NCBI GenBank assembly: GCA_903863905.1
Contig: CAIPDT010000085.1
Coordinates: 1 to 46,034, forward strand
Length of the DNA: 46,034 bases
Reading direction: 5' to 3'
Source: an uncultured Methylococcaceae bacterium
Lineage (GTDB): Bacteria > Pseudomonadota > Gammaproteobacteria > Methylococcales > Methylomonadaceae
The translations under genes and the position numbers were made by a program. Below, one piece after another: positions 1-46,034 of the stretch. Under the pieces are notes generated by a model. It ran no database searches, was not told where the DNA came from, and saw only the letters and a list, made by a program, of their open reading frames with translations. The number at the start of each line of letters is the position of its first letter. Position 1 is the first letter of the stretch.

Positions 1-1494
1 AAAAGTTAAACCAGTAATCGCACTTAAATCAATCTTATCGCCAACATCTAAATCTGTGATTGTTTCTATACCAATACCTAAAGCGCTAGTCATACCTGAA
101 GTGAGAGTCATACCAGATATATTGCTACTAAACTCAGCTAACGCATTATATTTAAACGTGTCAACTCCCGTACCACCGGTTAAGGTATCGCCTCCTGCAC
201 CACCCACTAAGCGATCGTCACCTGCACCACCATCCAACATATCTCCGCCCATACCGCCACGTAAGGTGTCATTACCGTCCAAACCCATCAAAGTATCGTT
301 ACCATTACCCCCTTGCAAATTATCATTCAGCACAGTACCCGCTATGTTTTTATTTGGGGCAAACACCAAAACATTTGAACCTAGCGCTGTTTCTTGAAGC
401 ATTACTGAAGTAGGCAGATTAAGTGTTACGTATTGATTTGAGTCAGCAACTCCATCCCCATCAAAATCAAACTGAATACACGCTGGGGTACTATTGCCAA
501 TAACCCCCGCCATATATAGAGAATTAACAACTGCTTGTTGATAACGATATTGCCCAGGAACACCACTAAATAAGGCATCACCTATATAAGTAATACCTTG
601 AAAACCAAAAGCAATCTGATCGCCCGCTGTAAAATCATTGATGGTATCACCAAAGTAACCATACCCCCATGGCCCAAATGACCCCCATATCCCAAATGAC
701 CCCGATGGCCCCGTACAACCGGTTATTAGATCATCGGCATTCAAAAAACGGAAGGTATCATTACCCAATCCGCCTGTTAAAGTATCCTCTCCTAAACCAC
801 CATCCAGAGTATCATTACCGGCCCCACCTAATAACCTATCGTTACCTTCTCCACCGATTAAGACATCATTGCCAGCAAGTCCATAAAGCGTATCATTACC
901 TGCACCTCCAGTTAGAGTATCAACACCCACTGTACCAGTTAATTGCTGATTAATTGCGGCCGTTAAAAGACCTGACCCCACAGCAGTTTCTGTAAAATCG
1001 AATATCCCGCTCTTAACTAATAAAGTGACATCACTATTGGCATCGCCATCAATATCAATATGAAGAAACTCTCGAATATTAAATTTATTCAATGTTTGAA
1101 GATAAGTAATAGGATTCATTGAAACGCTAAAGCCATAAACCACCTCATACCGAATCTCACCAGCCACACCATTAAATTGTGCATTACCAATAAAACTACG
1201 ACCAGCGGGGGTAATTGCAGAAAAATCAATCAAATCTAACGCCGTTAAATCATTGATCACGTCATTATTAGCTTCCATAAAAGTCTGATATTTAAAAACA
1301 TCATTCCCAGCACCACCATTTAAAGTATCGGCCCCTTGACCACCCACTAACGTATCATTACCATCACCACCCGAAAGGATATCATTGCCAATCCCACCAT
1401 TTAAAAAATCATTTCCTGCTAAGCCGTATAAAAGATCCCAGCCATTTGTGCCCATGATAGTGTCGTTATTGAGTGTGCCTAATTTAGTTGCCAT
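1..1494 (-). CDS. RTX-type calcium-binding protein, C-terminus cut by window edge
   Basis: The frame is open from the ATG at 1494-1492 to the left edge: 498 codons with no stop. The protein has three blocks of glycine/aspartate-rich nonapeptides of the GGxGxDxL type, at about residues 23-66, 188-250 and 385-441. Each is followed by a non-repeat segment with the pattern D-x-F-x-[YF]...D.I.DF..GD.I.., as in serralysin-type C-terminal modules. Such repeats fold into calcium-binding beta rolls in proteins exported by type I secretion, usually with an uncleaved C-terminal signal; that end is outside the window, so export is inferred. No catalytic domain is visible in this part and there is no N-terminal signal peptide. 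Residues around 258-285 contain an unusual Gly/aromatic stretch (see the 18-bp repeat). The function could be adhesin, S-layer-like or an enzyme tail. Confidence 0.85.
   Translation of the reverse strand, partial: MATKLGTLNNDTIMGTNGWDLLYGLAGNDFLNGGIGNDILSGGDGNDTLVGGQGADTLNGGAGNDVFKYQTFMEANNDVINDLTALDLIDFSAITPAGRSFIGNAQFNGVAGEIRYEVVYGFSVSMNPITYLQTLNKFNIREFLHIDIDGDANSDVTLLVKSGIFDFTETAVGSGLLTAAINQQLTGTVGVDTLTGGAGNDTLYGLAGNDVLIGGEGNDRLLGGAGNDTLDGGLGEDTLTGGLGNDTFRFLNADDLITGCTGPSGSFGIWGSFGPWGYGYFGDTINDFTAGDQIAFGFQGITYIGDALFSGVPGQYRYQQAVVNSLYMAGVIGNSTPACIQFDFDGDGVADSNQYVTLNLPTSVMLQETALGSNVLVFAPNKNIAGTVLNDNLQGGNGNDTLMGLDGNDTLRGGMGGDMLDGGAGDDRLVGGAGGDTLTGGTGVDTFKYNALAEFSSNISGMTLTSGMTSALGIGIETITDLDVGDKIDLSAITGLTF
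664..717 (-). repeat. Three tandem 18-bp units inside the RTX gene
   Basis: Two nearly identical 18-bp units (664-681 and 682-699, two mismatches) are followed by a diverged third (700-717). Read on the minus strand they encode a repeated hexapeptide of the form G-S-F-G-x-W, embedded in a longer glycine/aromatic run that continues as WGYGYFG. It interrupts an RTX-associated module between the repeat block and the conserved GDTINDF segment. It looks like a recent in-frame microsatellite expansion. Confidence 0.7.
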
Positions 1495-2420
1495 GTGTAC
1501 TTTCCAGTTAGATTTATAATGAATAGAAGGATAGGTTTATACATTGAAGTGCACGTAAATCTTTGAATAACTTCTCTGATTAGTGGCAAAGTCTACAGTT
1601 ATTTCTTAGAATTACAATAGACCGTACAAATTAAAGCGTTATTTAAAGACTTTCTATTATTGGGGCTTAATTCCAAACCATTAGGCCAACATAAAGCACC
1701 CAACGCCAACAAAAATCCAACATTTCCCTTGCACTTTCCTCAAATAAGCCTATAGTCTCACCTAGATCTACTGAGTTAGCGGTACATTTTGTTAGGCGAG
1801 CACTTACCCTCTTTCAAACACCCTTAACCCATCACTCATGAGTCACCAGCAATGATTAATTTGCTATGGAGAACAATACTAAGCACTCAAAACACCCTTA
1901 TAAGCGCTAACCGCACCCAACCCAGCACTCTGCGGATATTTTAAAACACCCATCTACCCCGAACTCGCCGCAATAAGGCTTAAGCACCACCTAGTAACCC
2001 AGTTATCGCACTCAACCGATTTATTAAAGCACTGGCCAAGCACCCAGACTTAATTTTTAAGACTCACTAGCGCTTAAAAAGTAAGTTTCAGTACTGCAAC
2101 GGCTTTAAGACGCAGTGAGCCTTGCTTTGTTAGCGCACAGCAAGCCTTTTAGTCACCAGCACACAACACGCCAGCACTACGCTAAGTCATATCAGCGCGG
2201 CGCTTAAGCGCTTTACCGTTCATCAGGTATTATTTGCATCTTTACAAGCATGTCCAGCACTACATAAGCCTCACAAAACAGGCTAAAAGGACTAAACAGC
2301 CCATAATCATTTCGGCTAGATGCAACTTTATCACAGCAGGACGCTAACACGACTTTGCAGACAACACCTTAAGCGCTGCTGCAGCCTTTACATTGAATAT
2401 TACCTAGGAATCACAAGATC
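1495..2420. other. Gene-free spacer of 0.9 kb with biased word usage
   Basis: No reading frame of useful length is found on either strand. The + strand is rich in C and A and poor in G. The word AGCAC occurs ten times between about 1695 and 2260 (starts near 1695, 1799, 1882, 1924, 1983, 2028, 2039, 2158, 2173, 2256), AGCGCT occurs four times, and AGTCACCAGCA twice. No tRNA, transposase remnant or clear terminator is seen. It could be decayed sequence, a set of binding sites, or an unrecognised RNA. Confidence 0.5.
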
Positions 2421-3110
2421 ATGAGCACTTTAACCTACATGCCGAACACAGATAGCGGAAAAGCGGACTTGCTTCAGCATTTGCTAACCGCTTTACCGGC
2501 TTATACCAGCACCTTATCTATTTCAGAAGAAGACCTCGCCAACCTAAGTATTGACACAACTAACTTTCGGTATTCGCTTCAAAGCGCCGGTGATATGCAA
2601 GCGTGCTCTCAAAGTTGGACGGCCTTTAAAAATCAGCTTCGGGACGGGCCCTATAGTGTTTTAAATTTGCCTATGACGCCGATCGTACTTCAACCGGTGC
2701 CGGTGGTGATCAATGCCGGAATCATTCCACGCTTATCCGCCTTAGTCGCTCAGATTAAAGCCCATAAAAACTACACCGATTCCATTGGAAAAGATTTATG
2801 GTTAGTCGGTGCCACCCAAATTATTGACCCTAGTACTTGGAAACCTATTTTAAATATCCAAAACCAAGCCGGGCACCCTATTATTGTGTGGACTAAAGGC
2901 CATGCCGGTGCCATTGAAATTTGGGTAGATCGTGGCGACGGCAATAATTTTTCGCTACTCACCATCAACACAGAACCCAACACCACCGATAAATGGCCTT
3001 TACCCTCAGCGGGCAGTAGTCAAATGTGGAAATATAAAGCCATCTATTGGTTACATGATGAACAAGTTGGGCAATGGAGTGACGTGATTAGTGTGTCTGT
3101 GGGGGGGTAA
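2421..3110 (+). CDS. Conserved hypothetical protein, helical N-terminus plus Fn3-like C-terminus
   Basis: Not assigned to a named family. The 229-residue protein has no signal peptide or membrane segment. Residues 1-80 look helical; a Pro/Val-rich linker (about 83-105) follows, then a short helical motif ending in GKDLWLVGA (about 122-130). The C-terminal part (about 140-229) is beta-rich with alternating hydrophobics, including a W-K-Y-K-A-I-Y strand and a final G-Q-W-S-D-V-I-S-V-S-V strand, which resembles a fibronectin type III-like sandwich. An AGGAA ribosome site precedes the ATG. The gene ends in a run of seven G residues just before TAA. It stands alone between the spacer and a gene on the other strand, so context gives no function. 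Confidence 0.75.
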   Translation: MSTLTYMPNTDSGKADLLQHLLTALPAYTSTLSISEEDLANLSIDTTNFRYSLQSAGDMQACSQSWTAFKNQLRDGPYSVLNLPMTPIVLQPVPVVINAGIIPRLSALVAQIKAHKNYTDSIGKDLWLVGATQIIDPSTWKPILNIQNQAGHPIIVWTKGHAGAIEIWVDRGDGNNFSLLTINTEPNTTDKWPLPSAGSSQMWKYKAIYWLHDEQVGQWSDVISVSVGG

Positions 3111-3148
3111 GGTTGCAGGCAACCTCCCCTTAAACCCACAGCCGGATC

Positions 3149-3379
3149 TTAACGCCAACCGAGTAACCATTGATTGGCGTCTTTCAATAGTCGCCAATCA
3201 AGTTCTATTTCACGATGATTAATCACCGCCTCAAGTACACAATGAGTGATTATTTCTGCTTCGTCCCTCAGTACGCGGACCACTAAAAAATGTTTTTCTT
3301 TATGGGTAGGCGTTACCGCCGTCCATTTGCTTAACATTAATTTTTCTGGATTAATTTGATGCTGTCGTTGTTGAGTCAT
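3149..3379 (-). CDS. Small Trp-rich conserved protein (TIGR02450 family)
   Basis: This protein of about 76 residues carries the hallmark series of the TIGR02450 family: N-P-x-K-L-x-x-S-K-W-T-A-V-T-P near the start, then K-E-K-H-F-L-V, a V-L-E-A-V-I strand, and a terminal L-L-G-W. The role of the family is unknown. I place the start at the ATG at 3379 because GGAAGG lies ten bases upstream; an in-frame ATG at 3397 would add six residues but has a poorer ribosome site. The gene is divergent from zur and faces the same intergenic region as the Zur box, so zinc control is possible but not shown. Confidence 0.75.
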   Translation of the reverse strand: MTQQRQHQINPEKLMLSKWTAVTPTHKEKHFLVVRVLRDEAEIITHCVLEAVINHREIELDWRLLKDANQWLLGWR

Positions 3380-3521
3380 GAGGTTACTACCTTCCATTTG
3401 CTTGCCATTGTTTAAATCGTTAAGGTCATTAACTGACTGACTGCTTGAGTGATTGCCGCTGTTTTTAAGGATCTATATCGGTGCGAATAATAAGAACCAC
3501 ACGCTACAGGTATACTCTCCC

Positions 3522-3556
3522 TTGAAAATAAATCAAGGATGTTATAATATAACATC
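3522..3556 (+). promoter_or_regulatory. zur promoter with overlapping Zur operator
   Basis: A 19-bp dyad at 3538-3556 (GATGTTATA, one central base, TATAACATC) matches the classical proteobacterial Zur box core TGTTATAATATAACA. A TTGAAA hexamer at 3522-3527 is 17 bases from TAATAT (3545-3550), or 15 from TATAAT (3543-3548), so the -10 element lies inside the dyad. Zinc-loaded Zur bound here should block transcription of zur and probably of the receptor downstream. Direct sequence match; regulation is inferred from the family. Confidence 0.85.
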
Positions 3557-3579
3557 ACACTAACCCAACCCAACTACCC

Positions 3580-4161
3580 ATGACAACGCTGACCGCCGCC
3601 CTTCCCAATATTTTTTCTACGTTGGAACATGATCATAAAAAATGCGTCAGTAAGGCCTTAGATACCGCACAACATTTATGTGTAGTGCGAGGGGTACAGC
3701 TCACACCGATTCGACTGCAAGTGCTGGAGTTGATTTGGGATAGCCATAAAGCGGTTAAAGCTTATGACTTGTTGGATCGTTTTAAACTTCAACAACAAGC
3801 CGCAAAACCGGCAACCATTTATCGTGCCCTGGATTTTTTAATCGAACAAGGGCTAATTCATCGCGTGGAAAGCTTAAATGCGTTTGTCGGCTGTAATTGT
3901 TCTGAACATCAACATGAACTGTTACTCTTAATTTGTAAACACTGTCATGAAGTTGATGAACGCCCTGCCCCCAAAGTCATGGCGGTGTTATCAGAAGAGT
4001 TTTCTCAAGCCGGTTTTATCGCTTATAGCAAAGCAATCGAAGCGCAGGGAATTTGTCTTAAATGCCAACAATCTCAAGATGAACAAAACTCATTAACGGG
4101 CCGCACTGACTTATCAGTAAACCTAAAACCCTATAGTGTTTTTGATCTGTCACAAGATTGA
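3580..4161 (+). CDS. zur: Zur, zinc-responsive Fur-family repressor
   Basis: The 193-residue protein has a winged-helix N-terminal half: L-T-P-I-R-L-Q-V-L-E-L-I at about 41-52 and the recognition-helix region KPATIYRALDFLIEQGLIHRV at about 77-97. The dimerisation half has Zur-like metal ligands: F-V-G-C-N-C..H-x-H (about 102-112), L-I-C-K-H-C-H (about 117-123), and a final C-L-K-C. Zur binds DNA when zinc is sufficient and represses uptake genes. Two facts favour Zur over Fur, PerR or Nur: the near-perfect Zur box 24 bp upstream and the ZnuD-like receptor directly downstream in the same direction. The Asp/Gln-rich tail after residue 165 is longer than usual. There is no strong ribosome site before the ATG, and transcription may start close to it. 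Confidence 0.9.
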   Translation: MTTLTAALPNIFSTLEHDHKKCVSKALDTAQHLCVVRGVQLTPIRLQVLELIWDSHKAVKAYDLLDRFKLQQQAAKPATIYRALDFLIEQGLIHRVESLNAFVGCNCSEHQHELLLLICKHCHEVDERPAPKVMAVLSEEFSQAGFIAYSKAIEAQGICLKCQQSQDEQNSLTGRTDLSVNLKPYSVFDLSQD

Positions 4162-4251
4162 CTTCAAAACGCTATATTATGAATGATGGCTTACATGCCA
4201 TTCTTGCAAGTCAACAACGAATAAAGCCTTACGCTCATAATTTATAGCGCC

Positions 4252-6267
4252 ATGAAAAAACTACCCTCTATTGTTACCGTCCTATTTGCTGTAATAACAG
4301 CACCTGCAAGCTATGCCGTTGATGATAATATTGTAGAATTAGACGAATTAGTGGTAACTGCACCCTTACAAGATAACGTTTCTGAAGCGGCCGTACCCGT
4401 TACCGTGTTAAGTGATAAAGAGTTGCGTTTAAAGGTGGGGCACACGCTTGGTGAAACACTAAAGAATGAATTAGGCATTACGAGCCAATCATTTGGCCCC
4501 GGGGTAGGCACACCGGTTATTCGTGGCCAAAGTGGCCCGCGCGTGCGAGTATTAAATAATGGGCTTGGCAGTAACGACGTCTCCGCCATTAGCCCTGACC
4601 ACGCCACGAGTGTTGAACCTTTATTAGCCGAGCGAATTGAAGTGTTGCGAGGCCCCGCTTCTTTGCTCTATAGCAGTGGTGCCATAGGTGGCGTAGTTAA
4701 TGTACTCGACAATCGAATTCCTGAGAAATTACCAGATAGATTGGTGGGAGGCGCGGTTGAACAACGCTTCGATTCGGTCTCTGCTGAGTCTTCTACTGTG
4801 TTAAAAGTAGAAGGCGGCAAAAAGAACCTAGCGTATCATTTTGACGGCTTTAATCGTGACCGCAACAATCTTGATATTGGCGGTTCTGCGATAGATATTA
4901 ATGCAGCTCAAGCCACCGATCCAACGCTCTCTGTGATTCAAAACAGCCAAGGCTATATTAATAATACCTCTGCTAAGGCTATCAGTGGTTCTGCCGGCGT
5001 GTCTCTGATTGGAGATCCAGGTTTTGGCGGCATCTCTTTTAACCGCTTAGAAAATAACTACGGGATTGCACCCGATGGTTCGGGGGGGGATATTACTCGA
5101 ATTGAGCTTAAACAAAACAGATACGACTTTAAAAGTGAACTTAAAAAACCCTTTAGTTATGCAGAATCCTTGCGGATGAAACTGGGTTACACGGATTACC
5201 AACACACTGAAATTCCGAATGGTGTAGCGGCTTCATTTTTTACGAATAAAACCTATGAGAGTCGTTTAGAACTGGCTCATAATCCACTGGGACTGTTTCG
5301 CGGCATGGTGGGTTTTCAAGCGCTGGCGGGAGATTTTGCGGCAATTAATAAAGCCACCCATAACGTTATTGTTCCGCAAACGCAAAGTAATAGTTACGGT
5401 GTGTTTGCGGTCGAATCTTTTAATATCGGCGCACTTCCTTCTCAATTGGGTCTCCGCGTTGAGAATACCTCGCTATCGCCAACCGGCTTATCGAACCTAA
5501 GCTATACGCCCGTCAGTGCCTCGGCTTCTAGTCTGTGGAAAATAAATGATAGTCACGCTGTTAACCTTGCCCTAACTCGCTCACAACGAGCGCCACAAGT
5601 ACAAGAATTAACCGTGAACGGTTACCATGATGCCACCCGAAGTTATGAAAAAGGTGATATCAATTTACATGAAGAAACCTCATATAACTTAGATTTAGGC
5701 TATAAATTTAAAGCAGATTGGGTAAGAGCTCAGGTTGATTTGTTTCACAATTGGGCAAATTCTTACATTTACCAACAACGGAATGGCGAGTTTATTAATG
5801 GTGCAGTGGTGCTTAAGAGCAGTCAAGCCGATGCTACTTTTATGGGTTATGAAAGTAAACTGACCTTCCCTTTAGTCCAAAACCACTTTGGCTTGATTGA
5901 GTTAATGTTGTTTAGTGATTTTACGCGCGGGCAATTTATCAGTGGGGGGGATGTACCGCGCATGCCTCCGTTACGTTTCGGTTTTGAGTTAGATCATAGC
6001 AAGGGTGAATGGGACACTAATCTTCGCCTAACACGGGGAGAAACTCAAACTCATGCCGGTGATTTTGATACGCCCACGGCAGGATATTTATTGCTGAGCT
6101 TAGGAACCCAATATCAACTCTTAAATCTGCACGAAGCGGATGTGATGCTGTTTGCCAAAGCGAATAATCTATTAAATGAGAATATCCGCAATTCAACCTC
6201 TTACCTTAGAAACTTCGCGCCCGAACCCGGACGTGGCGCAGAAATTGGCATTAGAGTGACTTATTAA
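4252..6267 (+). CDS. znuD: TonB-dependent outer-membrane receptor, ZnuD-like zinc uptake
   Basis: This 671-residue protein begins with a signal peptide (cleavage likely after A-S-Y-A, about residue 22) and a TonB box-like D-E-L-V-V-T-A segment (about 31-37). A plug domain follows, containing [14 protein letters not shown]-x-N-G (about 87-103) and [21 protein letters not shown] (about 130-150). A long beta-barrel ends in an aromatic residue, I-G-I-R-V-T-Y, as expected for BamA recognition. The plug wording and the Zur partner point to ZnuD, which takes zinc across the outer membrane with TonB energy. The gene lies 90 bp after zur and is probably co-transcribed. A G8 tract (5082-5089) and a G7 tract (5944-5950) occur in the frame. 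The stop codon sits exactly at the break in yjbQ on the other strand. Confidence 0.88.
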
Positions 6268-6453
6268 ATCTTGACGGACAGTTGGGTCGGCATTCTCATT
6301 AATGGTTAATGAAGCCGAGGTATGTTGAATAAACAGGTGTAGCAAGCCACAATCAATCCGCTTTAATTCTGGAATCGCTTTAATGACTTCATCCGTGATC
6401 AGATGAAAGCCTCTACTTTTTGCAGCTAAATTAAATTCTTTTTGTATCCACAT
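6193..6453 (-). pseudogene. yjbQ: yjbQ remnant (UPF0047), 3' half missing
   Basis: The first 62 codons match YjbQ well: M-W-I-Q-K-E-F near the start, [11 protein letters not shown], and [22 protein letters not shown]. YjbQ proteins are normally about 138 residues and continue with a glycine-rich second half and an R-H-R-x-H-G-G-type motif. Here homology stops at codon 62 (base 6268), directly next to the stop codon of the TonB receptor on the opposite strand. The remaining 24 codons are antisense of the receptor gene. The true remnant is therefore 6268-6453, and the second half is not found elsewhere in the window. YjbQ has been linked to thiamine phosphate synthase activity; this fragment is unlikely to be active. 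Confidence 0.8.
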
Positions 6454-6456
6454 AGA

Positions 6457-6804
6457 TTAATATTTGCTCATTAAAGAAACATACGCCATTAAACAATCGG
6501 CCTCTGACTCGACTTGCCAATGCGGTAATTGTTCATGCGCGGCAAAGGCATTGTGCAATTCTTGAATTTCTCTGGGCACATCCAGTACCCGCTCACCCTC
6601 TAATACTGCGGTGACTTGATCAATAGTGAGGCTATTGTTTTCAATCGCTAAGGATACCTGAATACTACGAATACAGTTGCTTCGACGTAATTGAGGCGCT
6701 AAAGACGCTTGACTGGAAATTTGCCACCGTGTTAATAACGCAACAATATCGGCAACTTGTTGCAGTATTTTTGGGGTGATGGTGTAAGGGGGGTGATAGC
6801 TCAT
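6457..6804 (-). pseudogene. Fic-family protein, N-terminal fragment
   Basis: The 115-residue frame matches the N-terminal helical domain of Fic/DUF4172-type proteins: M-S-Y-x-P-P-Y-T-I-T-x-x-I-L-Q at the start, L-R-R-S-N-C-I-R-S-I-Q-x-S-L-A-I-E-x-N-S-L, then V-L-E-G-x-R-V-x-x-x-P-R-E-I-Q-E. It stops near L-M-S-K-Y, where the family reaches the A-H-x-x-L-M helix, so the catalytic HPFxxGNGR motif for AMP transfer is absent. The broken yjbQ begins three bases after the stop. The gene starts 14 bp downstream of the nuclease-like partner gene on the same strand. A second, shorter copy of the same 5' end lies at 8883-8975. It might be expressed as a small protein, but it cannot be a working Fic enzyme. 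Confidence 0.75.
6733..6804 (-). repeat. Direct repeat copy 1 (fic 5' end)
   Basis: This 72-bp stretch aligns without gaps to 8904-8975, with 12 mismatches (about 83% identity), in the same orientation. It covers the start codon and first 24 codons of the fic fragment. The two copies flank the ATPase/nuclease-like gene pair. Confidence 0.8.
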
Positions 6805-6818
6805 TAATCAAGAATCTA

Positions 6819-7442
6819 TTAAATACGCGTAGATTTACTTACCAATTGAATTTTATCAAAGAGCCTTCCCACATGTACAAAGCCCTCATAGTTTTTAACT
6901 GACACAGAGACTGAGCGAAAAGCAGACTGCTTAAACCTGCCCTCATTTGGCTTATAAACACTATTTTTCTGAGGGCGAGTAGTCGTCACAATAGTACGCT
7001 GAAAAATAACGTCTGAAATATCTTGATCATAATGATATTTCAGCAAGGACAATAAATATTGCACATACAGTTCAGAATTGAGTAACTGAGTTTCTGTTTT
7101 TTTAAGCCTGGGCTTGTCAGACTTCAAATCTAAAATTAATACCTTCCATGTATTTTTAGCGGCCATAACAATGACAAGATCACAACTTTTATTGATCTTT
7201 TCACTGGCAGGATTTAAATAACATGACAGTTGTTTAAAACATTTAGAATCTTTATGGGTTCCATGATCCAATGTAAACGCGAGACTTTGTTCTGGCAGAC
7301 CCGTGATATGTAATTTTTTAATTTTGCTATCTGGCGCACTCTCTTTTAAAATCAACTCGCCTTCACTTGGATCGTCTTCCTTGAAACTGATATTGATTAA
7401 AATCTCTGGCAAAATTACATCTTGCAATTTTATCAACATCAC
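6819..7442 (-). CDS. Partner protein of AAA ATPase with PD-(D/E)xK-like motif
   Basis: No named family recognised. The protein has 206-207 residues with no signal peptide or membrane segment. The middle holds C-D88-L-V-I-V, then a hydrophobic strand leading into I-L-D105-L-K107-S, followed by a helix with Q119, N122-S-E-L-Y-V-Q-Y-L. Asp...Asp-x-Lys plus a downstream Gln helix is the layout of restriction-endonuclease-like nucleases, so a nuclease or nuclease-derived fold is inferred. The start is GTG at 7442 (sharing its G with the TAG stop of the ATPase gene) or ATG at 7439; either implies translational coupling and a stoichiometric complex. The flanking fic fragments and type I R-M operon support a defence role. 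Alternatives are a toxin-like or purely structural partner. Confidence 0.7.
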   Translation of the reverse strand: MMLIKLQDVILPEILINISFKEDDPSEGELILKESAPDSKIKKLHITGLPEQSLAFTLDHGTHKDSKCFKQLSCYLNPASEKINKSCDLVIVMAAKNTWKVLILDLKSDKPRLKKTETQLLNSELYVQYLLSLLKYHYDQDISDVIFQRTIVTTTRPQKNSVYKPNEGRFKQSAFRSVSVSVKNYEGFVHVGRLFDKIQLVSKSTRI

Positions 7443-8800
7443 TACTCCCCAATACGATAATAAATGTCATCGGCAGCTTGATTCGAATCGGCAATAAGCT
7501 CATCAAAGATAGTCATATTAATACCAAACTTATCGACGTTAACACGGGTTATTGCATGACCTGAACCAATGTTGTAAGCAGAAATTTGCTCCGGCTTAAG
7601 AATATCTTGTTCAATAAATCCTTGCTTCTTCATTAATTCATGCTTGTTTTTTATTTCATTACTAAACATGATGCAGTTATTGAGTTCTCGAATTAAATAA
7701 TCACTATGCGTTGTCACTATGATCTTTATCCCTGAATTAACTAAACGCGCCAAGAAACGCGCCATAATTCTCTGGTTATCAGGGTGTAAATTTAACTCTG
7801 GTTCATCAATAATAAGTAATCCATTTTTTTCAGCTAAACAATTTACATAATAATCAAAAAGAAATATAGATTTAGTTGATGATGAAGCTATATAAACCGG
7901 AACAACTATCTTTTCTCTTCCCCGTTCTTTTTTAGGTTGGAAAAACACTTGTTTATCAATACTCTTAAAAGCTCCACCTAATAACTCCTGTAAAACATCA
8001 AACACGCCTTGATACTTTTCCTTATCTTCTTTTAGAAAGCTTTTCCTTTTACTGACATTTTCATAATCTCTAATAACATCAATATTATCTTTGATGGGCT
8101 CAGCATATCGAGACCGCATACTATTCAGTAATTCGATTGGATTCACTTTATCATTATCAGATAAATGTTCAAAAATTGCGTTCTTACTAATATCGAGCTC
8201 TTTATAAAACAGTGCAATTCCTGTTCGCTCAGAAGTAATTACAAAAGGCAACGGTAATTGCCCAGAAAAAAGACAGGTGGCAACTTGCTCTGCAATAATG
8301 TCACTTAATATGCCAAGAGGAATTTGAGCTCCACCGCTAGTTTGTAGGGCAATATCAAGTTTGTCAGTGTTTTCTGCCTTATCAAATCTTAATATCCCAT
8401 GCTTTCCAAAATTGATTGTTTTCTTAAATAAACTTGAAAAATCTGGCTTAAAATCATCATAAACAAATTCGATTTTAGTGTTCTGAAAGTAATCATCAGG
8501 CGCATTAAAGAAACCTTCAAGACCATTAGTGAAATTGTCGCTAGCACTTTTAAAACAAGACTGAATTCGCTCAGACAAACCTAAAAGATCAATCTGAATA
8601 GCTCCATTTTCTTCAAGCTCATCCATTTGATGCTTTTCAATGTGAAACTCTGCCAAGCGCTGAAGTTTTTTAAAAAAACCATAAGTTGCGTAACTGATGT
8701 AGGTCTTGCCGACATTATTTTTTCCACAAAGAATGGTAAGGTCAGCAAGCTCAACCTCCCCCTTATCGATATAACCAAATTGAGTGAATTTAAATTTCAT
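7442..8800 (-). CDS. AAA/ABC-type ATPase of the OLD/RloA kind (AAA_15-like)
   Basis: This 452-residue ATPase has its Walker A at residues 26-33 (GKNNVGKT). A long helical, partly charged insert (about 40-290) follows, then a signature-like S-S-S-T-K-S segment (about 306-311), Walker B L-L-I-I-D-E-P-E (328-335) followed by L-N-L-H-P, and an H-loop T-T-H-S-D-Y-L-I (363-370). This is the SMC/Rad50-like arrangement seen in OLD nucleases, RloA, AriA and similar defence ATPases. No Toprim domain is visible after the H-loop; the last 80 residues are a short helical tail, so any effector activity should come from the coupled downstream protein. ATG at 8800 is preceded by AAAGAGATAAA. The module lies between two fic fragments, which suggests acquisition as a cassette. 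Confidence 0.85.
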   Translation of the reverse strand: MKFKFTQFGYIDKGEVELADLTILCGKNNVGKTYISYATYGFFKKLQRLAEFHIEKHQMDELEENGAIQIDLLGLSERIQSCFKSASDNFTNGLEGFFNAPDDYFQNTKIEFVYDDFKPDFSSLFKKTINFGKHGILRFDKAENTDKLDIALQTSGGAQIPLGILSDIIAEQVATCLFSGQLPLPFVITSERTGIALFYKELDISKNAIFEHLSDNDKVNPIELLNSMRSRYAEPIKDNIDVIRDYENVSKRKSFLKEDKEKYQGVFDVLQELLGGAFKSIDKQVFFQPKKERGREKIVVPVYIASSSTKSIFLFDYYVNCLAEKNGLLIIDEPELNLHPDNQRIMARFLARLVNSGIKIIVTTHSDYLIRELNNCIMFSNEIKNKHELMKKQGFIEQDILKPEQISAYNIGSGHAITRVNVDKFGINMTIFDELIADSNQAADDIYYRIGE

Positions 8801-8882
8801 TATTTTATCTCTTTATCTTTACAAAACCACATCAGGCCATAATCCATTTCATTCTACTAAAATAAAAACCTAACAGTCATTA

Positions 8883-8975
8883 TTAATACGCAACACACCG
8901 CATTAATAATGCAATACAATCGGCAACTTGTTGCAATATTTTAAGAGTGAAGGTGTAAGGCAGTTGATAGCTCAT
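8883..8975 (-). pseudogene. Second fic 5' relic, 30 codons
   Basis: From ATG at 8975-8973, thirty codons can be read before TAA at 8885-8883. They begin M-S-Y-Q-L-P-Y-T-F-T-L-K-I-L-Q-Q-V-A-D, clearly the same protein start as the fic fragment at 6804. The ATG overlaps the hsdS stop codon (ATGA), the arrangement expected if an intact fic gene once followed hsdS in the R-M operon. It is too short to be a Fic domain. Confidence 0.75.
8904..8975 (-). repeat. Direct repeat copy 2 (fic 5' end)
   Basis: Mate of 6733-6804, same orientation, about 83% identical over 72 bp. Similarity extends a few bases further left in both copies (a shared CACCG), then ends. The repeats frame a segment of about 2.1 kb holding the ATPase and its partner. 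Confidence 0.8.
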
Positions 8976-10507
8976 GCTTTTGTTTTTTTGCCGGTTTTCT
9001 TAGGTTTCACAACCATTTCACGTTCAGCTTTGATTCTGGATAATAAAGCTTCTGCACTGTTTTCACCACTGATGAGTTCAGGGTTTTGAACACGCCATTC
9101 GGCAGTGAGTTCACCTCGAAAAGCTTTGGCTAGGATAGCTTGGGTAAGATGGTTAACGCGAGATTGGGCATCTTTAACACGTTGCTCGATTTGGTCAGCG
9201 TAAGTGAAGAGTTGTTCGACGCGGGCGACGATTTCGGTTTGTTCTTCAATACTGGGCTTTGGTAAGTTAATATCTAGGAATGTTTTTTGACCAATATTTC
9301 TCATTGATAGCTGATTACCGGTAGATCGAGATTCAATTTCTTTTCGCCCAAAATATGATCTCAAAAATATACTTAACCACATTTTATCCGCTTCATTCAT
9401 CACTAGCCGCCAAACTTTATCACTAAGCATCAAGTTTTTTAATACGTCTTTGACAATCACAGGCATTCCAATCAATTCAAGTGTATTTGCTCTGGATATT
9501 AGAAAATCACCGGACTTAATCCGCCGACTTTCTACAAATAATTTGTGATCAGGTAACGTCTTACTTTCGTTTTCGTCATAGATTCCCCATGTAACAGCAC
9601 TGATTTTTATAATACCGTGCTGATCTCCAACTGGTGGTGTCTCGATACACTTCAAGTTCTTTCCAGCTTCAATAGACTTAACCAATTTCCCTATTTTTGT
9701 TTCGCGCCAATCACCTTCTGAAATTAGATTTTCTATTCTCCAATCCTCAGTCAACTTCCCACTAACCGCAGCGGCGAGGACTGATTGACGGAAGCGTTTG
9801 AGGATTTTTGGGATATTGTCGAGGCGAGTTTTAAGGTTATCGACCTGCGCCAATAACTCATCCAACTTAGCAGCAATTTGTTGTTGTTCGGCGAGTGGAG
9901 GAAGTGGAATAAAAATCTGAGAATATTCTTTAAACTTGAGGTTTCTTAAGTTATTGCTTCCAGCTTGATATTTAATTACCTCACCAGATAAATAAAAACA
10001 TTTCAGATAATAATTTAAGAATGTTGAATCAACATTTACTATAGGCCTTGCCAATCTTAAGAAGTTTGTACAAACAAGCTGTTTTCCAACGAATTGGTTA
10101 ATAACTCTTTCATCAATTATTACTGTTCGTCCTACAGGCTGATCAGGCCCACCGCCAGAAATCTCAATTAAAATATCATCTAGTCTCAATTGTCGAGTTT
10201 GCAAACTTGAGTGTTTTATTTTACGTAATGATGCCGAAGCACCTCTATATTTATCCCAGTGTTTAAATTCAGACCCTCTAATACAAAAAGCATCAACAAA
10301 ATCTATATGTTCAAAATCACAGTCTTTTCCCCAGTCACCACCGATAACAAAACCAAATAACGACTCCAATTCAATTTCTTGCCATTCTATTGGCAGTATT
10401 AAATATTTAGTTTGAGGCGAGAAAGTCAATTCACGTAAATTACCATTAGCAATTAAGGTTTGCTCTTGCAATTCATTTTCATTAGCTAGCTTTATTGATT
10501 CATTCAT
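8972..10507 (-). CDS. hsdS: Type I restriction-modification specificity subunit HsdS
   Basis: HsdS recognises the two halves of the target DNA and links HsdM and HsdR. The 511-residue protein has two target-recognition domains (roughly 30-215 and 265-415). Each is followed by a conserved helical spacer opening with P-L-P-x-L-x-E-Q-x-x-I (about 205) or L-P-K-P-S-I-E-E-Q-x-E-I (about 415), then a long helix ending in Q-S-V-L-A-A-A-V-S-G-K-L-T or Q-A-I-L-A-K-A-F-R-G-E-L-T. I chose ATG at 10507 with GAG nine bases upstream; ATG at 10513 is equally possible. The frame stays open to a GTG at 10567, but that start lies within a terminator hairpin and is unlikely. The lysine-rich tail ends at a stop overlapping the fic relic. 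Confidence 0.92.
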   Translation of the reverse strand: MNESIKLANENELQEQTLIANGNLRELTFSPQTKYLILPIEWQEIELESLFGFVIGGDWGKDCDFEHIDFVDAFCIRGSEFKHWDKYRGASASLRKIKHSSLQTRQLRLDDILIEISGGGPDQPVGRTVIIDERVINQFVGKQLVCTNFLRLARPIVNVDSTFLNYYLKCFYLSGEVIKYQAGSNNLRNLKFKEYSQIFIPLPPLAEQQQIAAKLDELLAQVDNLKTRLDNIPKILKRFRQSVLAAAVSGKLTEDWRIENLISEGDWRETKIGKLVKSIEAGKNLKCIETPPVGDQHGIIKISAVTWGIYDENESKTLPDHKLFVESRRIKSGDFLISRANTLELIGMPVIVKDVLKNLMLSDKVWRLVMNEADKMWLSIFLRSYFGRKEIESRSTGNQLSMRNIGQKTFLDINLPKPSIEEQTEIVARVEQLFTYADQIEQRVKDAQSRVNHLTQAILAKAFRGELTAEWRVQNPELISGENSAEALLSRIKAEREMVVKPKKTGKKTKA

Positions 10508-10534
10508 AATCATTAGCTCACTATATCCCAGACA

Positions 10535-10590
10535 TAAAAAACCCGCGCGATTTGAGCATAAGAACACAAGTTCTCATAGGCTTGGCGGGT
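10535..10590 (-). terminator. Terminator-like hairpin between hsdM and hsdS
   Basis: Read on the minus strand, ACCCGC (10590-10585) pairs with GCGGGT (10546-10541), an inner GAAC..GTTC stem closes over a TTGT loop, and a run of six T follows directly (10541-10536). The middle of the stem is imperfect. It lies about 45 bp after hsdM and before the likely hsdS start, so it may attenuate hsdS relative to hsdRM. Confidence 0.6.
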
Positions 10591-10633
10591 CTGTTACCGT
10601 GCATTGTATCAAAGAGTGCTTGATGAATGTGGC

Positions 10634-12247
10634 TCATTCCAAACTCCCCGCACCCAAGCCCAATACCTCAGCCAACAATTCAGTCTGCACTTGTGCCTGA
10701 TCGCCAGCCCCCAGTGCTTGCATTAAATCATTTAACTCTCTCAAAGCTTCAGTCAATTCACTCATGGCTTCTGCTGCCAATACATCCGGCTCTGGCAAAC
10801 TCGCCGCATCCACACTGTCTTGATCTTTAAGCCAAGCAATATCTAAAGAATCGCCTTTCTGTGTGTTAATCCAGTCGCGAGAAAAAAACCGCCAGCGCGT
10901 TGGTAACTCAACATCTGTTGCACTCTCATCAATTGCGTTAATTTGGCCCTGGGCTTCTTGACGCTCTGAGGCATGAAAACAATCTTCAAACGGTTTTAAA
11001 TACTGATCACTAAACGGTGTTCGTTTACCAAAACTAGGCATGTTGGTACGCAAATCATAAACCCAAACTTGTTGGGTACAGTGTTCATCTTGCAGTGGAT
11101 TCTCTGCCGTGCCTTTGGTAAAAAAAAGCACATTGGTTTTAACGCCTTGGGCATAAAAGATACCCGTTGGTAATCTGAGGATGGTATGCAAATTACATTT
11201 ATGCATTAAATCTCGGCGAATATCCGTACCCACACCCGCTTCAAATAATACATTATCAGGCAACACCACCGCCGCACGACCCGCAGGTTTTAGGCTACGG
11301 TAGATATGCTGTAAAAAGGCCAGTTGTTTGTTACTGGTTTTATAAGTAAAGTCATCACGCGTGGGACCGCCGCCGCCTTTAGCCGTACCAAACGGCGGAT
11401 TAGTTAAAATCACATCAGCAGCTGACAGTTGCGTACCGGGTAAACCCAAGGTATTGCCTAAGTGCACCACACCTTCATCGTCGCCTTCCATGCCGTGTAA
11501 CAAACAGTTCATCAACGCTAAACGCCGCGTACCCGGCACTAGTTCCATACCCACAAAGGCTTTATTACGTTGAAAGGTTTGGGCTTGCTCGTTTAGATTA
11601 TAAAGCTCATCAGTGTGACCTTTAATATAGGCATCAGCCGCAATTAAAAAACCAGCGGTTCCGGCAGCGGGGTCTTGAATCACTTCACCAGCTTGCGGTT
11701 TTATACACCGAATAATGCTGTCGATTAAAGGCCGTGGTGTAAAGTATTGGCCTGCACCTGATTTGGTTTCACTGGCATTCTTTTCTAATAAGCCTTCGTA
11801 TAAATCCCCCAAGCCATCGCGTCTAGCACTAAACCAGTCGATGCTGTCTAAGGATTTAATCAGTTGTTCTAAATGCCGTGGTTCGCGTAAGCGGGTTTGC
11901 GCATCGGCGTAAATGGCTAAGATTAAGGGGTCGGTGATAACGACTTTTTCAATGGTTTTATCGGCATCGTTAGGGTCTTTGCTGATTTCTTTACCCGTTG
12001 AAAGGGTAAACAGCATACGCTTATATTCGGTCAACAGAGATAAGCCACTTTTGCTATTCAAATCCGGCCAGCGGCAACCTTCTGGGAGTTTATGCTTATC
12101 CAACAATCTGGCTTCGGTATTTTCAAATTCCATTTTAATGAATAACAGTAATACTAGCTCAGTCACATAATCACTGTAGTTAATGCCGTCGTCACGCAAT
12201 ACGTCACAGAGGTTCCAAAGTTTTTGTACGATGTCGTTGTTATTCAT
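10634..12247 (-). CDS. hsdM: Type I restriction-modification methyltransferase HsdM
   Basis: N6-adenine DNA methyltransferase subunit. Its 537 residues hold an N-terminal helical HsdM domain (1-130), G-Q-Y-F-T-P at 166-171, AdoMet-binding motif I D-P-A-A-G-T-A-G-F (192-200), and catalytic motif IV N-P-P-F (283-286). Motif IV marks a gamma-type adenine methylase. The C-terminal stretch after about 480 is acidic and helical and likely contacts HsdS. The gene follows hsdR by 34 bp on the same strand and precedes hsdS. All essential motifs are present, so modification should be functional. Confidence 0.95.
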   Translation of the reverse strand: MNNNDIVQKLWNLCDVLRDDGINYSDYVTELVLLLFIKMEFENTEARLLDKHKLPEGCRWPDLNSKSGLSLLTEYKRMLFTLSTGKEISKDPNDADKTIEKVVITDPLILAIYADAQTRLREPRHLEQLIKSLDSIDWFSARRDGLGDLYEGLLEKNASETKSGAGQYFTPRPLIDSIIRCIKPQAGEVIQDPAAGTAGFLIAADAYIKGHTDELYNLNEQAQTFQRNKAFVGMELVPGTRRLALMNCLLHGMEGDDEGVVHLGNTLGLPGTQLSAADVILTNPPFGTAKGGGGPTRDDFTYKTSNKQLAFLQHIYRSLKPAGRAAVVLPDNVLFEAGVGTDIRRDLMHKCNLHTILRLPTGIFYAQGVKTNVLFFTKGTAENPLQDEHCTQQVWVYDLRTNMPSFGKRTPFSDQYLKPFEDCFHASERQEAQGQINAIDESATDVELPTRWRFFSRDWINTQKGDSLDIAWLKDQDSVDAASLPEPDVLAAEAMSELTEALRELNDLMQALGAGDQAQVQTELLAEVLGLGAGSLE

Positions 12248-12281
12248 TAATGGGTATTATTAGCAGAAAAAGAGGAGTAGT

Positions 12282-15200
12282 TTAACCGATTGCTTGCCAT
12301 AGGTTCTCATTGAGTGCTTCCAGCACTTTATCCAGATCACCGTCCAGTAGGCTATTTAACCGTTTTGCACCACCGTCTTGGGCAAAGGCACGATTAACAA
12401 AGTTATGATCGATGACCACTTCAAGAATAAGTTGTTTAGCGAGACGCTCCAGCCATTTACGTTGTACGTTTGACCAGTTATGCTGCATGTAGATTTTTTG
12501 CATGGCATTATTAACCCTCTGTTCAAAGGGCAACAAAGCCTCCCCTAAAGCTGCCTGACGAATATAGCCAACAATACTGGCGGCAATCTCCTGATGGGTT
12601 TGATTGCGCCAGGCTGTTTTTAATTTGGCTTCACTGTAGCCGTGTTCATCCAGTAACAAACGCACTTCTTTAAGTTGTTCGCGGGTCAGGTCTTTGGGGT
12701 TATTGATAATAACACCCAAGGAGACCGACTGGTTAATCTGATTACGGATAAAATGGTTAAAGCTGTCTAAATAATCAGCGGGCTTTTCATTGACGCCATA
12801 AGTCTGGGTACGTTTTTTAAATTCATCAGTCCCTTCGTAAATTAAGGGGTTTTTATCAGAACCTAATAACTCATTCACTTCGGCTAATTGCTTGAGAAAA
12901 CGGCTATGCGTTTGCACAAATTGAGCGGCTTGTTGTGGGCCTAACTGATGTAAATGCTGAGGTAGTTTTTTAAGCTCAATCCCCCACAGTGCTTGCAGTT
13001 CTTGAAGTTTTTGCTTGAGCTCTGGTTTTTGTTCGGCTTTTTTATCCGCTTTACGCAAGATACGCATCACCTTTTGACTCACCACAGCCAAGACATCGTG
13101 AGCATGACTGGTATTGGGTTTATTACCTTGCACCGCATGACTATTGGGATCGACTAATTCTTGTAGCAATTGCTCCAGTGTAATATTGGGATCTTTAACC
13201 AAAGGCTTCATGGCGCTCACTGCTTGCAATGCGGCATAAATATCCACGGGATCATATATTTTAAAGACGGTCTTACCGATTTGATCACAACGACGCGTGC
13301 CACGGCCTAGCATTTGTTCAAACAAAATACGTGAACGTACTCGACGTAAAAACACAATATGACAGATTGCAGGTACATCAATACCGGTGCTGAGTAAATC
13401 AACGGTGATGGCAATCGAGGGGTACTTTTCATTTTTGTATTGCCGTATGAGTTTTTTAACTTTATCGCTTTGCCCAGTTATTTTACGAACGGCGGCTTCG
13501 TTATACTCATCGTCATAAAGGACTTTAAAAGCATCATCCAATAAACGCTTAACCATGTCAGCATGTAAATCTGTGGCACAAAATATCAGGGTTTTCTCTA
13601 AGCCAAAGGGCTCTAATTCTTTGGCCAGTTGCTCACAAATCACCTTGTTAAAACTTTCGGTTATAACCCGACGGTTAAAGGCTTCTACCTCAAAATCAAG
13701 CTCATCGTCTAACTCTGCCAATTCTATGGCACCAGTTTGAGTATTAATCACACTGACTTTCTCACCTTTTTCAAAATGAATACCTTTTTGTGTCAGCAAG
13801 GTTTCATAGCGAATGGGCGGCTCATGATCAATTAACCAATCATCGGCCACTGCTTCTCGATAACTGTAGGTGTAGACTGGTTTTCCAAAAATCTCAGTGG
13901 TATGTTTAGCGGGGGTGGCGGTTAAGGCAATTTTAACGGCATCAAAATAATCTAAGACGCGACGATAACAAGAGAGGTATTGCGCCACCTCTCGGATGGT
14001 TAATTCGCCTTCGGTCATTTCTTGATCCAGCGTATAACCCCGATGCGCTTCGTCAATGATAATGCAGTCATACGCATCAATATTCGGCGGAGTATCCGAT
14101 TGAAAAATACGTTTGACCATTGCTTGAACAGTAGCGACTTGAATACGAGTTTCAGCTTCTGCGGCCATATCGCCCAACTCGGCAATATTGTAAATTTTAG
14201 AGAGCGTTAAATTATGCTCTAACGGCGCATCATTAAAAAAGTCTATGGCCTGCTCACCCAAAGCTGTGCGATCGACTAAGAATAAGATACGTTTAAAGTG
14301 TTCAGCTTTTAAAAAGCGATACATCAAACCGATAATAGTACGGGTTTTACCGGTACCGGTCGCCATCGCTAAAAGGCAGTTAGTTTGATTCTGAGCTAAA
14401 GCTGCTTCTACGGCAGTAATCGCCTTTTGTTGATAGTCTCGTAATTTAAGATAAGCAAAACCTTCGTCTTGCAGTTTCTGTTGAGCCTCAATCTGACTAC
14501 GTTTTAATTTATCCAGTAACCCTTCAGGGCTATGAAAATCATGGAGTGGCTTGGCAAGATTAGCAGTTTCTCTGACATCACGAAACCAAGTTCCGGATTG
14601 TTCAGCGAGTTGTTTAACATAAGGCCGACCATTGCAGGAATACACGAACGGAATTTGATAATGACCTTCTTCAGAATCTGCCCAAGCAATAGTACGGCCT
14701 TGTAATTGCCAGCTGGGTAACAAGCCTTCTGCTTGTTTAAAGCCACGTGAATAACGCTCTGCTTGCAGAATTTTACCGGCGACATTGGTGTTTTCACGTT
14801 TGGCCTCTACGATTGCGATCGCTGTTAAACCTGCAAATAATACATAGTCGGCCGATTGCTTGCCTTGGGTGGGCCATTCTGCAATGGCTTTGTTTTTACC
14901 TTTCTCGGGTCGCGCCCCGTTTGCATGCGTTAACACTTGGGTATCGGCTTCCCATCCGGCGACTATTAATTGTTGATCAATTAGAATACGGGTAAGTTCT
15001 TCATTTAAAGACAGTTGGGCAGTGGCTTTATTAACCGTAGCACTGATAAATTCGGTTCGATTCTCTTTATCATCTAACTTGGCCTGCAGGGCTTTAAGCC
15101 GAAGCTCAAAGGCTTTTCTTTCTTCAACCAATTGACGCTCATGTTCTTGCGCCAGTTGCTCAAACACTCGGGCTTCTTCATCCATTTGTTCAGCCAGTAG

Positions 15201-15755
15201 GGAAAATTGCTCTTTCTCTTTGGCCACTAAGGTGATTAATTGCTGATTATTTTCTACTTGTTCATTAGCATCCGATAATTGAGCTTTAAGCTGTTTAATC
15301 TGAATCGTTAACGCTTGTAACTGTTGACTGGGATCAGTCGGTGCAACAAAGACCCCCGGCTTAAAGCGGGCCCCTTGTTTTCCAAAGGCTTGATGAAACC
15401 AAACCGCTAAAGCTCTCGCCAGGCGTAAGCCGTCTAAAGCTTCTTTGTGTTGGGTTTTAAATTGATGGGTCGCACGATTGCCTTCGGTGCGTAAAGTATG
15501 GAATAGTTCAAGGATATTGGCATCAAGGCGTATTTCTCGACCCACTTTAAACAGTAAGTCCGCTTGCGAGGTTTTGTCGTTAAACTCAATGCCACACCGG
15601 GCGGCTAAATCTTGAGCTAAGGCTTCACCCAATTGTCGGAGTTTGATTAAGGTGGTGTTGGGATCACCGACAAATGCCCGTTCAGCAGAGGCAGCTAATT
15701 GAAAAAAAAGAGCATCATGTTCCCTTAGAAAATCAAAGTTACTCTTCTCAATCAT
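12282..15755 (-). CDS. hsdR: Type I restriction endonuclease/translocase HsdR (EcoEI-like)
   Basis: This 1157-residue motor and nuclease subunit starts with a DUF4145-like helical domain (about 10-125) and a long coiled coil (about 145-235). The nuclease core follows, with D303...E317-x-K319 in A-D-Y-V-L-F...I-V-E-A-K. Superfamily 2 helicase motifs are next: G-T-G-K-T (467-471), D-E-A-H (568-571), and a later S-T-G-I-D-V-P plus Q-M-L-G-R-G-T-R-R motif VI. The C-terminal 200 residues match the EcoEI-type HsdR C-terminal domain in character. It is the first gene of hsdR-hsdM-hsdS. The frame is intact, so restriction is likely active. The length agrees with EcoEI-family subunits that carry the N-terminal DUF4145 extension. 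Confidence 0.93.
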   Translation of the reverse strand: MIEKSNFDFLREHDALFFQLAASAERAFVGDPNTTLIKLRQLGEALAQDLAARCGIEFNDKTSQADLLFKVGREIRLDANILELFHTLRTEGNRATHQFKTQHKEALDGLRLARALAVWFHQAFGKQGARFKPGVFVAPTDPSQQLQALTIQIKQLKAQLSDANEQVENNQQLITLVAKEKEQFSLLAEQMDEEARVFEQLAQEHERQLVEERKAFELRLKALQAKLDDKENRTEFISATVNKATAQLSLNEELTRILIDQQLIVAGWEADTQVLTHANGARPEKGKNKAIAEWPTQGKQSADYVLFAGLTAIAIVEAKRENTNVAGKILQAERYSRGFKQAEGLLPSWQLQGRTIAWADSEEGHYQIPFVYSCNGRPYVKQLAEQSGTWFRDVRETANLAKPLHDFHSPEGLLDKLKRSQIEAQQKLQDEGFAYLKLRDYQQKAITAVEAALAQNQTNCLLAMATGTGKTRTIIGLMYRFLKAEHFKRILFLVDRTALGEQAIDFFNDAPLEHNLTLSKIYNIAELGDMAAEAETRIQVATVQAMVKRIFQSDTPPNIDAYDCIIIDEAHRGYTLDQEMTEGELTIREVAQYLSCYRRVLDYFDAVKIALTATPAKHTTEIFGKPVYTYSYREAVADDWLIDHEPPIRYETLLTQKGIHFEKGEKVSVINTQTGAIELAELDDELDFEVEAFNRRVITESFNKVICEQLAKELEPFGLEKTLIFCATDLHADMVKRLLDDAFKVLYDDEYNEAAVRKITGQSDKVKKLIRQYKNEKYPSIAITVDLLSTGIDVPAICHIVFLRRVRSRILFEQMLGRGTRRCDQIGKTVFKIYDPVDIYAALQAVSAMKPLVKDPNITLEQLLQELVDPNSHAVQGNKPNTSHAHDVLAVVSQKVMRILRKADKKAEQKPELKQKLQELQALWGIELKKLPQHLHQLGPQQAAQFVQTHSRFLKQLAEVNELLGSDKNPLIYEGTDEFKKRTQTYGVNEKPADYLDSFNHFIRNQINQSVSLGVIINNPKDLTREQLKEVRLLLDEHGYSEAKLKTAWRNQTHQEIAASIVGYIRQAALGEALLPFEQRVNNAMQKIYMQHNWSNVQRKWLERLAKQLILEVVIDHNFVNRAFAQDGGAKRLNSLLDGDLDKVLEALNENLWQAIG

Positions 15756-15847
15756 AACGCTCTCAGAATGATTTCATAAACACAGACATGGTAGTTCATT
15801 AAACCACCACGTCTCCTCATCTTAAAATACCCTTCACACCCATCTAA

Positions 15848-16417
15848 CTATTTAGACTTGGATGCCTTTGCTTGTTTTGCTGACTTACCATTTTTAATCG
15901 GTAAGGTTTGGGCTAAGAAACCGTCTGCGTTTACGGGGACTGTATCAATGGCTAAGATAGCCCCGAGTTCACTCATCGCTTTTTGATACACTTTACGTTT
16001 AAAATAAACCACGTCATTCAAGGGTTCCCAATAATCAACCCACCGCCAACTATCAAACTCGGGCTTGGGGCACTGATCAAAGCGAACATTTGACTCTTGC
16101 GTGATCAAACGTAACATATACCAAATTTGTTTTTGGCCTATGCACAACGGCATAGAACTTTTACGAATATAACGCTCTGGTAATTGATACCGTAACCAGT
16201 AACGTGTTCTTCCAAGCAACTCTACATGTTGCTGTTGTAATCCTGTCTCCTCCCACAATTCTCGATACATCGCTGCTTCAGGGTCTTCGTCGTCATTAAT
16301 TCCGCCTTGCGGAAACTGCCATGCATTCACGCCCATTCGTTTTGCCCAAAACACACGACCCTCATCATTGCAAAGGATGATTCCGACATTCGGTCGGTAT
16401 CCTTTAGAGTCTATCAT
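15848..16417 (-). CDS. rppH: RNA 5'-pyrophosphohydrolase RppH
   Basis: This 189-residue Nudix hydrolase removes pyrophosphate from the 5' end of mRNAs and so starts RNase E-dependent decay. It begins [13 protein letters not shown], as RppH proteins do, and has a full Nudix box from G38 to L60 with R52-E53-L-W-E56-E57-x-G59. Further family marks are W-R-W-V-D-Y-W-E-P and V-Y-F-K-R-x-V-Y. The lysine-rich tail is slightly longer than in E. coli (176 residues). It is divergent from the HAD hydrolase gene, a pairing seen in several gammaproteobacteria. Confidence 0.93.
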
Positions 16418-16575
16418 GTTAAAACCTGTCTCTATGTGTCTGCCTTTTATTTTGCTTTATCCCGCGGGTAAAATTACAAAAATGGCTAGGTTGTTTATAA
16501 TACCTCCATTGTTCCATAAAAAAACCCTAGATGCCATAGAGCATAGCCCTTTTAATTACTTCTGATAGGTTTAAA

Positions 16576-17262
16576 GTGAGTTTAGCGATTTTTGATTTAG
16601 ATAATACCCTAATAGCGGACGACAGCGATTACTTGTGGGGACAGTTTCTTGTTGACCAAGGTATTGTCGATAAAACCTATTACGAAACGGCAAATCTTAA
16701 GTTTTATCAAGAGTATAAACAAGGTACTCTGGATATTGTTGAGTTTTTACATTTTTCCTTAAAGCCTTTGGCAGACAATGATCCGGCTCAATTAGAGGCA
16801 TGGCGCGCCCAATTTATCCGCGACATTATTACACCTATATTATTACAACCAGCCCATGAACTCATTGCTCGACATAAAGCACAAGGTGATACGTTATTAG
16901 TTATCACCGCGACCAATCGGTTTGTCACAGAACCCATCGTTAATTTATATGGCATCGAAAACTTATTAGCTACGCCACCCGAATGTGTGGATGGTAAGTA
17001 TACCGGGCACTTTATCGGCATCCCTTGCTTTCAAAACGGTAAAGTCGAATTATTAAAAGAATGGTTGCTTAATTCTTCTGAGACCTTAGCAGGCAGTTGG
17101 TTTTACAGTGACTCACACAATGATTTACCGTTACTACAATTAGTCGATCACCCGGTTGCGGTTGATCCTGATGAAAAACTAAGCGCTTTTGCTCAAGAAA
17201 ATAACTGGCCTATTATTAGTCTAAGACAAGACACGATGCCTGATGAGCATTTTCATAAATAA
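16576..17262 (+). CDS. HAD-superfamily IB hydrolase (SerB-like phosphatase)
   Basis: The start is GTG at 16576, with AGG nine bases upstream; this places motif I, D7-x-D9-x-T11 (F-D-L-D-N-T), at the normal distance from the N-terminus. Motif II is in L-L-V-I-T-A-T-N-R-F (about 111-120), and motif III/IV is the Y-S-D-S-H-N-D-L-P-L-L segment (about 177-187). This is the TIGR01490-type subfamily IB, relatives of phosphoserine phosphatase often annotated as such. The substrate cannot be read from the sequence. The 228-residue length is typical. The gene is divergent from rppH. Confidence 0.85.
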   Translation: MSLAIFDLDNTLIADDSDYLWGQFLVDQGIVDKTYYETANLKFYQEYKQGTLDIVEFLHFSLKPLADNDPAQLEAWRAQFIRDIITPILLQPAHELIARHKAQGDTLLVITATNRFVTEPIVNLYGIENLLATPPECVDGKYTGHFIGIPCFQNGKVELLKEWLLNSSETLAGSWFYSDSHNDLPLLQLVDHPVAVDPDEKLSAFAQENNWPIISLRQDTMPDEHFHK

Positions 17263-17329
17263 AATTGATCACCCTCCCACTATTAAGGTTAATTCTGTCA
17301 CAGAAAGCACCCACTCATAATGATACAAT

Positions 17330-17356
17330 GATCGTTATCTAACACAGGTAACGATC
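17330..17356 (+). promoter_or_regulatory. Inverted repeat in front of patZ
   Basis: GATCGTTA (17330-17337) and TAACGATC (17349-17356) form a perfect 8-bp dyad with an 11-bp gap, ending 50 bp before the patZ start. No T-run follows, so an operator is more likely than a terminator. A smaller dyad TTCTG-TCA-CAGAA lies about 35 bp upstream (17293-17305). The binding protein is unknown. Confidence 0.45.
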
Positions 17357-17406
17357 TGATATAGACCGTCAACGACTTCATTCATTTTTCTTATATCGGA
17401 GCATTC

Positions 17407-20088
17407 ATGGGACCGCATTACTTAAACCGCTTTTTTACGCCTAAATCCGTTGCGATTGTCGGTGCTTCAGAACGTGAAGAAAGCGTAGGCTACCGCCTTT
17501 TACTAAACATGCAGGAAGCAGGATTCTCAGGTGGCTTATATCCTGTCAACAATAAGCGCGAACAATTGTTAGGCTTAAAAGCCTATCCGGATTTAAACGC
17601 AGTCCCTGAAGATTTGGACCTAGTCGTTATCGCAACCCCAGCTCTCACTGTGCCTAGCATTATGCGGCAATGTGGTGAAAAAGGCGTAAGCTCCGTTATT
17701 ATTATTACTGCGGGCTTTGGTGAGTTAGGGGTAGAAGGCACTCGCCTGCAACAAGAAGTTTTGGATATTGCGCACCGCTACAATATTCGCCTAATTGGGC
17801 CTAACTGCCTTGGCGTGATTCGTCCCAGTGGTCAATTAAATGCCACGTTTGGCGATGGTAAAGTCAAAGATGGTAGTTTGGCATTATTATCCCAATCAGG
17901 TGCCGTGTGTACCGCTATTTTAGATTGGGCTAAAGTTCAAGATATTGGGTTTTCAACGGTCGTGTCAATGGGCGGAGCAGCGGATATTGATTTTGGTGAA
18001 GTCCTTGATTACTTAGCCACTGATAGCAAAACGACTGGCATATTAATGTATGTTGAAGGGATTCGGGATGCCCGACGCTTTTTAAGCGGACTTAAAGCGG
18101 CGGCAAGATTAAAACCGGTGATCTTAATTAAATCAGGTCGCCATGAAGCGGGTTGCAAAGCGGCTATGTCGCACACCGGTGCGATGGTGGGTGGAGATAA
18201 TGTCTTTGATGCGGCCATTGCCAGAGCGGGCGTGGTCAGAGCCTATACAATTACGGAACTGTTTTCTGCAGCACGAGTATTAGCCAATAACTATGTGGTT
18301 AAAAAAGATCGTTTAGCGATTATCACCAATGCCGGTGGCCCTGGGGTGATGAGTACAGATCGTGCCGAAGATGTGGGTATTCAAATGGCAGAACTTAGCC
18401 CGATTAGCCTAAGTGCGTTAAATGAAGTCTTACCGGTGCATTGGTCTCATGCGAATCCAATTGATATTCTAGGCGATGCCACGGCGGAGCGCTATCAAAA
18501 ATCCCTAGAAGTCTGTATTAATGACAGCAATATTGATGGTATTTTAGTTATCTTGACGCCGCAAGCAATGACTGAACCGACCGAAATTGCCCAATGTGTG
18601 ATTGATGGCGCTAAGAACAGTAAAAAGCCGGTACTCGCTTCATGGACAGGTGGCGCAAAGGTACAAGAAGGGCGTAATCTATTTGCTAACAGTAATGTTG
18701 CCCATTTTAGTACCCCTGAAACCGCCGTTGATGCCTTTGCCTTCTTAGCTAATTATGCTGAGAATCAAATTCTACTGAAACAAATTCCAACGACCACTGA
18801 AGAATTAGCATTGCCTGATGTGTCTGGGGCTCGTTTAATTATTGAACGTATTCTGTCTGAAGGTCGTCAAGTACTGACTGCGCAAGAATCTAAAGCGATA
18901 CTGGCTGCCTTTAATATTCCAGTGACGCAAACCATTTCGGTATCGAATGCTAAAGACGCCATGATTGCCGCCGAAACGCTGCGCTTTCCTGTGGTGTTAA
19001 AAGTCAATATGGCTGAGTTTAGTCATAAGTCAGATATTGGGGGGGTCCGCTTAAATATTAATAGCGTTCAAGACATCTCTCACCATTATGCGGAAATGGA
19101 AGCGGCCATCAAAAAAGCCTATCCAGACGTTAAACAAGTGGACATGACTGTTGAACCTATGTTTAAAAGTGCAAATGGTCGAGAATTAATGATTGGTGTC
19201 GTCAGAGATCCAGTCTTTGGCCCAGCCATTAGTTTTGGTTTAGGTGGGACAATGGTCGAAATCTTAAAAGATAATGCGGTCGCCATACCACCGCTCAATG
19301 CGTATATGGTTGAGCAAATGATTGCTAAAACTAAAGCGGCAAAATATCTAAAAGCTTTTAGACAACTGCCCCCGGCTAATACACAAGCCTTAATTGATAC
19401 CTTGCTGAAGGTCTCAGTTATGGTGAGTGAGTTACCAGAAATTTTAGAACTGGATATCAATCCACTGATTGTCGATGAAAAAGGGGTGATGGCGGTTGAT
19501 GCGCGTATTAAGGTTCAGTTATCTCACCAACTAATCCGCTATTCACACATGGCGATACACCCGTATCCTCATGAGTTGATTCAGCACTATCAATTAACGA
19601 ATGGCGTTAATATCACCATTCGCCCTATTCGTCCTGAAGATGCGACGCTGGAGAAAAACTTTCATAGTCGTTTATCAGATCGCACTAAATACTTTCGGTT
19701 TATGCAGGCTCTACATGAATTAACCCCGGAAATGATCGTGCGTTTTACTCAAATTGATTACGACCGAGAAATGGCTTTTGTTGCAGTCACTAACGATAAT
19801 AATACCTCTAGTGAACTAGCGGTGGGGCGCTATGTGATGAACCCTGATGGCAATTCAGTGGAATTTGCTTTAGTAGTGGCGGATGATAGCCATTGCCTAG
19901 GCATAGGTAGTCGGTTAATGACCACCTTAATGCAAGCGGCCAAAACAAAGGGTATTTCCTTTTTTGAAGGCGAGGTACTTGCCATTAATAACCCAATGTT
20001 ATCACTGGTGAAAAAACTCGGCTTTAGTATCGAGCCCATTGCCAATGATCAAGAAGTCGTTCGTGTAGTTAAAGACTTAAGACATTAA
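17407..20088 (+). CDS. patZ: Protein lysine acetyltransferase PatZ-like (NDP-forming acyl-CoA synthetase fused to GNAT)
   Basis: The 893-residue fusion has a CoA-binding Rossmann domain (about 5-130, S-V-A-I-V-G-A-S), a succinyl-CoA-ligase-like domain (about 145-300, S-Q-S-G-A-V and S-H-T-G-A-M), an ATP-grasp domain (about 490-710, P-V-V-L-K-V...H-K-S-D-I-G-G-V), and a GNAT acetyltransferase domain (about 735-893, with the acetyl-CoA loop C-L-G-I-G-S-R-L-M). This is the PatZ/YfiQ/Pka layout. These enzymes acetylate and switch off acetyl-CoA synthetase and other proteins, using the ligase-like part as a sensor. A GGAG site precedes ATG. It converges with glgP across a hairpin. Confidence 0.9.
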   Translation: MGPHYLNRFFTPKSVAIVGASEREESVGYRLLLNMQEAGFSGGLYPVNNKREQLLGLKAYPDLNAVPEDLDLVVIATPALTVPSIMRQCGEKGVSSVIIITAGFGELGVEGTRLQQEVLDIAHRYNIRLIGPNCLGVIRPSGQLNATFGDGKVKDGSLALLSQSGAVCTAILDWAKVQDIGFSTVVSMGGAADIDFGEVLDYLATDSKTTGILMYVEGIRDARRFLSGLKAAARLKPVILIKSGRHEAGCKAAMSHTGAMVGGDNVFDAAIARAGVVRAYTITELFSAARVLANNYVVKKDRLAIITNAGGPGVMSTDRAEDVGIQMAELSPISLSALNEVLPVHWSHANPIDILGDATAERYQKSLEVCINDSNIDGILVILTPQAMTEPTEIAQCVIDGAKNSKKPVLASWTGGAKVQEGRNLFANSNVAHFSTPETAVDAFAFLANYAENQILLKQIPTTTEELALPDVSGARLIIERILSEGRQVLTAQESKAILAAFNIPVTQTISVSNAKDAMIAAETLRFPVVLKVNMAEFSHKSDIGGVRLNINSVQDISHHYAEMEAAIKKAYPDVKQVDMTVEPMFKSANGRELMIGVVRDPVFGPAISFGLGGTMVEILKDNAVAIPPLNAYMVEQMIAKTKAAKYLKAFRQLPPANTQALIDTLLKVSVMVSELPEILELDINPLIVDEKGVMAVDARIKVQLSHQLIRYSHMAIHPYPHELIQHYQLTNGVNITIRPIRPEDATLEKNFHSRLSDRTKYFRFMQALHELTPEMIVRFTQIDYDREMAFVAVTNDNNTSSELAVGRYVMNPDGNSVEFALVVADDSHCLGIGSRLMTTLMQAAKTKGISFFEGEVLAINNPMLSLVKKLGFSIEPIANDQEVVRVVKDLRH

Positions 20089-20133
20089 GCGTTTAATAAT
20101 TCGGGATATTCATTAAAACACGCTTAGGTGGGT

Positions 20134-20161
20134 ATGGACGTCATGACTCTATGACGTCCAT
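20134..20161. terminator. Hairpin between convergent patZ and glgP
   Basis: ATGGACGTCAT (20134-20144) and its exact reverse complement (20151-20161) are separated by six bases. The position between two convergent stop codons (20088 and 20174) suggests termination in both directions. No strong T-run follows on either side, so it may be a weak or factor-aided terminator. Confidence 0.6.
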
Positions 20162-20173
20162 CCTTTGAACCGA

Positions 20174-22717
20174 TTATTTTTTAGACTGCGACGATGGGGA
20201 TAGCGGTTGTTGATGTTTTACGACTTGAGGTGCTAATTTCCAAATATCTCGGTTATACTCATTAATAGTTCTATCGGTTGAAAACTGACCACTATTAGCA
20301 CAATTGATAATGCTCATTTTAGTCCAGTGATCTTGATCCCGATAGGCGTCTTCAACACGTTGCTGGGCATCAATATAACTTCTAAAATCGGCAATCGTCA
20401 TCCACGGATCATGAGGACTTTTAATAGAGTTAATGATGTCATCAAATAGCCCAGGCTCACATTGATTAAAATGTCCTGATTCTAATAATCGCATCACGTC
20501 ACTTAAATCTTCATCCTGAGAAATAATACCGACCGGGTCATAATGTTGGCTTCGAGATTGAATTTGTTCTTCAGTTAAGCCGAATAAAAAGAAGTTTTTA
20601 TCGCCGACTTCTTCACGAATTTCAATGTTAGCACCGTCTAAGGTACCAATGGTAATAGCCCCATTCATCATCAATTTCATGTTGCCGGTTCCTGAGGCCT
20701 CTTTCCCCGCTGTTGAGATTTGCTCAGATAAATCTGCTCCGGGGCAAATTTTTTCCATCGCAGATACCCGATAATCAGGTAAGAATAATAAACATAATTG
20801 ATTGGCGGTATCAGGATCCGCATTAATCACTTCAGAGACATTATTAATAAATTTGATGGTTTTCTTAGCCATTCGATACCCTGGCGCGGCTTTACCACCA
20901 ATTAACACACACCGAGGTACCCGATGCATTTTGCCATGTTTTTTTATCTGGTTGTATAAATAAATAACATGCAATACATTTAAAACCTGACGTTTGTATT
21001 CGTGGATTCGTTTGACTTGTACATCAAAAATAGCGTCTACATTTAAATGCAGTGCCTTTGGATGTTTACGTTTTTTATAATCAATAAGGCGTTGCTTTGC
21101 AGTTTGTTTAATCTCACGCCAACGCTGCCTAAATTGAGCATTCTCCGCATAAGGCTCTAGTCTTTTTAATTGTGTTAAATCAGTAATCCAGGCATCACCA
21201 ATCGTTTCAGTAATTAATTGCGCTAATTCTGGGTTACAAGACGCTAACCAACGTCGAGGGGTCACGCCATTGGTTTTATTATTAAACTTATAGGGCCATA
21301 GTTCATAAAACTCTCTAAATAGGCCTTGTTGCAATAATTGCGAATGTAATTGAGCCACACCGTTAACAGAAAAACTACCGACAATTGCCAAATAAGCCAT
21401 TCTAACCTGCTTCTCTCTACCCTCTTCTATGATAGACATACGTCGTAAACGAGCAATATCGCCAGGCCAATGCGCGGAAACTTCTGCTAAAAAATGCGCA
21501 TTAATTTCAAAAATAATCTCCATCAACCGAGGCAATAACTGCTGCATTAATTTAACAGGCCATTTCTCTAAGGCTTCAGGTAACAAAGTATGGTTCGTAT
21601 ACGCCATGGTATTTCGAGTAATCGTCCACGCCTCATTCCATGATAAATGATGATGATCGACTAATAGTCGCATCAATTCGGCGATTGCGATACTCGGATG
21701 GGTATCATTTAACTGAAAACAGTTCTTAGCAGCAAAATCACTAAAATGATTCCCATGCACACTCACCCATCGGGTTATCACATCTTGTAAACTTGCTGAG
21801 GCTAAGAAATACTGTTGTCTAAGGCGTAATTCTTTACCGTTTTCATTGGCGTCATTGGGATACAACACCATGGTAATGTTTTCTGCAGTGATTTTTGAGG
21901 CTACTGCCTCCGCATAATCACCCGCATTAAATTCTTCTAAATTAAATTCTTCAGTAGCGACTGCTTTCCACAAGCGTAGAGAATTAACCGTGCCATTTTG
22001 ATACCCCGGTATAGGCGTATCATAAGGCACCGCCAACACATTACAAGATGAGTGCCACACAAAATGCTGACGACCTTCGTTATCGGTATGCACTTCGGTA
22101 TGCCCACCAAACTTAATACAATGCGAATACTCTATACGCTTAACTTCCCAAACATTACCATGTCGTAACCAATGATCAGGTTTTTCAACTTGCTCACCAT
22201 TCACAATAGTCTGAGTAAACATGCCGTACTCATAACGTAAACCATAACCGAGCACGGGTAATTGCAAAGTGGCGCAACTATCAATAAAACAAGCCGCTAA
22301 ACGCCCCAAACCCCCATTGCCTAAACCGGCATCTTGTTCACTGGCTATAAGCTCTTCTATTTCAATGCCCAGATCATACATGGCCTGTGTCACCGTATCG
22401 GTCACGCCTAAATTAAGCATAGCGTTGCTTAACGTACGACCCATTAAAAATTCCATAGACAAATAATATAATCGTCTACAGTCATTCTCCCTATACAGTT
22501 GCCGAGTATCATTCCATCGCTCCATCAAACGATCACGTATCGCTTCTGATAACGCCTCATTCGCGTAATAAGGGGAACAACAATCCTCATCTCGACCTAA
22601 TAAATGCACGTAATACTGTTTGAAATCCTCAATAAAATCTTTTTTATCCATGCCTTGTTCGGGCAATTGATTGATTAATAACTTAGGTTTACTGGTAAAG
22701 AATTTATTATGCGGCAT
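20174..22717 (-). CDS. glgP: Glycogen/maltodextrin phosphorylase
   Basis: The enzyme releases glucose-1-phosphate from alpha-1,4-glucan ends. The 847-residue protein has the glycogen phosphorylase series: Y-Y-L-S-M-E-F-L-M-G-R-T (about 83-94), G-N-G-G-L-G-R-L-A-A-C-F (about 131-142), and the pyridoxal-phosphate site E-A-S-G-T-G-N-M-K-L-M-M-N-G in the C-terminal half, where the Lys carries the cofactor. The first ATG is taken, with AGGA about 12 bases upstream. An internal ATG at codon 23 (M-D-K-K-D-F) would also give a full catalytic protein. No other glycogen gene is nearby. Confidence 0.95.
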   Translation of the reverse strand: MPHNKFFTSKPKLLINQLPEQGMDKKDFIEDFKQYYVHLLGRDEDCCSPYYANEALSEAIRDRLMERWNDTRQLYRENDCRRLYYLSMEFLMGRTLSNAMLNLGVTDTVTQAMYDLGIEIEELIASEQDAGLGNGGLGRLAACFIDSCATLQLPVLGYGLRYEYGMFTQTIVNGEQVEKPDHWLRHGNVWEVKRIEYSHCIKFGGHTEVHTDNEGRQHFVWHSSCNVLAVPYDTPIPGYQNGTVNSLRLWKAVATEEFNLEEFNAGDYAEAVASKITAENITMVLYPNDANENGKELRLRQQYFLASASLQDVITRWVSVHGNHFSDFAAKNCFQLNDTHPSIAIAELMRLLVDHHHLSWNEAWTITRNTMAYTNHTLLPEALEKWPVKLMQQLLPRLMEIIFEINAHFLAEVSAHWPGDIARLRRMSIIEEGREKQVRMAYLAIVGSFSVNGVAQLHSQLLQQGLFREFYELWPYKFNNKTNGVTPRRWLASCNPELAQLITETIGDAWITDLTQLKRLEPYAENAQFRQRWREIKQTAKQRLIDYKKRKHPKALHLNVDAIFDVQVKRIHEYKRQVLNVLHVIYLYNQIKKHGKMHRVPRCVLIGGKAAPGYRMAKKTIKFINNVSEVINADPDTANQLCLLFLPDYRVSAMEKICPGADLSEQISTAGKEASGTGNMKLMMNGAITIGTLDGANIEIREEVGDKNFFLFGLTEEQIQSRSQHYDPVGIISQDEDLSDVMRLLESGHFNQCEPGLFDDIINSIKSPHDPWMTIADFRSYIDAQQRVEDAYRDQDHWTKMSIINCANSGQFSTDRTINEYNRDIWKLAPQVVKHQQPLSPSSQSKK

Positions 22718-22751
22718 AATGGGATATGTCCTAAAGATTGTTAAGAAGTAA

Positions 22752-23069
22752 TTATTCTGGCTTATTCAATAACTCTAATACTTTCTTAGCCGCTTTTTGT
22801 TTTATTTGAGTTTTAACTGAGTCAGGCGTGTTATCAACCGTTGTCTTTAAGTTTTTTAAGGCTTGCTTACCCGCCGCAACTGTTTCAGGACTTTTTTTAA
22901 CTTTTTCAACTAAGGCCTTAACATCGTCTACATGTTTACCCGCATCGGGCACTGCTGAAGTAATCGCCTCTTTTGCTGCATGTTCCGCTAAGGCATCTAA
23001 CACACCTCCGGCTAAGACATTATTAGAAAGTAAAGTGACTACGATTAAGAGTAATAATTGATGACGCAT
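22752..23069 (-). CDS. Small secreted helical protein of unknown function
   Basis: The 105-residue protein has a clear signal peptide (charged R-H, hydrophobic L-L-L-L-I-V-V-T-L-L, cleavage likely after N-V-L-A, about residue 20). The mature part is Lys/Ala/Val-rich with heptad-like spacing (about 45-100), suggesting helical hairpins or a coiled coil. There is no cysteine, so it is periplasmic or exported rather than a lipoprotein. It sits between lipA and glgP on the same strand. No family recognised. Confidence 0.75.
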   Translation of the reverse strand: MRHQLLLLIVVTLLSNNVLAGGVLDALAEHAAKEAITSAVPDAGKHVDDVKALVEKVKKSPETVAAGKQALKNLKTTVDNTPDSVKTQIKQKAAKKVLELLNKPE

Positions 23070-23109
23070 AACATATCCTTGGATTAAATTAATTGAAGTT
23101 TAAACTGAC

Positions 23110-24066
23110 TTAAATGATCGACTTAGCTTGAAGATCGGCATGATAAGAAGACCTAACCATTGGCGCACTAGCAACTTGTTTAAAACCTAATTGCAGAGCG
23201 AAAGCCCCATACTCATCAAATTGTGCAGGGGTAATATAGTTTTGAACGGGTAAATGCGCTTGAGTCGGCTGTAAATACTGGCCCAATGTTAACATTGAAC
23301 AACCGTGTTCAATTAAATCTCTCATCACTTGATGAACTTCTTCAGGTTCTTCACCTACGCCCAGCATCAAGCCTGATTTAGTGGGTACTTGAGGTTGTAC
23401 TTTTGCATATTTAGCCAATAACTCTAAAGAACCTACATAATCTGCACCTGGACGCACTTGTTTATATAGCCGAGGTACGGTTTCTAGATTATGATTAAAC
23501 ACATCACACGGCTCTTCTGCCAAGATAGCAATGGCTTTATCAATTCGACCCCGAAAATCAGGCACTAAGATTTCAATCTTTGTAGTGGGTGTTTGCTGAC
23601 GAATGTGTTGAATACAATCCGCAAAATGTGCGGCGCCGCCATCTCTTAAGTCATCACGATCTACTGAAGTAATTACGACATATTTTAACGCCATCGCCTG
23701 TATAGCATCAGCCAAATTCTTTGGCTCATTTTTATCTAAAGGTAAAGGTTTACCATGGGCCACATCACAAAAGGGGCAGCGACGGGTACATAAATCACCC
23801 ATAATCATAAACGTGGCCGTGCCATGCTGAAAACATTCTGATAAATTAGGGCACGCGGCTTCTTCACAGACAGTGTGCAATTTATGCTCACGTAACAATT
23901 GTTTTATTTTAGTAATTTCATTACTAGCAGATAATTTAACGCGTATCCAATCGGGTTTACGTAAAACAGTCTCCACAGGTTCAACTTTTATAGGGATACG
24001 GGCTAATTTTTTAGCACTGCGTTCATGTGATTCAGGAGTTGATCTTGAAGGGGCTTGATTATTCAT
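23110..24066 (-). CDS. lipA: Lipoyl synthase LipA
   Basis: This radical SAM enzyme inserts two sulfurs into protein-bound octanoyl groups. The auxiliary [4Fe-4S] cluster ligands are C67, C72 and C78 (CX4CX5C in [12 protein letters not shown]). The radical SAM ligands are C93, C97 and C100 (CX3CX2C in C-T-R-R-C-P-F-C). The C-terminal R-S-S-Y-H-A-D segment supplies the serine ligand of the auxiliary cluster. The length, 318, is typical. Its ATG overlaps the stop of lipB by four bases, so the two lipoylation enzymes are translationally coupled. Confidence 0.97.
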
Positions 24067-24677
24067 TTAGAGAGTGCCTGTGTAAGAGTCTGTGTCACGA
24101 CATTAGCTAGTTCATTAAAACTAACATTAACACCCAGATCAGACAATTGTGTGATTTTAAGGCCTGAATAGCCACAAGGATTAATGTGCTCAAAGGGACT
24201 TAAGTCCATCTGATTATTTAAACTTAAGCCATGGTAACTACAGTTTTTTTTAATTCGTAAGCCAATAGAGGCAATTTTTTGACCCTGAACATACACTCCG
24301 GGCGCATCGTGCTTTGCTTCAGATTGAATTCCATAATCTGCCAGCGTCTTAATAACCGTTTGCTCTAATAAGGTCACCAACGCCCTCACAGAGAACTCTA
24401 AGCGTTTAATATCTAAGAGTGTATACACGACCAACTGACCGGGGCCATGATAAGTCACTTGCCCGCCCCGATCTGTATTAATAACAGGTATATCACTCAT
24501 GCTCAATAAGTGTTCTCGCTTACCATTTAATCCCAAGGTATAAACAGGATAATGCTCAACAACCCATAATTCATCAGCCGTTTGTGCAGTACGCTCTTCC
24601 GTAAAACGCTGCATATCTAACCAAGTCGATTGATAATCTTTAATTCCTAGGTAACGAACGGTTAACACAGAATCCAA
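24063..24677 (-). CDS. lipB: Octanoyltransferase LipB
   Basis: Transfers octanoyl from acyl carrier protein to lipoyl domains, producing the substrate of LipA. The 204 residues show [13 protein letters not shown] (about 70-82), the catalytic lysine region [10 protein letters not shown] (about 132-141), and the catalytic cysteine in N-P-C-G-Y (about 167). It follows ybeD by five bases and overlaps lipA by four. Confidence 0.96.
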
Positions 24678-24682
24678 AACGA

Positions 24683-24946
24683 CTACAAAGCATAGAGAAC
24701 ATGAGGATGATCAGTTAAGTCTTGATAAATAGCATCCAACTGTTGCTTACTGGACGCTTCTATAATGACTGTTATGGCCAAAAAGTTACCATCTTTACTG
24801 GGACGCGCTTTCACTGCACCTTCGCTAATATCGGGCACGTGCCGCCGAATAATTTCTACGACTAATAAATCAATCTGCACATCAGTTTTTCCCATTGCCT
24901 TAATGGGAAACTCACAGGGAAATTCGAATAGTGTTTCTTCTGTCAT
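24683..24946 (-). CDS. ybeD: DUF493 family protein YbeD
   Basis: 87 residues with the DUF493 signature: F-P-C-x-F-P-I-K at the N-terminus, [11 protein letters not shown] in the middle and D-H-P-H-V-L-Y-A-L at the end. E. coli YbeD has an ACT-like fold; its role is not settled, but it is almost always next to lipB, as here. It overlaps the dat gene by four bases (ATGA). Confidence 0.92.
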
Positions 24947-25785
24947 AGCAATGATTTTTTATAGGTCTGAAAAATATCGTTCATCTGGTGCCATACTAAC
25001 CCGGGCGTACCATCTCCGATCTGTACTGAATCTAGTTCAACAATGGGAATAATTTCTCGAGTTGAACTGGTTACCCATAACTCAGTCGCTCTTTTGGCGT
25101 CAGCAAAAGCAATCTTATCTTCACTGGTTGTAATATTATTTTTCTTAGCTAAGTCTAAAATCACATCACGTGTGATTCCGGGCAAGATCTCATTGCTTTT
25201 AGGTGGGGTGCATAAAACACCGTCAATCACAGCAAAGACGTTACTAGCCGCACCTTCAACCAAATAACCCTCATTGATTAACAATGCCTCAGCACAACCT
25301 TGCTCAACAGCAGATTGTCTATGCAAAATATTACCTAATAAGGTAATTGCTTTAATATTACACAACTTCCAGCGGGTATCATCCATAGTAATGGCTTTAA
25401 CGCCTTGATTTAATCCGGTAAAAGGGACAATCGTAGAACACATCACAAAGACTGTGGCTGGCACATGCTCTGGAAAAGCATGATCTCTTTTAAAAGCCAC
25501 ACCACGTGTCACTTGCAAATAAATATATTGATCAAGTTGTGCATCTAAAAACGGCGCTAAGATAGTGGCCCATTCTTCACGCGTATGCGGATTAGGTAAC
25601 CGAATACCGTCTAAGCTATTTTCTAATCGCTGTAAGTGATCTTCAAAATGAAAGAGATGCCCGGAATAAGAAGGTATCACTTCATAAATGCCATCCCCAA
25701 ATAAAAAGCCACGGTCTAGAACGGATACTTTAGCTTCGTTAAGCGGCAAATAGTCGCCGTTTAAATAAACTATTTTATTTTCCAT
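24943..25785 (-). CDS. dat: D-amino acid aminotransferase (class IV PLP enzyme)
   Basis: This 280-residue fold-type IV transaminase has its cofactor lysine at K145 in C-N-I-K-A-I-T-L-L-G, the same position and context as Bacillus D-amino acid transaminase. L-D-R-G-F-L-F-G-D-G-I-Y-E-V is near residue 24 and E-G-A-A-S-N-V-F about residue 173. It interconverts D-alanine and D-glutamate with their keto acids. IlvE-like activity is the alternative, but the sequence and the neighbours (dacA, rlpA, mltB, PBP2) favour D-amino acid supply for peptidoglycan. It overlaps dacA by 11 bases and ybeD by four. Confidence 0.85.
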   Translation of the reverse strand: MENKIVYLNGDYLPLNEAKVSVLDRGFLFGDGIYEVIPSYSGHLFHFEDHLQRLENSLDGIRLPNPHTREEWATILAPFLDAQLDQYIYLQVTRGVAFKRDHAFPEHVPATVFVMCSTIVPFTGLNQGVKAITMDDTRWKLCNIKAITLLGNILHRQSAVEQGCAEALLINEGYLVEGAASNVFAVIDGVLCTPPKSNEILPGITRDVILDLAKKNNITTSEDKIAFADAKRATELWVTSSTREIIPIVELDSVQIGDGTPGLVWHQMNDIFQTYKKSLL

Positions 25786-26947
25786 CTTCTGATTTTCCCA
25801 TCATCATCATAACGCTCTCAGATAATCTTTGAAAAATATTGCCTTTTTCAACCGTATTTAAAGCAACCAAGTCTTTATCTGCAACAACTGTATCATTAAG
25901 TGTTACTTTGACTGAACCAAGTTTGGCACCAACTTCAACAGGAGCGGTAATGTTTTTATCGACATTAATCACTGCCTTAAGATCTTTATATTGACGACGA
26001 GGGATGGTGACATAAATATCATCAGCAACCCCTAAAGCAATTGTTTTACTGGCACCTTTCCAAATTCTAGCTTCATTTAAACTCGTTTTACCTTGATATA
26101 AACGATGAGATTCAAAGAATCTAAAGCCATAATTAAGCAAGGTTTGATTTTCATTAGCTCGTCCATTGGCATCTTTAGCGCCCATAACGACAGAAATAAG
26201 ACGCATATCTTCTCTTAACGCAGAAGCCACTAAACAATAACCAGCTTCATCCGTAAAGCCAGTCTTAACACCATCCACAGATTCATCACGCGATAACAGT
26301 TTATTTCTATTTTGTTGAGTAATCTTATTAAAGGTAAATTCTTTTTGAGAAAACCAACGATAGTAATCCGGAAACTCTTTAATAACTGAGGCTGTCAAAA
26401 TCGCTAAATCACGTGCAGTCGTATAATGATCATCAACGGGTAAACCATCACTATTTTTAAAATGAGTGTTAACCATACCTAATCGGGCCGCATGTTGATT
26501 CATTAAGTCTGCAAATGTTTCTTCATTACCACCTACATGTTCAGCTAAAGCGACACTGGCATCATTTCCAGACTGAATAATAACGCCTTTTAACAGATCT
26601 TCAATCCGAACCTGATTACCCAATTCAACAAACATACGTGAACCGGACGTTTTCCAGGCTTTTTCGCTGATTGTCACTAAGTCATCTAGGTGCAGGTGAT
26701 TATTGCTTAACTCTCTAAATACAACATAAACCGTCATTATTTTAGTTAAACTAGCGGGCGCAAGTCGAGTATCGGCATTATTCTCAGCCAATACCTTACC
26801 TGTGTGAAAGTCTTGCAAAATATAAGCGGAAGCCGCTAGAGTAGGTGCAGGAGGCGTCGATATTTCGGCGCTTTCTGCATGAACCTGGAAGAAACTACCT
26901 AACAGGCCTAAAAATAAAAACACGATAATTTTTTTAAACGGGGTCAT
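25775..26947 (-). CDS. dacA: D-alanyl-D-alanine carboxypeptidase DacA (PBP5/6 type)
   Basis: Periplasmic enzyme that trims the terminal D-Ala from murein peptides. The signal peptide ends near V-H-A (residue 24). Penicillin-binding motifs are S66-L-T-K69, S126-G-N128 and K228-T-G230. A beta-rich domain follows, then a C-terminal amphipathic helix (about 368-385) that anchors PBP5 to the outer face of the inner membrane. The length, 390, is typical. It is part of the cell-wall series and overlaps dat. Confidence 0.95.
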   Translation of the reverse strand: MTPFKKIIVFLFLGLLGSFFQVHAESAEISTPPAPTLAASAYILQDFHTGKVLAENNADTRLAPASLTKIMTVYVVFRELSNNHLHLDDLVTISEKAWKTSGSRMFVELGNQVRIEDLLKGVIIQSGNDASVALAEHVGGNEETFADLMNQHAARLGMVNTHFKNSDGLPVDDHYTTARDLAILTASVIKEFPDYYRWFSQKEFTFNKITQQNRNKLLSRDESVDGVKTGFTDEAGYCLVASALREDMRLISVVMGAKDANGRANENQTLLNYGFRFFESHRLYQGKTSLNEARIWKGASKTIALGVADDIYVTIPRRQYKDLKAVINVDKNITAPVEVGAKLGSVKVTLNDTVVADKDLVALNTVEKGNIFQRLSESVMMMMGKSEDGK

Positions 26948-26979
26948 GGCTCTTCGATAAACAGTAAAAAAATATTTTC

Positions 26980-27801
26980 TTACATTGTAGCACGCGAGCG
27001 GTCAGATTGTTTGGATTCAGTAACAAATTGTGTGTCCGTTATGCCTAAAGTAATCAACTGATCATTCAACTGGTTAGCACTTGCCGTTGAATTAATAGGC
27101 CCAATTTGCACTTTGTAAAGCGTTGATTTCTTATAAGTAGACGATCGAATATTTGGTTCAGGTAAATTTAAAGAAGTAATTTTTTCTTTTAAACTTCTCG
27201 CTTTTATCTCACTACCAAAACTACCGACCTGCAAATACAAATGCTGTTCTTGTCTAGCGGCAAGTTGTTGTATCTGAGGCAATGCTTGACTGGATGAAAT
27301 TGGCTTAATCTCTACATTTCCAAGGCCCTCTTCTTCTAAATCTAATGTTTTAGCCGCCGCATAAGACAAATCCATTTCACGATTGCCTACATAAGGCCCT
27401 CTATCATTGATTCTAACTATAATACTACGATGATTTTCAAGATTAGTGACCTTTGCATAAGATGGAATCGGTAACGTCTTATGAGCGGCTGTCATTGCAT
27501 TCATATCAAATATTTCACCGGTCGCTGTTTTCTTACCGTGAAAACCAGGTCCATACCAAGAAGCAATACCTTGTTTTATATAGCGGCCAATTCTGGGAAA
27601 AATATCGTCTTGCTCAGTCAAATCCGTTATATTTGCATTATTAACAGGTAAAACTGAATGTTGCCTAGTAGGTTGAGTGCTTGAAACGTTTTGATCGATG
27701 TAGCTATAAACCGGAGGTTGAGATAACTCAACTGTTTTAATGTGCTTAGCTGAGCACCCGTAGAGCGTTAATATAACAAAGGTTAATAAGAGCTTATTCA
27801 T
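26980..27801 (-). CDS. rlpA: RlpA, septal/lytic lipoprotein with SPOR domain
   Basis: A lipoprotein signal ends at C16 (L-Y-G-C). The double-psi beta-barrel domain (about 75-165) contains G-I-A-S-W-Y-G-P-G-F-H-G-K-K-T-A-T-G-E and the R-I-N-D-R-G-P-Y segment, including the Asp used by RlpA lytic transglycosylases on bare glycan strands. A C-terminal SPOR domain (about 187-262) binds denuded peptidoglycan. It overlaps mltB by four bases, so two murein-cutting enzymes are coupled. Confidence 0.93.
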   Translation of the reverse strand: MNKLLLTFVILTLYGCSAKHIKTVELSQPPVYSYIDQNVSSTQPTRQHSVLPVNNANITDLTEQDDIFPRIGRYIKQGIASWYGPGFHGKKTATGEIFDMNAMTAAHKTLPIPSYAKVTNLENHRSIIVRINDRGPYVGNREMDLSYAAAKTLDLEEEGLGNVEIKPISSSQALPQIQQLAARQEQHLYLQVGSFGSEIKARSLKEKITSLNLPEPNIRSSTYKKSTLYKVQIGPINSTASANQLNDQLITLGITDTQFVTESKQSDRSRATM

Positions 27802-28820
27802 GGGAATTTGCCTTTTTCATTTAAAATAGATTGGCCTAACTGATAAACAGCCATCGCATATAAGGGACTATGGTTATAACGTGTGATCACATAAAAGTTG
27901 TTTAATCCAACCCAAAGTTCTTCACTCGTATGCTGTCCTGATATGCTCTGTTCAAAAGCTAGCAGCGTTACTTCTGTATTTAAAGGTAGGGGTCTCTTTA
28001 TGTTTAAGTTGAGTGATTCTAACTGGTCGAACCTTAAATGTGGCTTAAGGTCCTGATTCAAAAACACCTTATAACGCTCCCCAGAAGCACTCACAGGCAA
28101 AGCAATCTCTTGTCCTGCCTGCCACCCATGCTTAATAAAATAATTTGCAACACTCGCAATAATATCGCTATTGTTACGCCAAATATCTCTACGCCCATCC
28201 TTATTAAAATCAACCGCATAAGTTCTAAAACTACTCGGCATAAATTGGGGGCTCCCCATAGCTCCTGCATAAGATCCCTTTAAATCTAAAGGATCAAGAT
28301 GCTCTTCTCGACACAACAACAAGAAATTCTCTAACTCACTCTGAAAGAAAGCACTCCGCGCAGGATAAGCAAAAGCCAAGGTAGATAAGGCTTCTAAAAC
28401 CCCATAATTACCGGTTTTTTGACCATAAGAAGTCTCAACTCCAATAATGGCCACGATAATTTCTGGAGGAATGCCTGTTTTTTTCTCTACGAGGCTTAAA
28501 GTTTCAGCATTTTCTTGCCAAAACTTGAGACCACCTTGAATGCGTGCTTCAGTTATAAATATTTTTCGATACTTATACCAAGGCAATCCTTCAGCGGGTG
28601 TTGACATTCTTTTAAGAATATCTTGATTAATGTGAACTGACTCAAATAATTGGTCTAATGCAACTTTATCAAATTCATGGGTTTCCACCATTTTATTAAT
28701 AAAGATTGTTGCTGAATCAGTGCCTTTAATATTTGAGGTACACGCTGTTAAAAATGACACTAAAGTGATCGCAGATAAAACCACTTTAGTTTTTATTGAT
28801 AGCGGATTATTTTTTAACAT
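27798..28820 (-). CDS. mltB: Membrane-bound lytic murein transglycosylase B
   Basis: This 340-residue lipoprotein has its lipobox cysteine at C27 (F-L-T-A-C). The catalytic Glu lies in G-V-E-T-S-Y-G (about residue 124). The MltB-type motif Y-A-G-A-M-G-S-P-Q-F-M-P-S-S-F and an EF-hand-like D-F-N-K-D-G-R-R-D-I segment, which binds calcium in E. coli MltB, follow. It cleaves glycan strands to make 1,6-anhydro ends. It stands between rodA and rlpA in the elongation cluster. Confidence 0.94.
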   Translation of the reverse strand: MLKNNPLSIKTKVVLSAITLVSFLTACTSNIKGTDSATIFINKMVETHEFDKVALDQLFESVHINQDILKRMSTPAEGLPWYKYRKIFITEARIQGGLKFWQENAETLSLVEKKTGIPPEIIVAIIGVETSYGQKTGNYGVLEALSTLAFAYPARSAFFQSELENFLLLCREEHLDPLDLKGSYAGAMGSPQFMPSSFRTYAVDFNKDGRRDIWRNNSDIIASVANYFIKHGWQAGQEIALPVSASGERYKVFLNQDLKPHLRFDQLESLNLNIKRPLPLNTEVTLLAFEQSISGQHTSEELWVGLNNFYVITRYNHSPLYAMAVYQLGQSILNEKGKFP

Positions 28821-28849
28821 GAAAAAACTTTCAATCGGAGCAACTCGCG

Positions 28850-29974
28850 TTAACGGAATTTTCTATGAGTATGAATTGACATGAGTATGCCAAACCCAGA
28901 TAAAAGTGTCACAATAGAAGTCCCGCCATAACTAATCAAAGGCAAGGGCACTCCGACTACCGGCAATACACCGATAACCATACCAATATTTACAAACACA
29001 TAGACAAAAAAAGTAAACGCTAAACTGCTTGCTAATAAACGACTGTAACTGTCTTGAGCCTGTGAGGCAATAAATAAACATCGCGCAATAATCAACAAAT
29101 ACAAGGTTAATAAACCCAGACAACCTAACAAACCAAACTCTTCAGCAAACACTGCAAAAATAAAATCGGTTGAACTCTCAGGCAAAAAATCTAACTCTGA
29201 TTGGGTACTACCTAGCCAACCTTTACCGTAAACCCCCCCAGATCCAATCGCGATTTTTGATTGAATAATATGATATCCACGCCCTAAAGGATCCGCTTCT
29301 GGATTTAAAAACGTAAGCACCCGATCACGTTGATAACCATGCATGAAATGCCAAATAATGGGCGTTAATGCGGTCAAAAGTGCCGCAATACCACCCATAA
29401 TCCACCAAGAAAGTCCTCCAAAAAACAACACACCCGCTCCCGAACTAGCCACTAACAACGCTGTCCCTAAATCAGGCTGTTTTGCAATTAATAACGTAGG
29501 AATAATAATTAACAAGGTCGCAATAAATAATTGCTTTGCTTTTGGCGGTAAAGGATACTCTGCTAAATACCAAGCTATCATCATAGGCGTGGTGAGCTTA
29601 ATCATTTCTGAAGGTTGAAATCGAAAAAAACCCAGATCAAGCCAACGCTGCGCACCTTTTCCTATCTGTCCAATTATTAACACAGCGATAAGTAATATAA
29701 TTCCAAAACCAAACAAGACGGTGGAATAGCGTTTAAATTGATAAGGATGAATATGCGCCAAGACCGTCATCAAAAAAAAAGCTAACCCCACTCGCCCCAT
29801 CTGACGCATTAAAATATCGATATTCTGGCCACCTGCACTATACAATATAACCATACTTAATAGTGCTGTTAACAATAACCCTATAAATAGTGGAATATCA
29901 ATATGTAATCTTCTTAGAAAAGTACCTAAGACTGAGGGCGCTTCAAATTGCTCATGACGAGTTTCAGTTTTCAT
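28850..29974 (-). CDS. rodA: RodA (MrdB), SEDS peptidoglycan polymerase
   Basis: A 374-residue polytopic membrane protein with about ten hydrophobic segments. SEDS-family marks are Q-R-W-L-D-L-G-F-F-R-F-Q-P-S-E (about 108-122), K-Q-P-D-L-G-T-A-L (about 164-172), the loop with the catalytic Asp region E-S-S-T-D-F-I-F-A (about 268), and P-L-I-S-Y-G-G-T-S near the C-terminus. It polymerises glycan strands together with PBP2, whose gene overlaps it by 11 bases upstream. Confidence 0.96.
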   Translation of the reverse strand: MKTETRHEQFEAPSVLGTFLRRLHIDIPLFIGLLLTALLSMVILYSAGGQNIDILMRQMGRVGLAFFLMTVLAHIHPYQFKRYSTVLFGFGIILLIAVLIIGQIGKGAQRWLDLGFFRFQPSEMIKLTTPMMIAWYLAEYPLPPKAKQLFIATLLIIIPTLLIAKQPDLGTALLVASSGAGVLFFGGLSWWIMGGIAALLTALTPIIWHFMHGYQRDRVLTFLNPEADPLGRGYHIIQSKIAIGSGGVYGKGWLGSTQSELDFLPESSTDFIFAVFAEEFGLLGCLGLLTLYLLIIARCLFIASQAQDSYSRLLASSLAFTFFVYVFVNIGMVIGVLPVVGVPLPLISYGGTSIVTLLSGFGILMSIHTHRKFR

Positions 29975-31808
29975 GTTTTTCCTTTAAAAATTGCTTGATA
30001 ACCTGCCCAGCTATCGGTGCGGCTACTGAACCTCCGTGCCCTCCATTTTCAACAATTACTGCAACGGCAATCTTAGGATCATCAACCGGTGCAAAAGACA
30101 TAAATAAGGCATGATCCCGATATTTAAAGTCAATGCTATTTTCGTTATATTTAGCGTTTTGTTTGATACCTAATACTTGAGCTGTTCCCGTTTTACCTGC
30201 AATTTGATAATCAATGCCTCGATTAATACCTTTTGCAGTCCCTCTAGCACCATGAACCACGTTCACCATCCCTTCAATAACCGACGCTACATTTTCCGAC
30301 TTCATCGGAATATTATATGAATTAAGGACCACCCCAGGTCGAACACCTTGTACACTAACCATTTTATCAACCAAAAAAGGCGTGATCATCTTTCCTTGAT
30401 TCGCTAATGCCGCTGTTGCTCTGGCTAATTGTATTGGTGTAACTTGCAAATATCCCTGACCAATACCAGTGATGAGTGTTTCACCTGGATACCACGCTTG
30501 ATTTTTTTTCTCAAATTTCCACTCACGAGAAGGTAGTAAACCGGTTTTTTCTCCGACTAAATCAATTCCTGTTTTCTCACCAAAACCGAACTTATGTAAG
30601 AAGTCATACATATTATCAATGCCTAACGTAGCCGCCAGTCGATAAAAATACACATCACAAGACTCAGTAATAGCTTGATTCATATTCACTGAACCATGCC
30701 CACCTTTTTTCCAATCACGATAACGATGAGTGACGCCTGGCAATTGATAAAATCCCGGACAAAATAGCTTTTGATCGGCGGTAATGGCTTCATATTCAAG
30801 TCCAGCCAGCGCAACAAAAGGCTTGACTGTTGATCCGGGTGGATATAACCCCCGTAACGCTCGATTATACAAAGGTTGATTTTCTGAAGATTGTAAACTT
30901 TGATAAGCCTCATTAGTGATACCAACCACGAATGGATTGGGATCAAAGCCTGGGCGACTCACAAACACTAAAACACCACCGGTCTTTATATCAATTGCAA
31001 CGACTGCCCCATTAAATGCCTCCAAGGCATCATAGGCCGTCTTCTGTAAATCAATATCTAAAGTCAAATAAAGATTGGCTCCCGGCTCTGGATTCACTTC
31101 ATTTAAAGTATTCAGAAGACGGGCTTGCACATTGGTTTCTATTTCCGCATAACCTGTTTTACCGTGCAGGTCATTTTCATAAGAACGCTCTATACCCAAC
31201 TTACCAATATGAGTCGAGCCACGATATTCAGCAACAGGTAAATCCTTCATTTCTGCTTCATTAATACGCCCCACATAACCAACGACATGAGCCGTTAATT
31301 CGCTATACGGATAATGTCTGACCAATTGCCTTCGGATATCCACACCCGGAAAGTAAGGCCTAGCAACGGCAAATTTTGCTAATTGCTCATCATTCATGCT
31401 TAATAGTAGGGTGGAACTTACAAAACGTTTTTGACGTTTTCTTAACTTTTGATACTGATCAATTTCTTCATTAGAAATATCCAGTAATTTTTGTAAACGT
31501 GAGAGCGTATCATCCATGTCATGGACTTGCTCAGGAATAATTTCCAAACTATAAGAGGGGGTATTTTCAGCTAATACTTTACCGTTCCTATCGTAAATCA
31601 TGCCACGAGTTGGTACTAAGGGCACTAATTTAATACTATTATCTTTGGCTAAGGAAGCATAATGGGCATGCCCCACAACTTGTAAATAAATCAGTCGAAC
31701 AATTAAACCGGTTGTTAAAAAACTAATAACAATAAAAGCAGCAAGAATTCGATTAATGAATAAATGCCTTTCCAGCGAATGATCTTTAATAGCATACATA
31801 TTAGGCAT
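29964..31808 (-). CDS. mrdA: Penicillin-binding protein 2 (MrdA), elongasome transpeptidase
   Basis: 614 residues: an N-terminal membrane anchor (about 16-40), a pedestal domain with R-G-M-I-Y-D-R-N-G near 68, then the transpeptidase with S326-T-V-K329 (P-P-G-S-T-V-K-P), the S-C-D motif in T-E-S-C-D-V-Y-F-Y, and K-T-G-T-A-Q. It cross-links new murein along the cell side wall with RodA and MreBCD. It lies 16 bp after mreD, which supports one long transcript. Confidence 0.97.
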   Translation of the reverse strand: MPNMYAIKDHSLERHLFINRILAAFIVISFLTTGLIVRLIYLQVVGHAHYASLAKDNSIKLVPLVPTRGMIYDRNGKVLAENTPSYSLEIIPEQVHDMDDTLSRLQKLLDISNEEIDQYQKLRKRQKRFVSSTLLLSMNDEQLAKFAVARPYFPGVDIRRQLVRHYPYSELTAHVVGYVGRINEAEMKDLPVAEYRGSTHIGKLGIERSYENDLHGKTGYAEIETNVQARLLNTLNEVNPEPGANLYLTLDIDLQKTAYDALEAFNGAVVAIDIKTGGVLVFVSRPGFDPNPFVVGITNEAYQSLQSSENQPLYNRALRGLYPPGSTVKPFVALAGLEYEAITADQKLFCPGFYQLPGVTHRYRDWKKGGHGSVNMNQAITESCDVYFYRLAATLGIDNMYDFLHKFGFGEKTGIDLVGEKTGLLPSREWKFEKKNQAWYPGETLITGIGQGYLQVTPIQLARATAALANQGKMITPFLVDKMVSVQGVRPGVVLNSYNIPMKSENVASVIEGMVNVVHGARGTAKGINRGIDYQIAGKTGTAQVLGIKQNAKYNENSIDFKYRDHALFMSFAPVDDPKIAVAVIVENGGHGGSVAAPIAGQVIKQFLKEKHEN

Positions 31809-31824
31809 AAGTGGCGGAATACTA

Positions 31825-32313
31825 TTACTTTAAAACTTTAAAGGAACTGACAAAACGCAATAATCCATACACCAAAGGCCAAATTAAAGTACCCGTAAAA
31901 ACAGGCAGCCAAAAAGTGGCATGCAGTTGAGCGGGATGCTGAAGGTTCTTAATAAAAAACAATAATAATTGCGACAACAGCAAACAAAAGAAAATAAATA
32001 ACCCTTGCTGAAAAAAAGGAAACTGACGTAAGCGTTTATGAAATTTAAGACAGATATAAATAACTAATGAATAGGCTAAGGCATATTGCCCTAACAATCT
32101 TCCTGTTAATACGTCTGTTAATAAACCAAAGGACCACGCATGAAAAATACCAACGCGTTCAGGTAATATTAACGTCCAATAAACTAATGCTAAGAGCACC
32201 CAGTCGGGATTTAACATCGCGACATCTCCTGATATAGGCATCACTCTTAAACACATTGCTAAAATGAGTGTGATAAAAATTCGAAAAAAACCAATATAAT
32301 TATTTAACCTCAT
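31825..32313 (-). CDS. mreD: MreD, rod-shape membrane protein
   Basis: About 162 residues with five or so hydrophobic segments and the MreD-like P-D-W-V-L-L-A-L-V-Y-W and F-G-L-L-T-D-V-L-T-G motifs. I start at ATG 32313 because a strong AGGAGG lies nine bases upstream; an ATG at 32331 adds six residues but would place that ribosome site inside the gene. The start overlaps the 3' end of mreC by 14 bases. Confidence 0.92.
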   Translation of the reverse strand: MRLNNYIGFFRIFITLILAMCLRVMPISGDVAMLNPDWVLLALVYWTLILPERVGIFHAWSFGLLTDVLTGRLLGQYALAYSLVIYICLKFHKRLRQFPFFQQGLFIFFCLLLSQLLLFFIKNLQHPAQLHATFWLPVFTGTLIWPLVYGLLRFVSSFKVLK

Positions 32314-33184
32314 TAACCGCACCCTCCTCATTGACTACTGGCTTAGTAATTAACGGCACAGGAATTGATTTACTCCACACAATCATTAACTCTCTATTTC
32401 GATCTAATAAGGCTTTTGGAGTGGCTGTAATCGTTGCAAACGCCTTATTAGGTTGAGCAGTAAATTCATCAACCACGGCTACCGGATACCCTTGAGGAAA
32501 AGTCCCACCTAAACCCGAGGTAATCAATAGATCACCGGGGCGAATATCTGCATTACTAGGTAAGAAAGGCAATACCAAACGATTTAATTGTCCACTGCCA
32601 ACTGCTATCGTTAATAATCCATTACGATTTACCTGTACAGGTATCGCATGATTTGGATCGGTAATTAACATAATTTCAGAGGTAAAAGGTAACGCTCTAA
32701 AAACTTGGCCTACTACGCCATTGGCATCTAATACCGGTTGCTGAGGATGAACCCCAAAACGAGTACCCTTGTTAACCACGACAATATGCTCATAAGGAGC
32801 CATGTTAACAGATAACAATTCAGCGACTAAAACTTGCTCCCCTAATTTAAAAGAATTTTCTAATAACGCGCGTAAGCGAATATTTTCTTTTTCTAAAGCA
32901 GCAAATTTAAGCAATCGAGTTTGATGAACCAATTGATCCTCGCGCAAACGAGCATTTTCTTCTTTTAATGCGCTATACGAACTGGCTGAATTTGTCGCCT
33001 GCTCAACAAGTGTCGTCGGCAAATCCACCAAGTATTTTAAAGGGTCAACAAAAACAGACAGCGTCGTTCTAATACCGCCTACTTGTGCGTATTTATGCTC
33101 AGTTAGCAACAACACTACCGAAGCAATAACAGCGACTAATAGGCGGGTATTGATTGATGGACCGGTGGCAAATAAAAGTTTTAT
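32300..33184 (-). CDS. mreC: MreC, rod-shape scaffold protein, apparent ATA start
   Basis: MreC links MreB to PBP2 in the periplasm. A GTG at 33115 would give 271 residues but removes the membrane anchor. Upstream the same frame stays open and encodes K-L-L-F-A-T-G-P-S-I-N-T-R-L-L-V-A-V-I-A-S-V-V, matching the usual MreC N-terminus (E. coli starts M-K-P-I-F-S-R-G-P-S). The codon where Met is expected is ATA (33184-33182), with GAGG seven bases upstream, and no ATG, GTG or TTG lies between it and the stop further upstream. I therefore annotate 294 residues: anchor (about 10-28), coiled coil (about 75-110), then the beta-barrel domains with V-I-T-S-G-L-G-G-T-F-P-Q-G-Y-P. A sequencing error is the alternative. 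Confidence 0.88.
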   Translation of the reverse strand: MKLLFATGPSINTRLLVAVIASVVLLLTEHKYAQVGGIRTTLSVFVDPLKYLVDLPTTLVEQATNSASSYSALKEENARLREDQLVHQTRLLKFAALEKENIRLRALLENSFKLGEQVLVAELLSVNMAPYEHIVVVNKGTRFGVHPQQPVLDANGVVGQVFRALPFTSEIMLITDPNHAIPVQVNRNGLLTIAVGSGQLNRLVLPFLPSNADIRPGDLLITSGLGGTFPQGYPVAVVDEFTAQPNKAFATITATPKALLDRNRELMIVWSKSIPVPLITKPVVNEEGAVNEVK

Positions 33185-33202
33185 AGGAATGCCTCGTATC
33201 AG

Positions 33203-33246
33203 TTAAAAAACGCTGTAACTCCGCATATAAAAACTGACGTTACAGC
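33203..33246 (-). terminator. Terminator-like hairpin between mreB and mreC
   Basis: On the minus strand GCTGTAAC (33246-33239) pairs with GTTACAGC (33219-33212) across a 19-base loop, and GTTTTTT follows at once. It lies just after the mreB stop and may end part of the transcripts, giving more MreB than MreCD. Confidence 0.6.
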
Positions 33247-33268
33247 TAAAAAACTACTTACAGAGACA

Positions 33269-34357
<1,089 letters not shown>

Positions 34358-34393
34358 TTATCAATCAAGCAGGTATTTGAGCAAGATATAAGT

Positions 34394-34421
34394 ATCATAT
34401 TTGTAGTAATATACTCAGCAA
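34394..34421 (-). promoter_or_regulatory. Possible mreB promoter
   Basis: On the minus strand TTGCTG (34421-34416), a 16-base gap and TATGAT (34399-34394) form a reasonable sigma-70 promoter about 80 bp before the mreB start. The region is AT-rich, so chance matches are possible. Confidence 0.35.
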
Positions 34422-34565
34422 TGACACAAGGTACAAGGTTAAAAACTAAAGTATGTGTCAATCTAACGTTACGTTTTCAATTATAGACCCCTATCTGTCG
34501 CCTATATCCCCAGTATTTTCGGGAAAAAAGAGTAAGTGACACCCTATTTAAAGAGGAAGATAAAG

Positions 34566-34853
34566 ATGTCGTTATCGACAAATGAAGTGATCCAAATTGC
34601 GCACTTAGCGCGCTTAGGAATCGATCCGCAAGATATTGACTCTTACGCAAAAGATTTATCAGGAATTCTGGACTTAATGACCCAAATGAGTGAACTGAAA
34701 ACCTCTGATGTAGAACCCATGGCGCACCCTATGGACCAAGTTCAACGATTAAGAATAGATGCCGTTACCGAATCCAATAATCGTGAAAAATTTATGACTA
34801 TTGCCCCACAAGTAGAAGATGGACTCTATCTTGTGCCCAAAGTGATTGAGTAA
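34566..34853 (+). CDS. gatC: GatC, glutamyl-tRNA(Gln)/aspartyl-tRNA(Asn) amidotransferase subunit C
   Basis: 95 residues, with the family motifs I-A-x-L-A-R-L near the start, L-S-G-I-L-D-L-M, and V-E-P-M-A-H-P. GatC clamps the GatA-GatB complex. The ATG at 34566 is preceded by AGAGGAAG; an in-frame GTG at 34536 would add ten residues that do not belong to the family. First gene of gatCAB. Confidence 0.95.
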   Translation: MSLSTNEVIQIAHLARLGIDPQDIDSYAKDLSGILDLMTQMSELKTSDVEPMAHPMDQVQRLRIDAVTESNNREKFMTIAPQVEDGLYLVPKVIE

Positions 34854-34868
34854 AGGAAACCGACACTA

Positions 34869-36320
34869 ATGCACACTAAAACACTCACACAATTAGCGCA
34901 AGGCCTACAATCAGGCCAATTTTCCAGCATTGAATTAACAAAACACTTTTTAGATCGAATCAGAAAACACTCAGATTTAAACGCCTTCATCACCGTTACA
35001 GAAGAATTAGCTTTACAATCTGCGCTAGCTGCTGATACCAGAATAGCTAATAAACAAACACAGCCCCTAACAGGTATACCACTTGCACAAAAAGATATTT
35101 TTTGTACTTTAGATGTTAAAACGACCTGTGGATCAAAAATGCTTGATAACTTTATCGCGCCTTATAACGCGACGGTGGTTGAAAAGCTAAATCAAGCTGG
35201 TGCAGTCATGTTAGGCAAACTTAACATGGATGAGTTTGCAATGGGATCATCTAATGAAACGAGTTATTACGGTGCCGTTAAAAATCCGTGGAATACTAAT
35301 ACTGTGCCTGGTGGCTCTTCGGGTGGCTCTGGCGCCGCTGTTGCAGCCCGCTTAGCACCTTGTGCTACCGGCACTGATACTGGCGGCTCCATACGTCAAC
35401 CCGCTGCTTTATGTGGCATCACCGGTCTAAAACCTACCTACGGTCGCGTGTCTCGTTATGGCATGATTGCTTATGCGTCAAGCTTAGACCAAGGCGGCCC
35501 TATGGCTCGTAGTGCCGAAGATGCCGCTATCTTATTGCAAGCCATGGCCGGCTTCGATACGAAAGACTCTACCAGCGTTGACGTTCCTGTACCCGATTAT
35601 AGCGCTCAACTTAATAATTCTTTAGCTGGATTAAAAATTGGTTTGCCCAAAGAGTTCTTTAGTGAAGACTTAAATAGTGACATGGCGTCCACACTTCAAA
35701 GTGCTATTAATGAATATCGTCAATTAGGTGCAGAAATTATCGAAGTTTCAATGCCTAATCTTAAACTCGCTATTCCTTCATACTATGTCATTGCTCCTGC
35801 AGAATGCTCAGCTAACTTATCACGCTTTGATGGTGTTCGCTTTGGCCACCGTTGCGAAAGCCCCGTTAATTTATCAGACCTATATACCCGCTCACGGGGA
35901 GAAGGTTTTGGAAAAGAAGTTAAACGTCGAATTTTAATGGGCACCTATGCGTTATCAACAGGCTACTACGATGCTTACTATGTTAAAGCCCAGAAAATTA
36001 GACGCTTAATTAGTGATGACTTTAAAAATGCCCTGACCCAAGTGGATGTCATTATGGGCCCTGTTACCCCAACAACGGCTTTTGGTATCGGCGAAAAAAT
36101 AGCAGACCCTATTGAAATGTATTTGTCTGATATATACACCATTGCTATTAATCTAGCCGGTTTACCTGCAATCTCAATTCCAGCTGGGTTTATCAATAAC
36201 CTACCCGTAGGCTTACAAATTATCGGTAATTACTTTACTGAAGAGCACTTATTAAACATTGCTCATCAGTATCAACAAGTCACTGATTGGCATCAACAGA
36301 CACCTAAAGGCTTTGAATAA
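34869..36320 (+). CDS. gatA: GatA, amidotransferase subunit A (amidase)
   Basis: This 483-residue amidase-signature protein makes ammonia from glutamine for tRNA amidation. The Ser-Ser-Lys triad is K75 (A-Q-K-D-I-F), S150 (in G-G-S-S-G-G-S) and S174 (in G-T-D-T-G-G-S-I-R). It begins 15 bp after gatC. Presence of gatCAB implies that Gln-tRNA and/or Asn-tRNA is made indirectly from misacylated tRNA. Confidence 0.97.
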
Positions 36321-36330
36321 GGAGATAATG

Positions 36331-37764
36331 ATGGAATGGGAAACAGTGATTGGCTTAGAGATTCATGCTCAATTAGCCACACAATCAAAAATATTTTCTG
36401 GCGCGTCAACCGCTTATGGTGCAGAACCTAATACTCAAGCTTGTGCTGTAGATTTAGGTTTACCTGGCGTACTACCCGTATTAAACGCAAAAGCCGTGCG
36501 CATGGCTGTTATCTTTGGCATGGCTATTGAAGCTCATATTGCCCCTTATTCAGTCTTCGCTAGAAAAAATTACTTTTATCCTGATTTACCTAAAGGCTAT
36601 CAAATTAGCCAAATGGATCACCCCATTGTAGGAAAGGGACACTTAGATATTGAAGTGGATGGTGAAACTAAACGCGTCGGCATTACTCGGGCACATCTTG
36701 AAGAAGATGCGGGGAAATCTTTACATGAAAACTTTCACGGCTTAAGCGGTATCGATTTAAACCGTGCCGGCACCCCTTTATTAGAAATTGTTTCTGAACC
36801 CGATATGCGTTCAGCCAAAGAAGCGGTCGCTTATATGCGTAAACTTCATGAATTGGTACGCTATCTTGGTGTGTGTGACGGTAATATGCAAGAAGGCTCA
36901 TTCCGCTGTGATGCTAACGTTTCTGTTCGCCCCAAAGGTCAAAAAGAATTTGGTACACGTGCAGAAATCAAAAACATCAATTCATTCAAGTTTGTCGAGA
37001 AAGCCATTAATCATGAAGTCGAACGCCAAATCGAACTGATTGAAAGAGGTGGTAAAGTCGTGCAAGAAACTCGTTTGTACGACTCAGTTAAAGATGAAAC
37101 GCGTTCCATGCGCAGCAAAGAGGAAGCTAACGACTACCGATACTTCCCTGATCCTGATTTATTACCTGTTGTGATTGATGAAGCCTTTAAAGCCCAAATA
37201 AAAGCGGAGTTACCTGAATTACCGCACACTAAAAAACAACGCTTTAAAACAGACTATTTATTAGATGAAGAAAGCGCAACCATCTTAACCTCTTCACGTC
37301 CTTTAGCAGATTACTTTGAAGCCACAATTAAAGCTTCAAACTCAGAAGCCAAATTATGTGCAAATTGGATTACCGGTGATTTATCCGCAGCACTAAACAA
37401 AGCTGGATTAGAAATCACTGACTCACCCGTTAGTTATGAACGCTTCGCGGGATTATTAACGCGTATTAGTGATAACACGATTTCCGGAAAAATTGCGAAA
37501 CAAGTCTTTGAAGCCTTGTGGCAATCAACGTCTACAGCAGATGAAATTATTGAAGAAAAAGGTTTAAAACAAATCACTGATACCGGGGCTATTGAGGCCA
37601 TTATAGACAAAATTATTGCCGATAACCTCGGTCAAGTTGAACAATATCGTAGTGGTAAAGACAAGGTATTTGCCTTCTTTGTCGGGCAAGTGATGAAAGA
37701 AATGCAGGGAAAAGCAAGCCCCGCTGAAGTTAATAAAATGCTAAAAGAAAAATTACAAGGTTAA
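36331..37764 (+). CDS. gatB: GatB, amidotransferase subunit B (kinase/transferase)
   Basis: Activates Glu-tRNA(Gln) or Asp-tRNA(Asn) and transfers the amide. 477 residues beginning [15 protein letters not shown], as in the family, with L-P-G-V-L-P-V-L-N and F-P-D-P-D-L-L-P-V (here Y-F-P-D-P-D) and a C-terminal YqeY-like tRNA-binding domain (about 330-477). The GGAG at 36321 fits ATG 36331 best (ATG 36328 is adjacent). Ten bp after gatA. Confidence 0.97.
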
Positions 37765-37781
37765 ACACCTACTACGAACAC

Positions 37782-37817
37782 AAATAAATACGGGAGCCTA
37801 GGCTCCCGTATTTATTT
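37782..37817. terminator. 36-bp perfect palindrome, bidirectional terminator
   Basis: Arms of 17 bases (37782-37798 and 37801-37817) around a central TA, with GC-rich core GGGAGCC/GGCTCCC and A/T-rich outer ends. It lies between convergent gatB and amtB, and works as an intrinsic terminator for both strands, though the tight two-base centre means the real loop must open by a few pairs. Confidence 0.85.
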
Positions 37818-37889
37818 GCTTAACCATTATTCTAAACCGTTCTGGACTCAACGCCATTCTTTCAGCTTTAAGTCCAGATACAGCTCATT

Positions 37890-39284
37890 TTATAAATGAT
37901 ACGCTGTCTCGCCATGCTCAGAGATATCCAAACCTTCACGCTCAGCTTCTTCACTGACTCTTAAGCCCATCACAATATCAATCAACTTAAAGGCGATAAA
38001 TGAAACAACACCTGACCAAATAATACAGACGCTTACACCCCAAAATTGACTAATAAATTGTGTCGACATGCTGTATTCAGCAACCCCATTAGTCACATAA
38101 TCCCATACACCTGTACCACCTAATGCAGGACTTGCTACCACTGAAGTACCTAAAGCACCGATAATTCCACCAATACCATGAACACCAAAAGCATCTAACG
38201 AATCATCATAGCCTAACAAACTCTTTAGGCTCGTGACTGCAATAAAGCAAGCCACACCAGCGACCACACCTAAAACAATCGATCCCATTGGACCTGCCCA
38301 ACCACACGCAGGAGTGATGGCAACCAAACCTGCAATCGCACCTGAAGCGCCACCTAACATACTAGGTTTACCACGAATAACCCATTCAGCACCACTCCAT
38401 GCTAAAGTAGCTGCCGCGCTGGCTAATAAAGTATTAATGAAAACTAAGGCAGACAAACCGTTCGCTTCTAAGTTAGAGCCTACGTTAAAACCAAACCAGC
38501 CCACCCATAATAATGAGGCACCAATCATAGTCATGGTGACACTGTGTGGCGCTAAGGATTCTTTTTTATAACCAATACGTTTACCAATGATCAAACAGCC
38601 AACCAAACCAGCAATACCCGCATTGATATGTACTACTGTACCACCTGCAAAATCCAAAGCACCTTTTTGGAATAAGAAGCCCGCTGTAGCACCGGCTGTA
38701 GAGCCTGCCGCCGCATCAGTATAAGCATCAGGACCCGCCCAATACCAAACCATGTGTGCCATAGGTAAATACGCAAAGGTAAACCAAATCAACATAAACA
38801 CTAAAATAGCTGAAAACTTAACTCGCTCAGCAAACGCACCAATAATCAATGCAGGCGTAATACCGGCAAAGGTTAATTGAAACGCCACATAGATATATTC
38901 AGGAATGTAGACGCCTTTAGAAAAAGTAGCCGCCATGGAATCAGGAGTAATCCCAATTAAAAAGAGCTTACTAAAGCCGCCAATGAATGGACTGCCTTCT
39001 GTAAAAGCAACACTATAGCCATAAAGTGCCCACAAGATCGCCATCATTGAAAAAATGACGAACACTTGCATCAAAACAGACAGCATATTTTTAGCGCGAA
39101 CCATACCGCCATAAAATAAAGCTAATCCTGGGATAACCATCAAAATAACTAAAACCGTCGCGACAATCATCCATGCCGTATCGCCTTTATTAATCGTAGG
39201 TGTTACTGCGGCCGCATCGGCTAAAGCAAAACCAGCAAAACTCAATAGAGCGACAAAAATAAAGCTTTTTAATAAATGTTTCAT
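37890..39284 (-). CDS. amtB: Ammonium transporter AmtB
   Basis: This 464-residue inner-membrane channel begins with a signal peptide (cleavage near A-L-A, about 22) and has eleven membrane segments. Family marks are P-G-L-A-L-F-Y-G-G-M-V-R-A-K-N (about 52-66), the pore His region F-A-G-G-T-V-V-H-I-N-A-G (about 212-223), and G-V-H-G-I-G-G-I-I-G (about 368-377). It lies 18 bp after glnK, the usual PII-transporter pair. GlnK blocks the channel when nitrogen is plentiful. Confidence 0.97.
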   Translation of the reverse strand: MKHLLKSFIFVALLSFAGFALADAAAVTPTINKGDTAWMIVATVLVILMVIPGLALFYGGMVRAKNMLSVLMQVFVIFSMMAILWALYGYSVAFTEGSPFIGGFSKLFLIGITPDSMAATFSKGVYIPEYIYVAFQLTFAGITPALIIGAFAERVKFSAILVFMLIWFTFAYLPMAHMVWYWAGPDAYTDAAAGSTAGATAGFLFQKGALDFAGGTVVHINAGIAGLVGCLIIGKRIGYKKESLAPHSVTMTMIGASLLWVGWFGFNVGSNLEANGLSALVFINTLLASAAATLAWSGAEWVIRGKPSMLGGASGAIAGLVAITPACGWAGPMGSIVLGVVAGVACFIAVTSLKSLLGYDDSLDAFGVHGIGGIIGALGTSVVASPALGGTGVWDYVTNGVAEYSMSTQFISQFWGVSVCIIWSGVVSFIAFKLIDIVMGLRVSEEAEREGLDISEHGETAYHL

Positions 39285-39302
39285 GTGTTCACTCCATCCA
39301 AA

Positions 39303-39662
<360 letters not shown>

Positions 39663-39687
39663 TTAAAGTAACGCTTCATAATTACTT

Positions 39688-39708
39688 AAAGCAGAGAGTA
39701 TGCCAATA
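39688..39708 (-). promoter_or_regulatory. Sigma-54 promoter of glnK-amtB
   Basis: On the minus strand TTGGCATA, then CTCT, then CTGCT gives the invariant GG (39704-39703), ten bases, then GC (39692-39691) of the -24/-12 type. The predicted transcript starts about 40 bp before glnK. Confidence 0.65.
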
Positions 39709-39869
39709 AATGAATTTAGATTAATTTATTATATTCTCGCACTAATAAAGTAGTATTCATCTGGTTATCAATAGACTTAAGAGCCTATATTGACAGCCTT
39801 ATATCTTAAAATAGTTCGCAATCTTGCCATTCTCCGTATTCGTCACGCCCTAAAAAACACATCCATAAT

Positions 39870-39915
39870 TGCACCATATCAGAGCAAATCAATTATTTTT
39901 ATTCATAATGGTGCA
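39870..39915. promoter_or_regulatory. NtrC-like half-sites upstream of glnK
   Basis: TGCACCAT (39870-39877) and its exact reverse complement ATGGTGCA (39908-39915) match the two halves of the NtrC consensus (GCAC..TGGTGC) but are 30 bp apart. They lie about 165-210 bp upstream of the -24 element, a normal distance for an enhancer. The wide spacing makes the assignment tentative. Confidence 0.4.
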
Positions 39916-39933
39916 GACCAAATTATAATATTG

Positions 39934-40500
39934 CTAGGTTATGGCAAACTGGCCCTTTAACTCCGCCTTATTCTCTAACGGCAATATCACTTTCAGATGA
40001 ATTTGTCCGGCAAACTCTTGTTCAAGTAGGCGCCCATTCAATTTTTTAAGGGTATATTCAAAGGCCTGAAATTTTTCATAGTCCAAAGTGACATTAAGCG
40101 TAGCCATTTCAATATAGGGCTCTAATAATGCGCTATCAATCACCTGTTTTGCCATCGCACTATAAGCACGAGTCAATCCACCCGCCCCGAGTTTGACTCC
40201 ACCAAAATACCGAATAACAACCACTAAAGCATCAATAATATTTTTACCATCAAGATGCTGAAAGATTGGTTTTCCTGCAGTACCGGTTGGTTCACCTGCA
40301 TCATGAAATCGATAAATAATGCCCTCAGGCGTTTTTATTCGATACGAAAATACAATATGCGAAGCATGAGGATGCTCTATTTGAAGGGTCTTGAGATGCT
40401 GAAAAACAACTTGCTCATTGGCACAAGGATAGATAATACTTATGAATCGTGATTTTTTAATAATTTCTTCGAAACTATAACATTGAGTGATATAAAACAT
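39934..40500 (-). CDS. yigZ: YigZ/IMPACT family protein
   Basis: 188 residues with the family pattern K-K-S-R-F-I near the start, A-S-H-I-V-F-S-Y-R, the F-H-D-A-G-E-P-T-G-T-A-G-K-P-I motif (about 65-79), and R-Y-F-G-G-V-K-L-G-A-G-G-L-T-R-A-Y (about 98-114). The C-terminal DUF1949-type domain is shorter than in E. coli YigZ (about 205 residues). Eukaryotic IMPACT regulates GCN2; the bacterial role is not defined. It stands alone upstream of the glnK control region. Confidence 0.92.
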   Translation of the reverse strand: MFYITQCYSFEEIIKKSRFISIIYPCANEQVVFQHLKTLQIEHPHASHIVFSYRIKTPEGIIYRFHDAGEPTGTAGKPIFQHLDGKNIIDALVVVIRYFGGVKLGAGGLTRAYSAMAKQVIDSALLEPYIEMATLNVTLDYEKFQAFEYTLKKLNGRLLEQEFAGQIHLKVILPLENKAELKGQFAIT

Positions 40501-40668
40501 GTGTTATTTAAATTGCGCCAAAACCCTGTTACTGAACACCCTCATAATATTGAAGGATGGAATACCTTAAAAAAGCTACTTAAATAAAAAGAATCTCTGT
40601 TAAGCTTAACCCCGTTAATCCTTTATCATCAATAATCTAATTATATTATTCATACCTAAGAGTACCAC

Positions 40669-41109
40669 ATGCGTAAACCACTCTCTATATTACCGCTTAT
40701 CCCCACCTTATTACTGTTAAGTAGTTGTGCGCACCATTTTACTGTCGCCTCTAAACTTGATGATATCAGCACCGGCATGACTAAAGCTAAAGTATTATCC
40801 TTAATGGGCGATCCTGATCGCACGACAAATAATAACAACGCTGAAGATTTAATCTATTTACTCAATGACTCGGTTTTAGATACCAAACTCCCTGAAACTT
40901 ACGTCATTCATTTAGTCAAAGGGGTCGTCGATCGTTTGGGGACTCAAAAAGAAATGATACAAATTGAGTCAGGAAATAACCGTGTAGATAAAACACCAAA
41001 AGTTGATCTCTTCACAGAAATTTCCAAACTAGATGAACTCAAAAGAAAAAAACTCATTACTGACAAAGAATATACCACTCGAAAAGAAGCCTTATTCGAT
41101 GGTATTTAA
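40669..41109 (+). CDS. Lipoprotein with BamE/SmpA-like and SHOCT domains
   Basis: This 146-residue protein has a lipobox ending at C20 (L-S-S-C). The D-I-S-T-G-M-T-K-A-K-V-L-S-L-M-G-D-P-D segment (about 33-51) is the helix-loop of SmpA/OmlA-like proteins. The last 30 residues (I-S-K-L-D-E-L-K-R-K-K-L-I-T-D-K-E-Y-T) form a SHOCT module, a short tail often linked to oligomerisation. It is likely anchored in the outer membrane facing the periplasm. It is not BamE itself, as the sequence around the motif differs. No operon partner. Confidence 0.8.
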   Translation: MRKPLSILPLIPTLLLLSSCAHHFTVASKLDDISTGMTKAKVLSLMGDPDRTTNNNNAEDLIYLLNDSVLDTKLPETYVIHLVKGVVDRLGTQKEMIQIESGNNRVDKTPKVDLFTEISKLDELKRKKLITDKEYTTRKEALFDGI

Positions 41110-41122
41110 GACTCATTAAACC

Positions 41123-41347
41123 TTAAGATTTCTTAGCCGCCTGTTCGCTTATGAGTTTTCTCATTTCAACAGGCGATACTCTCCCCCTTTGAAAAGAGAC
41201 CCTTTGATATACCTCTTCAATCGCTGGGTGACAAAATGATAGTTGTTCACCTAGACGATCATAATCACTATGATCAAACATGCGTCTAAAATCATCTCTA
41301 CTGAACAGGGTTTCAGCATACAACGCTTGATATCCTTTATGATCCAA
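41123..41347 (-). CDS. Small ORF without a convincing start, possible gene remnant
   Basis: The 74-residue frame starts at a TTG with no ribosome site. The frame stays open for another two dozen codons upstream, to about 41415, and the added residues (S-D-P-D-Y-T-S-L-Y-S-F-F-N-N-V-L) look protein-like, yet hold no ATG or GTG. The product is hydrophilic and aromatic-rich (S-R-D-D-F-R-R-M-F-D-H-S-D-Y). It could be the 3' end of a decayed gene whose front was replaced by the glycosyltransferase gene. No family recognised. Confidence 0.4.
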   Translation of the reverse strand: MDHKGYQALYAETLFSRDDFRRMFDHSDYDRLGEQLSFCHPAIEEVYQRVSFQRGRVSPVEMRKLISEQAAKKS

Positions 41348-41428
41348 TACATTATTAAAAAATGAATATAAGGAAGTATAATCAGGGTCACTATTTATAT
41401 TACCTCTCTTTTCTACAAAGACATTCTA

Positions 41429-43840
41429 ATGCAACCTAAAAAACCCAATGGCCAAACATCTAAACAATCGTTGTTGATCCAACAAACTGTGGCGTTGCAT
41501 CAAGCCGGTCAATTAGATTTAGCAGAAATTCAATATAGAAAACTCCTTAAATCTTTGCCTAATAATACGACGTTATTAACAAATTTAGCGATTCTTAATC
41601 GTCAAAAAGGCAAATTTGATGAAGCCTTAAAAATCATTCATCGATCTACACTCATTAATTCCAAGCAAGCTAATGCGTTCAATACTCAAGGAAATATACT
41701 AAGCGATCTTGGAAAATTAGATGAAGCCTTATTAAGTTATGATCGTGCAATCACACTAACGCCTCATTACGTTGAAGCCCATTATAATCGTGGCAACCTT
41801 TATAAAGATCAAAATAAATTAGAAGAGGCTTTAGAAAGTTATAAACAAGTCATTATCCTTAAACCCGATTATACCGCCGCCTACAACAATCAAGGTATTG
41901 TTTTACAAAAACTCAACCGATTAGATGAGGCTCTTCTCAGTTATCAACAGGCCATTACCCTCAACCCAAAGTATATTGAGACCTACTTAAATCTAGGTGC
42001 TCTTTATAAAGAGCAAAATCTTCTAATCGAAGCCTTAGACCGTTATAACCATGTCATTACACTTAACCCCAATTACGCTGAAGCCTATTGCCACAGAGGC
42101 ATTATTCTAAAAGAATTAAACCTTCCCAACGAAGCGCTAGCCAATTACAATCAAGCCATTAGTCTTAACCCACATTATGCAGAGGCTCATTGCAACCGAG
42201 GAGTTACGCTTCAAGACTTCACTTTTCTTGAAGACGCTTTAGCCAGTTACAATCAAGCCATTGCCCTTAACCCTCTTTATGCAGAGGCCTATTCTAATCG
42301 TGGGACCGTCTTAAGAGATTTAAATCGTTACGACGAGGCTTTAGCAAGTTATCAGCATGCCATTTCACTTAAGCCAAACTATGCAGAAGCCTACACTAAT
42401 CTTGGGATTACCTTACAAGACTTAAAACACCTTAAAGAAGCGTTGCCCAATTTTGATCGCGCTATCGAGTTAAAAGCGGATATAGATTTTCTTCTGGGCT
42501 ATTCACTACATACCCGAATGCATCTATGTATTTGGGAAGACTTCTCACAACGGTTAACAGACATTATCCAAAACACTCAACAATCTAAAGTGGTTTCCAT
42601 GCCCTTTGCACTACTCGGACTGACTGACGCACCGGCTATCCAAAAAAAATCAGCTGAAATTTATATCAGAGAAAAATATCCACTTAACCCTGCGTTACCC
42701 AAAATAAAGCCATATTTACATCATACTAAAATTAGACTGGGTTATTTTTCAGTCGACTTTAGGAATCACCCCGTCTCATATCTCACCGCAGAACTTTATG
42801 AGACTCATGATAGAAATCATTTTGAAGTCTATGCATTTTCTCTAGGACCCAATACCCAGGATGAAATGAATCTTCGTATCAGAAAAGGGGTGAATCATTT
42901 TTATGACATACAACATTTGTCGGACCCAGAGATTGCAAGCCTGTCAAGATCTCTTGAAATAGATATTGCTATAGATTTAGGGGGCTTTACCCAAGGTTCA
43001 AGAACAGGAATATTTGCCCTGCAAACGGCCCCTATACAAATTAGTTATCTGGGATATCTTGGCACTATGGGAGCAGAATATATCCATTACCTAATGGCAG
43101 ACGAAACTATTATCCCTGAATGCAATCAGGAACATTATTCAGAAAAAATCGTTTATCTACCCAACTACCAGATCAATGATTCTAAACAAAAGCTACCGAC
43201 TCATCAGGTCACTCGACAAGAATTAGGGTTACCCGCACAAGCTTTTGTGTTTTGTTGCTTCAACAATACCTATAAAATTACTCCAACAACTTTTGATAGT
43301 TGGATGCGTATCCTCAATCAAGTTGAAAATAGTGTCTTACTTCTTTATGTTGACAATGAGACAGCAAAAATAAATTTAATAGCCACCTGTCAACTCAAAG
43401 GGATTAACCCAGACAGACTATTTTTTGGAGCAAGATTATCTATAAATGATTACCTTGCACGATATCAAGTGGTTGATCTTTTTCTGGACACCTCGCCTTA
43501 TAATGCAGGAACTACCGCAAGTGACGCACTAAAAATGGGTGTACCGGTACTGACTTGCGTAGGACATTCTTTCGCCAGTCGAATGGCAGCAAGTTTATTG
43601 ACTGCGCTTAACTTAACTGAACTCATCACTAACCATATCAGCGACTATGAAAGGGTCGCAATCGAACTAGCTACATCACCGAACAAACTGAACCAACTTA
43701 AAAATAAATTAAAACTTAACCTCGCCTCATCCATTTTGTATAACACCCAGTTATGTACACAGTCTATTGAAGCCGCTTATAACAAGATGCATGAAAGAGC
43801 TCAGAAAAACTTACCGCCAGAACATATTCATCTAAAATAA
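41429..43840 (+). CDS. TPR protein with SPINDLY-type O-GlcNAc transferase domain
   Basis: 803 residues. The first 350 hold about ten tetratricopeptide repeats of 34 residues, recurring as A-L-x-S-Y-x-x-A-I-x-L-N-P-x-Y-A-E-A-Y-x-N-R-G. The rest is a glycosyltransferase family 41 domain with R-L-G-Y-F-S-V-D-F-R-N-H-P-V (about 430), I-D-L-G-G-F-T-Q-G-S-R (about 513), a Q-I-S-Y-L-G-Y-L-G-T-M-G segment and the nucleotide-sugar region D-L-F-L-D-T-S-P-Y-N-A-G-T-T-A-S-D-A-L (about 684). It probably sugar-modifies serine/threonine of cytoplasmic proteins; fucose and GlcNAc are both known in the family. There is no signal peptide and the ribosome site is weak. Confidence 0.93.
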   Translation: MQPKKPNGQTSKQSLLIQQTVALHQAGQLDLAEIQYRKLLKSLPNNTTLLTNLAILNRQKGKFDEALKIIHRSTLINSKQANAFNTQGNILSDLGKLDEALLSYDRAITLTPHYVEAHYNRGNLYKDQNKLEEALESYKQVIILKPDYTAAYNNQGIVLQKLNRLDEALLSYQQAITLNPKYIETYLNLGALYKEQNLLIEALDRYNHVITLNPNYAEAYCHRGIILKELNLPNEALANYNQAISLNPHYAEAHCNRGVTLQDFTFLEDALASYNQAIALNPLYAEAYSNRGTVLRDLNRYDEALASYQHAISLKPNYAEAYTNLGITLQDLKHLKEALPNFDRAIELKADIDFLLGYSLHTRMHLCIWEDFSQRLTDIIQNTQQSKVVSMPFALLGLTDAPAIQKKSAEIYIREKYPLNPALPKIKPYLHHTKIRLGYFSVDFRNHPVSYLTAELYETHDRNHFEVYAFSLGPNTQDEMNLRIRKGVNHFYDIQHLSDPEIASLSRSLEIDIAIDLGGFTQGSRTGIFALQTAPIQISYLGYLGTMGAEYIHYLMADETIIPECNQEHYSEKIVYLPNYQINDSKQKLPTHQVTRQELGLPAQAFVFCCFNNTYKITPTTFDSWMRILNQVENSVLLLYVDNETAKINLIATCQLKGINPDRLFFGARLSINDYLARYQVVDLFLDTSPYNAGTTASDALKMGVPVLTCVGHSFASRMAASLLTALNLTELITNHISDYERVAIELATSPNKLNQLKNKLKLNLASSILYNTQLCTQSIEAAYNKMHERAQKNLPPEHIHLK

Positions 43841-43899
43841 TTGCTAAAATATAGCGTTATCTTCTCGACTACAAATTCTACTCACTACCTATAATTTCG

Positions 43900-44376
43900 A
43901 TGGAATATCCGACTCAACAGAATCAATTTCTCGCTAAACACGCCCAACTGCTTAATGAGAGTTATAAACGCTTACTGTTTAAAGCTCTACTTGAAAACAC
44001 TGATTCCGACAAAGACTTAGCCATCCAGCTATTTCATGCGCCCTTTGCCCTGGTAAGCCATGATACGTCTAGCGACCCTATTTTCAATTATGCTAATTTA
44101 AAAGCCTTAGAATTGTTTGAACTCAATTGGAGTGACTTTACACAATTACCCTCACGCTTATCAGCAGAACCGATAAATCAAACAGAAAGAGCGCGTTTAT
44201 TAGCAGAAGTCACTCAAAAGGGATTTATTGGGCACTATGAAGGCATTCGCATTTCAAGCACACTTAAACGCTTTATGATTAAAAATGCCGTCGTTTGGAA
44301 CCTCACCACGCCTGACGGTCTTTACCAAGGACAAGCAGCATGCTTTGCAGAATGGACATTTTTAAATAATGTCTAA
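43900..44376 (+). CDS. MEKHLA-domain protein
   Basis: This 158-residue cytoplasmic protein shows the PAS-like MEKHLA pattern: L-L-x-S-Y-K-R-L near residue 18-25, an A-P-F-A-L-V-S-H-D stretch, P-I-F-N-Y-A-N-L-K-A-L-E-L-F-E-L-N-W (about 62-79), P-S-R-L-S-A-E-P, and G-I-R-I-S-S-T-L-K-R-F-M-I-K-N-A-V-V-W-N-L (about 116-136). In plants the domain ends HD-ZIP III regulators; free-standing bacterial versions have no settled function, and a small-ligand or redox sensor is plausible. It follows the glycosyltransferase gene by 59 bp and may be co-transcribed. Confidence 0.85.
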   Translation: MEYPTQQNQFLAKHAQLLNESYKRLLFKALLENTDSDKDLAIQLFHAPFALVSHDTSSDPIFNYANLKALELFELNWSDFTQLPSRLSAEPINQTERARLLAEVTQKGFIGHYEGIRISSTLKRFMIKNAVVWNLTTPDGLYQGQAACFAEWTFLNNV

Positions 44377-44431
44377 TAAACAAACCGTAACCAAACTCAA
44401 AAGAAGTCACACTTAAATTTGACCCTTTAAA

Positions 44432-44499
44432 TAATACCGTTATATTAACTAATTAATAATATGACCGACTATTCAAGTCATCTTATGCAAACGGTATTA
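44432..44499. repeat. Nested inverted repeat upstream of the NlpE-like gene
   Basis: TAATACCGTT (44432-44441) and its exact reverse complement (44490-44499) enclose 48 bp with two smaller dyads, ATATTA..TAATAT and ATGAC..GTCAT. The 68-bp unit could be a miniature inverted-repeat element or a structured leader. It ends 72 bp before the next start codon. Confidence 0.5.
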
Positions 44500-44571
44500 A
44501 AACAGGCCTTTTCAGGGTACACTTACCAAACGCCCGATTAATTAAGCCAGAATTATAAAATAGGAACCTAT

Positions 44572-45114
44572 ATGCCAGTTTTACAAAAACAATTAAAACG
44601 ATCACTGACGTTAATTTCTGTTAGCCTGTTGCTTGCTGCAAATACCGCTATAGCAGCAACTGACTTAACAATGCAAGAAAACTACCTTAAAGCCCGCGTT
44701 AAAAGTCATGAACAAAACATGAGTCCAGATGAACATGCGTCACATGTAACCCCCATTGATAAAAGTTTAGACTTTCATGGCGTATTTTATGGCTTTTTAC
44801 CCTGCAATGATTGTAACGGGATTAAATCCACCTTATCGTTAAAACAAAAGAATAATTATCTTTTAGTGACTCAACCGGCTAAAGAGTCTTCAAGAGAAAT
44901 TTACGAGAAAGGTAAGTATGAATGGAATGATGAAACTCAACGCGTTATTTTAACGTCAAAGGATGAGTCAAAAAAACGCCAATACTTTATCAAAGAAGAA
45001 GGTACGTTAATTTTACTGAAAGACGATGGTACCCAATACACTGGCGATAAAGCCGATAGCTATACCATCCGTAGAAGTGACACCGTTAAAGCACGTGAAG
45101 TACATATACACTAG
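44572..45114 (+). CDS. NlpE-like copper-resistance/stress protein, periplasmic form
   Basis: 180 residues with a signal peptide (cleavage likely after T-A-I-A, about 27). The NlpE N-terminal domain holds Y-G-F-L-P-C-N-D-C-N-G-I-K-S-T-L-S-L (about 72-89), the CxxC site that senses copper and redox state in E. coli NlpE, and beta strands ending in Y-T-I-R-R. There is no lipobox cysteine, so it is probably soluble in the periplasm rather than outer-membrane anchored. The linker before the domain and the tail are histidine-rich, which may help metal binding. Confidence 0.82.
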   Translation: MPVLQKQLKRSLTLISVSLLLAANTAIAATDLTMQENYLKARVKSHEQNMSPDEHASHVTPIDKSLDFHGVFYGFLPCNDCNGIKSTLSLKQKNNYLLVTQPAKESSREIYEKGKYEWNDETQRVILTSKDESKKRQYFIKEEGTLILLKDDGTQYTGDKADSYTIRRSDTVKAREVHIH

Positions 45115-45140
45115 TTTAATCTTCTAATTCAACAGACATA

Positions 45141-45180
45141 AAAAAGCCCCGACGGTGTAAACACCATCGGGGCTTTTTTT
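45141..45180. terminator. Strong bidirectional intrinsic terminator
   Basis: A GCCCCGA/TCGGGGC stem with inner GGTG/CACC and a four-base loop is flanked by A5-6 and T7. It sits between the convergent NlpE-like gene and groEL and serves both. Confidence 0.92.
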
Positions 45181-45218
45181 GTAATGACTTAAAGCAATGA
45201 GGCTTTAAGACCGCATGA

Positions 45219-46034
45219 TTACATCATGCCGCCCATTCCACCCATACCGCCCATGCCACCCATATCATGACCACCGCCATGACCTTTGTCATCGCTTGGT
45301 GCATCAGCAATCATCACTTCAGTGGTCAACATCAACCCAGCAACAGACGCTGCATTTTGCAAGGCAGTACGGGTTACCTTAGCGGGATCAAGAATACCCA
45401 TTTCAATCATGTCGCCGTACAAACCAGTGGCTGCATTGTAACCGTAACTACCAGTACCTTTTTGTACTTCATTGAAAACAACTGAAGGCTCGTCACCTGC
45501 GTTTGAAACGATTTGACGTAAAGGCTCTTCCATCGCACGACGTAAGATATTAACACCGACGGTTTGGTCATGGTTGATACCTTCTAAGCCGACTAAAGCA
45601 GATAAGGCACGAACCAACGCAGTACCACCGCCCGCCACTACGCCTTCTTCAACCGCTGCACGTGTTGAATGCAATGCATCTTCAACGCGCGCTTTCTTTT
45701 CTTTCATTTCAATTTCAGTCGCAGCGCCTACTTTAATAACCGCAACACCGCCAGCTAATTTAGCTAAACGCTCTTGTAACTTTTCTTTATCATAATCAGA
45801 TGTCGCTTCGTCAGCTTGAGCACGAAGTTGTACAACACGATTTTTGATTTGCTCTTCAGAACCCGCACCATCAATGATAGTTGTGTTTTCTTTAGTGATT
45901 TGAACACGTTTAGCAGTACCTAATTGAGACAACTCAGCTTTTTCAAGGCTTAAGCCCACTTCTTCTGCAATAACAACACCACCCGTCAATACAGCGATGT
46001 CTTCCAGCATGGCTTTTCGACGATCACCGAAACC
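45219..46034 (-). CDS. groL: Chaperonin GroEL, C-terminal part (5' end outside window)
   Basis: The frame is open to the right edge; 271 codons are visible. They include [19 protein letters not shown], the conserved [13 protein letters not shown] segment and the G-G-M repeat tail ending in M-M. GroEL folds proteins in a double ring with GroES; groES should lie upstream beyond the edge. Confidence 0.98.

What the first reader, a model, noticed from the sequence alone, without database searches (positions are those of the whole stretch)
6819..8800. Two-gene ATPase plus nuclease-like unit, candidate undescribed defence system
An OLD/RloA-like ATPase (Walker A 26-33, Walker B 328-335, H-loop 363-370) without its own Toprim or nuclease domain overlaps by one base a 207-residue protein that has D88...D105-x-K107 plus a Gln/Asn helix, the layout of PD-(D/E)xK nucleases. 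It resembles in logic PARIS, RloAB or Septu, but the partner is neither DUF4435 nor RloB nor HNH as far as I can see. It sits beside a type I R-M operon and fic debris. Motifs are seen; the nuclease fold and defence role are inferred.
Basis: partly seen in the sequence, partly recalled or inferred. Interest (0 to 1): 0.75.

Follow-up and report, generated by a model that had tools for sequence, protein, structure and literature searches.

The report
PD-T4-4 phage-defence gene pair
The two genes are a member of PD-T4-4, an anti-phage system already found by experiment in E. coli, in which an ATPase is thought to sense infection and switch on a partner nuclease; the finding is real but not new.

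Summary
Window 6819-8800 (minus strand) encodes a 452-aa OLD/ABC-type ATPase (A) and, touching it, a 207-aa protein (B) with a PD-(D/E)xK motif. The pair is not undescribed: PADLOC models call both genes PD-T4-4, A at E 9.6e-151 (residues 1-450) and B at E 1.1e-46 (residues 2-164). PD-T4-4 came from selection with phage T4 in E. coli (PMC9519451); a 2025 paper relates it to WonAB, ABC-ATPase sensors with PD-(D/E)xK effectors (PMC12137116). The nuclease inference is supported: over 114 B sequences, window included, D88, D/E105, K107 and Q119 are kept in 112, 112, 109 and 110. B's predicted fold is confident (pLDDT 88.9), but no solved structure matches it significantly. All 90 B-profile hits among 6570 ORFs of 120 loci fetched through A lie at the end of an A. 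Best mechanism: an ATP-dependent A dimer senses infection and licenses B, which cuts nucleic acid, more likely RNA, as proposed for WonAB. Trigger and target are untested. Local oddity: an 83%-identical 80-nt repeat of a fic gene's 5' end brackets the pair.

The parts
7442..8800 (-). PD-T4-4 A: 452-aa OLD/ABC-type ATPase, putative sensor/regulator
   Evidence: PADLOC PD-T4-4_A E 9.6e-151; Pfam AAA_15 E 1.2e-26; K32, D332, E333 invariant in 58 aligned sequences; model pLDDT 89.7, nearest solved folds PtuA of Septu and retrons
6819..7442 (-). PD-T4-4 B: 207-aa (206 from ATG 7439) predicted PD-(D/E)xK nuclease effector; E34, D59, D88, D105-x-K107, Q119
   Evidence: PADLOC PD-T4-4_B E 1.1e-46; conservation in 114 B sequences; model pLDDT 88.9; Foldseek top hits BsmI, not significant
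8896..8975 (-). upstream copy of an 80-nt direct repeat: 5' end of a fic gene, its start overlapping the hsdS stop
   Evidence: 83% identity to 6725-6804; 63% aa identity over 30 residues to the other fragment
6457..6804 (-). second truncated fic 5' fragment (115 codons) directly downstream of B
   Evidence: 59-78% identity over 97-114 residues to the 11 relatives' loci fetched, most of them in longer open frames; one read in full carries HPFADGNGRMGR (L178)
8972..15755 (-). neighbouring type I R-M operon hsdR-hsdM-hsdS (context, not part of the pair)
   Evidence: PADLOC REase_I, MTase_I, Specificity_I; Pfam

Best explanation
The pair is a PD-T4-4 anti-phage system. A forms an ATP-bound ABC/OLD-type dimer that senses infection and holds or licenses B. 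B is a divergent PD-(D/E)xK nuclease that, once licensed, cuts nucleic acid and stops phage production. By analogy with WonAB, I think the target is more likely RNA needed for translation (tRNA or rRNA), giving growth arrest, than phage or host DNA. The confidence given is for PD-T4-4 membership and an A-licensed nuclease; the RNA-target step alone I put at about 0.55. Shown here: membership by profile, intact open frames, conserved motifs, constant pairing in the loci examined, predicted folds of the single chains. Shown by others for relatives: phage defence (PD-T4-4, WonAB) and the need for both genes and both active sites (WonAB). Inferred: the A-B complex in this organism, the trigger, the substrate and the outcome for the cell.
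For: PADLOC PD-T4-4_A 501 bits over 1-450 and PD-T4-4_B 157 bits over 2-164; next named systems for A are the related candidate PDC-M47A (366 bits) and AriA (94 bits). B motif kept in 109-112 of 114. Of 93 full-length A homologues, 85 have a B of at least 150 aa starting within -90..400 bases, 65 of these sharing at least one base when the first possible start is taken. All 90 B-profile hits among 6570 ORFs of 120 loci start between 112 bases before and 300 bases after the end of an A match: 86 by script, 4 (L054, L074, L142, L146) read from coordinates. Searches that started from B instead also found A upstream: 7 of 7 places and 7 of 7. B model pLDDT 88.9, pTM 0.86: D88 lies just before strand 89-95, D105 in strand 98-106, Q119 in helix 113-138, followed by strand 145-154, the order of a PD-(D/E)xK core as I recall it. 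WonAB: K71A of WonB or WonA ATP-site mutants abolish defence; WonB overproduction stops translation and leaves DNA intact.
Against: No solved structure matches B significantly: Foldseek best E 0.014; the four BsmI rows have probability 0.57-0.92. Profile search of the PDB gives one hit, a lactate dehydrogenase at E 0.27; viral models give no E<=0.001. The RNA target is only proposed for WonAB, and WonA and WonB were not aligned here. PMC9519451 says that 7 of 11 systems with DNase-like components gave direct immunity, not abortive infection, and the text I read does not say which class PD-T4-4 is in. 5 of 114 B rows lack K107. The last 43 residues of B are outside the PD-T4-4_B match.
Confidence: 0.9

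Rival explanations
1. Same system and fold, but B is a DNase: A senses or loads on foreign DNA and B cuts phage DNA directly, so that infected cells survive.
For: 12 of the 50 Foldseek rows shown for B are type II restriction or nicking enzymes (BsmI, Bse634I, FokI, EcoO109I, BamHI, PaqCI, Nt.BspD6I), though none is significant; 7 of 11 systems with DNase-like components in PMC9519451 gave direct immunity; A also resembles Rad50 and SMC heads.
Against: Overproduction of WonB, a studied relative, leaves chromosomal DNA intact and stops translation; the nearest folds of A are PtuA of Septu and retrons, and one Septu cleaves tRNA-Tyr (PMC13096335, abstract).
Confidence: 0.35
2. A two-gene toxin-antitoxin pair in which A simply neutralises B, with phage defence secondary.
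For: Tightly packed two-gene unit with an enzyme toxin candidate.
Against: For WonAB, WonB is toxic only when WonA is present and ATPase-active, which rules out simple sequestration there.
Confidence: 0.05
3. A genuinely undescribed system.
For: No Pfam or NCBIfam name for B.
Against: Both genes match PADLOC PD-T4-4 models, A over its whole length and B over residues 2-164 of 207.
Confidence: 0.02

Closest known systems
PD-T4-4 (PMC9519451)
   Same: Both proteins match its PADLOC models; order ATPase then nuclease; touching genes.
   Different: Diverged: A 40% and B 35% identical to an E. coli plasmid copy (L049). Activity, phage range and target untested for this copy. Context is a type I R-M/fic locus, not the ICE-like element described for E. 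coli. The validated E. coli proteins themselves were not aligned.
WonAB (V. cholerae WASA-1 prophage, PMC12137116)
   Same: OLD-like ABC ATPase plus PD-(D/E)xK effector, same logic; the authors call PD-T4-4 similar.
   Different: WonB is smaller (16.1 kDa); [quoted passage not shown] No direct alignment was made here.
Septu / retron PtuAB
   Same: Nearest solved folds to A (Foldseek E from 4.8e-10); ATPase plus separate nuclease.
   Different: PtuB is an HNH nuclease (recalled; the retron entries name an HNH nuclease); B has no HNH hit and carries D-(D/E)xK-Q.
PDC-M47 (PADLOC candidate)
   Same: A matches PDC-M47A at 366 bits, B matches PDC-M47B at 24 bits.
   Different: Weaker than PD-T4-4 on both genes; probably a sister group of the same kind (inference).

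Membership tests
PD-T4-4 | ATPase matching PD-T4-4_A | tested here: met
   E 9.6e-151, 501 bits, residues 1-450 on profile 1-458 of 460
PD-T4-4 | partner matching PD-T4-4_B | tested here: met
   E 1.1e-46, 157 bits, residues 2-164 on profile 1-165 of 206; the last 43 residues are not matched
PD-T4-4 | two genes adjacent, A upstream of B | tested here: met
   same in 85 of 93 full-length A homologues
PD-T4-4 | PD-(D/E)xK-type effector | tested here: met
   motif conserved in 109-112 of 114, order of elements in the model; no significant match to a solved structure
PD-T4-4 | protection against T-even phages | not testable with these tools
   needs plaque assays
WonAB | OLD-like ABC ATPase with WonB-type PD-(D/E)xK partner | not tested
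   architecture is alike by the paper's account; WonA and WonB sequences were not fetched or aligned
Septu | HNH partner PtuB | tested here: not met
   B has no Pfam hit at E<=1 and no PtuB among its five PADLOC families
PARIS | DUF4435 partner AriB | tested here: not met
   no Pfam hit for B at E<=1 (that Pfam holds DUF4435 is recalled); no AriB among the five PADLOC families that match B
Gabija | Toprim in the ATPase protein and a UvrD-like GajB | tested here: not met
   no Toprim among the Pfam hits of A; no helicase family among hits of B
RloAB | RloB-type partner | tested here: not met
   no hit for B in Pfam or NCBIfam at E<=1, none to an RloB in PADLOC; that these libraries hold an RloB model is recalled, not checked

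The most novel reading that the evidence does not exclude
PD-T4-4 B, and with it this broad ABC-ATPase-licensed group, is an RNA-cutting branch of the PD-(D/E)xK fold, a fold best known for DNA cutting, so that this pair would stop phage by disabling tRNA or rRNA; and such pairs spread as cassettes exchanged at recurrent hsdS-fic junctions.
Probability: 0.3. Interest if true: 0.45.

Novelty: new member of a known kind. Interest (0 to 1): 0.15.

Why it matters
It adds one more member to a validated defence family for which I found no worked-out mechanism: the library holds 3 papers naming PD-T4-4, and the passages seen give none. The alignment shows which residues of B to mutate (E34, D59, D88, D105, K107, Q119), and that B diverges faster than A while the pairing holds. 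It does not open a new class.

Tried and rejected
Undescribed system: rejected. HNH, DUF4435, RloB or Toprim: no hits. Single-protein scan of genome contigs: no relatives; the alignment scan worked. Solved-structure search for B by sequence or profile: nothing credible. Foldseek for B against PDB and viral models: no E<=0.001. The second structural aligner was not available.

Neighbourhood test: PADLOC at E<=1e-20 on 79 of the 128 nearest genes (the first in list order, because of the tool's residue limit; genes of 150-1500 aa only) gave 135 families, each in at most 2 members; the 25 shown include types I, IIG and III R-M, DrmMI and HEC-06. The same on 53 of 78 genes at least 5 kb away gave 5 families, each in 1 member. 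One protein can match many models and the tool does not give the number of members with any hit, so this is suggestive only.

Empty site for the pair: not found or tested. In relatives, 3 of the 8 genes scanned upstream of fic are hsdS; upstream genes of the other 3 of 11 loci were not scanned, and the window's own hsdS matched none of the 11.

Full report
Observation. The one-base overlap depends on a GTG start; the next codon is ATG (7439) and the family profile aligns from there.

Identity. PADLOC models give PD-T4-4_A at E 9.6e-151 for the ATPase and PD-T4-4_B at E 1.1e-46 for the partner, each ahead of every other model. Pfam gives AAA_15 for A and nothing for B; NCBIfam names neither, its best match for A (PtuA) lying far below its cut-off. 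PD-T4-4 was isolated by functional selection with phage T4 in E. coli (PMC9519451; passages and section 7 seen). A review table (PMC10952713, passages) lists PD-T4-4 under PD(D/E)XK and AAA. The WonAB paper (PMC12137116; passages and sections 7, 9 and 14 seen) models PD-T4-4 beside WonAB and an in-silico 'OLD-ABC ATPase + Novel REase' operon; a review (PMC12409358, passages) credits that operon class to Krishnan et al., which I did not see. The WonAB authors suggest a larger family of ABC-ATPase sensors paired with nuclease effectors.

Relatives. Own genome included, PD-T4-4_A occurs in 33 of 311 genomes of the order at E<=1e-40, the window's own B as a single query finds 7 of 311, and one PD-T4-4_B model (PDLC04035) is found in 6 of 398 genomes of the phylum and 0 of 14 control genomes. 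So B diverges faster than A. In some searches each of the 7 places found through B has an A just upstream. In one search, 34 partners were taken by position next to A; an iterative profile search linked all 34 to the window B, but that database held only partners, so its E-values flatter. Of 93 full-length A there, 85 have a B of at least 150 aa downstream. The other 8: three have under 480 bases left on the contig (L069, L082, L093); L060 and L123 have short B-like pieces; L101 has a weakly B-like start in frame with a methyltransferase-like domain; L074 has a B whose listed ORF starts further upstream; L085 has none found. All 90 B-profile hits in 6570 ORFs of these loci lie at the end of an A match (four read from coordinates). 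The loci were fetched through A, so a lone B elsewhere in these genomes would not have been seen.

Motif. Over 114 B sequences (window, 34 and 79 new) the columns read: E34 105 E and 7 D; D59 101 D and 10 E; D88 112 D; 105 is 87 E and 25 D; K107 109 K; Q119 110 Q. This is the PD-(D/E)xK set with a following Gln helix. In A, K32, D332, E333, S366 and D367 are invariant in 58 rows and H365 is 57 of 58.

Structure. B: pLDDT 88.9, pTM 0.86. Foldseek finds no significant match; ranks 1, 2, 3 and 5 are the restriction enzyme BsmI (E 0.014-0.095), and 12 of the 50 rows shown are type II restriction or nicking enzymes among many unrelated proteins. I take this as weak support for a divergent PD-(D/E)xK fold; motif conservation carries most of the weight. 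A: pLDDT 89.7; nearest solved folds are PtuA of Septu and retrons, then SMC and Rad50 heads.

Mechanism. Best reading: an ATP-dependent A dimer senses infection and licenses B, which cuts nucleic acid. In WonAB both genes and both active sites are needed, WonB is toxic only with ATPase-active WonA, and translation stops while DNA stays intact, so the authors suggest tRNA or rRNA as target. Carrying that over to this pair is inference; a DNase is the main rival.

Context. hsdR, hsdM and hsdS match type I R-M models over most of their length. Two 5' fragments of fic genes, 115 and 30 codons, give an 80-nt direct repeat at 6725-6804 and 8896-8975 (83% identity) that brackets the pair. In the 201 genomes of the family searched, 46 have a relative of the longer piece, often in an open frame of about 340 aa; 3 of 8 genes scanned upstream of it are hsdS, and in L178 the fic start overlaps the hsdS stop as in the window. 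The pair therefore looks like a cassette placed at an hsdS-fic junction; how it got there was not shown. Elsewhere the system sits on small Col-type plasmids (pKPN6, 4259 bp; pSCU-105-5, 4802 bp), on a conjugative plasmid and in a Peduoviridae phage of Vibrio.

Verdict. A real and, as far as sequence shows, intact new member of PD-T4-4. Interest 0.15.

Noticed in passing
window 6725-6804 and 8896-8975: 80-nt direct repeat (83%) of a fic gene's 5' end brackets the pair, suggesting cassette insertion or exchange at an hsdS-fic junction.
   Followed up: partly
window 6193-6453: UPF0047 ORF matches only profile positions 2-51 of 117 and then overlaps the end of the TonB-receptor gene on the other strand: apparently a truncated remnant beside the fic remnant.
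   Followed up: no
L101:9386-10474: A weakly B-like start (E 1e-4) in frame with a SAM-methyltransferase-like domain (362 aa; motif read by eye) next to an A homologue in a Spirochaetaceae MAG.
   Followed up: no
L048 (pKPN6) and L049 (pSCU-105-5): 4.3-4.8 kb Col-type plasmids on which the PD-T4-4 pair is the main annotated cargo.
   Followed up: partly
L104:10149-17378: A type I R-M operon related to the window's (hsdR 43%, hsdM 53% identity) lies directly downstream of a PD-T4-4 pair in a Limnothrix MAG; L070 has a more distant one upstream of its pair.
   Followed up: partly
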